Below are positions 1-64,000 of a stretch of 64,000 bases of DNA, one piece after another. Below the pieces are notes generated by a model. It searched no databases. It was given only the letters and a program-made list of their open reading frames with translations, and had not been told where the DNA came from. The stretch's first letter is position 1. Each line of letters starts with the position of its first letter. The DNA comes from Paracidobacterium acidisoli (GTDB taxonomy: Bacteria; Acidobacteriota; Terriglobia; Terriglobales; Acidobacteriaceae): the NCBI RefSeq assembly GCF_003428625.2, contig NZ_QVQT02000006.1:62001-126000 (forward strand), read 5' to 3'. The position numbers were made by a program, and so were the translations under genes.

Positions 1-23
1 GGCGGGCCCTTCCCCTTCTGTCT

Positions 24-3000
24 TCAGAACTCGAAGCGGATAGAGCCGCGAGCGTAGAACGGTCCCTGGAAGGATGTCGGCCTTCCATAGTCCGTGTTGG
101 AAATGGGCGCCACGCCGACACCGGTGCCGGGCTGCTCGGTGTACTGCACCTTGCCGGTCATGAACTGGCTGTTGGTGACGTTGAAGGCGTCCACAGCAAA
201 GCGCAGCGTGTAGCGGTCGTGCATGGTGACCGGATACTCGCTGTGCAGATTGAGCTGCACCGCGGAAGGTGTGCGGCCGGCCGCGCCACGGCCACCGAGC
301 GGCACTTCTCCCTGGTTCAGGTAAATGGGGTGATCGGCGAGTAAGCTGAGCGGCACGCCGGACTCACCGGTCAGCCCAAGACCGAGGTTCAGACGGTTCG
401 CCGCGTTAAAGAAACGCGTGTCCTGCCCGATGGTGTAGCTGAGGAAGAGATTGCCGACGTTGCGGCGATCGGTGCTCAGATAGCCGGGCGTGAACTGATC
501 GCCGAGCAGGCCGAGCTTGCCAGCGGTGAAGTCGAAGAGCGAGCTGATGCCGGGATCGGACTGGCCATTGTCGTTGCGATAGGCTCCCTCATAGTTGCCG
601 TAGAGCTTCGCAAAGCGATAGTTGACGACGGCGAGCCAGTGATTGGTGAAGCGCTTGTCGAGCTCGAGCTCCATCGCCTGATAGCGGCGAACCGGCCGGA
701 CAAAGCCATCTGGTTTGCCGTCGCCCGGCCCTGCATCCATGGTCGCGAGGTTCAGGAAGCAGGCGCCGCCCACGGGCGCGTCGGCACCATTGATGAAGAG
801 TCCGCCGACGGCTTTGGGACCGGAGGTATCGTTAGTCGCGGTGCAGCCCGGTACCGGAGCCACATACTGGCCACTTATCTTCGACGCTGCCTGAGCCGTG
901 GCGTACTGCGCCGGCGTATAAGTAACCTCGTCCTCGTTTACGGCGATATCGGTGCCCGGTCCTGGATTGTAGATGCCGCCGGTGTAGTTGCCGGAGATGG
1001 TCGATGCCTCCGGCGACTGCGAGCCGATGTCTTCAATCACGCGGCCGAGGCGGCGATCGGTATAACGAGCCTTGGCGACGATGCTGTGCCCGAGTTCCCT
1101 TTCGAGACCGAGCACGTACTCGTCCTCATACTCGCCTTTGGTGCCGGGGAGAATGCCTTCACCGGTGGATGAGGCAAAGCTGGGAGCGCCGAAGTTGGTG
1201 ACGGAGCCGTCGGCGTTGGTCTGCTTGGGCAGTCCGTTGAGGGTGTGCGCGCTGTCGGGAACGATGGTGACGGAGCCGTCGGCGCCGATCTCGGGAGCGA
1301 AGTAGAAGCTGGTGTCGTCCTGCTCATTGCCGAGCTGACGGATGGCGGCATCGAGCGGCATGGCCCAGTAGTTGCGGCCATAGTTGAAGAAGATCTTGCC
1401 CTTGCGATCTCCCAGCGGGTCGAGGTTGATGCCCAGACGCGGCGACCAGCTTCCGGTAAAGGCATAGTTCAGAAGATCGCCGCCGACCCGCTCCTCTTCC
1501 CAGCGGACGCCGACATCGAGGTTGATGAAGCGGTTCATCTGATAGCTGTCTTCAAGATAGGCGGCATGATAGCGGCCGAAGGCCTGAACGTTCAGTCCGA
1601 CATAGGTGCCGCGGGAGATAGAGGCATAGACCTGCTCGCCATGATACGTAGCGCAGTAGGTGCAGGTGGGGTCGGTGAAGTTGGTGGTGTTGGCCGCCGC
1701 GAGCGTGAAGGTGGCATTGGTGAGCGAGCCGATGGCGTGCGCGGGGATGTTGCTGTAGAGCGCGGCCAGAGAATCGCTGGCCGCATTCGCCGAGGGGATG
1801 GCAAAGAGTGGTCCGGAGCGCGACGGCGAATCGAGGAAGTTGGTGTGATCGTAGGAGTAGCCGAGCAGCAGTGTGTGCTGACCGAAGAAGTGAAAGATCT
1901 TCGATGTATTGAACGACAGACTGTAGGTGTCGTTCTTCGAGGGCTCGAAGGCGCCAAAGCCGAGGGTTACGGTCGATCCGCCCTGCGGCACCAGAGACTG
2001 ATCGGTGATGCCGTATGTGTTCTGCAGAGGGGTTTCATTGAAGTGGTTGTAGTTATACGTGAAGGAGGCATTTGCCAGCCAGCTTGGCGTAATGACCGAA
2101 TTGATGCGGAAGACGGAATCGCGCGAGCCGAACTGATAAGAGCTGGTGGCTGCGACCGGCGTTGCGGAGGACAGGCTGTTCGGCACATCATTGTGTCTCG
2201 AAGGATCACCGAAACTCGATGCTTCCATAGTGGTCTGCGGGCTCAGATTGTAGGAGAGCTTGCCTGCCCAGCTTAGCGTGGTGGTGCTGTAGGCATACGG
2301 CCCGTGGGAGACGACAGCGGAGGGCGCATTGGGCGCGGCCGCATCGATGTTCTGCAGGATGGTCGGATCGAAGGCGCCGAAGAAGAAGAGCTTGTCGCGC
2401 AGGCCCGGAATATAACCGCCAAACTCAGCGCTGACGTCGTACTGCGGCGAGCTGAGGGTCTGGCTGGGCGTGGTCTGCAGATAGCCGTACTGATAGAACT
2501 GATTGCGGTTGGCATACCAAGAGCCGGGTCCGAAGTAGGCTCCGACAGCTCCGTGATAATTATTCGAACCGGACTTGGTCACGATCTGCACGATGCCGCC
2601 GGTCGCTTTGCCGTACTGGGGCGGGAAGTCCGCGGTGCGCACATCGACTTCCTTGATGAAGGTGAGATTGATGCCGGTGCCGAGCGAACCATGATAGCGG
2701 TTATACGTGCCGATGCTGCCGAAGGCCTGATCGGTAATGGTGACGCCGTCCACGACATACAGGTTCTCGAGCCCGGAGGCGCCGCCGATGGAGGGATTGG
2801 CAGAGCCCGGCCCATTCTGATTGGCCGATCCCGCCACCTGGCCTCCGGCGACGCCGGGAGCCACGTAGAAGATCGACGTTACATTGCGGGCCATCGGGAT
2901 GCTGTTGTAGAAAGTATCCGTCAGATTAGCGCTGATGGCGGTGGACTGCGTATCGATGCTGACCGCGGCGGCATTGACTTCGACCGTCTGCGCGACGTCG

Positions 3001-3338
3001 CCGACCGGCAGTGTGAGGTTCAGCAGCGACGAGATGCCGACCACGACTTCATTGTGGCTGGACTGAACCTTCTTGAAGCCTTCCTTCTCTGCCGTCACGT
3101 TGTATAAGCCGGGCGTGAGTCCCGCTGCGCTGTAACGTCCTTCCGCGTCGGTGGTGAGAGTTCTTGTTCCCTGGGGTCCGGCAAGAATGATAGTCGCGCC
3201 CGAGACGACCGCCCCCGAACTATCGATTACAACGCCGTTGAGGCCGCCGGTAACCGATGTGCCCTGCTGTGCCGCAGCCGATAAGACAGTTACCAGCGCA
3301 AGGCACAGCGTGAAATAAACCCATCTCCGAAGATACAT
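24..3338 (-). CDS. TonB-dependent receptor, Oar-like, with carboxypeptidase-regulatory N-domain
   Basis: This 1,104-residue outer-membrane receptor probably imports an oligosaccharide or other large ligand using TonB energy. Residues 1-24 form a signal peptide ending at AAAQ. Residues ~33-95 are a carboxypeptidase-regulatory-like fold (GVVIDSSGAVVSGATI, then DAEGRYSAAGL and YNVTAEKEGF). A plug domain follows, with the typical YGKATGGIVQIVTKSGSN stretch near residue 250. The rest is beta-barrel, ending in the aromatic residue of RFEF, as outer-membrane barrels do. The gene is complete, with its TGA just inside the window. It lies downstream of the GT-C protein gene but 578 bp away, so it probably has its own promoter. 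The ligand cannot be read from sequence; nearby glycan genes suggest a sugar. Confidence 0.9.
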   Translation of the reverse strand: MYLRRWVYFTLCLALVTVLSAAAQQGTSVTGGLNGVVIDSSGAVVSGATIILAGPQGTRTLTTDAEGRYSAAGLTPGLYNVTAEKEGFKKVQSSHNEVVVGISSLLNLTLPVGDVAQTVEVNAAAVSIDTQSTAISANLTDTFYNSIPMARNVTSIFYVAPGVAGGQVAGSANQNGPGSANPSIGGASGLENLYVVDGVTITDQAFGSIGTYNRYHGSLGTGINLTFIKEVDVRTADFPPQYGKATGGIVQIVTKSGSNNYHGAVGAYFGPGSWYANRNQFYQYGYLQTTPSQTLSSPQYDVSAEFGGYIPGLRDKLFFFGAFDPTILQNIDAAAPNAPSAVVSHGPYAYSTTTLSWAGKLSYNLSPQTTMEASSFGDPSRHNDVPNSLSSATPVAATSSYQFGSRDSVFRINSVITPSWLANASFTYNYNHFNETPLQNTYGITDQSLVPQGGSTVTLGFGAFEPSKNDTYSLSFNTSKIFHFFGQHTLLLGYSYDHTNFLDSPSRSGPLFAIPSANAASDSLAALYSNIPAHAIGSLTNATFTLAAANTTNFTDPTCTYCATYHGEQVYASISRGTYVGLNVQAFGRYHAAYLEDSYQMNRFINLDVGVRWEEERVGGDLLNYAFTGSWSPRLGINLDPLGDRKGKIFFNYGRNYWAMPLDAAIRQLGNEQDDTSFYFAPEIGADGSVTIVPDSAHTLNGLPKQTNADGSVTNFGAPSFASSTGEGILPGTKGEYEDEYVLGLERELGHSIVAKARYTDRRLGRVIEDIGSQSPEASTISGNYTGGIYNPGPGTDIAVNEDEVTYTPAQYATAQAASKISGQYVAPVPGCTATNDTSGPKAVGGLFINGADAPVGGACFLNLATMDAGPGDGKPDGFVRPVRRYQAMELELDKRFTNHWLAVVNYRFAKLYGNYEGAYRNDNGQSDPGISSLFDFTAGKLGLLGDQFTPGYLSTDRRNVGNLFLSYTIGQDTRFFNAANRLNLGLGLTGESGVPLSLLADHPIYLNQGEVPLGGRGAAGRTPSAVQLNLHSEYPVTMHDRYTLRFAVDAFNVTNSQFMTGKVQYTEQPGTGVGVAPISNTDYGRPTSFQGPFYARGSIRFEF

Positions 3339-3537
3339 AGCCCATCCCTCCAGAATGCCGCTTGCAAAGGGTCTTCCTGATCGCTGACTTTCGGCCTTAT
3401 GGCATTTATGACAAAGCCGTAACCGGGCACTAATGGACCCGGCATTCGCGCTTCCGGGGAATGAAGGCGCATCGGTCGATCAAGCGCTTTCGTGCAAGAG
3501 GGTTTCAATCTGGCGCGAGTTAGATGCAAGCTGAGTT

Positions 3538-3552
3538 CCACTTTATAAGTGG
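3538..3552. promoter_or_regulatory. Perfect inverted repeat, possible operator upstream of the TonB receptor gene
   Basis: CCACTT-TAT-AAGTGG is a perfect palindrome with 6-bp arms, about 200 bp upstream of the receptor start at 3338. A lone half-site CCACTT recurs at 3571. The 578-bp gap 3339-3916 also holds a small hairpin (CTCCG/CGGAG, ~3590-3605) and a TATAAT at ~3640 on the plus strand with no convincing gene after it. No other coding signal was seen in the gap. Confidence 0.35.
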
Positions 3553-3916
3553 TTTATCTTCAATGTTTTTCCACTTACTACTTCGACGATTCTCCGCTTA
3601 TCCGGAGAAACGTTGATTTGCAGTATGGAATTTCATAGGGTATAATGTGCGGTCCTGTGCGAGAGTGGCTGCTGCTGCAGAATGCTGAGTGTGGGTATCC
3701 GCGCATCTCGCGCACACGTCCTGACCGGCCTGCAGGTTTTTCGCTGCGTATATCTGCATGCGAGGACGGCACAGCGCATCTGCATCAGCTTCGCTTATGA
3801 GCTGCATCTGCCCGGCTTATGCGGACAGCAGGCAGGGCGTTGTATGCGCTGTATATCGCGGCGTGGTGCAGGCGGGCAGCTCGGCGGCGGAGGGGGCTGG
3901 ATGCACTTCGGCTGCG

Positions 3917-5461
3917 TCAGTTTTTCTGCCAGAGCTCATCCTGGTCGGAAAAGATATGGATCAGCCTGTAGTGGCTCCGAAGCCAGGCATGAATGGCATT
4001 CAGGTGATACTCCCAGGGACGGGCAGGGTTCATTGGAGAGTTCAATCGCGGCGACCAGAGAATATACGTTACCTGGCGTTGCTGAAGCTGCTGCAGGGTC
4101 CGTTCGGCATACTCAGGACGGGTTGTTTCGCTCGCCCACAGCTCATCGACAAATGCCGGACTTCGCAGCATTAAGGCCGGGTATACATTCAGCCACATTG
4201 CCTGGAAAAAATACTCTCCCGGCTTTGTATCCTGCGCCAGAAGAGAAAGCTTTTCATGCTCGGGCGGCGGAAGCAGAACCTTGCCTATGGGTAGTTGCGT
4301 GACACAAAGATTCTGGTGCTGCCGCGACCAGATATGAGCGATTGCACACGCAAGAACGAGTACCCATCCAGTTCCGAGCAGACAGCGCCGTATTCCCGCT
4401 TTGCGGGTACCTGCCCAAACCAGCAGAATGATTGCCGGCATGGCGATGACGGAGATTCTTACCCAGTTCGATCGGGTTATCATCTCCAGCCAAAGCGCCG
4501 CTCCCGCGAACGCACATAAAATGACGCTTCTCCGGACACCACCTGCCTGGTCCTGTCTGCGGCGCAAAGCCTGCCATCCGATGAGGGGATATACGACGAA
4601 AGGCAGCAGATAAAGCAGCAGACGCCTGGCAAGATCGAGGACATTTCTCAGGGATACTCCTCCGCCGTCCTGCCGGTGCAGACCGGGAAAGAGCATATGA
4701 CGTCCGTATTCCACATAGTGCGCGGGAAAGGTGACCTGACAATACCAGATCTGCCTCCACCCGGCCTTCCAGATAAACCAGGCATTCAGAATGAAAAGCG
4801 TCACGCAGAAGGTGAACAGCAACAGGGACTGCAGTTTCAATACTGCCGGCCACTTCGACGGAAGAGAAGATTCGTCCCAGGCCAGAAAGAGCAGAACTGC
4901 GATCAGTACGACGGCTCCGGTGGTCTGCGTAAAGAATGAGGCAATGGCGAGGAGCACGCCGGCAAAGGCAGCTCCGGCACTGGTTCGCGCTCGCATGAGA
5001 ACTCTGACCGCGCAGAGCGCCGCGAACAGGCTGAACCAGTGATGCGTGGCCCCGAGTGTTTTGCCGAAGACGAATACGAGAAACAGAGACATGGCCAGCA
5101 GGGCCGATGGCGCATCCATGATTTGCCGGGAGATGCTGAGGCATATCCAGCAGAGCAGCGCTCCGATCAGAATCACGACGAAGCCGAAGACCCACGCATG
5201 CAGGCCGAATATTCGGAAGACCGCGAGAAAGATAAGGTCCGTGCCCGGCGGAGTGAACTGGAAAAAATCGCGATAGACGACCTCGCCATACAGCATACGC
5301 ATGGCGTATTCCCAGAAAAATGTCTGATCGCCATCCTGGTAAAACGGAAGAGCGGACAGCGAAAACAAGCTCAGATACAAATACAGTGGAACGATGACCA
5401 GCAGTACATACTTTATCCGGCTCCCCGCCTGATGCTTTTCACCAAGGTCCTGCTCGGTCAT
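3917..5461 (-). CDS. GT-C type membrane glycosyltransferase-like protein (family 39/ArnT-like)
   Basis: This is a 514-residue polytopic membrane protein. After a short cytoplasmic N-terminus (residues 1-17), the first membrane segment (VLLVIVPLYLYLSLFSL) leads into an acidic loop, FYQDGDQTFFWEYAMRMLYGEVVYRDFFQFTPPG. That loop matches the first periplasmic loop of GT-C glycosyltransferases, where an Asp takes part in transfer from a polyprenyl-phosphate sugar. About nine further hydrophobic segments follow, then a soluble C-terminal domain from ~residue 400. It probably glycosylates an envelope component. The acceptor and sugar are unknown, and assignment to the family is by architecture and loop rather than by a full motif set. 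Confidence 0.6.
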   Translation of the reverse strand: MTEQDLGEKHQAGSRIKYVLLVIVPLYLYLSLFSLSALPFYQDGDQTFFWEYAMRMLYGEVVYRDFFQFTPPGTDLIFLAVFRIFGLHAWVFGFVVILIGALLCWICLSISRQIMDAPSALLAMSLFLVFVFGKTLGATHHWFSLFAALCAVRVLMRARTSAGAAFAGVLLAIASFFTQTTGAVVLIAVLLFLAWDESSLPSKWPAVLKLQSLLLFTFCVTLFILNAWFIWKAGWRQIWYCQVTFPAHYVEYGRHMLFPGLHRQDGGGVSLRNVLDLARRLLLYLLPFVVYPLIGWQALRRRQDQAGGVRRSVILCAFAGAALWLEMITRSNWVRISVIAMPAIILLVWAGTRKAGIRRCLLGTGWVLVLACAIAHIWSRQHQNLCVTQLPIGKVLLPPPEHEKLSLLAQDTKPGEYFFQAMWLNVYPALMLRSPAFVDELWASETTRPEYAERTLQQLQQRQVTYILWSPRLNSPMNPARPWEYHLNAIHAWLRSHYRLIHIFSDQDELWQKN

Positions 5462-5579
5462 ATCGATGCAAATGTAACAGGGGGCAAACCTGCACTTGTC
5501 ACTGAATTGTCAGGAGGCGCTTTCGCTGAACCGCCGGTTCGCAGGCTCTATGGCGCAGCTTCCGGCGCGAAGGCGGGTA

Positions 5580-5608
5580 TAAAAAAGCCCGCATCCGAAG
5601 ATGCGGGC
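5580..5608 (-). terminator. Rho-independent terminator for the alpha-galactosidase gene
   Basis: A perfect 9-bp stem (GCCCGCATC/GATGCGGGC) with a 4-base CGAA/TTCG loop is followed, reading the minus strand, by six T residues. It lies 48 bp past the stop of the alpha-galactosidase gene and upstream of the GT-C gene, so it separates the two transcripts. Confidence 0.88.
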
Positions 5609-5655
5609 CTGTCGTTCTGTTTGTCTTTATTTTACTGGTTTTCTTTGCCGGCTTT

Positions 5656-8166
5656 TTAGTTGGAAGACTGCAGGCGGCGGTTTTTCTCCGGCTCGAAAGC
5701 GGTCGGAATGTGGCCGGTGACCTGCACGTGGAACTGCTTCTCCGCCGTCAGACCGTCCAGGCCTTTGGCTGAGAGATGCACATCGTAATCGCCGGGCTCG
5801 GTGTAGGCGTGCGTGACCTCCGCACCTTCGACCGAGACGCCATCGCCGAAGTCCCAGTGATACGTGAGAACCGGATCGGTCTCACCGGCCTTCGCGGAGA
5901 AGGTGAGGTCCGCACCCGCGTCGCCTGTTGACGGCTGCTGCACGGTCACGTCGGGCGGAGTGGGCTGCACCTGCGTATTGATGAGCTTGATGACGCGCAC
6001 CGAATGGGCAGGCTGGTGAAGGTTGAGGGTGTTGCCCTGCAGCTCGATCGTGTCTTTGCTGTCGAGCACGTTGGCGGCGGTGTAGCTGCCCGCCGGGAGA
6101 CCGATCGAGGCGAGGTCGATCGAGTGATCGCGCGGCCCTTCCGTCCAGTCGAAGACGGTGAGGATGCTCTGCCGGCTGTTCTCTTTGAGGAGGAAGAGGC
6201 TCGGCTGCTTATCCTCGGCCGAGTAATTCATCAGATCGAGCGGGTGGGATGCTTTGCCCAGGCGGATCATGTCGATCAGGTCCTGATTCTCGATAAGGGC
6301 AAGGCGCTGGGGGTCTCTGCTCAGTGAAGGCAGGTTGTCGCCGATCTCGAACATGCCGCCGGAGACGGCAGCGAGCGAGATGGAGACTTCGGCTTCATCG
6401 AGCGTGGCAGGAGTGGTGCTTTCATGCCAGGCCTGGTCGGCGATGGTCTGCGTCGAGACGGTGAAGGCATCGGGATCGGCGACGAAGTAATTCCGGTTCA
6501 TGAAGTAGCGGGCGGCGATTCCGGTGGCAGCTTCCTTGCTGGCTCCGAAGGTGTGGCCCGTGTCCTGCGAGATGCGGCCGTAGTCGACGTAGCCCACCGG
6601 GTTGAGCATGGGGCTGCCGTCCTTGTCGAGCCAGACGCCATTGCCGACGGCGTCACGAATGATGCCGAGGCCGATGCGCTCGGCTTCGAGCGCGGTGGTA
6701 TTCGGCTTGTAGTAGTAGCCTTCGACAGCGCTGTCGTCCATGAAGTCCATCTTGATGTAGCGAAGACCCCAGACCTTTGTCAGCGTGACGTAGGTGTCGT
6801 GCAGGTATTTGGCGGCGTCGGGATTGGTGGTGTCGAGGACGTAGATCTGGTCCTTGTGGCCCTCCACCGTTCCGGCATGGATGGGCTGGCCGGCTGCGTT
6901 CTTCACCAGCCAGTCGGGATGGTTCTCATAGACCCAGGAGCGCTCGGTGACTTCGAAGGGCGCTGTCCAGATGGCGGGGATCAGTCCCAGACCGTGCGCT
7001 TTGTAGAAGACCGGGGCGAGACCGTTCGGGAAGAGCGGCGCATTGGCGGTGGTGTATTCGCCGCGGGCATACTGGTAGCCTTCGTCGATGTGGAAGATGT
7101 TATAGCCGAGTGATTTCAGGTGTTCGGCTTCCCATTCGGCGTTGGTGATGGCGGCGCCTTCGTTGAGTCCGAAATAATAGGCGGTCCAGCTCCACCAGCC
7201 CATGAGCGGCGGGGCCGTGGTGCGCGCGTGGTGGATGCGCTTGATCAACGAACCGTAGGTGTCGAGCTGCTGGTAATAGTCTTTGGAAAGGCTGAAGAGG
7301 ATGCGCTCGGCGGCTAATTCCCCACCCACTTCGACGGGAAGGTTGAGCTGAATCTGATCCTGCGTCGGTGAGTCTTCGAGGGAGTTCTCGAGCTCCATCT
7401 CCGTGGTGCCGGTGGAGTCGACTTCGTAATTTGCGAGCCGCGGCGCGGTGGGCGTGGTATCGGCGAGGTGCAGACGATAGACGGTGATGAAGCGGTCGGA
7501 GGTGAGCGCGCCGAAGAAGAGGCTCTCGTGGCTGTGCAGGTTATAGATGATCTGGCTGCCCACGCCGCGATGCATCTGGTTCTTCGCGTCGGCGAGATCG
7601 TGGATCGTCATGCCGGGGCGGTCTTCGCTCCAGCTGTCGGAGAGGACGCGGTCGTCAGCGGCCGGACCACCAAGATCGAGGATCGCACCTTCTGTTGCGT
7701 CGACGGAGCGGATGCCTTCGACATGGACGACTTTGGAGGTCGTGTTGCGCACGGTGACCTGAATGTCGGCGAAGGGCCGCGAGCTGTAGACGCGCAGATG
7801 ACAGACGAGATCGGGCTGTCCGTTCAGGCCGGTGTAGGTGATCTGCCAGTCAGTTGCCTCGCCCAGATAACCTTCGCTCTGCGACTGGCTGACTTCGTGA
7901 CGGGGATAATCGCTGGCGCGGAGCCAGCGGCCATCGACCTCGGCGGCGATGCCGGCGTGCAGCACGTCGGTGCGGGAGCCGGGAAGCTCCAGCGAGTACT
8001 TACCGTCGGTCTGACTGACTTTGATGGTCAAAGAGTGGTCCTGGCCATAGGACTGCGCCAGCGGCGCTGCAGCAACGCCGGCACACAGCAGCAGAATTCG
8101 GCCCCACTTCAAACCGGATGACGTACGGCTCATCCTGACGAAATTCGTCTTCACACGTTCCTCCAT
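5656..8166 (-). CDS. Secreted alpha-galactosidase-like glycoside hydrolase (GH36/GH27 clan) with C-terminal PKD domain
   Basis: The 836-residue exported enzyme is expected to remove terminal alpha-galactosyl (or related) residues. The signal peptide spans about residues 20-41 (LLLCAGVAAAPLAQSYGQ). A beta-sandwich N-domain is followed by a TIM barrel from ~residue 320: MGWWSWTAYYFG at 322-333 and YIKMDFMDD near 470-478, where the Asp after IKM is the likely nucleophile. The SQDTGHTF stretch further on probably carries the acid/base Asp. Residues ~735-815 form a PKD domain (YHWDFGDG, HAYTEPGDYDV). An in-frame GTG at 8154 with GGAGG five bases upstream is a good alternative start. The gene follows the esterase gene with only 36 bp between and is likely co-transcribed. 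Specificity for galactose versus N-acetylgalactosamine is not settled. Confidence 0.85.
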   Translation of the reverse strand: MEERVKTNFVRMSRTSSGLKWGRILLLCAGVAAAPLAQSYGQDHSLTIKVSQTDGKYSLELPGSRTDVLHAGIAAEVDGRWLRASDYPRHEVSQSQSEGYLGEATDWQITYTGLNGQPDLVCHLRVYSSRPFADIQVTVRNTTSKVVHVEGIRSVDATEGAILDLGGPAADDRVLSDSWSEDRPGMTIHDLADAKNQMHRGVGSQIIYNLHSHESLFFGALTSDRFITVYRLHLADTTPTAPRLANYEVDSTGTTEMELENSLEDSPTQDQIQLNLPVEVGGELAAERILFSLSKDYYQQLDTYGSLIKRIHHARTTAPPLMGWWSWTAYYFGLNEGAAITNAEWEAEHLKSLGYNIFHIDEGYQYARGEYTTANAPLFPNGLAPVFYKAHGLGLIPAIWTAPFEVTERSWVYENHPDWLVKNAAGQPIHAGTVEGHKDQIYVLDTTNPDAAKYLHDTYVTLTKVWGLRYIKMDFMDDSAVEGYYYKPNTTALEAERIGLGIIRDAVGNGVWLDKDGSPMLNPVGYVDYGRISQDTGHTFGASKEAATGIAARYFMNRNYFVADPDAFTVSTQTIADQAWHESTTPATLDEAEVSISLAAVSGGMFEIGDNLPSLSRDPQRLALIENQDLIDMIRLGKASHPLDLMNYSAEDKQPSLFLLKENSRQSILTVFDWTEGPRDHSIDLASIGLPAGSYTAANVLDSKDTIELQGNTLNLHQPAHSVRVIKLINTQVQPTPPDVTVQQPSTGDAGADLTFSAKAGETDPVLTYHWDFGDGVSVEGAEVTHAYTEPGDYDVHLSAKGLDGLTAEKQFHVQVTGHIPTAFEPEKNRRLQSSN

Positions 8167-8202
8167 AAACTTCCATTCCTGAATGCAGATGGCAGATGAT
8201 GC

Positions 8203-10191
8203 TTATTTGGAAATCACGTTGAGAACCGAGACGGTGTCAGGAGACGCCAGCGCGGTCAGAACGTCGATATCGAAGTAGCGATAAAGGTCGAGGCAAAACA
8301 GTTCCGGCGCCGAACGGAACGGGACCGGCGCATCGAAGAGATATCCAAGGCTGCGGATAGCATTCCGGCTGACGACGGTCGAGAATTCAGAGGGCGCGAG
8401 CGCCGCGGCGATCTGCGCCACAACCTGGCTGCGCATGCCGCTGGTCTGCACTTCCACAGGCCTGCCGGTAGCAGCGTGCAGCCATTTGGCGGCGGCGATG
8501 AGCTGAGCCGCTTCGAGCCCAAGAGGACGAGCGCCGCTGCTGTCGGCGAGCAGCGCCCAGGCTGTGGAGTGCGTCAGATCGGGGCTCTGGAAGAGAAGAT
8601 CGAGCGCGAGAACCTGTTCGCCGCGATCGACGTGCCGGGCAACGATGGCGCCGGCGTCGGCACGGCCACGATCATCGAGGACAATGGTGGCCGGAGCGTT
8701 CTCCGGTGCCGCTTCTTCGCGGAACCAGAGGCCGCTGGCACTGAGGCCGTTGGAGAAGTCGAAGCGGTACGTGAGCGTTTTGAAATCGAAGGCTTTTCCA
8801 TTGGTCTCGCGCAGCGCGTTCTGCACGGTGACCGGCTCGTAGCGGACGACGGATGCGAGCTTCTTCCGCTGTGCCTCCGCCCATGTTTTGTCTGAAGCAG
8901 GATTAGCGGGGATGGGCTCACGGTGAATCTGGCTGGCCAGCTCACGGCCCAGGCTGACGAGAGTCAGATTGTCCTGCGGAAGGCCGACGGCGAGCGCCTG
9001 CGGCGTGCGAATCTCGTCGTCGCTGTAGATCTCTTCGTCTGCTACCGGAAGCTCGAACTGCTCCGTGAAGAAATGGTAGGCCTGCTGCCGGTTATCAAGC
9101 TGATAGTTATGCGTGCCGGGGTCGTGGTTCGTGTGCCAGGCAAAATCACTGGTTGCTCCAAAGAGCTGGAAGAACGGCCGGACCGCCGTATATATATACG
9201 GCTCGACCATGGGAGCGCGGAAGCAGCAGCTGTCGGTCGCGTTGTGTATGAGCAGCGAGGGACGGGGCGCGCGCATGGCGATCAGCTCCGGATAATCGGC
9301 CGCCTGCATGAGATCCGGCGCGTCCTCTTCGATTTCGTCGGTGTCGCTCGGATGCGTCATGTTCGACTCACGCGAACCGATGCCGGCGACTTCGACGGAG
9401 ACGGCGACGCGCGGATCGAGAGCGCTGAGAACGACGGTCTGCCAGCCGCCGCCGGAGAGTCCGGTGACGCCGAGGCGGTCGGCGTCGACATTCTGCAGGC
9501 CGGCGAGATAATCGAGGCCGCGCCGCATGGAGAGATAAAAGAAGCCTGCGGCGTCGGCGCCGGCAAGATTCAGGAGCGATGCGTAGTCGTGCGCATTCTC
9601 GGGCTGCGCGAGCTCGCCAAAGCCCACCCATCCCATATCGAGGGCGATGATGCCGCGCTTCGCGAAGTTGATGCAGCGCTTCTGCTCGTATTCGACGCTG
9701 ATGGCGTCCGGCTCATGGCCGAGAAGATTGAGAATGGCCGGTACCTTGCCGGTGATCTTCAGCGGCTCGTAGAGAAGAGCCGTCGAGGTAAAGCCTGGGA
9801 CGATCTCGTACCGCAGCTTGTGAATGCGGTAACCGTGATCGGTCTCGATGACTCCCGTTTCTTCGAATTTCGGCGCGGAGCTGACCCAGGCGGCGGGCCA
9901 TCCGTGGAAGATCACGTCGTCGAGGATGTGTTTCCGCAGCTGCGCTTCCTGGGATGTCCATTGCCCGGATGAGGCCGGAGAAGGAAGCGGAGGAATGCGG
10001 TTCAGCAGGAAGTGCTGGAACTGATATTCAGACCTGGTGACCTGCGGCTCGGGCTGCGCGAGATCGCGATCGACGAAAGGGCGGCTGATCTGTGCGAAGG
10101 CGGAGGCGGCTGTTGCCGCGAAGAGGAGGGAGAGGAGTGCGATCTCCCGAAAACGGTGCCGGCTGCAATGCATGCTGCAAATCTCTTTCAT
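8203..10191 (-). CDS. Exported alpha/beta-hydrolase, acetyl-xylan-esterase/dienelactone-hydrolase-like
   Basis: This 662-residue periplasmic protein has a signal peptide (residues ~15-34, ending SAFAQ) and an alpha/beta-hydrolase domain. The nucleophile elbow GVTGLSGGGW places Ser at 246. The acid is likely Asp320 (LLIHNATD) and the base His361 (DPGTHNYQ). A long C-terminal half (~380-660) looks like a second, degenerate hydrolase fold. Such proteins sit in plant-glycan loci and remove acyl groups from sugars. Here the gene is between a TonB receptor (132 bp upstream) and the alpha-galactosidase (36 bp downstream), which fits deacylation of the imported glycan. A second ATG at 10173 is also possible as the start. 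The substrate is inferred. Confidence 0.75.
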   Translation of the reverse strand: MKEICSMHCSRHRFREIALLSLLFAATAASAFAQISRPFVDRDLAQPEPQVTRSEYQFQHFLLNRIPPLPSPASSGQWTSQEAQLRKHILDDVIFHGWPAAWVSSAPKFEETGVIETDHGYRIHKLRYEIVPGFTSTALLYEPLKITGKVPAILNLLGHEPDAISVEYEQKRCINFAKRGIIALDMGWVGFGELAQPENAHDYASLLNLAGADAAGFFYLSMRRGLDYLAGLQNVDADRLGVTGLSGGGWQTVVLSALDPRVAVSVEVAGIGSRESNMTHPSDTDEIEEDAPDLMQAADYPELIAMRAPRPSLLIHNATDSCCFRAPMVEPYIYTAVRPFFQLFGATSDFAWHTNHDPGTHNYQLDNRQQAYHFFTEQFELPVADEEIYSDDEIRTPQALAVGLPQDNLTLVSLGRELASQIHREPIPANPASDKTWAEAQRKKLASVVRYEPVTVQNALRETNGKAFDFKTLTYRFDFSNGLSASGLWFREEAAPENAPATIVLDDRGRADAGAIVARHVDRGEQVLALDLLFQSPDLTHSTAWALLADSSGARPLGLEAAQLIAAAKWLHAATGRPVEVQTSGMRSQVVAQIAAALAPSEFSTVVSRNAIRSLGYLFDAPVPFRSAPELFCLDLYRYFDIDVLTALASPDTVSVLNVISK

Positions 10192-10323
10192 GCCCTGATT
10201 TTCCCGGAGGGATTTCAGGGACGCCAGCGATTCAACCAGAAATCTCTTCTCTCTGGCGAGATACCTGGAGGAGCGATCCGAGGGATGCGGTCTTTCCAGG
10301 TATCTGCGCCATCGAGAGACGTA

Positions 10324-13300
10324 TCAGAACTTCAGTTTCAGAGCCATCTGCAGGATTCGGGGAGACTGAGCGGAGCTGATCTGACCGAAGGTGCCATCCT
10401 GCTGTCCGTTATCAGGATTCTCGAAGTTGACGTTGTTGAAGATGTTATAGAACTCGGCACGGAACTCGTAGTTCACCCGTTCGGTAATGTTTCCGAGCTT
10501 CATGAGGGTCAGATCGGTATCGAAATACCGCGGACCGCGCATGGAGTTCTTGCCGATGTCGCCATAGGTATCGACTGCATTCTGTGTGAAGGCATTGGTA
10601 TCGAACCATTCATTGACCAGCGCAGCATGTGATCTTCCAGTGCTGAGCACGGCATGGCTGATGCTGGGCACGGTCAGGTCTGCGCGATCAGCTCCGATGG
10701 CCGACAGGGAGTTGTCGCTCCCGGAGAAGATGGTAAAGGGGAAACCGCTCTGCCAGCTGGTGATGGTGCTGAGATTCCAGCCATTGATGACCTGGCTGCC
10801 GATGCCTTTGATGGGCGCATGCGGAAAGGCATAATCGCCGGAGAAGCGGAATACCTTGCTCACATCGCCGGCATCCGGACCGTAGTCGAAGTAACGGCCG
10901 CAGGCGCAGGTGTTGGTGGCAAGTCCCCCGGGCTCTCCATTCGGGCCGTAATCATTGAGAGCATGCGACCAGGTGAAGTTGGTCCGGAAGGAGAGGCCGT
11001 AACCGATGCGCTTGATGGCTTCAATCTGGCCGGAGTTGTAATTGCTGTTCACCCCGGAGTTGATGGAGTTAACGAATCCATACAACGGATTAACACGTCG
11101 CTGTTGCGTGTTGTCTTCGGTAGGCGGGCCGTACTCAAATGTATAGCGTGCCGGATTGAGCTGGAGCAGACCCGCTTCCTGATCACCGGTGCCGCCGAGG
11201 TGGCTGGCACGATTGCCCACATACTGCGCGCGAATGAGCCATGAGCTGCCGATGCCCCGCTCGAGTGTGAGGTTGTAGCTCAGTATCTGCGGAAGACGGA
11301 AGTTCCGGTCAAAGATCTGCGTAAAGGAGATGTTCTGCGGGAAAGTTGCACTCGGCCCAGGGTTGGACGGCCCGAAGGAGCCTGGGAATGGATTCGCCAC
11401 ATGGGCATAACCGTAGGGATCAGTGAGGCTGGTGGACTGGATGTTGACGATCGGAGCGAAGGGCGGAACGCCGACCACATCCTCAAAGGCGACGACGTTG
11501 GGCGACTGGTAGTAGTAGCCTGCGCCACCGCGGACGCTGGTTTTGCCATCCTGCGTGAGCTGGTAGGCAAAGCCGAAGCGCGGGCCGACGTTGCCAAGGC
11601 TGTTATAGATCGAGGCTGCCGGACAGCCTGGATCATGATTGCTGCCACCAAAGATCAGACCGACAGGAGCATTGGGGAAGCGTGTGGATTTCGCTCCGGG
11701 AACGAAGCAGGCGACGCGCCCTTCGCTGTCGGTGTAAGGAACGAATGGATCCCAGCGAAGGCCGAAGCTGAGAGTCAGGCGCGGAGTAGCGTGCCAGTTA
11801 TCCTGGCCGAAGAAGCTCCACTCGTTTCCGGTGAAGTCGAGGTAGAGACCGCCGGCCTGAGTAAAGCTCGATACGGCTCCCAGCATGAAATCAGAGAGAT
11901 TATTGTTGCTGAGGTTATTGTCAAAGTCGAAGTTTCCGTCCGCCTGATACGTATTGCCCATCGGCGCGAAGATACGGCGGTATTCGCCACCGACCTGAAT
12001 CTCGTTCGTTCCGCGGATGAGAGTGAGGATCTCCCGATCGGATACGTCGCCGCGGTTCCAGCTTCCGGTCGAAGTTTGATCGCCGACCGTAAAGTCGTTT
12101 CCGCCTCCAACCTGCACGTTGAGCGTGGGCTTGAAGTTGGTAGGCTGGGCAATCATCGAGCCCGCCTGCGCAATGGTGAAGGGCGCAGCGGACTGCGTGA
12201 GACCGGTCTGGCTTGTCCATCCAAAGTAGCTGTTCAGCAGAATGTTCGAGGAGATGCTGTAAATATCGACAACGCTGACGTTCTTGAGGCCCAGGCTCTG
12301 CGGGGATTCAGGCGTACCCTCGAGGATGTTGCTTGCCGGCGGCAGCATGATGGGAACGTCATAGTGCAGCTGGAAGTAGTGACCGCTGATGTGGTGCTTG
12401 CCGAGGATGTAGTCGACCTTGGCAAGGTACTCATTCGTGTTCTGAATGGAAGGAGCCGCGTTGTAAAGGAGCTGATGAACACCGCCGGAAGGATCATTGG
12501 GCAGCGGAATCTCTTTGAGAATAAACAGCGCCGTGGGGTCGAAGGCTCTGGGGTCGATGACGTTGTTGCTGTCGAACTGCCAGGGAGAATTCTTATTGGG
12601 GTTGATGAGCTGCGTAGGCAGAAGATCGCTGAAATCACCGTTGCGCTCGGCCTGGGTGGGAACCTGTGAGATCTCACCGTTGGTTGCCGTGTTCTGACGG
12701 GTACCCTGATAAGAGCCGAAGTAGAAAAGCCTGCCCTTCAGAACCGGACCGCCGATGGTGCCGCCGAACTGATTCTGCTTGAGAGGATCGGGTGAAGTCG
12801 CGAAATAGTTCTTCGCATCCATGGCATAGTTGCGCAGATATTCGAAGACGTCGCCGTGGATCTGATCTGTGCCGGATTTGGTGACCACATTGGCGACGCC
12901 GCCGGTTGCGTTTCCATAGGCAGCGCTCATGTTGTCCGTCTGGACGTTGAACTCCTGCAGCGCATCGGGACTGGGGAACGGGAGATTGGTGTTGATGTAG
13001 CTGTCGTTATAGTCCACGCCATCGAGCAGGTAGTAGACTCCGTTTGCTCCGCCGCCGTTGACCTTGGCGTACTGCTCACCGGGAAGAACGCCGCCTTCGC
13101 AGTCGTTGCCGCAGTTCTGGTTCGAGACGTTAACAGCGCCAGGAACCAGGAAGACCAGCTGCTGGGCCTGACGTCCGTTCATGGGCAGGCTCTGCATGCT
13201 CTTTGAGTCGACGAGCTGCGTGATGGCGGCGTCGTCGGTGGTGACCTGATTGGCGCTGGCCTGCACGGTGACCTGCTGGCTGACCGCGCCCACCTGCAGG

Positions 13301-13677
13301 GAGACGTTCTGGCTGGCGGACTGACCGACGGTGAGGGTGATTCCCTTCTGCACGTAGGTCGTGAAGCCGTTCATCTCAACCGTGAGCTGGTACTGACCGA
13401 CCGGAAGGCTCGGGAAAAGATAATCGCCGGAGGCTCCCGTCTTCACGCTCTGCTTATAACCTGTGTCGACCTGTTCGACGGTGACGCTCGCACCCAGCAC
13501 CGCCGAACCGGTGTTATCGGTGACGATGCCGTTGAAGCGCGCCGTTGTGAACTGGGCGAATGCCGTCGCCGTACACAGAAGTGTCAGCAGCAGTGCAGAG
13601 AGGATGAATCTTCCTCCGACCTCCATGCCAAAGAAAGTCCGGAATGCTGCAGCCGCGTATTTTTTTGACTGTTTCAT
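10324..13677 (-). CDS. TonB-dependent receptor, Oar-like, with carboxypeptidase-regulatory N-domain
   Basis: This 1,117-residue outer-membrane receptor has a long signal peptide (hydrophobic core FILSALLLTLLCTATAFAQ, cleavage near residue 42). A carboxypeptidase-regulatory-like domain (~45-125: GIVTDNTGSAVLGASVTV, GDYLFPSLPVGQYQLTVEM) precedes the plug with YGNATGGVANVVTKSGTDQIHG and a barrel ending in KLKF. AAGGAGC eight bases before the ATG fixes the start. It is the first gene of an apparent leftward unit with the esterase and alpha-galactosidase, and is preceded by the oxidoreductase and LacI genes, so a galactoside or amino-sugar oligosaccharide is a plausible ligand. It is only distantly similar to the receptor at the window's left end. 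Confidence 0.9.
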   Translation of the reverse strand: MKQSKKYAAAAFRTFFGMEVGGRFILSALLLTLLCTATAFAQFTTARFNGIVTDNTGSAVLGASVTVEQVDTGYKQSVKTGASGDYLFPSLPVGQYQLTVEMNGFTTYVQKGITLTVGQSASQNVSLQVGAVSQQVTVQASANQVTTDDAAITQLVDSKSMQSLPMNGRQAQQLVFLVPGAVNVSNQNCGNDCEGGVLPGEQYAKVNGGGANGVYYLLDGVDYNDSYINTNLPFPSPDALQEFNVQTDNMSAAYGNATGGVANVVTKSGTDQIHGDVFEYLRNYAMDAKNYFATSPDPLKQNQFGGTIGGPVLKGRLFYFGSYQGTRQNTATNGEISQVPTQAERNGDFSDLLPTQLINPNKNSPWQFDSNNVIDPRAFDPTALFILKEIPLPNDPSGGVHQLLYNAAPSIQNTNEYLAKVDYILGKHHISGHYFQLHYDVPIMLPPASNILEGTPESPQSLGLKNVSVVDIYSISSNILLNSYFGWTSQTGLTQSAAPFTIAQAGSMIAQPTNFKPTLNVQVGGGNDFTVGDQTSTGSWNRGDVSDREILTLIRGTNEIQVGGEYRRIFAPMGNTYQADGNFDFDNNLSNNNLSDFMLGAVSSFTQAGGLYLDFTGNEWSFFGQDNWHATPRLTLSFGLRWDPFVPYTDSEGRVACFVPGAKSTRFPNAPVGLIFGGSNHDPGCPAASIYNSLGNVGPRFGFAYQLTQDGKTSVRGGAGYYYQSPNVVAFEDVVGVPPFAPIVNIQSTSLTDPYGYAHVANPFPGSFGPSNPGPSATFPQNISFTQIFDRNFRLPQILSYNLTLERGIGSSWLIRAQYVGNRASHLGGTGDQEAGLLQLNPARYTFEYGPPTEDNTQQRRVNPLYGFVNSINSGVNSNYNSGQIEAIKRIGYGLSFRTNFTWSHALNDYGPNGEPGGLATNTCACGRYFDYGPDAGDVSKVFRFSGDYAFPHAPIKGIGSQVINGWNLSTITSWQSGFPFTIFSGSDNSLSAIGADRADLTVPSISHAVLSTGRSHAALVNEWFDTNAFTQNAVDTYGDIGKNSMRGPRYFDTDLTLMKLGNITERVNYEFRAEFYNIFNNVNFENPDNGQQDGTFGQISSAQSPRILQMALKLKF

Positions 13678-13775
13678 TTGCGCTCCTTTGCCTCTGAATG
13701 ACCAAGAACCTGACGGTGACTGAACCGTTCGTAAACAATAGTTTTGATTTCTATCGTATTTGAATGTTTATGATC

Positions 13776-13801
13776 TTATTGTTTTCCTGTCAAGCGAAAA
13801 C
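13776..13801 (-). promoter_or_regulatory. Candidate promoter/operator of the TonB receptor-esterase-galactosidase unit
   Basis: On the minus strand a consensus TTGACA (13788-13793) lies inside an inverted repeat GTTTTC...GAAAAC (13781-13786 and 13796-13801), followed after about 17 bases by TAAACA. The repeat straddling the -35 box suggests repressor control. The GTTTTC next to TTGACA resembles the element before nagB. The rest of the gap 13678-13907 is AT-rich leader DNA. Confidence 0.5.
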
Positions 13802-13907
13802 TGGCCAGCTTATGCTGCTAAAACATTCTGTTTATGGGCCTGTCAAAGCAATTATGGGAACAGCGCCAGCGAAGCTGGTGTCCCATGGGATTTCGATCAG
13901 GAGCATT

Positions 13908-15329
13908 TCATAACTGATCGACGATCTCTTCGCGCGCAGCGTCCCAGTAAACACGCTTCCCGCTCCAGTAGGACTGGGTCGCCATGATGCACACGATGGA
14001 ATGCGAAAAGCCATGATCGACCGTGGCGTTCGGCTGTCTGCGATCGCGCATGCATTCGAGCCAGTTCACGAGGTGGACCACATCATCGTCGTCCGGCCCG
14101 AGAGATGAGGGTGCGGGCGCTCCGGGAACCTGCACGGTCGTGGCACCGTCTGCCGCAGGACCGGAGAGCAGCGGCGCCTGTTTGTAGACGGGGCCTGACT
14201 CCCAGGGATCGAATTCATCGCGGCCGCCTTCCTTCGTGGTGACGAAGAGCGATGCTCCTTCTCCGCCGTAGTTCTCGATGGTTCCCTCTCGGCCGCAGAT
14301 GCGCGAGAAGCTGCGGTAGCTGTTCCCGAAGGTGGTCTTGTAGGTGTAGAGAAAGCCGCCGGGATAGGTCGCCGCGGCCACGCAGGTGTCGGCGTTTTCG
14401 CGTCCGTCGTTCCAGACAAAGATGCCGCCGTTGGCGGTCATGCTGACGGGGTGCGTTTCGTCGGTCCAGAGGTGGACGAGATCGCTGCCGTGGCTCAGCC
14501 ACTGATCGAAGATGCCGGAGGAGAATTCCTTGTAGAGACGGAACTCAAGATAGACGTGCGGATCGAAGGGCCGGTCGGGCCTGCCGAGGAGCCAGCGCTT
14601 CCAGTCGGTGTCCTCTTCGCGGAGCTGCGATTTGCGGCCGTAGAGCCAGCTCTTCCACTCCATCGCCTCGTCCTTCAGCATTTCGCGCGAGATGCCTGTG
14701 TCGTAGGGAACGAAGCGCCAGCGCTCTTCGTTGACGTTCCACTCCTGCTCGATGTGGACGACTTTGCCGATTTTGCCGGAGCGGATGATCTCCTTCACGG
14801 CAAGCGGATAGGGCTGGCTGCGGTGCTGGGTGCCCATCTGCACGATCTGCTTCGAGGCCTTCACCGTGTCGCGCGCCTCTTTTGCTTCGGAGAGCACATT
14901 GGCGAAGGGCTTCTCCACGTAGCAGTCTTTGCCGGCGCGAACGACTTCGGTACAGAGCTTTGCATGCTGGAAGTCGCCGGTGGCGATCATCACGCCGTCG
15001 ATGTCCTTGCGCGCCAGCATGTCTTCGGAGTACTTGTACGCTTTCGGATCGGTGCCGAAGGCCTTCTTCACCTGAGCGGCGCGGCGGTCTCGCGCCATGC
15101 TCCACAGATCGCAGACGGCGACGGTCTCGACCGGAAGCTGCTTCGATGCAAGCTGGACCATGTGCACGTGTCCTTCGCTACGGTCGCCGCAGCCGAGCTG
15201 CCCCAGACGAATCCGGTCATTGGCTCCGAGAATCCGCGCATAGGAGCGCGCGTCCATGCCGGCAGCCACCAGCAGGCCTCCGGTTCCCTTCAGGAATGCT
15301 CTGCGATCGATTCCGTCTGTGCCGCTCAT
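13908..15329 (-). CDS. Tat-exported Gfo/Idh/MocA family oxidoreductase (paralog 1)
   Basis: This 473-residue NAD(P)-dependent oxidoreductase-fold protein starts with a twin-arginine signal (DRRAFLKGTGGLLVAAGM), so it is exported folded with its cofactor. The Rossmann part has LGQLGCGDRSEGH (~42-54) and VAVCDLW. The family's EKP motif is present as CYVEKPFA (~135-142), followed by QMGTQHRSQPY, and a substrate domain with EEDTDWKRWLLGRPDRPFDPH. It closely resembles the protein at 16794-18224. Families of this type oxidise or dehydrate sugars, and one branch (GH109) acts as an alpha-N-acetylgalactosaminidase through transient oxidation. A GH109 role is possible but the sequence does not prove it. 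Confidence 0.85.
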   Translation of the reverse strand: MSGTDGIDRRAFLKGTGGLLVAAGMDARSYARILGANDRIRLGQLGCGDRSEGHVHMVQLASKQLPVETVAVCDLWSMARDRRAAQVKKAFGTDPKAYKYSEDMLARKDIDGVMIATGDFQHAKLCTEVVRAGKDCYVEKPFANVLSEAKEARDTVKASKQIVQMGTQHRSQPYPLAVKEIIRSGKIGKVVHIEQEWNVNEERWRFVPYDTGISREMLKDEAMEWKSWLYGRKSQLREEDTDWKRWLLGRPDRPFDPHVYLEFRLYKEFSSGIFDQWLSHGSDLVHLWTDETHPVSMTANGGIFVWNDGRENADTCVAAATYPGGFLYTYKTTFGNSYRSFSRICGREGTIENYGGEGASLFVTTKEGGRDEFDPWESGPVYKQAPLLSGPAADGATTVQVPGAPAPSSLGPDDDDVVHLVNWLECMRDRRQPNATVDHGFSHSIVCIMATQSYWSGKRVYWDAAREEIVDQL

Positions 15330-15480
15330 CCATATCCTCCTGTATTTTGTCCAGACGCCGGCTGGCCGGTTTGTCTTCCTGTGGTGAGGTGCGAGTCGAC
15401 AGAGATCTGCGGCAGCCGCTCCCCATAGTGCAGAAAGCGCGCTTCCCTTTTCTTTCCTTGTCGATCAATTGCGAAACTAA

Positions 15481-15510
15481 AACATACTCCTAAATACACT
15501 CCGCTATCAA
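15481..15510 (-). promoter_or_regulatory. Candidate sigma70-type promoter of oxidoreductase paralog 1
   Basis: Reading the minus strand, TTGATA (15505-15510) is followed after 18 bases by TATGTT (15481-15486), about 150 bp before the ATG at 15329. A GTTTTAGTTTCGC stretch just downstream could be an operator half-site. Positions were read by eye only. Confidence 0.4.
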
Positions 15511-15563
15511 ACGGCTCCCCAGCAGGAGCCACGGTATCGCATCAGAAACGAACGGGGCCGCAT

Positions 15564-15583
15564 CACCCGCTTTTCGGCGGGTG
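15564..15583 (-). terminator. Hairpin just past the LacI regulator gene
   Basis: CACCCGC and GCGGGTG form a 7-bp stem with a 6-base loop, starting seven bases after the LacI stop codon. There is no strong T tract on the minus strand, so it may be a weak terminator or an mRNA end-protecting stem. Confidence 0.4.
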
Positions 15584-15589
15584 GATGGT

Positions 15590-16699
15590 TTATCGAACAG
15601 ACTGGCGGACCGCGCCGACCCTCGAAGCAGCGCGAACCGGCGGCTCAGCCGGAGCACACGACTCCCGCGGGATGAATTCCGTCGGAATCGTTATGGACTG
15701 GGGGCCCTGACCGGGCTTCGTGATCCGGTTGAGGGCGAGGTCGACCAGCCGTTTGCCGATCTGTTCGGGAAATTCGCGCGTCGTGCTCAGAGCCGGCGTA
15801 AGCAGCGTGCTGACGGTATCGTCGCAGCCGATCACGCTTACGTCCTGAGGAACGCGGAGGCCTTTTTCCCTCAGCGCCTTGTAGACTCCGTGCGCCGTGA
15901 AATCATTGCCGGCAAGAATTGCCGTTACCGGCTCATTGCGCGCCAGCAGCGACTTGGTCGCGAGATATCCGCTTTCCGCGTCGTCGGCCGATTCGGTGCT
16001 GCTCTGGCAGGGCTCAAGGCCGGCGGACTGCATGGCGTTCCGGTAGCCCTGAAAGCAGCGGGCAAACCACGGAAGCCGGGTGGTGCCGACAAACCAGATG
16101 TGGCGGTGGCCAAGCTGGAGAAGGTATTGCGTGGCCTCGAAGCCTCCCTGCGTGTCGTCGACAAAGACCACGTCGTGCTTCATCAGCTCCGGCTGGCTGC
16201 CGATGGCGTTGTTGCCCAGGACGACGGCGGGGATGTTCCGGTGGTCGAGCAGCTTGAGCAGCTCGACGGAGTTTGTGCCGGCAAGAATGACGGCGCGGAC
16301 CAGATCGTGGCGCTGGATGACCTTCGGCAGATGCAGCTCTGTCCACGAGGCCTGCAGCGGGTAATGAAACGAAAGATAGAGGACATCCCAGCCGCTGGCC
16401 GCGCACTGCGCCTCGGCGCCGCCGAGAATGCGCGAGTGAAAGGCGTGCAGCATGGCGCGGTTGCTGAGCAGAAAGGCGAGCGTCTTGTTCTGGTTCCGCT
16501 GACCGGGGTCGACGCCGAGTCTTTCCGCATGCGCCCAGACCGTCTTTTGTATCTCGCGGTCGACGCGGTTGTTTCCGCTCAGAACACGCGAGACGGTTGC
16601 GATGCTGACGTTGGCTGCAGCCGCGATCTCGCGGAGCCCGACTTTGCTCTTTCGGGGAGCGGTTTTAGCGGCGGCGTTCTCAGTGGACTTTTTGACCAT
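15590..16699 (-). CDS. LacI-family transcriptional regulator
   Basis: This is a 369-residue repressor. The helix-turn-helix lies at ~residues 20-45 (VGLREIAAAANVSIATVSRVLSG, the LacI signature) with the hinge region after it (NRVDREIQKTVWAHAERLGVDP). The remainder is a periplasmic-binding-protein-like sensor domain (AVILAGTNSVELLKLL, VVLGNNAIGSQPELMKHDVVFVDDTQGG, ILAGNDFTAHGVYKALREKGLRVPQDVSVIGCDD). It sits between the two paralogous oxidoreductase genes, so it is the best local candidate for controlling the glycan cluster in response to a sugar. The target operators are not known; the GTTTTC-containing elements before nagB and the TonB gene are candidates. Confidence 0.92.
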   Translation of the reverse strand: MVKKSTENAAAKTAPRKSKVGLREIAAAANVSIATVSRVLSGNNRVDREIQKTVWAHAERLGVDPGQRNQNKTLAFLLSNRAMLHAFHSRILGGAEAQCAASGWDVLYLSFHYPLQASWTELHLPKVIQRHDLVRAVILAGTNSVELLKLLDHRNIPAVVLGNNAIGSQPELMKHDVVFVDDTQGGFEATQYLLQLGHRHIWFVGTTRLPWFARCFQGYRNAMQSAGLEPCQSSTESADDAESGYLATKSLLARNEPVTAILAGNDFTAHGVYKALREKGLRVPQDVSVIGCDDTVSTLLTPALSTTREFPEQIGKRLVDLALNRITKPGQGPQSITIPTEFIPRESCAPAEPPVRAASRVGAVRQSVR

Positions 16700-16793
16700 G
16701 ATTACTCGTTACAGGAAAGCATTGCAGCGAACCCGCGGCCGATGCAAACGGGAAAAGGTCGCGGGCTGCCGCTGTTGTACATTCTTCAAACCT

Positions 16794-18224
16794 CTAAGCC
16801 TGACCAGCCACGGGAGCGTCGACAATCTCCTCGGTCTGCGGATTCCAGTAGAGACGTTTGCCGCCCCAGTAGGACTGCGCTGCCATGATGCAGACGAGCG
16901 AGTGCGCGAAGCCGTGATCGACATTTGCATTGGGCTCTTTGCGCTGCCGCATGGCATCGAGCCAGTTGGTCAGATGGACGATGCTGTCATCATCCGGCCC
17001 GCGCGTATCCGGCGGACGGGCTCCTTCCACGTGAATGATCTCTTCCTGATCGTTCGGCGGCGCGGTGATCGGCAGGCCGGACCGTTTGACCGAGCCACCG
17101 TATTCGTCTCTTCCGCCTTCGCTGCTCACCGTAAACAGCGATGCGCCTTCGCCGCCGTAGTTCGCAATGGTTCCGTCACGGCCCTGGATTCTGGAGAAGC
17201 TGCGAAAGCTGTTGCCGAAGATGGTTTTGTACGTATACAGAAAGCCTTTGGGATAAGTCACAGCGGCGACGCAGGTGTCGGCGTTCTGACGGCCATCTTT
17301 CCAGGCATAGACGCCGCCTGTGGCCATCACGCTCTCCGGATAGAGCTCATCGGCCCAGAGATGGACGAGGTCGCTGCCGTGGCTCATCCACTGATCGAAG
17401 ATGCCGGAGGAGTAATCCTTATATAGGCGAAACTCGAGATAGACGTGAGGATCGAAGGGCCGGTCGGGCTTGCCGAGAAGCCAGCGCTTCCAGTCGGTGT
17501 CCTCTTCGCGCAGCTTCGACTGCCGGTCGAGGAGCCACTGCTTCCACTGCAGGTTACGGTCCTGTTCCATCTCCGGCGAGTTGCCTGTATCCATGTCGAC
17601 GAAGCGCCAGCGCTCTTCGTTGACGTTCCACTCCTGCTCGATATGCACGATTTGCCCGATGCGTCCGGAGCGGATCACGTCGCGGACGGCGAGGTTGTAG
17701 GGCTCGCTGCGATGCTGCGTACCCATCTGCACGACCTGCTTTGAAGCCTTTACCAGATCGCGCGTCTCTTTCGCCTCGGACAGAACGTTGGCGAAGGGCT
17801 TCTCGACGTAGCAATCCTTGCCGGCGCGGACGACCTCGGCGCAGAGCTTTGCGTGCTGGAAGTCGCCGGTCGCAATCATGACGCCGTCGATATCATTCCG
17901 GCTCAGCATTTCTTCGGAATATTTGTACTGCTTCGGATCGAGATTGAAAGCCTCCTTCACCTGCGCAGCGCGACGATCGCGCGCGAGGCTCCAGAGATCG
18001 CAGATGGCGATGGTCTCCACCGGAGTGGTCTGCGAGGCGACCTTCACCATGTGGATGTGCCCATGACTGCGCGAGCCGCAGCCGAGCTGCCCGAGGCGGA
18101 TGCGATCATTCGCGCCGACGATTCGGGCGTAGGACCGCGCGCTCATGCCCGCTACCAGCATGGCACCGCCGGCCTGCTTCATAAAAGTTCTGCGACTGGT
18201 TCCGCCGGATTCCTGATCTGTCAC
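16794..18224 (-). CDS. Tat-exported Gfo/Idh/MocA family oxidoreductase (paralog 2)
   Basis: The 476-residue protein is a close paralog of the one at 13908-15329, alignable over its whole length (for example GANDRIRLGQLGCG, CYVEKPFANVLSEAKE and RFDPH-type substrate-domain motifs). The Tat signal is SRRTFMKQAGGAMLVAGM. The Rossmann core is near residues 40-70, the EKP motif near 137 and QMGTQHRSEPY after it. It lies 78 bp downstream of the amidohydrolase gene, and both probably share a transcript. Two paralogs in one locus may act on successive steps or on alternative sugars. The catalytic activity is inferred from family only. Confidence 0.85.
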   Translation of the reverse strand: MTDQESGGTSRRTFMKQAGGAMLVAGMSARSYARIVGANDRIRLGQLGCGSRSHGHIHMVKVASQTTPVETIAICDLWSLARDRRAAQVKEAFNLDPKQYKYSEEMLSRNDIDGVMIATGDFQHAKLCAEVVRAGKDCYVEKPFANVLSEAKETRDLVKASKQVVQMGTQHRSEPYNLAVRDVIRSGRIGQIVHIEQEWNVNEERWRFVDMDTGNSPEMEQDRNLQWKQWLLDRQSKLREEDTDWKRWLLGKPDRPFDPHVYLEFRLYKDYSSGIFDQWMSHGSDLVHLWADELYPESVMATGGVYAWKDGRQNADTCVAAVTYPKGFLYTYKTIFGNSFRSFSRIQGRDGTIANYGGEGASLFTVSSEGGRDEYGGSVKRSGLPITAPPNDQEEIIHVEGARPPDTRGPDDDSIVHLTNWLDAMRQRKEPNANVDHGFAHSLVCIMAAQSYWGGKRLYWNPQTEEIVDAPVAGQA

Positions 18225-18302
18225 AGCTCGCTCCGTTTCCGTTCGAGAGTTGAAGATTGCACGCCGTTACCGGCGTGCAGATGAGCCATACAACACGGCC
18301 TG

Positions 18303-19445
18303 CTACTGCTGCTGCCCGGCGTCGATTCCAGGGAACCACTGCACGGCATTGTCGTGGTAGAGCTTGCGCAGAATCGGCAGCGGCAGACCGAGCCCCTGCA
18401 CCTGCTTACCGCGATACTCGATGTTGTCCGTCGTCGCCAGATAGCGCCAGTCGACCGCGTAGCCGCGCTCAAGGTGCGGCACCTCTTTCGCCGCGTCGGC
18501 GTTCGCAGGCAGCTCGTCGTCGGTCGCGTAGATGATGCGGTCCTGATATTTGGTGATGAACGCGATCATCGTATCTCTGGGCTGCATGACAAAGTACGGC
18601 ATGCGGGCCGCGAGATCGACGGCGAAGTTGGGATAGCGGTCGAGATGCTGACCGATCTGATCGAGGTTCCTCTCCATGCTGCCGAGGTGCGCGCCCACGA
18701 CGCGGAGCTTCGGATTTTTCTCAAGCAGACGATCGCGCGCAAGAAGGATAGTGGCCTTCGAGGGGATGCCGGGCTTGTTGTACATGTACCACTCGGGATG
18801 CTCCATGTAATAGGAGTAATCCGGCGACTGCGGGTTCGGCGCCTCCCAGATGGAGTCGGGGTCGGCGACGTGCGCGATGAGCGTCTTGTGATGCGCGGCG
18901 ATGTCCTGGTAGATCGGCTCAAAGACGGGATCGTCCGGCAGCAGATACCTTCCCTTCGAATCCTTCACCTGCTCGCCGATGTTCTTCCAGATTTTCACGG
19001 CAATCGCGCCGCGATCGAAGCCGTTGTTGAGATCGGCGCTGACCTTTCTGGCAAAGCCCGGCTCGTTATACACAAACGGATTGAAGGTATCGCAGAGGCT
19101 GGCGTGTCCGTTGCTGGCGGCGACAAAGGCCCAGGCGTCGCTCCGTTCCGTGTCGAGAGCCTTCTGATCGGGCGTCTCGGTAACGAGGATGTCGAGGATG
19201 TGGAGATTCAGCCGGTCGAGCATGGCCAGCATCTGCGGCGCGCTCTGGTAGATATGCGTGTGCGTGTCGATGGGACGCAGGGCTTTGAACTGCGCGAGCT
19301 CGGCATCGGTGAAGGAGGCGCCGGTCGGCTCATCGGACTGCGACGGCGGAGTGGCAGAGGACGCCTGTTGCGGCTGGCGGTGGTCGCGGCACCCGATCAC
19401 CGCACAGAGCAGAACAGCAGTCAGCAGGAATGGTCTTCTTGTCAC
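18303..19445 (-). CDS. Amidohydrolase-family (PF04909-like) lipoprotein
   Basis: This TIM-barrel metal-dependent hydrolase of 380 residues has the metal-binding HxH as IDTHTHIYQ (~residue 61) and later barrel motifs (IAHVAD, RVVGAHLGSME, IIYATDDELP). I start it at the GTG 19445: GAGAGGGG lies about nine bases upstream and the product then begins VTRRPFLLTAVLLCAVIGC, a lipoprotein signal with lipobox VIGC. A longer in-frame ATG at 19574 would instead translate the promoter region and one copy of the 30-bp repeat. It is probably anchored in the envelope and acts on a lactone or amide made by the neighbouring oxidoreductases, but the substrate is unknown. Confidence 0.78.
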   Translation of the reverse strand: MTRRPFLLTAVLLCAVIGCRDHRQPQQASSATPPSQSDEPTGASFTDAELAQFKALRPIDTHTHIYQSAPQMLAMLDRLNLHILDILVTETPDQKALDTERSDAWAFVAASNGHASLCDTFNPFVYNEPGFARKVSADLNNGFDRGAIAVKIWKNIGEQVKDSKGRYLLPDDPVFEPIYQDIAAHHKTLIAHVADPDSIWEAPNPQSPDYSYYMEHPEWYMYNKPGIPSKATILLARDRLLEKNPKLRVVGAHLGSMERNLDQIGQHLDRYPNFAVDLAARMPYFVMQPRDTMIAFITKYQDRIIYATDDELPANADAAKEVPHLERGYAVDWRYLATTDNIEYRGKQVQGLGLPLPILRKLYHDNAVQWFPGIDAGQQQ

Positions 19446-19563
19446 TGAGACGACCCCTCTCGTGGATTTTTCAGAGTTTGCATTCTTCGTAAATCGCGCT
19501 GCGCTTTTCGCATTGCCGCGAAGAATAAGAAGGAGTGTCACTCGTAAAATCGCGCTCGTCAAC

Positions 19564-19593
19564 ATAATTTTCACGGTGATAAGAAAGTTTTCT
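19564..19593. repeat. 30-bp regulatory direct repeat, copy A
   Basis: This runs ATAATTTTCAC-G-GT-GA-TAAGAAAGTTTTCT. It matches copy B at 19759-19788 in 27 of 30 positions. It lies about 120 bp upstream of the amidohydrolase start, next to a minus-strand TTGACG. The core AGAAA-GT-TTTCT is a near-palindrome, as expected for a repressor site. The rest of the 19446-19976 gap holds copy B, a promoter and the nagB leader; no gene was seen. Confidence 0.7.
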
Positions 19594-19758
19594 CAGCTAT
19601 ATCGATTTAATAGCGGCAACGGAAAACTCCGAGCCGATGCGGTTACACCGCGCAAAGCAGCCACGATCGCTGCTCGCATGCCACTGCGAAGAGCGCCGGA
19701 GATTTTTATCCGCTCCCGGCGGGGACGCGATGCATGGTGTTTCGTGGCCGCATCCTGG

Positions 19759-19788
19759 ATAATTTTCACTGTTTTAAGAAAGTTTTCT
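19759..19788. repeat. 30-bp regulatory direct repeat, copy B
   Basis: This is the second copy (ATAATTTTCACTGT then TTTAAGAAAGTTTTCT), exactly 195 bp from copy A. Its last base is the first base of the TTGACA box of the nagB promoter, so a bound protein would cover the -35 region. Confidence 0.7.
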
Positions 19789-19816
19789 TGACAGTTTCCG
19801 GCGGGGATCGTAGGTT
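19788..19816 (+). promoter_or_regulatory. nagB: Candidate promoter of the nagB-MFS-agaS operon
   Basis: Consensus TTGACA (19788-19793), a 17-base spacer and TAGGTT (19811-19816, 3 of 6) lie about 160 bp before the nagB ATG. The leader carries tandem GGAAATATTC (19905-19914, 19916-19925) enclosed by an 8-bp inverted repeat GCATGCTC/GAGCATGC (19889-19896, 19929-19936). Confidence 0.55.
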
Positions 19817-19976
19817 GGGTTCAGTTGCCCAGGGCTGAGCGGACGCAGCAAGCCACCGCGCAGGTCTGCGGTCTCGTCCCACGAAGAGGCATGCTCTATA
19901 TCCGGGAAATATTCAGGAAATATTCGGAGAGCATGCTCCGGGCGCAACAGCATTTCAGCCAAACAATCAGAGATGA

Positions 19977-20777
19977 ATGAAGATGCCAAATGAAGAAGTG
20001 AAGCACATCACGGTGGACAGGATGAAGATCGAGATCCATCACGATACGGCAAGCGCCGGCAGGGCTGCGGCAGAGGCGACGGCGCAGGCGATCCAGGAAC
20101 TGAAGCAGCAGAACGAGCGCCTCGCGGTCATCTTCGCGACCGGAGCTTCGCAGCTGGCGATGCTGGATGCGCTGATCGCGAGAGCGGATGTTCCGTGGAA
20201 AGAGATCGAGGGATTCCACCTGGATGAATACGTCGGCATCAGCGAGAACCATCGCGCCTCGTTCCGGCGGTATCTGCGCGAACGGCTGACGCAGCGCGTA
20301 ACGCTGGGAAGCTTCTTCGAGATTCAGGGAGACGCTCCCGATCCGGAAGCGATCTGCAGACAGTATGCCCAGCGGCTCGAGGCCGCTCAGCCGCAGCTCT
20401 GCCTTCTGGGCATCGGCGAGAACGGACACCTGGCGTTCAACGATCCCGCCGAGGCGAACTTCGGAGACCCTCTCGACGTGAAGATCGTGAACCTGGACGC
20501 GGAGTGCAGGGAGCAGCAGGTGGCCGAAGGATGGTTCAGCGGTCCTGCAGAGGTGCCGAGCCAGGCGATCACGGTGACAATTCCTGCGCTGATGCGCGTG
20601 CCGCGGCTGATCGTCTCGGTGCCGGGACCGCGCAAGGCGGCGGTGATGCGGCGCACGGTGGAAGAGGCGATCTCAACGGCATGCCCGGCGACGATTCTGC
20701 GCCAGCATCCGGATGCGACGATCTATCTGGATCGCGAATCGGCGGCTGAGCTGGAGAGCCTGCCACTGTCGCGTTAA
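19977..20777 (+). CDS. nagB: Glucosamine-6-phosphate deaminase-type protein (NagB family)
   Basis: The 266-residue cytoplasmic enzyme is predicted to convert an amino-sugar 6-phosphate to a keto-sugar phosphate and ammonia; its length equals that of E. coli NagB. Motifs are VIFATGASQLAML (phosphate loop, ~50-62), FHLDEYVGISENHRASF (~80-96, with the catalytic-region Asp) and LLGIGENGHLAFNDP (~143-157, with the His). ATGASQ replaces the classical PTGGTP, as in many non-enterobacterial homologues, so galactosamine-6-phosphate (AgaI-like) is also possible. It is the first gene of an operon: the MFS gene begins 12 bp after its stop. A second ATG 45 bases on is an alternative start. Confidence 0.82.
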   Translation: MKMPNEEVKHITVDRMKIEIHHDTASAGRAAAEATAQAIQELKQQNERLAVIFATGASQLAMLDALIARADVPWKEIEGFHLDEYVGISENHRASFRRYLRERLTQRVTLGSFFEIQGDAPDPEAICRQYAQRLEAAQPQLCLLGIGENGHLAFNDPAEANFGDPLDVKIVNLDAECREQQVAEGWFSGPAEVPSQAITVTIPALMRVPRLIVSVPGPRKAAVMRRTVEEAISTACPATILRQHPDATIYLDRESAAELESLPLSR

Positions 20778-20789
20778 GACAAGGAGCCC

Positions 20790-22118
20790 ATGCAGCCAGC
20801 CGGGATGAATACGGACACGCTCTCGAATCCGGACGCCCGGCAGGGCACCCCCTCGCGGGTGCGCTGGTGGATTGTCTGGACGCTTTTCTGCTCGACCGCG
20901 ATCAACTACGTCAGCCGCCAGTCCTTCGCGGTGCTGTCGCCGATGATCGCGACGCAGTTTCACTTCAGCCACGAAGACATCGGAAAGATTCTGGGCGCGT
21001 TTCAGGTCTCCTATGCGCTGGCATGGCTGCTGGGCGGCATGTTTCTGGACGCGGTGGGAACGCGGCTGGGCCTGGCGCTCGCTGCCGCGTGGTGGTCGCT
21101 CATCAACATTCTGATGTCGCTGGCGCACTCGGTGACGGGCTTTGTCGCGTTCCGCTTTCTGCTGGGCATTGGAGAAGGCTTTAACTGGCCGGGAGCCAGC
21201 AAGGCCGTGGCGGAGTGGTTTCCGCCGAAGGAGCGCGGGCTCGCCGTCGCGATCTTCGACAGCGGATCGAGTGTGGGAGGGGCTCTGGCGGCGCTGTGCG
21301 TGCCGTGGATCGCTCTCGCCTTCGGATGGCACTGGGCATTTGTCTTTACCGGAGGGATCGGCTTTTTGTGGCTGATCGCCTGGTGGCGCGTGTATCACCC
21401 GCTGGAGAAGCATCCGCGCGTCTCAACGGAAGAAACGGCGCTGATTCGCGACGGACGGGCTGCCGAGACCGCTGCGACAGAAAGTGGTCTGCGGTCGTGG
21501 CTCCGGCTGATCAGAAATGGGAATGTCTGGGGCATCGTGCTGGGCCGCGGGCTGACGGACCCGATCTGGTGGTTTTATGTCTTCTGGCTGCCGCAGTATC
21601 TGAGCGATGCGCGCGGCTTCACGCTGAAGCGGATTGCGCTCTTCGCGTGGATTCCGTTTGTCGCAGCCGATCTCGGCAATTTCACCGGCGGCCTGATCTC
21701 CGGATACTTTATCCGGCGCGGCTATCCCACCATCCGCGTGCGCAAGTGGGTCTGCGCCGTGAGCTGCATTCCGATCTGCGCGGGCATTCCGGCGGCGGCG
21801 GTACACAGCTCCACGCTCGCGCTGGCACTGATCTGCGTTGCGCTCTGGGGTTATGCAAGCTGGTCGACGATGGGGCTGACCTTTACCACCGATCTCTTTC
21901 CGCACAATGTGGTGGGCTCGGTGACGGGGTTGAGCGGGCTTGCCGCGGGACTGGCCGGAGCGGCCTTCACCTTCGCGGTGGGAGCGACGGTCGATCGCTT
22001 CTCCTACCGTCCGGCATTTTTTGCGGCGGCGCTGCTGCCCATCCTCGCCACGATCTTCGTTTTCCTGCTTATCCGCTCGCCGAAGGCTTCGCCGGATTCC
22101 CTTTCGCAAAGCTCATAA
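20790..22118 (+). CDS. MFS transporter of the ACS/ExuT-like family
   Basis: This is a 442-residue inner-membrane carrier with about 12 membrane segments. The family signature spans the first segments: STAINYVSRQSFAVLSPMI, then GAFQVSYALAWLLGGMFLDAVGTRLG, RFLLGIGEGFNWPGASKAVAEWFPPKERG and DSGSSVGGALAALCVPWI, which match hexuronate/anion:cation symporters. AAGGAG nine bases upstream supports the ATG. Placed between an amino-sugar-phosphate deaminase and an AgaS-type protein, it probably brings in the sugar acid or amino sugar released in the periplasm. The specific substrate is inferred from context. Confidence 0.85.
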   Translation: MQPAGMNTDTLSNPDARQGTPSRVRWWIVWTLFCSTAINYVSRQSFAVLSPMIATQFHFSHEDIGKILGAFQVSYALAWLLGGMFLDAVGTRLGLALAAAWWSLINILMSLAHSVTGFVAFRFLLGIGEGFNWPGASKAVAEWFPPKERGLAVAIFDSGSSVGGALAALCVPWIALAFGWHWAFVFTGGIGFLWLIAWWRVYHPLEKHPRVSTEETALIRDGRAAETAATESGLRSWLRLIRNGNVWGIVLGRGLTDPIWWFYVFWLPQYLSDARGFTLKRIALFAWIPFVAADLGNFTGGLISGYFIRRGYPTIRVRKWVCAVSCIPICAGIPAAAVHSSTLALALICVALWGYASWSTMGLTFTTDLFPHNVVGSVTGLSGLAAGLAGAAFTFAVGATVDRFSYRPAFFAAALLPILATIFVFLLIRSPKASPDSLSQSS

Positions 22119-22144
22119 CCATCAGCTTCTGTTTTGTTTACAGG

Positions 22145-22169
22145 CCGCGTACCTGCAGGAGGTACGCGG
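22145..22169 (+). terminator. Strong hairpin between the MFS and agaS genes
   Basis: CCGCGTACCT and AGGTACGCGG form a perfect 10-bp stem with a 5-base loop, 27 bp past the MFS stop. No T tract follows, so it may be an intra-operon processing or attenuation stem rather than a full terminator. The remaining leader to 22311 contains TTATAGT-like sequence but no clear promoter. Confidence 0.5.
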
Positions 22170-22311
22170 CGGCATGCTTTCGGGAAAAGCTGCCTGTAAA
22201 ACGGTTTGGTTATAGTAGAATTTCGATTTGCACTGATATGTTCCGTTTTATTTCGGAGCCTGTCGCGCAAAAATAATCAGACCGGGAAATTGCCCGGCAG
22301 GAGACCGACAG

Positions 22312-23493
22312 GTGGATCCTCTATCCGCGTTGCTCAACCTAACCGCTGACGAAAAAACAGCACGGGGACTGGAACACACCCCCCACGAGATCGCCCAGCA
22401 GCCCCAGACATGGATCACGACGTTCCAGCGCCTGCGCGACCGCCGGACCGCTTTGTGTGACTTTCTCACCGCGGTGGGAGTAAAAGGCGCTCCGACGCAG
22501 AGGCCGACCGTGTATCTGGTCGGCGCCGGCACTTCGGATTACATCGGGCGCTCGCTGCATCATCTGCTGCGCACGAAGTGGCAGTGCGAGGTGGTTCCGG
22601 TTGCCAGCACCGATCTGCTGACCGATCTGTCTGAATATGTGCTCGCGGACAAGCGCTATCTGTGGCTTTCCTTCTCGCGCTCGGGCGACAGTCCGGAGGG
22701 CGTCGCGGTTCTGGAGCGGACGCTGGCCGAGTGCCCGAACATCTCGCACATTCTGATTTCGTGCAATGCCAACGGGCGCATGGGACGGACGATCCAGGAC
22801 CGCGAGAACTGCTTTTCGATTGTGCTGGACGATGCGACGAACGATCGCGGACTCGCAATGACCAGCTCCTTCACCAACATGGTGCTGGCCGGCCAGATTC
22901 TTGCGCATGCCTGGAGTATCGACGAATACGAGACGATTCTGCAGAGCCTGGTCAGCGCGGCCGAAGAGCTGCTGCCCCGCGCCGCGACGCTGGCCGCGGA
23001 GCTGACGCAGAATGGCTTCAGGAAGGCGTGCTTTGTCGGTTCCGGCGTGCTGGCGGGCACGGCCATGGAATGCGCGCTGAAGCTTCTGGAGCTGAGCGCG
23101 GGCAGGATTCAGACGATCACGCAGCCGACCCTGGCTCTGCGTCACGGGCCGATGGCGGCGCTCGATCATGACACGCTGTTCGTGAGCCTGGTGTCGAGCG
23201 AAGCACAGCGCAGGCAGTATGAGATCGACCTGCTGCGCGAGATCCGCAGCAAGGAGCTGGTGCGCACCTGTGTCGCCGTCGCGGCAGAACCGGAAAACCT
23301 GCAGGCCGAGGCGGATTACGTGCTCTCACCGGATCGCAGGTATGCGGTTCCGGACCTGTACCGGCCGGTGCTGGATGTGATCTTCGGACAGTTGCTTGGA
23401 CTCTTCGGATCGATCGAGGCCGGGCTGAAGCCGGACCATCCGAGCCCCAACGGCGCGATCAGCCGCGTCGTGCAGAACGTCGGCATCTACTAG
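22312..23493 (+). CDS. agaS: AgaS-type SIS-domain sugar-phosphate isomerase/deaminase
   Basis: The 393-residue cytoplasmic protein has two SIS domains, as in AgaS (galactosamine/tagatose-6-phosphate ketose-aldose isomerase) and the GlmS isomerase half. SIS1 is at ~50-190 (VYLVGAGTSDYIGRSLHHLL, LSFSRSGDSPEGVAVLE) and SIS2 at ~215-350 (ACFVGSGVLAGTAMECALKLLELSAG, TLALRHGPMAAL). The start is GTG at 22312 with GGCAGGAGA nine bases upstream. Together with the NagB-type deaminase it points to amino-sugar phosphate catabolism, possibly N-acetylgalactosamine. Which of the two enzymes does the deamination is not clear from sequence. Confidence 0.85.
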   Translation: MDPLSALLNLTADEKTARGLEHTPHEIAQQPQTWITTFQRLRDRRTALCDFLTAVGVKGAPTQRPTVYLVGAGTSDYIGRSLHHLLRTKWQCEVVPVASTDLLTDLSEYVLADKRYLWLSFSRSGDSPEGVAVLERTLAECPNISHILISCNANGRMGRTIQDRENCFSIVLDDATNDRGLAMTSSFTNMVLAGQILAHAWSIDEYETILQSLVSAAEELLPRAATLAAELTQNGFRKACFVGSGVLAGTAMECALKLLELSAGRIQTITQPTLALRHGPMAALDHDTLFVSLVSSEAQRRQYEIDLLREIRSKELVRTCVAVAAEPENLQAEADYVLSPDRRYAVPDLYRPVLDVIFGQLLGLFGSIEAGLKPDHPSPNGAISRVVQNVGIY

Positions 23494-23506
23494 CGCTGCG
23501 AAGCAT

Positions 23507-23568
23507 AGAGAGCCACTGCTTTTCTGCCCCCGTGGTGTAATGCCGGGTACAGACAGCGGTGGCTCTCT
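23507..23568 (+). terminator. Long stem-loop downstream of agaS
   Basis: AGAGAGCCACTGC (23507-23519) pairs with GCGGTGGCTCTCT (23556-23568), with a 36-base loop, and is followed by a pyrimidine-rich run. It begins 14 bp past the agaS stop and probably ends the operon. Confidence 0.6.
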
Positions 23569-23672
23569 CTTTCTTCGGCTCCGTTTTTCGGCCGCACGGC
23601 CGGCCGGATGGGGCCATTGGCGATGGCCTTAAGTCTGGTGTGGAAGCTGTTCCCTGCCCGTCGCAATCTGTG

Positions 23673-23701
23673 TTGTAAATTTGCAGGGGCAAGGTTATAG
23701 T
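23673..23701 (+). promoter_or_regulatory. Candidate promoter of the APC permease gene
   Basis: TTGTAA (23673-23678), a 17-base spacer and TATAGT (23696-23701, 5 of 6) lie about 170 bp before the permease ATG. The gap 23494-23868 otherwise holds only the agaS stem-loop and GC-rich DNA. Confidence 0.5.
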
Positions 23702-23868
23702 TACGCATCGACACAAATCGAAACAAAAGGATACATACCCGTGATCGGACTTCACTGCCGGGCAATGCCGCTGCGAAGGTGCAGGCAGAGCCGTGCGGCT
23801 GCCGCTGATGTTCGCACACGGGTCCTGCTGATTCGTCCTTAAATCAAGGTCTTTTGGGGGTCGCATTC

Positions 23869-25275
23869 ATGACACAGGAAAACCAGGTTTCCGCAACTCC
23901 GGCCGCCGGCGGAGCCCGGCTCAGCCGGACTCTCGGGCTGTGGAACCTGATCATCATCGGCATGGTGATCATTCAGCCGACCGCCCCCATGGGGATCTAC
24001 GGCGTGATCAGCAACAAGGCCCACGGCCATGTGGTCACCACGATTCTGCTCGCGATGGTCGCGATGCTGTTTACGGCGATCAGCTATGGCCGGATGGCGC
24101 GCGTCTATCCCAGCGCCGGCTCGGCGTACACCTATGTAGGACAGGAGATTCATTCGGCCGCCGGCTACATCGTGGGCTGGGGCATGGTGATGGATTACCT
24201 GCTGAATCCGCTGATCTGCACGGCCTTTTGCGCCAAGGCCGCCATGAATATTCTGCCGGGACCGTCGTATTACGTCTGGATTCTGGTCTTCGCGGCGTTC
24301 TTCACGTGGACCAACCTGCGCGGCATTCAGACGTCGGCCCAGATGAACGAGGCCCTGTGCGCGGGGATGGTGCTGGTTGTGCTTCTCTTCCTGGGAGTGG
24401 TGGCGCGCTGGCTGTGGCATACGCATCATGATCCCGGTTTCTACACGCGTCCTTTTTATGAGCCGCAGACCTTTCACCCGGCGGGCATCTTTGCGGGTAC
24501 TTCTGTAGCCGTGCTCACCTATATCGGCTTTGACGCGGTATCGACGCTGTCGGAAGAGGTGAGGAATCCGCGCCGCAATATTCTTCTGGCCACGGTGCTG
24601 GTCTGCCTGATCACAGGAGTGCTCTCGGGCGTCGAGGTCTATGCGGCACAGCTTGTCTGGGGCTCGGCTCCGTTCTCGTCGGAGCATGTCGAGTCTGCGT
24701 TCGCGATCATCTCGCGGCAGGTGGGCGGACGGGTGCTCTTCCAGATCATCAACTTCACGCTGCTGATTGCGAATATGGGTTCCGGCATGGGATCGCAGCT
24801 GGCGGCGGGCCGCCTGCTGTACGGCATGGGACGCGGCAATGCCCTGCCCGCTTCCTTCTTCGGCGCGATCGACCCCAAACGCCATATTCCGCGAAACAAC
24901 ATCTTCGCGGTGGGAGCCTTTGCGCTTGTGGGAGCCGCGGTTCTGGAGTTCTTCTCGGGCAGGCTGGGCGGAGGCGCATACGAGATTGGCGCGGAGGCTC
25001 TCAACTTCGGCGCGTTCATTGCGTTCATGGGAGTGAATGCTGCGGCCTTCATGCACTACGTGGGACGGGAGAAGAGACGGTCGCCGGGGTTCTGGCTGGT
25101 GCCGATTCTCGGTTTCGTGATCTGCGGATTTATCTGGATACACCTGAGCAAGCCCGCTCTTATTCTGGGATCTGTCTGGATGACCGTGGGCATTGTGTAT
25201 GGAGCGATTCGCACCAAAGGCTTCCGCTCAGAGCTGGTTCGCTTCGACCTTCCTCCGGAAGAGGCGCAGCCGTAA
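23869..25275 (+). CDS. APC-family amino acid/polyamine permease
   Basis: This is a 468-residue inner-membrane permease with about 12 membrane segments. Segment 1 contains LGLWNLIIIGMVIIQPTAPMGIYGVI, typical of the PuuP-like branch of the APC superfamily. Further motifs are ISYGRMARVYPSAGSAYTYVGQEI, TNLRGIQTSAQMNE and VAVLTYIGFDAVSTLSEEVRNPRRNI (segment 6 region). I use the ATG at 23869, which has GGGGGT about eight bases upstream, rather than the TTG at 23854. It is a separate transcription unit from nagB-agaS. The substrate (putrescine or an amino acid) cannot be assigned. Confidence 0.85.
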   Translation: MTQENQVSATPAAGGARLSRTLGLWNLIIIGMVIIQPTAPMGIYGVISNKAHGHVVTTILLAMVAMLFTAISYGRMARVYPSAGSAYTYVGQEIHSAAGYIVGWGMVMDYLLNPLICTAFCAKAAMNILPGPSYYVWILVFAAFFTWTNLRGIQTSAQMNEALCAGMVLVVLLFLGVVARWLWHTHHDPGFYTRPFYEPQTFHPAGIFAGTSVAVLTYIGFDAVSTLSEEVRNPRRNILLATVLVCLITGVLSGVEVYAAQLVWGSAPFSSEHVESAFAIISRQVGGRVLFQIINFTLLIANMGSGMGSQLAAGRLLYGMGRGNALPASFFGAIDPKRHIPRNNIFAVGAFALVGAAVLEFFSGRLGGGAYEIGAEALNFGAFIAFMGVNAAAFMHYVGREKRRSPGFWLVPILGFVICGFIWIHLSKPALILGSVWMTVGIVYGAIRTKGFRSELVRFDLPPEEAQP

Positions 25276-25419
25276 ACGCAGAGCTGGTTCGGCACGTCAT
25301 CATTGAGCAGCACTGCTTTCCCTGCGCGCCGTGACACGACCAGGAGAAGCCGCGGATTACCCGTCAGGGATCTCCGCGGCCAGTCTCAGCCGGCGCTTTC
25401 CTCACCTTACTGTGCTGCG

Positions 25420-25467
25420 CCGGTCCGGCAGGCCGGACCGGTGAATGCCCTTACTGAACAGTAAGGG
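25420..25467. terminator. Two adjacent palindromes between convergent genes
   Basis: CCGGTCCGGC/GCCGGACCGG (10-bp arms, 2-base gap, 25420-25441) is followed by CCCTTACTG/CAGTAAGGG (9-bp arms, 2-base gap, 25448-25467), which covers the stop codon of the Ig-repeat pseudogene. They probably act as a bidirectional terminator for the APC permease and the minus-strand gene. Confidence 0.6.
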
Positions 25468-28340
25468 TGAAGGTGGTGGTGTGGGTGATGGACGTGGTGC
25501 CGCTGGTGACAGCGCTGACCGTCACGGTGTAGTTTCCGGCCGGTGTGCCGGAATTGCCGGTGCCGCCTCCGCCGCCGCTCATGTTGCCGCCTCCGCCGCA
25601 CCCGGTGAGGCCACCGATAAAGAGTGCAAGCAAAGCGCAGGGCAACAGGAGCCATTTTCTGCTGCGAAGCGGCAGGCCGAAGAAGAGCAGGCAGGCCAGG
25701 GTCGTGGCTCCGCCGCCAGTGAGCCAGCGCAGCTCAGACTTTGTCGCGCCGGTGGTGGTGATGGTGAGCGTGGTAGAACCGCTGCCGGTGACGGAGGCCG
25801 GATTGAAGCTGCAGCTCGCCTCGTTCGGCAGGCCGGAGCAAGTGAAGGTCGTCGTTGCGGCGAGGCTGCCGAGGTATTTCACGTTCAGCGTTTCTGTGGC
25901 GGAGGAGCCCGGAGCAACCGTCAGCGCGGTCTGAGCAGGCGCCACGCTGAAGTCGTTCACAGTGACGCTCTGCGCCGCAGCGGTGGCTGCTGTCCATTGC
26001 GAACCGCCGGCGTACTGGAGAGTAAAGGAGTTGCTTCCGCCGGCAAGCGGGGCCGAAGCCGTGTTGACCGGGAAGCTGAGCGCGAAGGGCGGGTTGCCGC
26101 TCAGTGTGGTGGTGGCCAGCGCGGTGCCGTTATCCAGCAGAGTGACGGTGCCGGTGGGCGCGGGACCGAACGAGGTGACATTCAGCGTGCCGGTGAGCGT
26201 GAAGGGCATTCCGGCATCCACGGTTTGTGCGGATGGCGCGGTCAGAACGAGAGCGTCGGAGCCCTGCGTGACGATGGCGACGGTTCCGTTAGTGGTCACT
26301 GAGCCGTAGGTGGAATTACCGGAATAAGCAGCGGTGGCGGTGTGCGATCCAACACTGAGGCCGCTGGGCGTGCAGGTTGCGACTCCGCCGGACATGGGAA
26401 CAGGGCTGCCGGCCGCGGCGCCATCAATATAGAACTGGACGGTGCCCGTTGGTGTAGCCAGACCGTTGACAGCACCGGCTGTCGCGGTGAAGGTGACCGG
26501 CGTTCCATGCACAGCGTTGGGAAACGCACCAACGTTCGAGGTCAGCGTGAACTTTGGAACATTGCCGGTGATGGTTACAGCCAGCGAACCGGAAGGATGA
26601 CCAATCCAGATCGAGTCGCCAGGATAGTTGAGGCTGAGCTGATGCATGCCGTCGGACAAAGGAGCCGCCGGGGTATTCACGGAAAAATTCACCGTGACGC
26701 TGGTTGTCCCCGGCGTGAATCCGGACAGAGGCACGCTTGCGATGACTATCGTTCCGTCAAGAAGCTGTACATCGCCGGTTGGATTGGGAGCCGGATTACT
26801 GCCGAGCTCGCTCAGCGCACCCACTATTTTGATCGGTGAGCCAACCTCAGCCGAGACGGGAGCGGTGGGTAACACCAGAATAAGATTGGATGTCGCGTGC
26901 TGAATCAGAATGCTGGTTCCGCTCGATGCTGATGAAGAAGACCAGTGCGCATCTCCCGGATAGCTCAGCGTAAACACATGTGTCCCAGGAGTGAGAGGAG
27001 ATGTGAGGCTGTTCACACTGAAAGAGAAGGTGGATGAACCATTCAGGGTGACCGAGCCGATCGCAGCTCCGTCTTCGAGCAGTGAAACGGCTCCGGAGGG
27101 TGCGGGACCGAGAATCGGAGAGTACTGAATCTTTCCTGGGATACTGATCGGGATTCCCATGGTTACAGTCGTCGCGCCGGTGTACGTCAGCGAAAGCGTG
27201 TCGGTGCCCTGCGCAATCACGGTGAAGGTGGTGGGCGTCGAGGTGACGGAAGGGTAATTGGAGTCGCCGGAGTAGACGGCGGTAATGGAGTGCGAGCCGA
27301 CCGCAAAAGCCGCTGAAGTATAGGTACCTGCGCCCTGCTGCAACGGAACGGGCGCACCGATGGGCGTGGAGCCGTCGTAGAACTGCAGCGTTCCGGTTGG
27401 CGCCGGACCGTTTCCGATGCTGGCTAATGTCCCGGTTACTGAAACAGTGGCTCCGAAAGCACGGTGGTGCTGCCAGGGACCAGATTCGAGCTGAGGGCAA
27501 TCGCAAGTACAGGATCGACCGTGATGCTGACGGCATTGGAAGTACTCGGGAGCCATGCAGCTTCACCCGCATAACTGAGGGTGAAGCTGCCTGCTCCTGC
27601 CTGCAGCGGTTTGGCCGAACTGTTTACCGTGAACTGAAAGCTGCATGGCGGTGTACCACTGAGCGGAGTGGTCGCGATGACGCTGCCGTTTTGAAGGAGG
27701 CTTACGGTGCCCGTTGGCGGAGAGGCATACGACGAATAAGACTCAGAAAGAGTACCGCTGAAGGTGACGGGCGCAACACCAGCAGTCACCGTGGAGGGTC
27801 CGCTGTAAGTGAGCGTCAGAGAGTTCGCGCCCTAATGGAAAGGACAGCACTGGAAGTAGCCGGCGCCGAGACGGCATCTCCTGAATAAGACCAGAAGGCG
27901 GAATACTTCCCGGGCACCAGAGGATGAGCGGCAGTATTCACTGTGGCGCTGAGCTGAAATGGCGGATTGCCGCTTAGCGTGAAGGTCTGCGAGCTGACGG
28001 GAGATGGAACATTATTTTCGAGGACCGAGAGAGTGACTTTCCCTGTGGGTACAGGCTGTTCCCCGGCTGCGCCCAGTTGAGCAGTCAGCGTGGGAGGAAC
28101 TCCCGGCATAACCGCAGCAGTGGTGGCTGCGGTAAGAGGTACAGAACTCTGCGTCACGGTGAAACCGAGGACAGAGGTTGTGACCGCCGCATAGTTGCCA
28201 TCTCCGGAGTATCGGGCGGTGATCGCGTGCAATCCAGGAATCAGCGACGCGGTCGCCACTGTTGCGGTTCCATTACTTTGTAATGTGACCGGAGAGCCCA
28301 GCGGGGTGGTTCCGAACTTCTTCGACCTTATGCCCTGAAC
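25451..28340 (-). pseudogene. Broken Ig-like (Big_3) repeat surface protein gene
   Basis: Three minus-strand frames join into one protein of about eight Ig-like repeats, each with a GTVxLLDNG- or GTVQFYxDG-type core. The first part (to ~27836) reads ...SSAVLSI, then changes frame and continues GANSLTLTYSGPSTVTAG; a second shift near 27454-27464 separates ...LVPGSTTV from FGATVSVTGTL. The last part ends in a hydrophobic segment (KWLLLPCALLALFIGGLTGC) and a Gly-rich tail. Upstream, the frame runs from a stop codon near 28360 to GTTPLGSPV with no ATG, GTG or TTG and no signal peptide. So the gene has lost its 5' end and has two frameshifts. Sequencing error is possible for single shifts, but not for the missing start. 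Confidence 0.78.
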
Positions 28341-28499
28341 AGCGATGTGAGTATAGCTTAATTACTTAGTTATTAACTTTAAATTTTTATACAGAATAAA
28401 CCGGGACTGATACATCTGCTGCAGCAGGAGCAAGCACCATGCGGCCCTGCATTGGTTAAAGAGGATAAGCCGCCTGCCAGAAGATCTCCTCCTTCGTGA
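28341..28499. other. AT-rich junction at the broken 5' end of the Ig-repeat gene
   Basis: About 50 bases (28350-28400) are strongly AT-rich (runs such as TTATTAACTTTAAATTTTTATA) in a high-GC background. This is where the Ig-repeat gene loses its 5' end, so it is a likely deletion or insertion junction. No gene was seen. Confidence 0.4.
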
Positions 28500-29141
28500 T
28501 CAACTGAGGCCGCGCTCCACCATGTTGACGAGGCGCTGCCCCAGCGCAAGGACGGTTGCACGGGGCATGGAGAGGAGTGGACCTTCGAGCGCCAGCAGGG
28601 CAAGGCCGTGCACCGAAGACCAGGCGAGAAACTCGGCGCCCTCGCGGTCCTTCTCGCGCAGCAGACCGGCCTGCTGCATACGGTCCAGAGCGAGAGAGAG
28701 AAGCTGGTAAGGGTTCAGGCCCATCGAAGCGGTGTTGGCCTGATTGGGGGTCTCAATGGCCGGTGGCACGGAGAAGGCCGTGCGGAACATGCCCGGTTCG
28801 CGCAGGGCAAAGCCGAGGTATCCCATGCCGACCGCGCAAAGGCTGCGGCGGGCGTAGAGTCTGGGGTTCCGGCCCGGCTTGTGGCGCGCCATCTCCTGTT
28901 CAATGGCGGCGGCAAGGCGGGAGATGCAGGCAGAGCGAACGGCATCCAGCAGAGCGGCCTGACTGGTGAAGTGCCGATAGGCGGCGTTGGGCGCCACACC
29001 GGCCTGGCGGGTGGCTTCGCGCAGGACGACCGCATCAGGGCCGCCCGCGCGCGCCATGGAAAGACCGGCACGAATAAGCGCATTTCGCAGGTCCCCATGA
29101 CGGAAGGTGCCGCGAGGCCTGGCTGGATCTGCTTTTTTCAT
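28500..29141 (-). CDS. TetR-family transcriptional regulator
   Basis: This 213-residue repressor has its DNA-binding region at ~15-60 (GDLRNALIRAGLSMARAGGPDAVVLREATRQAGVAPNAAYRHFTSQAALLDAV), the standard TetR helix-turn-helix, followed by a C-terminal ligand domain. I start at ATG 29141 (MKKADPARPRG); an upstream in-frame ATG at 29225 would translate through both operator copies. It is divergent from the VOC protein gene, and two matching palindromes lie between them, so it very probably represses itself and that gene. The inducer is unknown. Confidence 0.88.
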   Translation of the reverse strand: MKKADPARPRGTFRHGDLRNALIRAGLSMARAGGPDAVVLREATRQAGVAPNAAYRHFTSQAALLDAVRSACISRLAAAIEQEMARHKPGRNPRLYARRSLCAVGMGYLGFALREPGMFRTAFSVPPAIETPNQANTASMGLNPYQLLSLALDRMQQAGLLREKDREGAEFLAWSSVHGLALLALEGPLLSMPRATVLALGQRLVNMVERGLS

Positions 29142-29177
29142 CCTCGTGTAAAGAAAGTCCGGCGTGAATGAGTCAAT

Positions 29178-29225
29178 GTGGACAGTATCCACTTTAACAG
29201 AGTAACGTATGTGGACGGTGTTCAC
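29178..29225. promoter_or_regulatory. Pair of TetR-type operators between the divergent genes
   Basis: GTGGACAGTATCCAC (29178-29192) and GTGGACGGTGTTCAC (29211-29225) share the palindromic pattern GTGGAC-N-GT-N-TYCAC and are exactly 33 bp apart, about three helical turns. They fill the short gap between the TetR and VOC starts, consistent with shared repression of both promoters. Confidence 0.72.
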
Positions 29226-29260
29226 TTGTGCGGCGCACGCCGCGAAACGGAAGGTGCAGG

Positions 29261-30040
29261 ATGGCGGATGGATTTGTCTGGTATGAGCTGATGACGAACG
29301 ACGTCGACAAAGCAGCGGCGTTCTACGGCAAAGTGGTGGGCTGGGATGTGCATGATGCCGGGATGCCCGACATGAAGTACACGATCTTTGGCAGGGACAG
29401 CAAGGATGTGGGCGGCATGATGACGTGGGCCGCCGCAGGCGCGCCCGGTATGCCGCCGGAGTGGGTGGGGCACATTCACACGGCGAAGCTGGATGAAGAA
29501 CTGAAGTCCGTGGTGGCGGACGGAGGGACGATCATCAAGCCCGCGCAGGAGATTCCCGGTGTGGGACGCTTTGCCGTGGTGCTTGATCCGCAGAAGGTGA
29601 AACATCTGCTCTTCGAGCCGGGCGGCAGCTATGTACCGCCGCGGCTGGGACAGATGGACGTGGGCAACGTGGGATGGCACGAGCTGCTGACGGACGATGC
29701 GGAAAAGGCATTCGCATACTATGCAAAGCACTACGGATGGGAGAAGGACTACGCCCATGATATGGGTGCGATGGGCGTCTACCAGACGTTCCGGACCAAC
29801 ACGCCGAGGTATACCGGCGGCATGATGAGCATCAGCCGTCCGGGAATACCGGAAGGCACTCAGCCACGCTGGATCTTCTACTTCACGGTGGACGACATCG
29901 ACGGCGCGCAAAAGCGCGTGACCGATGCGGGCGGCACGATCACGCTGCCGCCGATGGATGTGCCGGGCGGCTCGCGTGTGATGCAGGCCGTGGATGACCA
30001 GGGATGCGCCTTTGCCCTGATGCAGGGACCGAAGGCATAA
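29261..30040 (+). CDS. VOC-family protein with two glyoxalase/bleomycin-resistance-like domains
   Basis: This 259-residue cytoplasmic protein has two VOC domains: ~1-120 (FVWYELMTNDVDKAAAFYGKVVGWDV ... GRFAVVLDPQ) and ~128-258 (GWHELLTDDAEKAFAYYAKHYGWEKD ... GSRVMQAVDDQGCAFALMQ). I choose ATG 29261 because GGAAGGTGCAGG lies directly before it. The family binds a divalent metal and acts as dioxygenase, lyase or resistance protein. The divergent TetR regulator and operators suggest induction by a small toxic compound. The specific activity is not predictable. Confidence 0.85.
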   Translation: MADGFVWYELMTNDVDKAAAFYGKVVGWDVHDAGMPDMKYTIFGRDSKDVGGMMTWAAAGAPGMPPEWVGHIHTAKLDEELKSVVADGGTIIKPAQEIPGVGRFAVVLDPQKVKHLLFEPGGSYVPPRLGQMDVGNVGWHELLTDDAEKAFAYYAKHYGWEKDYAHDMGAMGVYQTFRTNTPRYTGGMMSISRPGIPEGTQPRWIFYFTVDDIDGAQKRVTDAGGTITLPPMDVPGGSRVMQAVDDQGCAFALMQGPKA

Positions 30041-30056
30041 GCATTTGCCGGAATGG

Positions 30057-30094
30057 GCCGGCTTCTCGTCAGCGATCGCGGACGAGAGGCCGGC
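30057..30094 (+). terminator. Terminator-like hairpin after the VOC gene
   Basis: GCCGGCTTCTCGTC and GACGAGAGGCCGGC form a 14-bp stem with one mismatch and a 10-base loop, 17 bp past the VOC stop. No T tract follows. Confidence 0.6.
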
Positions 30095-30186
30095 TCCGCT
30101 CACGCTGCGGCAATCGCATGCGCTTATTTCAGGATCGAGCATCAACGGGTGCCACTGACACCATCCAGCCGACTCGGCAGGCCGGA

Positions 30187-30494
30187 TCAGGCTGCTCCGC
30201 GTGTGAACATATCGTCACAATCCCGGATGAATCGCGCAGAAGATATTCGATTGCGATCGAGATAGAGCACCGGCAAATAAGGCTGGCATACGCGGATTTC
30301 GGCATCGAATGCCCTATGCTCCTCGGCCGTAAAGAGGTAACAGAACAGGATCAGATCAGGATGGATACTCAATGTCAGAGAAAACGTGGCATTAAGATCC
30401 TGGGCACAGACTACGTCATAGCCGGACTTCTGGAGCAGCCATCTGCGTGTCGTGGCCAGGGTTCATCAGGGCAGGCAACAAGAATGGTTGGCAT
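30187..30494 (-). pseudogene. Frameshifted small receiver-like protein gene
   Basis: From ATG 30494 the frame reads MPTILVACPDE and then fails. The next frame starts right after two in-frame stops and continues TLATTRRWLLQKSGYDVVC, then IHPDLILFCYLFTAEE and VCQPYLPVLYLDR to a stop at 30187. Joined at about 30463 these make a ~100-residue protein resembling a degenerate response-regulator receiver (beta1 ILVA, beta2 YDVV, beta3 PDLILF, beta4 LPVLYL). The usual phospho-acceptor Asp is replaced (LILFCYL). One indel explains the break. It lies upstream-adjacent to the CheB-CheR remnant on the other side of a short gap and may be part of the same decayed unit. Confidence 0.55.
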
Positions 30495-30632
30495 AAAAGG
30501 GACTCGGGCCTGCTCAGACGCTAATCCGGCACCTGCTTTTCCACAAGCGCCATATAGCGCCAACGGCATGCATTGCACTTTTGTATTTTCCGGTGTGCAA
30601 CTAATAAAGTCCCTTATACTTCCGGCCCGCAG

Positions 30633-32062
30633 TTATGCTTTTTTCGATTTGGTCTTTGGGCCGCGCTTTGCGGAGGAATTTGTTTTTTCTCCGGAGATCT
30701 CGCTGCCGAATACCTCGTCGAACGTACTCCTGTCGAGCACACTCAGCACGACGCCGTCGATCCGGTTATCCAGAGTTCGATAAGGCGTGATGCGAAGACT
30801 GCACCAGTGGCCGTCGTGATCCTGCACCAGCTGCTGCTTTGAATGCACCTGCTGGATCACGTCCGGCATCATCTGCTCCAGATTCGACACGTCGATTTTG
30901 AGCTTCAGCCGGGGAATGGCCGCCTCGCTCAGATCGGTGCCGAAAATCTGAATCGGCATTTCCATGCGCTCTTCTCCGAGGAACTCCATGAGAGAGATGG
31001 CATGAGAATAGCTCTCTTCGCCCGTGAACATCCCGGCACCCAGATGCGGATGGGTGAAACCGGAGACACGTGGCTTTTCAGAATGGCCGGATAAACGATC
31101 TGTTTCAGAATTTCGAACGCCTCCGGATTCCGGAAGAAGCTCGTAACGTTGATCAGCAGATCGTGATACAGGGCATTCACTTCAGCCCGGTCGCGATGCA
31201 GCAGGCCCACGTAGTCATGCAGCTTCACCATTTTGTGAAGCGCCATTCTGCGCTGGATGCGGCGGCCGATCGTGGGCGGCTTATATTCGGAGAAGTCTAC
31301 TTTGGTGGCGCGCCGTAAAAGCCGGAAGACCTGCCCCATATAAACATCGGGGCTTTTGCCTTCGTTCTCGACCGGCTCCAGAACAGGGCCGGTGACGTAC
31401 GGGTGCTGGCGGATGCGAGCCAGCTCGGCCGCAATGCCCTCGGGAGATAACACGAAGTCGACACAATCGGCCGCAATCGCGCTGGCCGGCATGCCATCGT
31501 AGTTGGCCGATCCGGTATCCTGCGCAAAGGTGATGCCTCCCTCTCCCTTGATCGCTGTCAGCCCCAGCGTTCCGTCAGAGGCGGTTCCGGAGAGAACCAC
31601 GCCGATGGCGTTGCTGCCCTGATCGAACGCCAGCGAGCGAAAGAAAATATCGATCGTCATGTTTACGGACCGGGGCTCTTCGCGCGGGCTTACGAACAGC
31701 CTGAAATTCTCAATCCTGAGATCCCGGTTCGGCGGAATGATATAGATATGATTCTGCTCGATCCGGGCGCCGTCCGTCGCCTCCACCACCGGCATATGTG
31801 TGCTGCGCGCCAGAATCTGCGTAAAGGCGCTCTCCCGCGTGGGATCGAGGTGCGGGACGAAGACGAAGGCCATGCCGAGGCTGGGAGAAAGAGCCGACAG
31901 CATGGACGTAAATGCTTCCAGCCCACCGGCGGAAGCCCCGATGCCGACCACCGGAAACCCGATTCCGCGCGTGGCCATGCCGGTCTGGCTCTCGAGGCTT
32001 TCCTCTGAGTCCCGCATGCTGTCTTTTATATCCTCTTTACGCTTCTGCGCTGAATGGCTCAT
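30633..32062 (-). pseudogene. Degraded CheB-CheR fusion (methylesterase/methyltransferase) gene
   Basis: The frame from 32062 has an intact CheB methylesterase domain (~residues 34-215): GIGASAGGLEAF with the nucleophile Ser, VPHLDPTRES with His, and VVLSGTASDGTLG with Asp. A CheR domain then begins (FRLLRRATKVDFSEYKPPTIGRRIQRRMALH ... VTSFFRNPEAFE ... IRIWVPGCS). There the frame breaks at ~31021-31027: one missing base separates WVPGCS from TGEESYSHAISLMEFLGEE. The second frame reads IFGTDLSEAAI and jumps at ~30912 straight into KIDVSNLEQMMPDVI, a PAS-like region that normally lies several hundred residues further on. So the gene has a frameshift and a large internal deletion. The CheB part might still be made as a ~377-residue protein. 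Confidence 0.82.
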
Positions 32063-32480
32063 AGATAAACAGATAGTTAGTTAGAAGGTCAGTACTGCCC
32101 GCACGTCGCTATTGCAATCACTGGAAAATCTGCAAAGCGTGCGGAAACGCGCCAGAAACGAAATATCGGCAGTGGGCCAGTTTGCAATGCAGCGAAAACA
32201 AACCATCCCTCCGCGGCTGAAGCCGCACTCGATCTGAACCTTTTACGGCACGGTTCACAGTTTGCGGAAAAACTCATGATTTTCCGGGATGCGGGTGCAG
32301 TCCGTAGTTTGGGTGAGTGGTCTTTGTGGATTTTTGGTGCCGGATTCGGGTTTTGGGGGTGGTGGAAGGGAGTCCGGACACACTACGGCTGCGTTATGGC
32401 TGTTGCGGAAAGGGCATCATCCGGGTCAGGCGCAGGTGGGGCACCCCGCGACATGCACCCGGATTTCTCGGAAAGAAACT
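32063..32480. other. Non-coding stretch upstream of the CheB-CheR remnant
   Basis: No convincing gene was found in these ~420 bases. The stretch contains one small palindrome GCGGCT-GA-AGCCGC (32213-32226), related to the repeats further right, and a G/T-rich run near 32310-32370. Confidence 0.4.
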
Positions 32481-32484
32481 GCAG

Positions 32485-32730
32485 ATCCCTCCACTGCGTT
32501 ACCGCCTGATGGCGGTAACTTCGGTCGGGATGACAGGGATTGGGAATGATCGCCTCAGGCGGTAACGCTGCGGAGGGATGGCAAAGATTGGGAGTGATCG
32601 ATCCCATGTCCGAACGGACGGACATGGGTAGCCCGGCGCAGTGTCTGATCAAATCGCTTCCGGCTGAGGAAGGCACAGGGGCTAAAGCCCGCCTCTTTTT
32701 ATTGCCCTTCGGCACGGCTGAAGCCGTGCC
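32485..32730. repeat. Mosaic of palindromic intergenic repeats
   Basis: Elements in order: a 25-bp arm (32485-32509) paired with its near-complement (32555-32579); an inner hairpin ACCGCC-TGAT-GGCGGT (32501-32516); an imperfect tandem GATTGGGA-TGATCG unit (~32528-32600); CCCATGTCC/GGACATGGG (32603-32611, 32620-32628); GGGCTAAAGCCC (32679-32690) followed by CTTTTT; and GGCACGGCT-GA-AGCCGTGCC (32711-32730), a perfect 9-bp stem. These look like dispersed REP-type elements. The last two may also end transcription from the MFS gene on the minus strand. Confidence 0.65.
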
Positions 32731-32773
32731 CTGATACAAAACTTTGCCGGAACGGGCCCGCGTCAGACGCTGC

Positions 32774-34063
32774 CTAATGGGCGGCGGAGCCACCCTTCGA
32801 CATGGCCACGTATTCGGGCAGGCTGGTGTGGCGGGGCTGGTCGACTTTGATCCAGAGAGTCATGACTGCGGCGATAAAGTAGAGCGCTCCGTAGACGATG
32901 ACGATGCCTTTGAATCCATAAGCGGGCAGGAGCAGCGTGGCGATGGCGGGACCGAAGAAGTTGCTGAGGCCGCCGCCGAGGTTCTGGACGGAGATGGCCG
33001 CGCCTTTATGGTTGGGCTCGATCATGGGGAAGATGGCGCCCATGGGCACGAAGGACGTGATGGTGAGCGCGAAGAAGATGGCAGCGAGAAAGGCGATGAA
33101 GAAGTTGTGCGGAAACCAGGCGGGGAAAAAGTAGAAACCGAGCGAGGCGGCTCCGCAGCCGACGAAGCCGACCCAGCGCATCTGGCGCATCCAGCCGATG
33201 CGGTCGCCGATGACACCCCACATGACGTTGGTGAAGGGCTGGATGAGAAAGAAGGTTCCCCATATCTGCAGCCACTGCGTGGTGGTGAAGCCGATCTCAC
33301 GCGAGGTGTAGTAGAGCGGCATGATGACGGGAAAGCCGAAGAGCGAGAGGTTGCAGATGATGCGGATGATGAGCGCGAGGGCGATGTTGCGGTTCTGAAA
33401 GATGAGTGTGAGGCCCTTGCTCATCTCGCGCAGCTTCTCAGCGGCGCCGCGCGAGACGACGGCCTGGGCCGGCTCGCGGGTGGCGAAGAGAACGATGAGG
33501 CCGCCGATGAAGATCCAGATCATGGACATCCAGAGCGTGCCCATGAAGCCGATGCGGCCGATGGTGAAGCTGGGCAGATAGGAGCCGACGATGCCGTAGC
33601 CGATGGTGAACATGGCCCAGACCCAGCCGATGGCGGAGGCGAGGCGGTTGCCGGGCGTCGCCTCGACCACCCAGACGAAGAAGGCATAGAAGAAGAGCGG
33701 ATAGGCGAGGCCGCGCAGGCCATAAAAGATCAGCGTACGGGAGAGGCTGTGCTGCGCGAGTCCATAGTGAAGGAAAAGAGCGTGGAAGATGAGCCACCAG
33801 GCGATGCCGAAGAGCATGACCTTTTTGGGCGAGATGACATCGGCGAGCACGCCGGAGACCCAGCTGGCGAGCGCGGCCATGCCTCCGTATACGGTGAAGA
33901 CCAGCGAGGCGTCGCGGCCGGAGAAGCCGATGGTAACGAGATATTTCGAGAGAAATGCCTGCTCGATGCCGTCGCCGGTCATGCAGAAGACGATGGCGAG
34001 ATAACCGCCGAGCAGGATGACAGGCATTCCCAGGAAGGCGCGCGTTTTGGCCGGAGTGGACAT
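32774..34063 (-). CDS. MFS transporter, RbtT/DalT/CsbX-type polyol permease
   Basis: The 429-residue inner-membrane carrier has about 12 membrane segments. The start LLGGYLAIVFCMTGDGIEQAFLSKYLVTIGFS and the segment YGLRGLAYPLFFYAFFVWVVEATPGNRLASAIGWVWAMFTIGYGIVGSYLP are typical of the small polyol-permease branch (ribitol, arabitol and similar). It is the last gene of a leftward operon: only five bases separate it from the dehydrogenase gene upstream. Import of a sugar alcohol for that dehydrogenase is the natural reading. The exact polyol is unknown. Confidence 0.85.
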   Translation of the reverse strand: MSTPAKTRAFLGMPVILLGGYLAIVFCMTGDGIEQAFLSKYLVTIGFSGRDASLVFTVYGGMAALASWVSGVLADVISPKKVMLFGIAWWLIFHALFLHYGLAQHSLSRTLIFYGLRGLAYPLFFYAFFVWVVEATPGNRLASAIGWVWAMFTIGYGIVGSYLPSFTIGRIGFMGTLWMSMIWIFIGGLIVLFATREPAQAVVSRGAAEKLREMSKGLTLIFQNRNIALALIIRIICNLSLFGFPVIMPLYYTSREIGFTTTQWLQIWGTFFLIQPFTNVMWGVIGDRIGWMRQMRWVGFVGCGAASLGFYFFPAWFPHNFFIAFLAAIFFALTITSFVPMGAIFPMIEPNHKGAAISVQNLGGGLSNFFGPAIATLLLPAYGFKGIVIVYGALYFIAAVMTLWIKVDQPRHTSLPEYVAMSKGGSAAH

Positions 34064-34068
34064 CGGAT

Positions 34069-35109
34069 CTATCGCGCTTCCAGCTCGATCTGCAGTTTGA
34101 TGTCGGCGGGGCGGCCCTCGGCGGCGCGCTCGAAGGCTGGGATGCTCTCTTCAAACGGAAAGGTGTGGGAGAGCAGCGGGTGCAGGTTCACTTTGCCGGA
34201 GGCGATGAGGGCGATGGCCTTCTCATACATGTTGGCGTAGCGGAAGACGGTCTCGATGCGGATCTCTTTGCTCTGCGCGCGGACCACATCAAAGGAGACG
34301 GGCTCGATGGGCATGCCGACGAGGATGAGAACGCCGGCGGGCGCGACGAACTCCATGATATTGCTGAATGCCTTCGGGCTTCCGCTGGCCTCGAAGACGG
34401 CTTCGGCTCCCCAGCCGCCGGTGAGCTCGGCGACTTTTTCGACGAGCGGGGTCTCCCGAATATTGACGGGGATGATGCCGTCATATTGCGCGGCGATGGC
34501 AAGCTTTTCGGCGGCGAGATCGGCGACGATGACGCGCGCGGCTCCGCCGGCGAGCGCGGCCAGCGCGACCATGATGCCGATGGGGCCGCTGCCCACGACA
34601 ACGGCGGTGTCTCCGGGCTGGAGGCGGGCTTTGGTCGCGGCCTGCATGCCGACGGCGAAGGGCTCGACCATCGCGCCTTCGGTGAAGCTGACATGATCGG
34701 GCAGCTTAAAGGTGAAGGCGGCGGGGTGAATGACCTGGGGCGTGAGGCAGCCGTGGATGGGAGGCGTGGCCCAGAAGCGAACGGAGGGATCGAGATTGTA
34801 GTGGCCGGCGCGGCTGGCTTTGGAGCTCATGTCGGGAATGCCGGGCTCCATGCAGACGCGGTCGCCGACCCTGAGATGCGTGACCTCGGCGCCGACTTCG
34901 ATGATGGTGCCGGCGGCTTCGTGGCCAAGGACCATCGGCTCACTGACAATGAAGGGGCCGATCTTTCCGTGCGTGTAATAGTGCACGTCGCTGCCGCAGA
35001 TGCCGACACGCGCGATGCGGATGCGGACATCGGAGGGGCCCATCTGCTGCACGATATCAATCTCGCGCAGACTCAGCTTCCGCTTCTCTTCGAGGACAAG
35101 AGCTTTCAC
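34069..35109 (-). CDS. Zinc-dependent polyol dehydrogenase (xylitol/sorbitol dehydrogenase-like)
   Basis: This 346-residue medium-chain dehydrogenase is predicted to oxidise a sugar alcohol to a ketose with NAD. Catalytic zinc ligands are in [17 protein letters not shown] (~36-52, Cys) and [12 protein letters not shown] (~63-74, His-Glu). The NAD-binding motif is [21 protein letters not shown] (~172-192). The structural-zinc cysteine cluster is not evident: [19 protein letters not shown] replaces the usual C-x2-C-x2-C loop, as in some sorbitol/xylitol dehydrogenases that lack that zinc. It forms an operon with the downstream polyol MFS (gap five bases) and probably with the tartrate-type dehydrogenase upstream (gap 184 bp). 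Confidence 0.88.
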
Positions 35110-35293
35110 AGCTTCTCCTTACTTCACTTCTTACTACTTCTTACTTATGGTTCGAACTTATGGCTCGAGCCTGACGTATCAGGCCCGGGAAATTCGGTTT
35201 ACTCGCGATCGGGGACGCGATACGCAACCGATTCTTTCACGGATGGGCCGTGCCGCGACATGCGGAAAGGAGAATGCAGGACAGTGTGCGGTT

Positions 35294-36391
35294 TTATACC
35301 GCGGCGGCAGCGGCCGCGGCTGCCTTCAGATGCGTGCAGGCGGCTTCCGTGACCTGGGCGGTGGTGGCGGTGCCGCCGAGATCGCGGGTGTGGAGTGCGG
35401 GTGTTGCGGCGATGTGCTCGACGGCACGCATGACGCGCGCCGCGGCGGCGTCTTCTCCGAGATGCTGCAGGAGGAGCACGATGGACCAGAAGGTTCCGAC
35501 GGGGTTGGCGATGCCTTTGCCCATGATGTCGAAAGCCGAGCCGTGAATGGGCTCGAACATCGAGGGGTATCGCCGCTCCGGATCGATGTTGCCGGTGGGC
35601 GCGATGCCGAGGCTGCCGGCGAGGGCGGCGGCGAGATCGCTGAGGATGTCTGCGTGGAGATTGCTGGCGACGATGGTATCAAGCGATGCGGGCCGGTTGA
35701 CCATGCGGGCGGTCGCGGCGTCGACGAGTTCCTTATCCCAGGTGACGGAGGGAAATTCTTTTGCCACTTCGGCGGCGATCTCGTCCCACATGACCATGGC
35801 GTGGCGCTGCGCGTTGCTCTTGGTGACGACGGTGAGCAGCCGGCGGGGACGCGAGGCGGCGAGGCGGAAGGCGAAGCGGAGAATGCGCTCGACACCGGCG
35901 CGGGTCATGATGGAGACATCCATCGCGGCCTCGATGGGATGCGTCTGATGCACGCGGCCACCGACGCCGGAGTATTCGCCCTCAGTGTTTTCGCGCACGA
36001 TGACCCAGTCGAGGTTCTGCGGCGTGGCCCGCTTCAGCGGTGCGTCGATGCCGGGAAGAATGCGCGCAGGGCGGATGTTCGCGTACTGATCGAGGCCCTG
36101 GCAGATTCTGAGGCGCAGGCCCCAGAGGGTGATGTGGTCGGGGATGGCGGGGTCGCCTGCGGAGCCGAAGAGGATGGCGTCATACTTCCGCAGCTCTTCG
36201 ACGCCGTCATCGGGCATCATTTTTCCGTGAAGGCGATAGTAGTCGCCTCCCCAGTCGAAGCCGGTGAATTCGAAGACGAGCTCGGGCTCGGCTCCGGTGA
36301 GTGCTTCGAGCAACTGACGGCCGGCGGGGATGACTTCTTTGCCGATTCCGTCTCCGGGCACGAGTGCGATCTGATATTTCCTCATGGGCAT
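35294..36391 (-). CDS. Tartrate dehydrogenase-like isocitrate/isopropylmalate dehydrogenase family protein
   Basis: This 365-residue cytoplasmic enzyme is predicted to oxidatively decarboxylate a 2-hydroxy acid (tartrate, D-malate or similar) with NAD and a divalent metal. Motifs are ALVPGDGIGKEVIPAG (N-terminus), ICQGLDQYANIRPARILPG, VIVRENTEGEYSGVGGRVHQ, TKSNAQRHAMVMWDE, the metal-binding DTIVASNLHADILSDLAAALAGSLG and FEPIHGSAFDIMGKGIANP. The start is ATG 36391 with GAGAAG six bases upstream; the same frame is open as far as 37162 but overlaps the methyltransferase gene. The protein ends in an unusual run of ten Ala plus Val. It probably heads the operon with the polyol dehydrogenase and MFS. 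Confidence 0.85.
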   Translation of the reverse strand: MPMRKYQIALVPGDGIGKEVIPAGRQLLEALTGAEPELVFEFTGFDWGGDYYRLHGKMMPDDGVEELRKYDAILFGSAGDPAIPDHITLWGLRLRICQGLDQYANIRPARILPGIDAPLKRATPQNLDWVIVRENTEGEYSGVGGRVHQTHPIEAAMDVSIMTRAGVERILRFAFRLAASRPRRLLTVVTKSNAQRHAMVMWDEIAAEVAKEFPSVTWDKELVDAATARMVNRPASLDTIVASNLHADILSDLAAALAGSLGIAPTGNIDPERRYPSMFEPIHGSAFDIMGKGIANPVGTFWSIVLLLQHLGEDAAAARVMRAVEHIAATPALHTRDLGGTATTAQVTEAACTHLKAAAAAAAAV

Positions 36392-36517
36392 CGACTTCTC
36401 AAAGTGTAGATCATTGCATGACGGGAGGATGGCGCAGAGCGTATATGGCGAAGACGATCGCTGTTTCTCAGGATGCATCACACCGCATTGTCCACGCTGC
36501 GGTGATACGGTGAAAAA

Positions 36518-37321
36518 ATGCAGATTTCCAGTGAACAGCGCATGCAACGTTCGCGCACTTTCGACGAGATCGCCGAACTCTATGACGAGGGACGGCGCGA
36601 GCCGCCCGGCTGGCTCTACGACACGCTCTTTTCTTCCTCGGGGCTTGACCCCGCCGGCACACGCATCCTCGAGATCGGCTGCGGCACAGGCAAATCGACT
36701 CTGCCCCTGGCCAGGCGCGGATGCGATGTCGTCGCGCTGGAGATGGGCGGAAACCTTGCAGGCCTTGCACGGAAGCATCTGGCAGCCTTTCCGAAGGTCC
36801 GGATCGCCCATGCGCGTTTTGAAGACTGGGCAGCTGCCGAAGCCTTCGATCTTGTGCTTGCCATCACAGCGTGGCACTGGATCGATCCCGCGGTGCGCTA
36901 TCAGCGGGCCGCCGCAGCTCTGAAGGCCGACGCAGTTCTTGCCTTCTCGATGAGCGAGCATGTTTTTCCTCCGGGCTACGATCCATTTTTCGAGCAGATA
37001 CAGGATGGCTATGAAGCGATCGGCGCGGGCAGACTGCCGTGGCCTCCGACGCCACCCGAATCGATTCCTGATGCGCGCGCAGAGATTGAGCAGACCGGTC
37101 TCTTCCACGATGTGCGCGTCATCCGGCGGCTCTGGACGGAGGAGTTCACCGCGGACGAACACGTCGCCCTGATGCGCACCGCTTCAGATCACCGATTGAT
37201 GGAGCCGGCAAAGCGCGAGTGGCTGTTCGACGAGATGCGCCGCCTGATCGAGGCAAGACCCGCAGGACGTATCCGCAAACACAATCTCACGCTGCTGCAT
37301 CTGGCCCGCCGCCTGCCTTAA
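36518..37321 (+). CDS. Class I SAM-dependent methyltransferase
   Basis: This 267-residue cytoplasmic protein has SAM-binding motif I ILEIGCGTGKSTLPLARRG (~50-68), the acidic residue at the end of beta2 in VVALEMGGNLAGLARKHL, and motif IV FDLVLAITAWHWIDPAVRYQRAAAALK (~112-138). The HWID form resembles ubiquinone/menaquinone- and trans-aconitate-type methyltransferases. It starts 126 bp from the divergent tartrate-type dehydrogenase and stands alone on the plus strand. The substrate is unknown. Confidence 0.85.
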   Translation: MQISSEQRMQRSRTFDEIAELYDEGRREPPGWLYDTLFSSSGLDPAGTRILEIGCGTGKSTLPLARRGCDVVALEMGGNLAGLARKHLAAFPKVRIAHARFEDWAAAEAFDLVLAITAWHWIDPAVRYQRAAAALKADAVLAFSMSEHVFPPGYDPFFEQIQDGYEAIGAGRLPWPPTPPESIPDARAEIEQTGLFHDVRVIRRLWTEEFTADEHVALMRTASDHRLMEPAKREWLFDEMRRLIEARPAGRIRKHNLTLLHLARRLP

Positions 37322-37429
37322 CCACGCAGGGCATACCGTTCCTCACCGGATCGATATATCGGCCCTATATCCCGCGTCCTTTGCGACGCACTACACCTGA
37401 TACGCGGGAGCCGCACCATGCGGCGGGCG

Positions 37430-39787
37430 CTATGAGACTTTGACCGCGACGGAGTCGGCTGCCGGCTTGCCGCCGGATTTTGCGGAGGAGTGGGTGGTTT
37501 CGGCGGGTAGAAAGACGCGGAAGCAGGTGGCCTGACGGCCTTTGTAGTACTGGCTGCGAAAGGCGATGCGGCCTTCGTATTTCTGAACGATTCCCTTGCT
37601 GATCCAGAGGCCGAGGCCGGTGCCCTTGGTGGATTTGGTGCTGAAGAAGGGCTGGAAGAGCTTTTCCGCATTTTCGGGATCGATGCCGACACCGGTGTCG
37701 ATGACGGAGAGGAAGATTCCGCGGCGGCCGGTGAGGCCGTCGGTGGCTTCGGAGATGCGAATGCGCAGGGTGCCTCCGCCGGGCATGGCCTGGACCGCGT
37801 TGCCGATGAGGTTGAGGAAGACCTGGCGGAGCTCGACGGGATGCGCGTAGATGACGCCGCCGGAGCGGTACTGCTTCTGCAGATCGATTCCGCTGGACTG
37901 CAGGCCGCGCTGCTGCAGCTCGAGGACGCTCTCGATGACCTCGGGCAGAGACACGGGGACGGGCTGCTTCGATTCGCGGTAGAAGCTCAGCGTCTGCCGG
38001 GTGATGTGCGAGGCGCGCTGCAGCTCCTGCTCGGCCATATCGGCGTAATACTTCGCCTGGTCGTCGAGGGAGGGGTGGTTGCGCAGCAGATAAAAGGCGT
38101 TGGTGATGGCCTCGAGCGGGTTGTTGATCTCGTGGGCGATGATGCCGGCCATGCGGCCCATGGCGGCGAGCTTCTCGGCCTGGCGCAGCGCCTCTTCGGC
38201 GCGCAGCTCACGCGTGATGTCGCGGTTGATTTCGAGGATGGAGCCGGTCTCGCGGTCGAGCACCATGTGGCTGTCGACCACGACCTCGTGTCCGCTGCTG
38301 GTGCGCTGCGAGAGCTTGCCGCGCCATGAGCCCTCGCGGAGGAGGATGCTGTTCAGCTCATCGCGGGAGACGGGAAAGACAGTCTGCAGAAGCGCATGCA
38401 CGTCCTGGCCGTGGACGTCTTCGCGCCGCCATCCATAACAGGACTCGGCACCGGAGTTCCAGTAGCGAATGACGCCCTGCATATCGCGCACCATGATGCC
38501 TTCAGAGGCCAGCTCCAAAAGCTCGGCGCGCTCGCGCAGCGTATTTTCGAGGCGCTTGCGATGGCTGACGTCGAAAAAGACGCCGACGGCGCCGCGGACA
38601 TTGCCGGAGGGCTCGATGACGGGACTGGCGCTGGCGAGGACATATTTTTCCAGGCCGTCGGAGCCCTGAAGCTGCATCTCCGCATCCATGACCGGCCGGC
38701 CGGCATGGATGACGTCGTTCATAAAGAGGAATGGCAGGTGGGCATGTTCGGTGAGGGATTTCTCCACCCCGTCTGCAGGACCGGAGCCATTGAGATGGCG
38801 GATGCCATTGGTGCCGAAGATGGCGCGGAAGGCAGGATTCATGGTGGCATTGGCGGACGACGCATCGGCGGAGATGGCGACACCGACGGGCAGCACCCGC
38901 ATGATGGTCTCGAGCTCGGCGACACGCAGCTCAAGCTGGCGATTGAGAAGGTGAATGTGCTCCTCGGCGGCGATCTGCGCCGTGACGTCGGTTGCGGTGC
39001 CGAACCAGCGCGCCACCTTGCCCTGCGAGTCGACGATGGGAACGGCGCGGCAGAGAAACCAGCGGTATTCTCCATCGCGCGAGCGTAGTGGGAAGGTGTC
39101 TTCCCACGGCTGGGCGGCGACCACGGCGCTGCCTAATCCGCCGGCGACGCGGTCCGCGTGATCGGGATGACACAGGAAGGCCCAGCCGGTGGCCAGCAGA
39201 ACCGGCATGGAGACGCCGCTGAAGTCGCACCAGCGCTGGCTGTACCAGAAGGCCGTGCCGTCGGCCTGCGCCATCCATGCAAGCTGCGGGATGCTGTTGG
39301 CCAGAGTGCGGAACTGATCCTCGCTTTGCCGCAGCTCTTCGGTGCGCTCTTCGACGCGGCGCTCCAGGTCGTTGTTGAGGCGCTCGAGCATGCGCGTTTT
39401 GCGGTGCAGCTCGACGAAGACTCCGATCCTGGCGCGAAGGACCTCGGGGATGACGGGGACGGAGATGTAGTCGACGGCGCCGCGGCGGTAGCCGTTGATG
39501 GTGTCCTCGGTGGAGAGATGCACGCCGGAGATGAAGATGATGGCGGTCTTCTGAAAGCGGGGGTGCTGGCGGATGAGCCCGGCGAGCTCGAAGCCGTCGA
39601 GATCGGGCATGCTGACATCCATCAGCACGACGGCGATGTCGGTGCGGAGCAGGACCTCGAGGGCTTCGCGAGCAGAGGCGGCCTTGATGAGGTTCTCGCC
39701 CAGCTCGGCGAGGATGGCCTCGTAGGTGAGCAGCTTGCCAGGCTGATCGTCGACCATGAGGATGTTGACCTTCTCATTCACCGTCAT
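37430..39787 (-). CDS. Hybrid sensor: receiver-PAS-histidine kinase
   Basis: This 785-residue cytoplasmic two-component protein begins with a receiver domain (~5-120: NILMVDDQPGKLLTYEAIL, VVLMDVSMPDLDGFELA with the phospho-acceptor Asp, FISG, VDYISVPVIPEVLRARI). A coiled coil leads to three PAS regions (FRTLANSIPQLAWMAQADG; then around MRVLPVGVAISADAS; then LLELASEGIMVRDMQGVIRYWNSG). HisKA has its His in AGIIAHEINNPLEAITNAF and HATPase has NLIGNAVQAMPGG, DTGVGID and GTGLGLWISK. I use ATG 39787 (AAAGGAA about ten bases upstream); a GTG at 39817 would overlap the preceding gene. It follows the poly-HAMP kinase by 14 bp, so the two are probably one operon and one signalling system. Confidence 0.9.
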   Translation of the reverse strand: MTVNEKVNILMVDDQPGKLLTYEAILAELGENLIKAASAREALEVLLRTDIAVVLMDVSMPDLDGFELAGLIRQHPRFQKTAIIFISGVHLSTEDTINGYRRGAVDYISVPVIPEVLRARIGVFVELHRKTRMLERLNNDLERRVEERTEELRQSEDQFRTLANSIPQLAWMAQADGTAFWYSQRWCDFSGVSMPVLLATGWAFLCHPDHADRVAGGLGSAVVAAQPWEDTFPLRSRDGEYRWFLCRAVPIVDSQGKVARWFGTATDVTAQIAAEEHIHLLNRQLELRVAELETIMRVLPVGVAISADASSANATMNPAFRAIFGTNGIRHLNGSGPADGVEKSLTEHAHLPFLFMNDVIHAGRPVMDAEMQLQGSDGLEKYVLASASPVIEPSGNVRGAVGVFFDVSHRKRLENTLRERAELLELASEGIMVRDMQGVIRYWNSGAESCYGWRREDVHGQDVHALLQTVFPVSRDELNSILLREGSWRGKLSQRTSSGHEVVVDSHMVLDRETGSILEINRDITRELRAEEALRQAEKLAAMGRMAGIIAHEINNPLEAITNAFYLLRNHPSLDDQAKYYADMAEQELQRASHITRQTLSFYRESKQPVPVSLPEVIESVLELQQRGLQSSGIDLQKQYRSGGVIYAHPVELRQVFLNLIGNAVQAMPGGGTLRIRISEATDGLTGRRGIFLSVIDTGVGIDPENAEKLFQPFFSTKSTKGTGLGLWISKGIVQKYEGRIAFRSQYYKGRQATCFRVFLPAETTHSSAKSGGKPAADSVAVKVS

Positions 39788-39801
39788 TACGCGCGGTTCC
39801 T

Positions 39802-42800
39802 TTACCGGTGCAGCCACATGCGGAGAGCGGAGAGCAACTGCTCCGTGTTTACCGGTTTGGCCAGATATTCGGAAGCGCCCGCTTCAAGGCACTTTTCGCG
39901 ATCGCCCTTCATTGCCTTCGCGGTGAGGGCGATGATGGGCAGGCGGCGCAGCGAAGCATTCTGCCGGATTCTCTGCATGGTTTCATAGCCATCCATCTCC
40001 GGCATCATGATGTCCATGAGGACGATGGCGAGGTCGGGAGTGGAGTCGATGGTTTCGATGGCTTCGCGTCCGGTGCCGGCGGCCAGCACGGTCATGCCGC
40101 GCCGCTCGAGCACGCTGCTGAGCGCGAAGATGTTGCGCACGTCGTCATCGACGACCAGCACCTTGCGGCCGACGAGGGCCTCGTCGGAGTCGTGCAGGCG
40201 GTCGAGCATGCGCTGCTTGCCGGGCGGAAGGTCGGCCACGACGCGATGCAGAAAGAGCGCGGTCTCATCGAGCAGACGCTCGGGAGATTCGACATCCTTG
40301 ACGACGACGCTGCGGGCGAGGGTGTGCAGACGCGCATCCTCTTCGTGGGTCAGTTCCCTGCCGGTGAAGACGACGACGGGGATATCGCGCAGATCGGCCT
40401 TCCGGCGCAGCTCTTCGAGAACGTCGAATCCGCTCATATCGGGAAGGCGAAGATCGAGCACGACGCAGTCGCAGGTTCCGCTTTCGAGGGCACGCAACGC
40501 TTCGGCTCCGGAGCCGACGAGGTCGATATCGATGTCTTCATGCCAGAGCAGCTCACGGATGGCCATCTGCTCGACACGATTGTCTTCGACGACGAGCAGG
40601 CGGCGGCGGCTTCGAAGGGTGTAATCGCGGATGCGGGTGAGCGCGCTTTCGAGCTCGTCGGAGGTGGTGGGCTTGGTGACGAAGGCGAAGGCGCCGCGCG
40701 AGAGGCCGTGATGGCGGTCATCGTCGAGGGTAAGCATCTGGACGGGAATGTGGCGGGTCTTTAGATCCTGCTTGAGATGGTTGAGGACGGTCCAGCCGAG
40801 CATGTCGGGAAGGAAGACGTCGAGCGAGATGGCGGCGGGGTGGTATTCGCGGGCGAGCTCCAGCGCCTCGCTGCCGGTGGATGCGATGAGCACTTTGAAT
40901 CCCTTGTCACGGGAGAGATCGCAGAGCATGCGGGCGTAGTGCGGATCGTCTTCCACGATGAGGAGCACGGCGTCGCCGGGCTGAAGATGGTCGCGGTCGT
41001 CTTCCGCGTGCGCCGCCTGCTCGGCCACTCCGGAGCTGCCGAGCAGAGCGGGGATGACGGAGTAAGCGCTCTTTTCCTGGCGCGGCAGGTTGGGCACGAC
41101 CGGCCCGACGTAGGTCTGCGGAAGGTAGAGGGTGAAGGAGCTGCCCTGTCCGGGCGTGCTGTGGAGCTGGATCTCTCCGCCGAGAAGGCTGGCGAGCTCG
41201 CGGCTGATGGCGAGACCGAGTCCGGTGCCGCCGTACTTGCGGCTGGTGCCGGCGTCGGCCTGCTGGAAGGCTTCGAAGATGATGCGCTGCTTCTCCGCGG
41301 GAATGCCAATGCCGGTGTCAGAGACCTCGAAGGCGATGACGGAGCCGGCACCGCTGAGGATGGGGTGATCGGAGCTCCAGCCGGAGGCGGCGACGGCCAC
41401 GCTGAGGCGCACGCTGCCCTGCTCAGTAAATTTGAAGGCGTTGGAGAGCAGATTTTTGAGCACCTGCTGCAGACGCTTCGAGTCGGTGACGAGGCTGCGG
41501 CTGAGACGCGGGTCGCTTTTGACCTCGAAGAAGAGCCTGCGGTTTTCGGCTTCGTGGCGGAAGGGGCGCGACATGGTGTCGAGCAGGCTGCCGAAGAAGA
41601 CCTCTTCGGCCTCAACGGAGACGGTTCCGGATTCGATCTTGGAGAGATCGAGGATGTCACCGATGAGGTTGAGTAGGTCGGTACCGGCGCCGTGGATGGT
41701 GCGGGCGAACTCGACCTGACGGGGCGTGAGGTTGTGATCGTGATTTTCCGCAAGCTGCTGACCAAGCACGAGGATGCTGTTGAGCGGCGTGCGCAGCTCA
41801 TGGGACATGTTGGCCAGGAACTCGGATTTGTACTTCGAGGTGAGCGCGAGCTCGCGGGCCTTGGCTTCGAGAGCGCGGCGGGCCTGCTCAATCTCCTGAT
41901 TTTTGCGCTCGACCTCGGAGTTCTGCTCGGCGAGCTGCTGCGCTTTCTGCGCGAGCTGCTCGTTGGTCTGCTGCAGCTCCTTCTGCTGCGTCTGCAGCTC
42001 GGTGGCAAGCTGCTGCGACTGCTTGAGCAGGCCCTCGGTCTGCATGGTGGCCTCAATGGAATTGAGCACGATGCCGATGCTGGCGGTGAGCTGCTCGAGA
42101 AAGGCGAGGTGCGAGGCGGTGAAGGCATGGAGCGTGGCGAGCTCGATGACGGCCTTGACGCGGTCCTCAAAGAGGACGGGCAGCACGATGACGTTGCGCG
42201 GAACGGATTCGAAGAGGCCGGAGCGGATGGGAACGGTCTGCAGCGGAAGCTCAGTGATGAGCATGCGTTTTTTCTCCGCTGCGCACTGGCCGATGAGGCC
42301 TTCGCCGAGGCGAATCTCCTGCGGATAGCCTTCGGTGATGTTGGCGAAGGCAGAGAGCAGAACCAGCTTGCGCGAGCCGTCGCTTTCCATCTGATAGATA
42401 ACGCCCTGCTGCGCGCCGACGAGCGGGGCAAGCTCGGAGAGCAGAAGACGGCCGACGGTGCCGAGGTCACGCTGGCCCTGCAGCATGGCGGTGAAGCGGG
42501 CGAGGTTGGTCTTGAGCCAGTCCTGCTCGGTGTTGCGGTCGGTGGTGAGCCGGAGGTTGTCAATCATCGTGTTGATGTTGTCCTTCAGCTCGGCGACTTC
42601 GCCACGGGTTTCCACCTGAATGGAGCGGGTGAGATCGCCTTTGGTGACGGCGGTCGCGACCTCGGCAATGGCGCGCACCTGATTGGTGAGGTTGTCGGCG
42701 AGGAGGTTCACGTTGCCGGTGAGATCCTTCCAGGTTCCGGAGGCTCCGGGCACATTGGCCTGACCGCCGAGGCGGCCTTCGACGCCGACTTCACGCGCGA

Positions 42801-45267
42801 CGGTGGTGACCTGATCGGCGAAGGTGGCGAGGGTGTCGGTCATGTTGTTGATGGTCTCGGCCAGCGCGGCGACTTCGCCCTTCGCGTTCACGGTGAGCTT
42901 TTGCGTGAGATCGCCGTTGGCAACGGCGGTGACCACCTTGACGATGCCGCGCACCTGCTCGGTGAGGTTGGTGGCCATGACGTTGACGTTGTCGGTGAGG
43001 TCCTTCCAGGTTCCGGCAACGCCGGGAACCTGTGCCTGACCGCCGAGCTTGCCGTCGGTGCCGACCTCGCGGGCAACGCGGGTGACTTCGGCGGCGAAGG
43101 CATTGAGCTGATCGACCATGGTGTTGATGGTGTTCTTCAGCTCGAGGATTTCGCCCTTCACGTCGACGGCGATCTTGCGCGACAGGTCTCCGCGAGCAAC
43201 GGCGGTGGTGACCTCGGCGATGTTGCGCACCTGCTCGGTGAGGTTGGTGGCCATGACGTTGACGTTGTCGGTGAGGTCCTTCCAGGTTCCGGCAACGCCG
43301 GGCACCTGCGCCTGGCCGCCGAGCTTGCCGTCGGTGCCGACCTCGCGGGCGACACGCGTGACCTCGGCAGCGAAGGCGTTGAGCTGATCGACCATGGTGT
43401 TGATGGTGTCTTTGAGCTCGAGGATTTCGCCCTTCACATCGACGGTGATCTTGCGCGACAGGTTACCGCGGGCGACGGCGGTGGCGACTTCGGCGATGTT
43501 GCGGACCTGCGCGGTGAGGTTGCCGGCCATGAAGTTGACGGAGTCGGTGAGGTCCTTCCAGGTGCCGGCAACTCCGGAGACAAGCGCCTGGCCGCCAAGC
43601 TTGCCGTCGGTGCCGACCTCACGGGCTACGCGGGTGACCTCACCGGCGAAGGCATTGAGCTGATCGACCATCGTGTTGATGGTGTTCTTCAGCTCAAGGA
43701 TTTCTCCCTTCACGTCGACGGCGATCTTGCGCGACAGGTCGCCGCGGGCGACGGCGGTGGTGACCTCGGCGATGTTGCGGACCTGCGCGGTAAGGTTGCC
43801 GGCCATGGAGTTGACGGAGTCGGTGAGGTCTTTCCAGGTTCCGGCGACGCCGGGGACGTTGGCCTGACCGCCGAGACGGCCTTCGGTGCCGACTTCGCGG
43901 GCGACGCGGGTGACTTCGCCGGCGAAGCGGTTGAGCTGATCGACCATCGTGTTCAGCGTTTCCTTGAGCTGCAGGATCTCGCCGCGGACATCGACGGTGA
44001 TTTTGCGGGAGAGATCGCCGCGGGCGATGGCGGTAGCCACTTCGGCGATGTTGCGGACCTGACCGGTGAGGTTGCCGGCCATGAAGTTGACGTTGTCGGT
44101 AAGGTCCTTCCAGGTTCCGGCGACTCCGGGGACGCTGGCCTGGCCGCCGAGCTTGCCTTCGGTGCCGACCTCACGGGCGACGCGGGTGACTTCGCCGGCG
44201 AAGCCGTTGAGCTGATCGACCATCGTGTTGATGGTGTCTTTGAGCTCGAGGATTTCGCCCTTCACATCGACAGTGATCTTGCGCGACAGATCGCCGCGGG
44301 CGACGGCGGTGGTGACTTCGGCGATGTTGCGGACCTGCGCGGTGAGGTTGCCGGCCATGGCGTTGACCGAGTCGGTGAGATCCTTCCAGGTTCCGGCGAC
44401 ACCGGGGACGACGGCCTGGCCGCCGAGCTTGCCGTCGGTGCCGACCTCGCGGGCAACGCGGGTGACCTCGGAGGCGAAGGAGCGCAGCTGGTCAACCATG
44501 GTGTTGATGGCTTCCTTGAGCTGCAGGATCTCGCCGCGCACGTCGACGGTGATTTTGCGCGACAGGTCGCCGCTGGCGACGGCGGTGGCGACTTCGGCAA
44601 TGTTGCGGACCTGGCCGGTGAGATTGCTGGCCATGGAGTTGACGGAGTCGGTGAGATCCTTCCAGGTTCCGGCGACGCCGGGGACGACGGCCTGGCCGCC
44701 GAGCTTGCCGTCGGTGCCGACCTCGCGGGCGACGCGGGTGACCTCGGCGGTGAAGACGCCGAGCTGGTGAATCATGGTATTGACGATGTTGGCGGCGCGG
44801 AGGAACTCGCCTTCGAGGGGGCGTCCGTCGACATCGAGGCGGACGGTCTGCGTGAGATTGCCCTGGGCGACGGCGGCGATGGCGCGGGTGACCTCGCTGG
44901 TGGGGCGCAGCAGGTCTTCGACGAGGGTGTTGACGGAGACCTCCATCTCGTCCCAGGCGCCGCGGCCTTTCTGCATGCGCATGCGCTCGCGGGTCTTGCC
45001 CTCTTTGCCGACGGTCTGGCCGACGCGCTTCAGCTCTGAGGCCATTTGTTCGTTGGCGGAGATGATCTCGTTGAAGTGGTCGGCGATTTTGCCGGGCAGG
45101 CCGATCCAGGAGACGGGGAGGCGGGCGCTGAAGTCTCCGTCCTTCATGGTCTGCAGACCCTGGAGGATGACGGCCAGGGTTTCTGACTCGGATTGTTCGA
45201 CACCATTTCGAGAGCGGTTTTTGCGCACACTCTTCTCGCTGACGGAGGGCGGCAACGTCGTGGACAT
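39802..45267 (-). CDS. Giant poly-HAMP hybrid histidine kinase with GAF and three receiver domains
   Basis: A 1,821-residue protein with no membrane segment or signal peptide. Residues ~110-920 are a tandem HAMP array: one divergent unit, then eight copies of a ~92-residue unit with [15 protein letters not shown] ... [11 protein letters not shown], each exactly 276 bp in DNA. A GAF domain follows (~925-1080), then a long Gln/Glu-rich coiled coil. HisKA carries its His in [15 protein letters not shown] (~1155). HATPase has [20 protein letters not shown] and [14 protein letters not shown]. Three receivers have Asp in [22 protein letters not shown] and [11 protein letters not shown]. The ATG at 45267 has AGGAG nine bases upstream. 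The array resembles fungal group III (Nik1/Os-1) kinases, where it senses osmotic or cell-wall stress. Its role here is unknown. Confidence 0.93.
42715..44930 (-). repeat. Eight 276-bp tandem coding repeats (poly-HAMP array)
   Basis: The motif for GTWKDLTD recurs at about 42724, 43000, 43276, 43552, 43828, 44104, 44380 and 44656, always 276 bp apart. Units at 43000 and 43276 are nearly identical over their length, a sign of recent duplication or gene conversion. Confidence 0.9.
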
Positions 45268-45499
45268 CGGATCGGGCTCCTGAAGATACCAGACAGTACG
45301 GGCACACCAGCCGGAACCGGCGCGGCCGGTGCGGGCGAAAGAGAAACAGGGAAGAAGCTGCGAGGTAGATGCGAAAGATTCAGAGATGGTTGCCAGCGGG
45401 TTACCGCTGCCCCGGAAAAGCCGGAACCGCGGCCTCCGGCTCTGCGTACTGGAGCAAAGGCCCCGGCGCGGGCAGATTTCGCGGATAAGGGGAGAGACT

Positions 45500-47974
45500 G
45501 TGGTGGAGTTATTCAGCAATCAGCTCCGGCAGGTGGTGCGCAGGCTTCTGCACGCTCCGATGTTCACGCTCGTCACGCTGCTGACGGTGGCTATCGGCGT
45601 GGGCGCGAATATCGCAGTCTTCAGCGTGGTGGAAGGCGTGCTGCTGAAGCCGCTTCCCTACCCGCATGCCGAGAAGCTGGTGGGCCTGTGGCACAAGGCT
45701 CCGGCGCTGCACCTGGACAACCTGAACATGGCTCCGTCGAACTACTTTATCTACCGGGAGCAGAACCACTCCTTTACAGATATCGGACTGTACCAGGGAG
45801 ACTCGGTCAGCGTGACGGGGCAGACGAGCCCGGAGCAGGTGCGGGCTCTTGACGTGACGGACGGCCTGCTGCCGGTGCTGGGGGTGCCTCCGATGCTGGG
45901 GCGGTGGTTCAGCCACGCGGACGATGCGCCGGGCAGCCCGAATACGATCCTCCTTAGTTATGGATACTGGCAGAGGCGGTTTGGCGGAAGCCGCTCGGTG
46001 CTGGGGCAGAACCTGAAGGTGGACGGCAAGCTGCGGCAGATTATCGGCGTGATGCCGCAGAGCTTCCGGTTTCTGGACTGGGAGCAGCCGGAGCTGTTTC
46101 TGCCGCTGCAGCTCGACCGCAACAAGACGACGCTGGGAGAGTTCAGCTACGAGGGGATGGCGCGGCTGCGGCCCAGCGTGACTCAGGAGGCCGCAAACCG
46201 CGACGTGGCGCGGATGATTCCGACGGTATGGGGGAGCTTTCCGCCGCCTCCGGGCTTTAGCCTGACGCTGTTCAAACAGCTCAACATGCAGGCGAACGTG
46301 CGGCCGCTGCGGCAGGATGTGGTGGGCGACGTGGGCAGCCTGCTGTGGATTCTGATGGGCAGCATCGGCGTGGTGCTGCTGATTGCGTGCGCGAATGTGG
46401 CGAATCTGCTGCTGGTGCGGGCGGAGGGCCGGCACCAGGAGCTGGCGGTGTGCTCGGCGCTGGGCGCGAGCCGGGCGCGGATTGCCGGTGAATTTCTGCT
46501 GGAGAGCTTTGTGATCGGGCTGGCGGGAAGCGCGCTGGGGCTGACGCTTGCCTGGGGCGCGCTGCGCCTGCTGATCGCGATGGCTCCGGAGGGCCTGCCG
46601 CGGGTGCACGATATCGGGATCGATCTGCCGGGGCTGGCCTTTACGGCCGGGGTGGCCCTGCTGTGCAGCCTGCTGTTCGGATGCATTCCGGCGCTGCGTT
46701 ATGCGAGCGCGCGGCCGGGAACGGGGATGCGTGAAGGCGGACGCACGCTGAGCCAGGGACGCGAACGGCATCGCACGCGGAACATTCTGGTGGTGGTGCA
46801 GGTGAGTCTGGCCTTTGTGCTGCTGATCTGCTCGGGGCTGATGATACGGACCTTCCGCGCGCTGACGCACGTCGCTCCGGGATACGACACGACGGCGCCG
46901 ATTCTGACGCTTCACATCGATATTCCGGAGGCGGAAATACCGGACCCGGTGAAGGTGGTGAGGACGCAGTCGGCGATTCTCGACAAGCTGGCCGCGATTC
47001 CCTCGGTGACCTCGGCAGCGCTGGCGAACTCCGTTCCGATGGATGGAGGAGCGTGGCATGACCCGGTGTACGCGCAGGACCGGAACTACACGGATGGCTC
47101 GATGCCCGCGCTGCGGCTGTTCAAGTTTTATTCGCCGGGGATGTTTCGCACGCTCGGCATTCCGCTGGTGGCGGGGCGGGATTTTACCTGGACAGACACC
47201 TACGACAAGCTGCCGGTTGCCATCGTGTCAGAAAACTTTGCGCGCGAGTACTGGGGAAGCGCGCAGAAGGCGCTGGGCAGACGGATTCGGGTGAGCACGA
47301 AGGACGACTGGCGCGAGGTAATCGGCGTAGCCGGCGACGTGCATGACGAAGGGATGAGCAAGGACGCGCCAACGATTGCGTACTGGCCGATCATGATGAA
47401 TCACTTTGAGAGCAACGATGTCCAGGTACGCCGCTATGTGATGCTGGCCATTCGCGGTCCGCTGGCCGGATCGCAGGGGCTGATGAACCAGGTGCGCCAG
47501 GCGGTGTGGTCGGTGGATGCCAATCTGCCGCTGGCCGATGTGCATCCTCTGGACTACTACTACACGAAGTCGATGGCGCGCACGTCGTTCACGCTGGCGA
47601 TGCTGGGCGTGGCGGCGGGCATGGCTCTGCTGCTGGGCATTGTGGGACTTTACGGAGTGATTGCCTACTCGGCGTCGCAGCGGAGGCGCGAGATCGGGAT
47701 CAGGATTGCGCTCGGCGCGCAGCGGAACCGGATCATCGGCATGTTCGTGCAGCAGGGGCTGGTGCTGACGGCGGCCGGCATTGTGTGCGGAATACTGGTG
47801 GCGCTGGCGGTAACGCGGCTGCTGTCGTCGCTGCTCTTTCATGTGAGCCCGATCGATCCGATCACCTATGGCTGCGCGTGCCTCGCCCTGAGCGCGGCGG
47901 CGGCGCTTGCGAGCTACATTCCTTCGCGGCGCACGACGGCGGTGGACCCGGTGGAGGCGCTTCGCGCCGAATGA
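45500..47974 (+). CDS. ADOP-type ABC transporter permease (MacB/FtsX-like, two-module)
   Basis: This 824-residue inner-membrane protein has the ADOP layout common in Acidobacteriota. A membrane segment (~20-45: [34 protein letters not shown]) leads to a periplasmic MacB-type domain, an FtsX module (~280-420: [39 protein letters not shown]), a second periplasmic domain and a second FtsX module (~690-815: [36 protein letters not shown]), ending DPVEALRAE. The start is GTG at 45500 or 45503, with AAGGGGAGAG just upstream. No ATPase gene is adjacent, as is usual for this family. It is divergent from the giant kinase gene (232-bp gap) and may be its target. The cargo is unknown. Confidence 0.88.
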
Positions 47975-48084
47975 GACGGCGGAAGGCTGACGCGATGGAG
48001 GAAATCGGGGGCGCCTCTTCTGCTCTGCGTGCAGGCATGGCAAAATGGATAGTACGAAGCGGCTGTTCGATAGCCGCCTGTCGA

Positions 48085-48159
48085 GCGGGAGTAGTTCAGT
48101 GGCAGAACGTCAGCTTCCCAAGCTGAATGTCGCCGGTTCGATCCCGGTCTCCCGCTCCA
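48085..48159 (+). tRNA. tRNA-Gly (anticodon CCC)
   Basis: A 75-base cloverleaf can be drawn. The acceptor stem is GCGGGAG/CTCCCGC, followed by T and an encoded CCA. The D arm has AGTTCAGTGG. The anticodon stem is TCAGC/GCTGA with loop TTCCCAA, giving anticodon CCC. The T arm is CCGGTTCGATCCCGG. It decodes GGG. No second tRNA lies nearby, and the stretch to 48384 shows no gene. Confidence 0.95.
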
Positions 48160-48384
48160 GATGCGTTCAAAGTGAAACAGGTTTCCGGCGTTTGCGCCTG
48201 CTCCTTACCGTAATTGAAATCAATTCCATTGGCCTGAGTTGCATACAGGCACTAAAGAGCAACTTATGGAGATCGTCGAAAGAGCTGAGCACGACTTAGA
48301 GGGTGAAATGCTGCCTCGACCGGCTCGCGGCAGCGGTATGAAGAAGGTTTGAAGTCCGTCTCTCCCTGCCAGTCCGGAGGCCTG

Positions 48385-49524
48385 TCAGTCGCGTGCAGTA
48401 TGTGGCAGATCGTCGATGATCTGTTCTGCTCTTTCCAGAGATGCGTACTGCATCGCGTATGACGGGGTATCCATGATGAGTCTCAGAAAGGCTTCGAAGG
48501 TATCCCGCTTCAGCCGGCGGGCAGGCAGCATACCGCCTTCATTGAGAGAGCTGAGTGAGCGGAGCGGGGAGAGACGCTCTGCATATCCGGCAGACGATGG
48601 GTTGTATTCCGGAAACACGATATGCGTGAGCCGTTGCGGCTGAGCGGCGAGGCGAGGCGGATGCAGCAGGCGTATTTTCATTCCGTCGGAGCGCAGATGG
48701 ACAGGTGCGGCGGCCAGTTGCGGCCACTCATGAGCGAGCACATTCCAGCTTCCTTCTTTCAGGCTGACAGGAAAGTGAAGTGGAGATACGGAAGCTGTAT
48801 CCAGATGCAGCAGCGTGGGCTCGTCGGCCAGCAGATCGAAGCCCCGGGCCACCAGGTGCGCCGTCAGAGTACTTTTGCCGGACTCGCGCGGCGCACAGAG
48901 CATCACTCCCCTGCCCTGACCGGCCACCATCGCTGCGTGAAAGGCGATATCGTATTGCGCTTCGGCATAGAGCAGGGCCCGCGCGGCATGCAGAAGGCCT
49001 AATCCAATCTGCTTACCCTGAAGGCCGGACAGAAATTCGCCGCCATTTATATGGATGGCCCAGCGATTTCCTTTCTGCTGTGCCTGCAAATGGCATTGAG
49101 CAGGCCGAGTGGTTACCGAACAGTTACGAAAATAATCAAGGCAAAGATTCTGGAACGGCCCGGCGGGATATTCGAGAAAGACGGGAATGCCGTGGATCTC
49201 GAGATTGGCGGACAAAGGATCATGCAGTGCCGGCCACTCCGGAGATGTGTCTTCGCCAGGAAAGATTCCCTGAGAGAGCGCGTGGATGGTTTCCAGTCCA
49301 TCTTCCGATGCCGCGGGCGGCGAGGAGAAGCGGCTTCCATCGTGAGAGGCTCTCAGCTCGTGAACGCCAACCCCTGCATTGAAGGCACGATACGCGGCCA
49401 CCCCGGCGGCATCGAGGCCGACAAAGCGGTTCTGCGTTTCTGAAAAGACGACCCCTCCGCCATCCACAAGATAGAGGCATTGGCCCGGGTATGTGCTGTC
49501 GAGGCGATGTAGTTTTCTGTCCAT
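48385..49524 (-). CDS. PqqD-like/HprK-like serine kinase-type protein
   Basis: The 379-residue cytoplasmic protein has an N-terminal region (~18-58: YLVDGGGVVFSETQNRFVGLDAAGVAAYRAF) that looks like the small PqqD winged-helix fold used for peptide recognition. From ~195 it resembles the HPr-kinase P-loop domain: FHAAMV, then the Walker A loop APRESGKST (211-219) and LLADEP. HprK-related kinases phosphorylate proteins or, in some lasso-peptide clusters, a C-terminal Ser. It lies on the opposite strand at the left edge of the tail-collar locus, 338 bp from the first collar gene. A nucleotidyltransferase that often accompanies such kinases is at the other edge. Its substrate is not known; phosphorylation is inferred from the fold. 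Confidence 0.72.
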   Translation of the reverse strand: MDRKLHRLDSTYPGQCLYLVDGGGVVFSETQNRFVGLDAAGVAAYRAFNAGVGVHELRASHDGSRFSSPPAASEDGLETIHALSQGIFPGEDTSPEWPALHDPLSANLEIHGIPVFLEYPAGPFQNLCLDYFRNCSVTTRPAQCHLQAQQKGNRWAIHINGGEFLSGLQGKQIGLGLLHAARALLYAEAQYDIAFHAAMVAGQGRGVMLCAPRESGKSTLTAHLVARGFDLLADEPTLLHLDTASVSPLHFPVSLKEGSWNVLAHEWPQLAAAPVHLRSDGMKIRLLHPPRLAAQPQRLTHIVFPEYNPSSAGYAERLSPLRSLSSLNEGGMLPARRLKRDTFEAFLRLIMDTPSYAMQYASLERAEQIIDDLPHTARD

Positions 49525-49862
49525 GTCCTGCCTTGAGTGCCGGGATCAAAAAAAGACGGTCTGCCGGTCTCCGGCTGAGAGTAAATTTTCAGTCCGGAAC
49601 TATTAACCATGATGCAAATAGCGCGGGTAGACAGTCTTGTATTGAATGTTACTTAAGTTATGCGACTTTATTTAAAGAATTAACTTTCTCATTTTGCTTA
49701 TTTCGTTTACCGTGTTGCAGGAAAAATTCTTCCAAGCGGCAAAGCATCCAGACCGCATGCATAGCTGATCCTCTTCTTTCCTTCGACCTGCAGACCTGCG
49801 CTACGGCTTAGCGACATCGATGCCCTGCGCCCAAACTGCTGTATATAACCGGAGGCTTTGAA
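49525..49862. promoter_or_regulatory. Divergent promoter region of the tail-collar locus
   Basis: This gap between the kinase gene and the first collar gene is AT-rich around 49620-49700 (TTAAGTTATGCGACTTTATTTAAAG) and carries several TTGxxx-type boxes, but no pair is good enough to name as the promoter. GGAGG about nine bases before ATG 49863 is a clear ribosome-binding site. Confidence 0.35.
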
Positions 49863-50375
49863 ATGGGTACCCCTTACATTGGCGAAATACGCATGGCAGG
49901 GTTTAATTTTGCACCCGTCGGCTGGGCTTTCTGCAACGGCCAGACACTACCTATCTCGGAATACAGCGCGCTCTTTAACCTGATCGGCACAACGTACGGC
50001 GGAGACGGAATCAATACCTTCAGTCTTCCCAATCTGCAGGGCCGGATTCCTTTTCATCAGGGAACGTCCGCCGGCAACACAATGGTGCTGGGGCAGATCT
50101 CGGGTTCGGAAAGCGTCACGCTCATCACCAGCCAGATTCCTGCGCACACGCATGCCCTGAATGCGAATTCGGCAGCGGGCTCGCAGCCGTCTCCCGGAAA
50201 CGGGATGTGGGCGGCCTCCAATCTGGATGAGTATTCCACGGAAGCAGCAGCGCATGCGATGGCTCCAAGCGCGATTCTTCCGACGGGCGGCAGCCTGCCG
50301 CACGATAATATGCCGCCTTTTCTTGTGGTGAATTTCATCATCTCCCTGTTCGGCGTTTATCCGAGCCAGAGCTGA
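49863..50375 (+). CDS. Tail-collar (microcystin-dependent protein-like) protein 1
   Basis: A 170-residue protein with a phage-tail collar domain at its N-terminus: IGEIRMAGFNFAPVGWAFCNGQTLPISEYSALFNLIGTTYGGDGINTFSLPNLQGRIPFHQG. This is followed by IPAHTHALNA and the conserved end NFIISLFGVYPSQS. It is the first of three tandem paralogs (gaps 22 and 33 bp). Such stand-alone collar proteins are common in bacteria without a phage tail; the domain trimerises in phages. No signal peptide is visible, and the role outside phages is unknown. No other tail, capsid or lysis genes are present, so this is not a prophage remnant. Confidence 0.85.
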   Translation: MGTPYIGEIRMAGFNFAPVGWAFCNGQTLPISEYSALFNLIGTTYGGDGINTFSLPNLQGRIPFHQGTSAGNTMVLGQISGSESVTLITSQIPAHTHALNANSAAGSQPSPGNGMWAASNLDEYSTEAAAHAMAPSAILPTGGSLPHDNMPPFLVVNFIISLFGVYPSQS

Positions 50376-50397
50376 ATCCCAAACGCAGAGGATCTCT

Positions 50398-50895
50398 ATG
50401 TCGACACAGTTTCTCTCTGAAATCAGAGCCGTGAGTTTTAACTTTCCTCCGAAGGGCTGGGCATTCTGCAACGGACAGACTCTTCCCATCGACCAGAATC
50501 AGGCGCTGTTTTCGCTGCTGGGGACGACCTACGGCGGAGACGGCATAAGGACCTTTCAGCTTCCGAACCTGCAGGCCATGATGCCGGTTCATGCGGGGAA
50601 TGGATTCACGCTGGGACAAGCCGGAGGCGAGGTCAACCACACGCTCATTCAGCCGGAGATGCCCGCTCACAACCATTCTGCGCAAGGCGTATCGAGTAAT
50701 GCCACTTCGCCGTCCGCGGAAGCGAATACCTGGGCCTCCTCCTCGCATAACCCTTACAGCACGGCGCGAAACACGACGCTGAGTCCGGCGGCTCTCAGCC
50801 AGACCGGCGGCAGCCAGCCCCATAACAACATGCCTCCCTGCCTGACGCTGACCTTCATCATCGCGCTGCAGGGAATTTACCCGTCACGCAGCTAA
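50398..50895 (+). CDS. Tail-collar (microcystin-dependent protein-like) protein 2
   Basis: The 165-residue second paralog has the core EIRAVSFNFPPKGWAFCNGQTLPIDQNQALFSLLGTTYGGDGIRTFQLPNLQAMMPVHAG, then MPAHNHSAQGVSSNAT and the end TFIIALQGIYPSRS. It differs from the first mainly in the variable middle (~85-130), which in phage collars forms exposed loops. It ends in Ser like its neighbours. It is surely co-transcribed with the flanking collar genes. Confidence 0.85.
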   Translation: MSTQFLSEIRAVSFNFPPKGWAFCNGQTLPIDQNQALFSLLGTTYGGDGIRTFQLPNLQAMMPVHAGNGFTLGQAGGEVNHTLIQPEMPAHNHSAQGVSSNATSPSAEANTWASSSHNPYSTARNTTLSPAALSQTGGSQPHNNMPPCLTLTFIIALQGIYPSRS

Positions 50896-50928
50896 CCATC
50901 GCGTAACTGAGAGGAAAGGACCTGACGC

Positions 50929-51459
50929 ATGGCTGACCCATTTGTAGGGGAAATTCGAATCGTGCCGTTCAATTTCGCGCCCATCGGCTGGGCACTGTGC
51001 AATGGACAGCTTATAGCCATCGCTCAGAACACCGCGCTGTTTTCGCTGCTGGGGACACAGTTTGGCGGCGACGGCAGAAGCACATTCGGACTGCCGAACC
51101 TGCAGGGCAACGCGCCCATGAATCAGGGCAATGGCGCGGGTCTGACTCCGCGAACCATGGGTGAGACCGGCGGAGAGCCATCGGTCACGCTGACGATATC
51201 GGAGATCCCCGCCCATCCGCACACGGCGATGTGCGCTTCGGCCAGCACCACCGGCACTCCGGGCCCCACGATCGTTTTCGGCGGCGGCGGACGAGGAAAG
51301 GAACCGGCCTACGCGCCCGCGTCGCAGCCAAATGCGGCCCTGATGAACCCGCTGGCGGTTGCGATGACGGGAAGCAGCCAGCCCCACAACAACCTGCCGC
51401 CTTATCTGACTCTGAATTTCATCATCGCTCTGCAGGGAATCTTTCCGCCACGTTCGTAA
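50929..51459 (+). CDS. Tail-collar (microcystin-dependent protein-like) protein 3
   Basis: The 176-residue third paralog reads GEIRIVPFNFAPIGWALCNGQLIAIAQNTALFSLLGTQFGGDGRSTFGLPNLQGNAPMNQGNG, then IPAHPHTAMCASAST, a Gly-rich insert FGGGGRGKEPAYAP, and the end NFIIALQGIFPPRS. It is preceded by GAGAGGAAAGG. The GNAT acetyltransferase gene starts nine bases after its stop, indicating tight coupling. The divergent middle suggests that the three proteins may form a hetero-oligomer, which is inference. Confidence 0.85.
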   Translation: MADPFVGEIRIVPFNFAPIGWALCNGQLIAIAQNTALFSLLGTQFGGDGRSTFGLPNLQGNAPMNQGNGAGLTPRTMGETGGEPSVTLTISEIPAHPHTAMCASASTTGTPGPTIVFGGGGRGKEPAYAPASQPNAALMNPLAVAMTGSSQPHNNLPPYLTLNFIIALQGIFPPRS

Positions 51460-51467
51460 AGACATCG

Positions 51468-51947
51468 ATGAAGGAACAGATCACATTACGCGACGCGACT
51501 GCGGAGGATCTGCCGTTTCTCGCCCTTGTTTACTGGGATACGCGCCGGCAGGAAGTGGATGCGTGGGGATGGCCGCCGGAGCAGCAGAAGCTGTTTCTCG
51601 AGATGCAGTTCCATGCGCGGCGTCAGTGGTATCGCGCAGCTTATCCGAACGCGGCCGATTACATCATCTGTCATGAAAATGCGGCCGTGGGGTACATGGT
51701 GGTCAGCCGGGATGATGCAGAGGAGCAACTGATCGATATCGCGCTGCTCGGCGAATACAGAAATCACGGCATCGGTACAAGCCTGCTGCGCAGGCTTCTT
51801 GAGGAGTGCGAGGCACGCGGCCGCGCTCTGCGCCTGCAGGCACTGAAGAGCAATCCGGCCATCCGGCTCTATCAGCGTCTGGGATTCGTGCAGTCAGGCG
51901 CCGACGATATGTACGCACAGCTCCAGTGGCGGCCACCCGCGCACTGA
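51468..51947 (+). CDS. GNAT-family N-acetyltransferase
   Basis: This 159-residue cytoplasmic acetyltransferase has the acetyl-CoA site LIDIALLGEYRNHGIGTSLLRRLLEECEARG (~89-119), with the R/Q-x2-G-x-G/A pyrophosphate loop as YRNHGIG, and the motif-B end NPAIRLYQRLGF. I start at ATG 51468; the same frame is open far upstream inside the third collar gene but without coding character. Because it lies between the collar genes and the DUF6916-like gene it may acetylate one of these products, but small-molecule targets are equally possible. Confidence 0.85.
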   Translation: MKEQITLRDATAEDLPFLALVYWDTRRQEVDAWGWPPEQQKLFLEMQFHARRQWYRAAYPNAADYIICHENAAVGYMVVSRDDAEEQLIDIALLGEYRNHGIGTSLLRRLLEECEARGRALRLQALKSNPAIRLYQRLGFVQSGADDMYAQLQWRPPAH

Positions 51948-51957
51948 AAGGACCCGC

Positions 51958-52260
51958 ATGTCGGAAGATCTCACTCCCGGTGATTTTGCTCCGCATCTCC
52001 ACCTGCACTTTCGCGTTGCGCAGGCGGCGGACTACGAACTGGAGCTGGCAGAGATTGCCGATCACTCCAATGCACATCTCGAACAGTTTTCTCTGATCTT
52101 TACAGGAGCGGCCTCTCCCTGGCTTAAACAGGGCCTGTATACGCTCACACATCCGCACACGCCGGAGTACGAGCTCTTTCTGGTGCCGACCGGACCGGAA
52201 GCCGGAGCGATGCGGTACGAGGCAGTCTTTTCACGCTTTCTCCATGCACCGATGTCCTGA
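51958..52260 (+). CDS. DUF6916-like small protein
   Basis: A 100-residue protein (FAPHLHLHFRVAQAADYELELAEI ... FSLIFTGAASPWLKQGLYTLTHPHTPEYELFLVPTGPEAGAMRYEAVFSR). The mixed beta pattern matches the small family often found beside collar-type genes. No signal peptide or membrane segment. It begins ten bases after the GNAT stop with a GAAAGGA site and is part of the same operon. Function unknown; a chaperone or adaptor of the collar proteins is a guess. Confidence 0.65.
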   Translation: MSEDLTPGDFAPHLHLHFRVAQAADYELELAEIADHSNAHLEQFSLIFTGAASPWLKQGLYTLTHPHTPEYELFLVPTGPEAGAMRYEAVFSRFLHAPMS

Positions 52261-52363
52261 TCGGCTCTTCCTGAATCTGCTCTGTTCCCGTCCTGCCTTT
52301 TTCTCGTTGAGGCTAAGTCGTTACTCTCCGGCAGTTATACCGGTAAGGGAGTTGGAGGTAAAA

Positions 52364-55300
52364 ATGTTTTCGTCCCCCACGAATCGCCGTTCGTTCTTCG
52401 CTCACGTCCCTGTGGTTCTGCTCTCCGTTCTGGCAGGCATTGCGCTGTGCATGGATACAGCGTATGGACAGCAGAACGTCCTCGCTTCGCCTCAACAGTT
52501 ACAGACCCGTCCCCTGCATGTTCAGCTCGCTGGCGAACAGCCTCGTCCTCTTGCGATGGTTTCGGGCGACTTTGACGAAGACGGCGTCCAGGACCTTGCC
52601 GTCGGCTACGGCCTGACGAAGGGCGGCTCCATCCTGCTGCTGAAGGGGAACCTCGACGCGCGCGCTCCGCAGACGCAGGCGAGCTGGGAGGCCGCGGGAC
52701 GACACCAGTATTCAGACCCCTATCTGCAGAGCTCGAAACCGGTTTCCGTTGCCGCAGAGCCTGACCTGATGATCGCTGCGGACGTAAACGGCGATGGGCA
52801 TCTGGACGTGGTGTACGCAACGAAGGGCAGCACCACGCTGAACGTGATGTTCGGCGACGGCAAAGGAAACTTCCGCGCTCCGGTGAGCGCATCCGTTGCG
52901 GGAGGCATCACGGCACTGGCCTCTTATCGTCCCGGTTCGCCGTTGTCGGGCGAAGCGATTATCGCCGGCACTCAGTCGAATAACGGAGCCCGGCTGTCGG
53001 TTCTGACGTACAGCGGAACCGCGCTGACCGCGCGTGCCGCGTATCCTCTGCCTGGCGCGGCGACTGCGATGACGGCCGCCAATCTCGACGCCGATCTCAT
53101 TCCCGATATCGCGGTCGTTGCGGGTGGAAAGGTGATGATCCTGCATGGCAAAACCGCACTTTCGGGACGCGGCTCGCTGACTACGGTGCCGGTCAGCGGC
53201 GCTGAATCGGTAACAACGGGAGAGTTTCTTTTCGATCGCCATGCGCAGCTGCAGCTGGCGGTGCTGACCACCAGCGGCGATGTGGTGATTCTGGCGCACA
53301 GCGGCTTCGATCCCCGGCCCTACACGCCGCAGCAGATTGCGCAAACACGCCGCCGCGGCAATTCCGAGTCGCTGGCCCAGCAGGCCGGCAACAACGGAAA
53401 TGAACCCTGGGTGGAGGTTGAAACGAACACCGGGGCAGCCGCGTCCAGCACGGATGGCAAGCCCCCTATCCTGCTGCGCTCGCGGATATCGGGCAGCGGT
53501 GGCGACGATCTTGTCGTCGTCAACTCCTCGCAGCAGCAGCGCACCCTTATCAGCCACGCCGCGGTTTCTTCGCAGAGCTCCGTCGCTGCAGAAACCAGCC
53601 GTGTGACTTCCGACAACATCGCATCCGACAATGTGGTCGCCGCCGTGTCCTCGCAGGTGACGCCGGCCACGAGCCATGGTCTGGTATTACTCAGCGCCGA
53701 TAACATATCGCCGGATTTCACCGTGCCCAGCACGGGAAACACCTTCTATGTGAATACACCGGCAGACAACACCGGAACGACGACTGATCCCGATGACGGC
53801 ACACGCTGCACATCGGGTTCGAGCGAGGTTTGCACGCTGCGGGATGCAGTCACGTTTGCGAACAACGATGCGTCCGACAACATCAGCGCGGGCAAGTCGG
53901 ACACGATTATGGTCCCGGCGGGAACCTATACCCTTACCTGGCAGAAGGGAACGACCGATGCAAATACCAATGCGGTGACGCACCTGGAGATCCTGGGACC
54001 GGTGACCATCATCGGCACGACGACCGGCGGCGGCACGATTATCAGCGGCGGCAACAACGACACGGTCTTCACCATCAACCCGGGCATGTTTGGATCGGAA
54101 AACCCCAGCGGCAACAGCTACGTCTTCGATACCACCCTTGAAAATCTGACTATCGAGAACGGCAAAAATACAAACAACATCAATAACAATGGCCTGGCGA
54201 ACTTCGTTGGCGGAGGGCTGAACTGGGATGCCGACGGCACCGGCAATCTGACGCTGACCAACACCGTGGTTGAGAACAACACTGTGCTGTGGGGACCTGG
54301 CGGCGGCATCTGGGCACAAAACTCCGCCGGCGGGGGCACCGGAACGCTCACGATCAGTGGAGGCAGCATCGCAAATAACTCCACACCGGAGCTGGGCGGC
54401 GGCATACAGACTGCCTTCCCACCTGCCGCAGTCTCCATCACCAATACGACCATCACCGGCAACAAGGCACAGATAAGCATCAATCCAGGCGATGGAGATG
54501 CCGACGGGTCAGGCGGCGGATTGTATCTTGAGGGCCGTCAGCCACCACCCGCCACGCCTCAATCCACGCTGTCCGGCGTCACGATCAGCTCCAACACGGC
54601 GGCCAATGACAATGGCGGCGGCATCGCGACCTTTACAGGGGTTCTTATCAGCGGATCGCTCTTCAGCAGCAATTCGACCGGAGGCTCCGGCGGCGGCATC
54701 TGGAGCAACCCTGCCGGCGATGGATCGCAAACCACCATCACCAGCTCGAATTTCCTGACCAACTCCGCCTCCGGGACCGGCGGCGCGATCGCGCTGGGTA
54801 TCGAAACTCAGGCGGAGGGAAACATCCTGAATGTCAGCCTGAGCCGTATCGTCGGCAATACCGCGACCGGCGGTGGAAGCGGACTGGCGAATGGAGTATC
54901 CGGCGAAGGAGCGGGCGAGGCCATCGCTACCGAAAACTGGTGGGGATGCAACTCCGGCCCGGCGACGGCGAGCGACGGATGCGATCAGGCTGTTCTCGAG
55001 AACGGGGCAGGTAGTCTGACGACCGCACCTTACGCGAAGCTGACCTTCACTTCGGATATCATGACCATCCCGCCGGGCGGCAGCATGAATCTTACCGTCG
55101 GCCTGAATACCGATTCCAATAACAATACGATTGCCGGGGCCTTCCCCGCAGTGGCGACCAACTATCCCTATACCTTCAACGTAACCGGAGTGACGGCCGA
55201 CCCGGCGCTCACCACCGGAACATTCAATACCTCCGGCGTGGGCACCGCGGTTCTTACGCCGTCCACTACCGGCAGTGGAATGGTGACGGTCACCTTCGAC

Positions 55301-57262
55301 AATCAGACCGACAACATCAACTTCACTGCGCAGGGCGCGACGGCCACATCGCTGTCGATCACGGCGATTCCCAGCACGACATTCCTGTATGGCCAGCCTT
55401 CCGGCTTTACCGTTCAGCTGACACCGAGCAATGCCACGGGGATTACGGCGGCCAACTTCCAGGTCACGGTGGATGGCGCCAGCAACATCGGCGGAAGCTC
55501 CTTTGGGCTGATTCTGATCGGGAATAACGACTATCAGATCTTTGGACCATTTAACCTGCTGTCTCCCGGCGGGCATAGTCTTGCGGTCAAATTCCTGGGC
55601 ACCACCAACTTCGCCGCCAGCAGCACCAGCACTCCGCTGAATGTTTTGGCCGGAACCGTAACCATTGGGTCCACGGTCACGCCCACGAATCCCCTCCTGG
55701 GACAGGGAGGAAGCGTTGCGGTCAGCGTCGCCGGAGTGGGCACAGGAGCGGTACCGACGGGCTCGCTGAGCTACGCATTCGACGGTGGAAGCAGTAACGT
55801 CGTATCTCTGGCCGGCGGCGCTGCAACCATTCCGATTCCAACGACGCTGAGCGCGGGAAGCCACTCCCTGGCCATTACCTACAGCGGCGATGGAAACTAC
55901 GCCACTGCGTCAACCTCGGTGCCATTCACGGTCTTCGGTCCGTCGCAGACGAGAATCGCATCGCTGACGCCAACGACGGCCACGATCGACGTGTTCGGCT
56001 TCGGCTTCACAGCTCCAAGCGGTCAGCTGTCCTTCACCGACGTGACATCAGGCAGTCCCGTTGCCGCGCCGGTGACGCTCAATACAGCCTCGGCGGCGCC
56101 GTCTCTGCTGCCCCAGGTGACCACCAGCACCGGCGCGAACAGTCTTCCTGTCTGGACGGACCTGGCAGACGTGAATGGAGATGGAAATCCGGACCTGATT
56201 ACATCGGTATTCGGTACGGATTCCATCAACGTGCAGCTGGGCAACGGCAACGGAACCTTTGGAGCGGCGACCTCCATTCTGATCTCGGCAGGATTTGGTC
56301 CGGCTGAGGTGCATGCCGTAAGCCTGCGCGGAAACGGCACGATGGACCTGGTCGTCGGCAGCTTCAATGTCAATCAGATTGCCGTGCTGCTGGGCAACGG
56401 CAACGGAACCTTTCAGCCCCCGACCCTCTACACCGTCGGCACGGCGGCCAGTACTCCCACTTCGCTGACTACGGGAGACTTTAACCACGACGGCAACCTG
56501 GACGTAGCGGCTGCGAACACGGGGAATAACAACATCAGTATCCTTCTCGGCAACGGCAGCGGCGCTCTGACGCCGCTGGGCGCGCCCATCGCGGTCGGAC
56601 GCGATCCCGAAGCGATTCGCTCCGGCGACTTCAACAGCGACGGCTATTCCGACCTGGCCGTAGCAAACTACGGTGACGGCACGGTTACCATCCTCCTGAA
56701 CAACAAAAACGGAACGTTTGCAGCCAGCCACATTACCACTGGAGCTGGTCCGCAGGCCCTGGCGATCAACGGTACCGGAACAAATCTGTTACTCGCAGTG
56801 GCAAACTACCTCGGCAACACAGTAAGCGTGCTGCCGAGCAATAACGACGGCACATTCGGCACGGCGAAGGTGGTTTCTGTCGGCCGCGGACCGGACGAAG
56901 TAAGATTCGCCGATTTCAACGGAGACAGTATTCCCGACCTGGCCGTTGCGAACTATACAGACGGCACGGTCAGCCTGGTGCTGGGGAGCTCCGGCGGAAG
57001 CTATACGGCGCTGTCTCCATTCCAGGTGGGGAACAATCCCTATTCCGCCGCTGTCGGCGATATCGATCGTGACGGAACTCCTGATCTGGTAGTAGCCAAC
57101 TGCTTCAGCAACAATACCGGCGTGCTGCTGGGCGGAACGCAGATCTCCGTGCCCTACAGCGGTCTCGCGCTCACCCCCGGAGATACGCTCCACGCCACCT
57201 ATACACCCGACGGCAGCAGCAAATACGGGTCAAGCACCTCTCCCAATGTCACAGCTCCATAG
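52364..57262 (+). CDS. Giant secreted VCBS/FG-GAP, CSLREA-type beta-helix and Ig-like repeat protein
   Basis: The 1,632-residue exported protein starts at ATG 52364 behind GGAGGTAAAA. Signal peptide: NRRSFFAHVPVVLLSVLAGIALCMDTAYGQ (residues 7-36). VCBS/FG-GAP-like units (~40-330: DFDEDGVQDLAVGYG, DVNGDGHLDVVYA) are followed by a CSLREA-type segment near 480 (CTSGSSEVCTLRDAVTFAN), a Gly/Asn-rich right-handed beta-helix (~500-880), Ig-like domains (~960-1195) and a second run of VCBS units (~1240-1590: DVNGDGNPDLITS, DFNHDGNLDVAAAN, DFNSDGYSDLAVANYG). The DxDxDG loops bind calcium in homologues. Probably a surface or extracellular adhesin. It is the largest product of the collar locus and the likely partner of the collar proteins. 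Confidence 0.88.
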   Translation: MFSSPTNRRSFFAHVPVVLLSVLAGIALCMDTAYGQQNVLASPQQLQTRPLHVQLAGEQPRPLAMVSGDFDEDGVQDLAVGYGLTKGGSILLLKGNLDARAPQTQASWEAAGRHQYSDPYLQSSKPVSVAAEPDLMIAADVNGDGHLDVVYATKGSTTLNVMFGDGKGNFRAPVSASVAGGITALASYRPGSPLSGEAIIAGTQSNNGARLSVLTYSGTALTARAAYPLPGAATAMTAANLDADLIPDIAVVAGGKVMILHGKTALSGRGSLTTVPVSGAESVTTGEFLFDRHAQLQLAVLTTSGDVVILAHSGFDPRPYTPQQIAQTRRRGNSESLAQQAGNNGNEPWVEVETNTGAAASSTDGKPPILLRSRISGSGGDDLVVVNSSQQQRTLISHAAVSSQSSVAAETSRVTSDNIASDNVVAAVSSQVTPATSHGLVLLSADNISPDFTVPSTGNTFYVNTPADNTGTTTDPDDGTRCTSGSSEVCTLRDAVTFANNDASDNISAGKSDTIMVPAGTYTLTWQKGTTDANTNAVTHLEILGPVTIIGTTTGGGTIISGGNNDTVFTINPGMFGSENPSGNSYVFDTTLENLTIENGKNTNNINNNGLANFVGGGLNWDADGTGNLTLTNTVVENNTVLWGPGGGIWAQNSAGGGTGTLTISGGSIANNSTPELGGGIQTAFPPAAVSITNTTITGNKAQISINPGDGDADGSGGGLYLEGRQPPPATPQSTLSGVTISSNTAANDNGGGIATFTGVLISGSLFSSNSTGGSGGGIWSNPAGDGSQTTITSSNFLTNSASGTGGAIALGIETQAEGNILNVSLSRIVGNTATGGGSGLANGVSGEGAGEAIATENWWGCNSGPATASDGCDQAVLENGAGSLTTAPYAKLTFTSDIMTIPPGGSMNLTVGLNTDSNNNTIAGAFPAVATNYPYTFNVTGVTADPALTTGTFNTSGVGTAVLTPSTTGSGMVTVTFDNQTDNINFTAQGATATSLSITAIPSTTFLYGQPSGFTVQLTPSNATGITAANFQVTVDGASNIGGSSFGLILIGNNDYQIFGPFNLLSPGGHSLAVKFLGTTNFAASSTSTPLNVLAGTVTIGSTVTPTNPLLGQGGSVAVSVAGVGTGAVPTGSLSYAFDGGSSNVVSLAGGAATIPIPTTLSAGSHSLAITYSGDGNYATASTSVPFTVFGPSQTRIASLTPTTATIDVFGFGFTAPSGQLSFTDVTSGSPVAAPVTLNTASAAPSLLPQVTTSTGANSLPVWTDLADVNGDGNPDLITSVFGTDSINVQLGNGNGTFGAATSILISAGFGPAEVHAVSLRGNGTMDLVVGSFNVNQIAVLLGNGNGTFQPPTLYTVGTAASTPTSLTTGDFNHDGNLDVAAANTGNNNISILLGNGSGALTPLGAPIAVGRDPEAIRSGDFNSDGYSDLAVANYGDGTVTILLNNKNGTFAASHITTGAGPQALAINGTGTNLLLAVANYLGNTVSVLPSNNDGTFGTAKVVSVGRGPDEVRFADFNGDSIPDLAVANYTDGTVSLVLGSSGGSYTALSPFQVGNNPYSAAVGDIDRDGTPDLVVANCFSNNTGVLLGGTQISVPYSGLALTPGDTLHATYTPDGSSKYGSSTSPNVTAP

Positions 57263-57317
57263 CAGAGAACACATGCTCTATCAGCGGCACCAAAGAAAAG
57301 GAGAGTCATTCGGAATC

Positions 57318-57518
57318 ATGAAGGAAAACGAAAACAAGGAAGATATACGCTCCCAGGAGAACCAGGATACAACCATCTCCCCTCAGGCGGACTCTGCGAA
57401 TGAGCCGGAGGCATCGAACCGGCGCGAGCTGATTTTGCGCTACGGCAAATATGCCCTGGTCGCGGCTCCTCTGCTGATGTTCGTATCGAAGGCACAGGCC
57501 ATTCACAGCCGTCCCTGA
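57318..57518 (+). CDS. 66-residue peptide with RR motif and a C-terminal hydrophobic segment
   Basis: A short gene directly after the giant protein gene; AAAGGAGAG lies about 12 bases before ATG 57318. The product has a charged, Gln/Asn/Glu-rich leader (1-33), a twin-Arg (NRREL, 35-36), a hydrophobic stretch YALVAAPLLMFV (45-56) and then SKAQA-IHSRP. If AQA is a signal-peptidase site, only five residues (IHSRP) remain. This resembles a RiPP precursor or a tail-anchored peptide more than an ordinary enzyme. The product of such a small gene cannot be proven from one sequence, but its position and ribosome-binding site argue that it is real. Confidence 0.68.
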   Translation: MKENENKEDIRSQENQDTTISPQADSANEPEASNRRELILRYGKYALVAAPLLMFVSKAQAIHSRP

Positions 57519-57530
57519 TCCCGAAGAAGC

Positions 57531-57561
57531 GGCCGCCGGTATCACAAAAATGCCGGCGGCC
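57531..57561. terminator. Terminator-like hairpin between convergent genes
   Basis: GGCCGCCGG (57531-57539) and CCGGCGGCC (57553-57561) make a 9-bp GC stem with a 13-base loop, 13 bp past the small-peptide stop and 38 bp before the end of the convergent nucleotidyltransferase gene. No T tract. Confidence 0.6.
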
Positions 57562-57599
57562 CTGCGACGGACCTTGTGTTGTCACGACGAACGGCAGCT

Positions 57600-58706
57600 T
57601 CAAGCTGCGGGCGGAAACAAAGTTCTCCACACCCGGGAGATACCATACTTCTGCAGCACCCGGAGCGGACGCAAAACAGGCACAAGATTTCTGCTGATCC
57701 GATAGCGCTCCATCCATTGATCGTCCATCGGAGTAGGCGCGAGATAGCTCAGCCGGCGGCGCCATCTTCTGCGCGCGCTCCGCTCTGTCTGCAGATAGAA
57801 CGCCCGAATCTCGTTGATCACCTTTGGGTCTTCTGCAAACATTTGCGCAACCACGCGCCGTGCCCTTTCGGCCATCCGGGGAGATTCCGCAATCGCCGCA
57901 TCCATCCCGGGCGGCAACTGCCGCGGCAACATTTCGCGCACCACTTCGCAGCCGATCAGCAACCATGCCTCCTGACCTTCCCGGCGCGCCCGCTGTATCA
58001 GCGCCTTGTAATCGCCAGTCCGTATTCTGTTCAGCGCCCGCGCAACGTCCAGAATCCAGATGAGCCGTGAAAAGCCATGCTTCAGCCCGTGGAGGCACAG
58101 GAACAAAACAAGATCATCGTCGGACATCACACGCATGGGGCTGCCCCGGAACGTGCCTTCGGCCGAGCGTCTCCAGACCCCGTCCAGGTCGAAAGGAAAA
58201 TACCGGGACGGTGCGATGCCGAAGTGCAGCTCCACCGGAACGCCGTTGCGGACAAACCTGCGGTGATAGTCGTCGATCTCAGAAGAAGCAGCAAAGCCCA
58301 GGCGCAGCAACAGAGCTTCGGCGCGAGGATAATCGCCGCCGCGTACCAGCAGGTCCAGATCGTTGCACTGCCGCATCGCCGCATCGCCATACAGCGACTC
58401 CGCCAGCACCGGCCCTTTTAAGGGAAGTGCGTCGATGCCCTGCGCGGCAAACTCCTTCAGCAGGCTTTCCAGCTCCGCCGAAAATATCTCCGCAGCTACG
58501 CCGCATTCGCGCGCCGCAGACGCGAAGAAATCGGGAATGGCAGCGCCTGCTTCGGAAAGCGACCGGCAGACAGGAAGAAGCACGCCGTTTTCAGCGGCCA
58601 AAGCCTGCAACGTATGCCAGTCGATATTGGACGGAATGGTGAAGGGCTGTCCGCGCAGGCAGGTAATAAGAAGAGCAGCTTCAGCAAGCGTCTCAGGTTC
58701 GCTCAT
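57600..58706 (-). CDS. Nucleotidyltransferase family 5-like protein
   Basis: This 368-residue cytoplasmic protein of the NTP_transf_5-like family has the key region LPLKGPVLAESLYGDAAMRQCNDLDLLVRGGDYPRAEALLLRLGF (~94-138), with the two metal-binding Asp residues of NDLDLLV, then VPVELHFGI (~157-164). I choose ATG 58706 (GGAG seven bases upstream); an in-frame ATG at 58772 lacks such a site. Family members accompany HprK-related kinases, and in one lasso-peptide system a homologue adds sugars to a phosphorylated peptide. Here the kinase-like gene lies at the opposite end of the locus. It converges on the small-peptide gene. Activity is inferred. Confidence 0.78.
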   Translation of the reverse strand: MSEPETLAEAALLITCLRGQPFTIPSNIDWHTLQALAAENGVLLPVCRSLSEAGAAIPDFFASAARECGVAAEIFSAELESLLKEFAAQGIDALPLKGPVLAESLYGDAAMRQCNDLDLLVRGGDYPRAEALLLRLGFAASSEIDDYHRRFVRNGVPVELHFGIAPSRYFPFDLDGVWRRSAEGTFRGSPMRVMSDDDLVLFLCLHGLKHGFSRLIWILDVARALNRIRTGDYKALIQRARREGQEAWLLIGCEVVREMLPRQLPPGMDAAIAESPRMAERARRVVAQMFAEDPKVINEIRAFYLQTERSARRRWRRRLSYLAPTPMDDQWMERYRISRNLVPVLRPLRVLQKYGISRVWRTLFPPAA

Positions 58707-58841
58707 GCTTCTACTCCGTGAACGCGGTGACCTATGGTTGTCAAATCCCACCCATTTGTCAACACCCTGCATAGCGCCATCGCTCTGAGCGGGCCTGGCT
58801 GTCTTTACACCAGGCGTCTTTGTGCCGGGACCAAAAATACT

Positions 58842-61109
58842 CTAGAAATCGTGAAATGGATTTTCCGGGTAAAGCTCCTCCGGAGTAGAAAACTGATTCG
58901 GACCATCGATTTTGATACGGCTCATGATCCTGTCCGATTCCGGGGATGTGCAGCCGGCAGGCTTCGAAGCAGGAACCCAGACCCGCAGGTTGCCGTGATA
59001 TTCGAAGTGCGCGGGTGATGCCGGGCACTGCAATTCGTCCACCACAGTTGCTTCCAGCAGATTCATCCCGACAAAAAGGGCCTTCGACGGAGATACAAAG
59101 GTTCCCTCGACACGCATGAATGCGTCCTCGCCTCCGGGACGGTCGGTCGCGGCGTTCATGATGATTTGCGCATTTGCGTCACTTGCCCCGACTCCAATGC
59201 CGATGCGGTAAAAGTTGGCGAGATACACCATGGCGTACACATTTTTCTCTCGCGCTGCATGATACATATACCCGAAGGCATTTTTCTCATTTGTTTCAAC
59301 ACCCATCCCGAAGGCGCTCATAATTCCCAGGTAGGTCCAGGCTGTCATATCTCCCTGTTCCGCGCTGATTCTTAACCAGCAGTGCGCGATCTGGAAGGAC
59401 TGGGCCTCATAGGCCACCCTGCCCATCTTCAGTGCGTCCCCGCCATTCACATGTTTTGGGTTCGAAGGACTGCAGGGCAGAACAGTGTCGTCCATCCACG
59501 TCCACTTTGAGTTGTGATGGTTGTCGTGGATCACCATCGGGTTGGTGCCAAGATAGCGGGCCAGCCAGTAGTTGTGCCGTTGTTTGCTGGGAGGGAGACC
59601 GCCCCCGGTGAAGAGGATCGACATATAACCACTGGCACGCACACTGCCGTCCATCGCGGCCCGCTGTATCCAGCGGATGCCGAGCGGCAAATTGACCGGA
59701 AGGCCACGCCCGTCGTGAAGAGATCTTCCGTATTCCGCGCGGGCATCGCTGTTGCCTTCGGCCGCTGCGGAATAAAACCAGCAGTTGGCGGTGAGGGGAT
59801 CATTTTCGAGAAGATAGATGTCTCCTCGCTGGAGCGCCTCATCCCGGAAGATGTGATGAGGATTCGAGGTTTCGCAGGGAATATCCTCGACCCGGTTCGC
59901 CGAGATGCGGTGATAGTGAAAATCATTTACATGATTGCCCATAAGGCTCTGGCTGGTCTGAAAATCATCCGGACCTGTGGGCTTAATAACCGTATCGAAG
60001 GCATCGATAATCGTGTATGCACCCATATCCTCGTCTTCGAACTGTCCTGACGCAGAATCAGGGCCGGTGACCGTTGCCCGAAACCTGATTGTCCCAGGTG
60101 AAAAATATTGCTCATCGCGCACTGTCGTTTTAATCGTCGTGGCAACGAGATGATCCCTCAACTGAAAGACAGAGATCGTTTCGCTTTGTCCGGCTGGCAA
60201 TCCCTGAGCTTCCCAGGTCCCGTTCAGATCGAAGGCTGCCACAGTTTTCTTCGGCTGCCACTGAGCAGGCGGAGGTGGCTGGTCCCTGAGCACCTCGTCA
60301 GGCTTGACGACATCGACGAGCTTTTCAATGGGCAGACCCGGAGGAAGCTCTGACGAAGCCGCAGGCGCCGGTTGAGCCGCGGCCACTTCCGAAGGAGCGG
60401 CTGGAGAAGGCAGCGTTGCGTGCCACCCAAGAATCCCGACCGGCGGCTGCCCGGACCACTTCCACGTAGCTACGCCATCCACTTTATTCCCTCTGCGCAG
60501 ACCCACGTAAAGAGCTTCGAGTCCCTTCAGTGTTCCGGCGACTTCCTGCCGCCGGACAGCAACAACCGTATTGTCGAAGCGCTCGACGGAAAGATTTGCG
60601 AGACCGGGAATGGCGCCCGTTTTGCCGTTGAAGGTCCACATGCTGCAACCGTGCCCGTCTTCGCAAACGCTGAGAGAGGAAGGAATCGGGATGAATGGGT
60701 GCGCCGCTGCAGGCGCTGTGTGCACTGTGTCGGTAAGCATGACGGCAATCCAGTCAGCGTTCCCGTCAGGATGGCCGGGCCATGTCCATGACAGCTTGCC
60801 TTCGATGATCGAGCCCTTGCGCGTACCCGTATAAGTGCCGGTAATCCCTTTTCCCACTCCTGAAGTATCGGCGCGGCGGATGGTGACCGCTCCCGACTCC
60901 GACTGAGGAAACTGTTCGATCGTCAGGCTGGCGATGGCTCCATCAGGGAAGGTGCCGGTAGCGTGGCCGCCGTGAAACTCCCACAGCAAACAGCCATCGC
61001 CCTCGCACACGGCGAGCAGTGAGTGAGACGGCGAGGATTGCGCCACAGCGGCAACAGGCGCCGCGAAGAAGATGAGAGAAGCAAACAGAAATGCCCAGCG
61101 AGACCACAT
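58842..61109 (-). CDS. Secreted Sel1-like repeat protein
   Basis: The 755-residue exported protein has a signal peptide (1-23, FLFASLIFFAAPVAAVAQ). Two related N-terminal beta-domains follow (~30-105 and ~145-225), each with CEDGxGC...W and TGxxGxKxxGxxxWxWxG patterns suggesting an internal duplication. A linker rich in Pro and Ala comes next, and from ~430 Sel1-like helical repeats (ANCWFYSAAAEGNSDARAEYGRSLHDGRGLPVNLPLGIRWIQRAAMDGS, WTYLGIMSAFGMGVETNEKNAFGYMYHAA). Sel1 repeats mediate protein-protein contacts. No catalytic motif was seen. Function unknown. Confidence 0.75.
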   Translation of the reverse strand: MWSRWAFLFASLIFFAAPVAAVAQSSPSHSLLAVCEGDGCLLWEFHGGHATGTFPDGAIASLTIEQFPQSESGAVTIRRADTSGVGKGITGTYTGTRKGSIIEGKLSWTWPGHPDGNADWIAVMLTDTVHTAPAAAHPFIPIPSSLSVCEDGHGCSMWTFNGKTGAIPGLANLSVERFDNTVVAVRRQEVAGTLKGLEALYVGLRRGNKVDGVATWKWSGQPPVGILGWHATLPSPAAPSEVAAAQPAPAASSELPPGLPIEKLVDVVKPDEVLRDQPPPPAQWQPKKTVAAFDLNGTWEAQGLPAGQSETISVFQLRDHLVATTIKTTVRDEQYFSPGTIRFRATVTGPDSASGQFEDEDMGAYTIIDAFDTVIKPTGPDDFQTSQSLMGNHVNDFHYHRISANRVEDIPCETSNPHHIFRDEALQRGDIYLLENDPLTANCWFYSAAAEGNSDARAEYGRSLHDGRGLPVNLPLGIRWIQRAAMDGSVRASGYMSILFTGGGLPPSKQRHNYWLARYLGTNPMVIHDNHHNSKWTWMDDTVLPCSPSNPKHVNGGDALKMGRVAYEAQSFQIAHCWLRISAEQGDMTAWTYLGIMSAFGMGVETNEKNAFGYMYHAAREKNVYAMVYLANFYRIGIGVGASDANAQIIMNAATDRPGGEDAFMRVEGTFVSPSKALFVGMNLLEATVVDELQCPASPAHFEYHGNLRVWVPASKPAGCTSPESDRIMSRIKIDGPNQFSTPEELYPENPFHDF

Positions 61110-61346
61110 CGTTCCGGTTCTCCAGCAACATCAAGTGTGCTGGCGCGCGATACAGCGGTCAAGCAAAAATCAATACGCCGGAATGCAGGCTCTGCGCATG
61201 CGTGTGCTCGATTTGCCACCGGTTCGGTTGCGGTCTCCCGCTCGGTGGTCCCAGTGCCCGTGGATGGACCTTTCCAGGGCTGCCATTTCCATCCGATGTC
61301 CGGTTATCGCGGGCTTTCTCGTTATACAAGTTAAGGACTCTCCACT

Positions 61347-62210
61347 ATGGTGCACAAGCGCGCTGACGAACAGGCCGCGCCGGCTGCTGCCGGGGAGGGT
61401 GAGGAGGACAACTTGAAAAGGCTTGCTCGCACAACATTCCTGACCTTCATCTTCGGTTTGCTTCTGTACTGCGGTACAGGCTCGCACAGGTTGATGGCGC
61501 AAACCCCGAAGCCATTGACAGCCGCGGATTTGACCCAGATGAAGACAGCCGGGTTCAACGATCAGACCATCATCAACGCAATAAGCGCCAACGGTGTTTC
61601 CCTGGATACGTCCGTTCAGGGGTTAGTGGCTCTGAAGCAATCGGGGCTCAGCGAAAAGGTCATCGATGCGGCCCTGGCGGCTGCAGCGCCCAGGCCCCCG
61701 GCTTCTTCGAACGCTTCCGCGAACAACGGTCTTCCCGACGACATCGGCGTCTACACGCAGGTCAGGGATCAGCTGACGCCGTTACCGGTTGAAGTTGTGA
61801 ACTTCAAAACCGCCGGAACGCTGGGTATGGCCTTTTCTTATGGTTTCAAGAAGGCCAAACTTCAAGGCACCGTACCCGGCGACAAGAGCTCGGCTCAACT
61901 GACTTTGCCCGTGGCGCTGGTGCTGCGTTGTCCGGACGGTACGGCACCCACAGAGTATCAACTGATCGCACTCACACCGAAGAAGGATGTCCGCGAGTTC
62001 ACAGACGCAAAAGTCGGCGTAACCGGTGCATCGGCGGGAGTCGACAGTCAGGCCCTCGCCCTGAACTTCCAAAAGATTGGCCACGACACCTACAAGGCAA
62101 CGATAGCCGGCCTGAAAAAAGGCGAGTACGGTTTTCTTGCGCCGGGAACCGCTGTTTCAATGAACACTGTGTCGACGGGGAAGATGTACAGTTTCGGAGT
62201 TTCCGAGTAG
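61347..62210 (+). CDS. Exported protein of unknown function, 287 residues
   Basis: A hydrophobic stretch LTFIFGLLLYCGTGSHRLMAQ (~32-52) looks like a signal peptide with a long positive N-region. The mature part begins with a helical module repeated in many Acidobacteriota proteins (LTAADLTQMKTAGFNDQTIINAISANG, LVALKQSGLSEKVIDAALAAA) and then a beta-rich domain. TTG 61413, with GAGGAGG five bases upstream, is a serious alternative start that would give a normal signal peptide (MKRLARTTFL...). The family is not named with confidence. Confidence 0.65.
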   Translation: MVHKRADEQAAPAAAGEGEEDNLKRLARTTFLTFIFGLLLYCGTGSHRLMAQTPKPLTAADLTQMKTAGFNDQTIINAISANGVSLDTSVQGLVALKQSGLSEKVIDAALAAAAPRPPASSNASANNGLPDDIGVYTQVRDQLTPLPVEVVNFKTAGTLGMAFSYGFKKAKLQGTVPGDKSSAQLTLPVALVLRCPDGTAPTEYQLIALTPKKDVREFTDAKVGVTGASAGVDSQALALNFQKIGHDTYKATIAGLKKGEYGFLAPGTAVSMNTVSTGKMYSFGVSE

Positions 62211-62657
62211 CAGACTTCAGGCTGGATTCCAGTTGATTACCCGCAAACCAAATATGTTTTTACCTTTCGAGCGCGTCAACGAATCGGACACGTGGGCGCG
62301 CTCCGCCATGTTTCATGGAATAGCCAGGGAAGAAAATTCTCTCTTTGGAAGCTCGATCCCCCCATTACGGGCGCGAGCTTCCAGGCCCGTCATTTCAAAA
62401 ATCAAGTGTGAGCGCGTGAGCCAAAGCGGTCCGCATCTGCGGTGATGGCGCGCCGGCCCGGACACCACGAATCCGGCTGCGGGACGATGTCCGCTTTCAG
62501 ACCTCACTTTCGTATTTAAGAGTGTGGGCGAACAGGCGCGAGGTGTATGCCACCAGCGCAGGCGCGGCAGCTTTCCCCCCAGACAGCGGCAGCCGCTTTA
62601 TATGGCCGCAGCGCGCCGGAGACAGCCCCGGGACAACTTCATACACGGAGATTCAGG
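62211..62657. other. Non-coding gap with one hairpin
   Basis: GGAAGCTCG (62347-62355) and CGAGCTTCC (62374-62382) form a 9-bp stem about 140 bp after the upstream stop. The rest of the gap (447 bp) shows no gene, promoter pair or repeat I can defend. Confidence 0.4.
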
Positions 62658-64000
62658 ATGCGCGCGATTTCTCGTCTTGCTTTGTTTCCTGCGTTGTTGA
62701 CGCTCGCAATGCTGGCTATTGGATTCTTCTGCCCGACGGCCGAAGGGCAAACCGGAGAGTGGGCCTGGATGGGCGGCAGCAGCAGCTATGGCCAGTCCGG
62801 CGTGTACGGCACGCTGGGCACGCCCGCGGCCGGAAACGTCCCCGGAAGCCGTTACGGGGCGATGACCTGGACCGACAGCAGTGGTCATCTGTGGCTCTTT
62901 GGGGGGAACGGTTTTGATACTTATGGTCAGACCGGTGATCTCAACGATCTTTGGGAGTTCGATCCTGCCACATCCAAATGGACATGGATAAGCGGCGGCA
63001 GCACATGGGGTCATCTCGACGTGTACGGCACCCTGGGCACGCCCGCCGCAGCGAACACTCCTGGAGCTCGCGAAGCGGCAGTCACCTGGACCGACAGCGG
63101 TGGCCATCTCTGGCTCTTTGGAGGAGAGGGTTACGATTCCCTGAACAACAGCGGGGCTCTCAACGATCTTTGGGAGTTCGATCCTGCCACGAGCGAATGG
63201 ACCTGGATGGGCGGCAGCAACACCGTCGGCACGCAGGGCGGCCAGGCCGGTGTTTACGGCACCCTGGGCACGACGGCCGCAGGAAACATTCCCGGCGGCC
63301 GCTTCGGAGCAGTGAGCTGGACCGACAACAACGGCCATCTCTGGCTCTTTGGGGGGCAGGGTTTTGATTCCACCGATACAAACGGTTATCTCAACGATCT
63401 TTGGGAGTTCGATCCTGCCACGAATCAATGGACCTGGGAGGGCGGCAGCAGCACCCTGAGCACTTATGGGTTGGGTCACGCAGGCATCTACGGCACCCTC
63501 GGCACGCCTGCCACTGGAAATATCCCCGGAGGCCGTGAGTATGCGATGAGCTGGAGCGACAGCAATGGCCATCTCTGGCTCTTTGGGGGAGAAGGGGAAG
63601 GCGCCGTGGAGATTGACAATATTCCCTATTTTGGTTATCTCAACGATCTTTGGGAGTTCGATCCTGCCACAAATCAATGGACCTGGGAGGGCGGCAGCAG
63701 CACCGTACCGACGAGCTCCGGCGACAACCTTCTGGGCCAGTCAGGCGTCTACGGCACTCCGGGCACGGCGGCTGCCGGAAACACCCCCGGCGGCCGCAGT
63801 TCGGGAATGAGCTGGACCGACAGCAACGGCCATCTCTGGCTCTTTGCCGGGTACGGAGCCAATTCCGAAGGAGGCGTCGGCTATCTCAATGATCTGTGGG
63901 AGCTCAACACTGCCACGAATCAATGGGCGTGGATGGGCGGCAGCAGTACCCTGCTGGGCGCACCGGGCACTTACGGCACACTGGGCACGCCTGCCGCGGG
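62658..64000 (+). CDS. Secreted Kelch-repeat protein, 3' end outside the window
   Basis: From ATG 62658, with GGAG seven bases upstream, a frame stays open to the window edge (>447 residues). The signal peptide is residues 1-30 (LALFPALLTLAMLAIGFFCPTAEGQ). Near-identical ~80-residue units follow, each with WTxMGGSSxxG-QxGVYGTLGTPAAGNxPG, WTDSNGHLWLFGG and LNDLWEFDPATNQW, the Kelch/galactose-oxidase beta-propeller blade pattern. At least five blades lie in the window, and the DNA repeat CTTTGGGAGTTCGATCCTGC recurs from 62950 to 63665. Probably a cell-surface or extracellular binding protein. Confidence 0.88.
   Translation, partial: MRAISRLALFPALLTLAMLAIGFFCPTAEGQTGEWAWMGGSSSYGQSGVYGTLGTPAAGNVPGSRYGAMTWTDSSGHLWLFGGNGFDTYGQTGDLNDLWEFDPATSKWTWISGGSTWGHLDVYGTLGTPAAANTPGAREAAVTWTDSGGHLWLFGGEGYDSLNNSGALNDLWEFDPATSEWTWMGGSNTVGTQGGQAGVYGTLGTTAAGNIPGGRFGAVSWTDNNGHLWLFGGQGFDSTDTNGYLNDLWEFDPATNQWTWEGGSSTLSTYGLGHAGIYGTLGTPATGNIPGGREYAMSWSDSNGHLWLFGGEGEGAVEIDNIPYFGYLNDLWEFDPATNQWTWEGGSSTVPTSSGDNLLGQSGVYGTPGTAAAGNTPGGRSSGMSWTDSNGHLWLFAGYGANSEGGVGYLNDLWELNTATNQWAWMGGSSTLLGAPGTYGTLGTPAA

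Follow-up and report, generated by a model that had tools for sequence, protein, structure and literature searches.

The 64,000 nucleotides of Paracidobacterium acidisoli DNA that we analyzed (hereafter, the window) carry a group of genes that opens with an HprK-like kinase, continues with three collar-domain proteins, a GNAT acetyltransferase, a DUF6916 protein, an FG-GAP repeat protein and a short peptide, and closes with a PF14907 nucleotidyltransferase (NTase) (Table 1). Relative to the peptide gene, the kinase and NTase genes are both encoded on the other strand; they account for the kinase-like and transferase-like neighbors that a first-pass annotation of this DNA had placed around it, one being HprK-related and the other a PF14907 nucleotidyltransferase. 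The three collar genes (window 49863-51459) match phage tail families, and their products are possibly domesticated tail proteins. A tandem array of about 3-4 copies of ~220-230 bp units, with 72-75% matches, occupies positions 62790-63950 at the end of the window.

Table 1. Features of the peptide locus, in window coordinates.
Feature	Position	Strand	Remark
HprK-like kinase, 379 aa, N-terminal RRE-like domain	48385..49524	-	
RRE-like (PqqD/lasso B1 fold) domain, kinase residues 1-95	49240..49524	-	predicted structure
Collar-domain (Mdp-like) protein 1	49863..50375	+	travels with the module
Collar-domain (Mdp-like) protein 2	50398..50895	+	PHROG tail families
Collar-domain (Mdp-like) protein 3	50929..51459	+	
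GNAT acetyltransferase	51489..51947	+	
DUF6916 protein	51958..52260	+	
FG-GAP / Ig-like repeat protein, 1632 aa from chosen start	52364..57262	+	directly upstream of peptide
Peptide gene, 66 aa	57318..57518	+	ATG 57318, TGA 57518; proposed precursor with modified Ser64
C-terminal HSRP codons of peptide	57504..57515	+	Ser, Pro invariant in 6/6 homologues
PF14907 NTP_transf_5 nucleotidyltransferase, 367 aa from chosen start	57600..58703	-	convergent with peptide gene

The peptide gene starts 55 nt after the stop of the FG-GAP gene, with a GGAG 14 nt upstream of its ATG, and translates as MKENENKEDIRSQENQDTTISPQADSANEPEASNRRELILRYGKYALVAAPLLMFVSKAQAIHSRP. As the first-pass annotation had described, the product is composed of an acidic N-terminal part (residues 1-34 have a net charge of -6), an arginine pair, a hydrophobic stretch (ALVAAPLLMFVS), AQA and a C-terminal IHSRP. 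No family in Pfam, NCBIfam or PHROGs was assigned to it. The combination of RR, hydrophobic segment, AxA and a tail of 3-8 residues was found in 11 of 22,805 ORFs from related DNA (1.21 Mb), or about 1 per 2,000 ORFs by chance, and two other ORFs among the 1,022 in the window, both on the minus strand, have it as well. Because the pattern alone is within reach of chance, the case for a real ORF rests on conservation.

Matches to the peptide at an E-value of 6e-9 or better were present in six of 300 family genomes, the window's own included. The first-pass annotation had proposed that the absence of a conserved ORF in relatives, or homologues with long unrelated C-termini, would count against its reading; when we checked, all six alignments extended to the last residue and the five homologues stopped at the same residue, each with a Ser-x-Pro end. 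The tails read IHSRP in the window, VHSKP in genome G182, IHSKP in G168, G174 and G141, and VKSAP in G158. Thus, the conservation sought for the IHSRP tail extends in all six peptides to the Ser-x-Pro terminus (HSRP, four times HSKP, and KSAP) and to the point where the protein ends, but not to the exact residues. In the six-sequence alignment the N-terminal half is poorly conserved, the length after the hydrophobic stretch is constant, and the invariant positions are R35, R36, I39, R41, K44, A46, P51, L52, F55, S57, S64 and P66. Over the last 32 codons, pN ranged from 0.04 to 0.37 versus a pS of 0.61 to 0.92 in all 15 pairs. By this measure the C-terminal part of the peptide is under purifying selection and, judged by its conservation, the ORF is a real gene. 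Matches in 52 more genomes at E-values of 0.005-1 were dropped because they fell inside other frames. A phylum-wide profile search of 396 genomes returned only the window's own genome and four weak matches (E 0.001-0.009), which we took as chance given their longer or broken frames. Plasmid records gave no peptide match, none of 14 pattern matches in viral contigs (G168 homologue as query) was confirmed, and a pattern search of genome contigs produced 109 stretches, of which four were confirmed (G168, G174, G141 and G158), with no new members.

Some features of the peptide would fit export. The Tat consensus comprises twin arginines followed by hydrophobic residues; the motif RR[ED][LM]I is present in all six peptides, and TatC is encoded in 6 of the 7 genomes with the module, including the window's, and is absent from the G174 assembly. 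An AxA signal-peptidase site is present in five of the six peptides and places Ser64 third after it, the same serine being the third of the last five residues in all six. The exception is G158, where HKRQ replaces KAxA (HKRQ-VKSAP), so that AxA is lost while the Ser-x-Pro end and its spacing are retained. The five-residue product after signal cleavage that the first-pass annotation had envisioned is therefore in keeping with five peptides but not with the sixth; release of a pentapeptide at AxA is plausible. Export and cleavage could also free an unmodified IHS[KR]P that acts as a pheromone, loosely comparable to the enterococcal pheromones cut from lipoprotein signal peptides, as might be expected from a pentapeptide conserved after AxA in five of six homologues. 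The part released here, however, would come from the other side of the cleavage site. In addition, G158 has VKSAP without the AxA, no gene for a sensor or importer stood out next to the peptide gene, and the linkage to the kinase and NTase would be left unexplained. We consider such a signaling role very improbable.

In four genomes (the window's, G141, G158 and G174), the peptide gene comes immediately after the FG-GAP gene, and it converges with the NTase gene in the window, G141 and G158. Acidicapsa dinghuensis (G168) and G182 have the peptide gene followed by the NTase and kinase genes, all on the same strand and at a distance from the FG-GAP gene. The module genes of G141 are split over two contigs, each of which breaks off within the FG-GAP gene. 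In G174, the collar genes, the FG-GAP gene and the peptide (HSKP) are together with neither kinase nor NTase nearby. The G174 assembly contained no orthologous kinase (its best kinase match, at 4.6e-7 over residues 196-248, is a generic P-loop) and no match to the window's NTase, and the only PF14907 match in it (7e-28) was not matched by the window's NTase. The gap may have a technical cause, G174 being a 90% complete MAG that is also without TatC. These arrangements bear on the alternative of a C-terminally tagged membrane peptide, which the first-pass annotation allowed for and which may describe the product: a small protein would span the membrane once, with its acidic tail in the cytoplasm and a short C-terminus in the periplasm, and would serve the FG-GAP/collar system in assembly or anchoring, while the neighboring kinase and NTase have other targets. 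The position of the peptide gene after the FG-GAP gene in four genomes, its persistence in G174 beside FG-GAP and collar genes without the orthologous enzymes, a hydrophobic stretch that could insert in the membrane, and an AxA that is not universal are all consistent with this role. Yet the peptide of G168 and G182 is found ahead of the NTase and kinase genes rather than with FG-GAP, the best hydrophobic run is only about 12 residues, a membrane protein gives no reason for the invariant Ser-x-Pro terminus, and an RRE-like kinase domain (see below) predicts a peptide substrate nearby. We regard this alternative as unlikely.

Across the family, an orthologous kinase was found in 6 of 398 genomes and the peptide in five of those six, a co-occurrence with a Fisher p of 2e-9 when 300 genomes are taken as shared. 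The sixth, G159 (59% complete), has the kinase but no peptide on its 35 kb contig, and no NTase match. At the start of this contig (C44; L105 1-3300), where the peptide would follow, the FG-GAP gene is in two inverted fragments, probably an assembly fault. The kinase could also act on another protein of the module (collar, DUF6916 or FG-GAP), the peptide then being an adaptor or an unrelated product, and the presence of collar genes at 6 of the 7 module loci agrees with this. The 25 kb contig of G158, however, carries NTase, peptide, FG-GAP and kinase genes and no collar or DUF6916 match, G174 retains FG-GAP and collar genes without the kinase, and the related HprK-type kinases that an RRE assists have small precursors as their substrates. 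A substrate other than the peptide is, in our estimate, quite unlikely.

Residues 188-373 of the kinase match TIGR04352 (HprK-related kinase A) at an E-value of 2.5e-28 and with 99 bits, under the cut-off of 200; PF07475 and PDB HPr kinases match it weakly. Residues H196, K217, S218 and D234 are invariant in the six module kinases and, counted from the P-loop Lys, have exactly the spacing of H148, K169, S170 and D186 in BsfK; according to a review, lasso kinases share a His-Lys-Asp-Asp set (PMC9266682). The BsfK study describes H148, G163, K169, S170, D186 and D187 as required and G166 as dispensable, and reports that G163A rendered the enzyme poorly soluble (PMC10368454). The positions of G163 and D187 are taken by Ala211 and Glu235 in all six module kinases, and that of G166 by Glu214 in the window kinase. 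With Ala211 and Glu235 at positions important in BsfK, kinase activity cannot be assumed; a Glu for the second Asp was also found in several other Acidobacteriota kinases.

The model of the whole kinase was poor (pLDDT 46), with no reliable structure for the kinase domain, and we therefore modeled the N-terminal domain alone. Residues 1-95, modeled from three sequences (pLDDT 75.9, pTM 0.63), have a predicted topology of three strands (15-20, 23-28 and 33-38) and then three helices (39-49, 54-62 and 74-84). Foldseek gave no match to this domain at E <= 0.001; its rows 1-6 were lasso B1 RREs solved with leader peptides (probability 0.96-1.00, TMq 0.47-0.52, E 0.012-0.062). Rows 1-8 from VIA-align were lasso B1 and radical-SAM RiPP enzymes at weak Z-scores of 4.5-5.3, compared to 4.2 for unrelated folds and 3.2 for PqqD, and we presume that SuiB and the sactipeptide enzyme among these matches carry RREs. 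Pfam found no PqqD match in the domain. A Methylobacterium plasmid kinase, retrieved with the window kinase as query, has an N-terminal Pfam PqqD domain and is near a PF14907 gene. The predicted fold suggests that an RRE-like domain is likely present at the kinase N-terminus.

The NTase matches PF14907 at an E-value of 3.2e-55, and its KGP and DLDLLVR motifs are invariant in the five module orthologues. PF14907 proteins as such are common, being present in 177 of the 300 family genomes. With the window's NTase as reference, the module NTases match at 2e-113 or better; for 60 other PF14907 loci (part of the matches found), the match is 2e-47 or worse in 59 and absent in one. A weak HprK match was present in one of these 60 loci (L068) and a collar or FG-GAP match to the module in none, so PF14907 in general is no marker of the module.

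The idea of a modified short peptide, as raised in the first-pass annotation, gains support from the predicted RRE-like kinase domain and from published kinases that phosphorylate small precursors. According to these reports, PadeK, ThcoK and SyanK phosphorylate a C-terminal Ser and PsmN adds hexoses (PMC8498205, PMC9266682), BsfK phosphorylates core Ser3 of BsfA in a reaction accelerated by an RRE (PMC10368454), and LppK phosphorylates core Ser3 of LppA, the leader then being removed by the signal-peptidase-type LppS, inefficiently without phosphorylation (PMC13381572). Our proposed order of events follows these systems: precursor binding by an RRE, then phosphorylation of a Ser by the kinase, then action of the NTase on that phosphate. 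Along these lines we infer that the peptide is phosphorylated, and at which residue, that the NTase modifies it further, and that it is exported and cleaved. In the cytoplasm, the RRE-like domain of the kinase would bind the conserved segment RRELIxRYxKYAxxAAPLLxF, the kinase domain would phosphorylate Ser64 in the Ser-x-Pro tail, and the PF14907 enzyme would then attach a hexose or nucleotide to the Ser64 phosphate. The same RR/hydrophobic segment would direct export via Tat or Sec and, in peptides with AxA, a housekeeping signal peptidase may free I-H-S(P)-R-P, in which the modified Ser would occupy core position 3. Ser64 was proposed as the site from its conservation, before the parallel with core Ser3 of BsfA and LppA emerged, and this parallel could be a coincidence.

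On balance, we lean toward a phospho-tailored short peptide whose precursor is the product of this ORF and which the RRE-kinase and the NTase would process, and find it somewhat more probable than otherwise that the kinase acts on the peptide. A modified pentapeptide that is secreted is, in our estimate, less likely than not. The NTase step is by analogy the least certain part of the mechanism, because deletion of lppN is described as having left the products unchanged in the host (PMC13381572). Against the mechanism as a whole stand the G174 peptide, kept without an orthologous kinase or NTase, the loss of AxA in G158, Ala211 and Glu235 at two positions that matter in BsfK, and the FG-GAP and collar genes, which travel with the module yet have no role in the model.

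Among the closest known systems are linear polyphosphorylated peptides (LPP), which are reported as restricted to Bacillota (Popov et al., 2026, PMC13381572). LPP clusters share with the module an HprK-like kinase, an NTP transferase and no need of a lasso cyclase, and would share an RRE, predicted here, as well as a phosphate on core Ser3 and signal-peptidase-type leader removal, both proposed here; in LPPs this serine carries multiple phosphates. LPPs have a discrete RRE, whereas the predicted RRE-like domain is fused to the kinase in the module, and a 45-residue core rather than a possible five-residue one. The LPP leader motif YxxPxVLxHQxIxFETxxS is absent, by eye, from all six peptides, and the host here is an acidobacterium. 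LPPs are also described with an archaeal-type SpI (SipW-like) and an MsbA-type exporter; TIGR02228 exceeded its cut-off in none of the seven module genomes (G158 has one sub-threshold match), and the window proteins that were scanned included no such exporter. Also similar would be the phosphorylated lasso peptides (paeninodin, pseudomycoidin and Bsf), in that an HprK-like kinase acts on the C-terminal Ser or core position 3 of the precursor with an NTase partner and RRE assistance (PMC8498205, PMC9266682, PMC10368454). The Bradymonas bsf phospho-lasso cluster is likewise bordered by an FG-GAP repeat protein, which its authors presume to be uninvolved (PMC10368454). The peptides differ from lasso precursors in their Ser-x-Pro end and in the absence, by eye, of the YxxPxL leader motif, the invariant P51 having no Tyr or Trp three residues upstream. 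The lasso B2 protease (PF13471) had no match in the window's 97% complete genome and is present elsewhere in three of the seven module genomes, and the peptide core would be too short to thread as a lasso. On present evidence, the module belongs to neither class, though it would work like both; what separates it from the LPPs is the predicted fused RRE-like domain, the lack of an SpI over the cut-off and the different leader. We suggest, with considerable reservation, a distinct class of phospho-peptides in which the export signal doubles as the RRE-bound leader, a one-piece RRE-kinase fusion and an NTase decorate Ser3 of a pentapeptide I/V-x-Ser-x-Pro, and the product, exiting through Tat or Sec, needs neither a protease nor an exporter of its own.

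A search of the literature, with most subscription journals outside its scope, found no description of this type of locus. Outside lasso and LPP clusters, we know of no established substrate for HprK-like kinase/PF14907 pairs. The locus provides a candidate substrate that is small and conserved, has a single obvious site and occurs in the named strain Acidicapsa dinghuensis 4GSKX as well. With only two genes, it would also offer a simple way to ask whether a kinase can have an RRE built in; if the mechanism is true, phospho-tailored peptides in Acidobacteriota extend beyond lasso chemistry.

We gathered fourteen regions with remote HprK-like kinases, and three plasmid loci. A short precursor was sought in the plasmid loci and, on condition that it end near a Ser and have a ribosome site, in five of the fourteen regions and in L109; the filters let some ORFs through, but no convincing one. 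L109 (6538-9561), on a Methylobacterium tardum plasmid, has a PqqD-HprK fusion that adjoins a divergent PF14907 gene, with no recognized short peptide. The window's own genome has, on contig C11 (L153 6672-13241), a second cluster of an HprK-like kinase and PF14907 that also encodes a GT87 glycosyltransferase and a radical SAM protein, in which a limited look found no convincing precursor. HprK-like kinase and PF14907 neighbors also occur in other Acidobacteriota. What we take to be the HPr-rel-A cassette, with a TIGR04352 kinase, a separate PqqD protein and PF14907, has the same three functions side by side and differs from the module in its separate domains, its other neighboring genes and its kinase, the window kinase scoring below the TIGR04352 cut-off. 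In one such locus from another Acidobacteriota family (L142 8070-10372), PqqD (97 aa), HprK (308 aa) and PF14907 (360 aa) are separate genes in a row.
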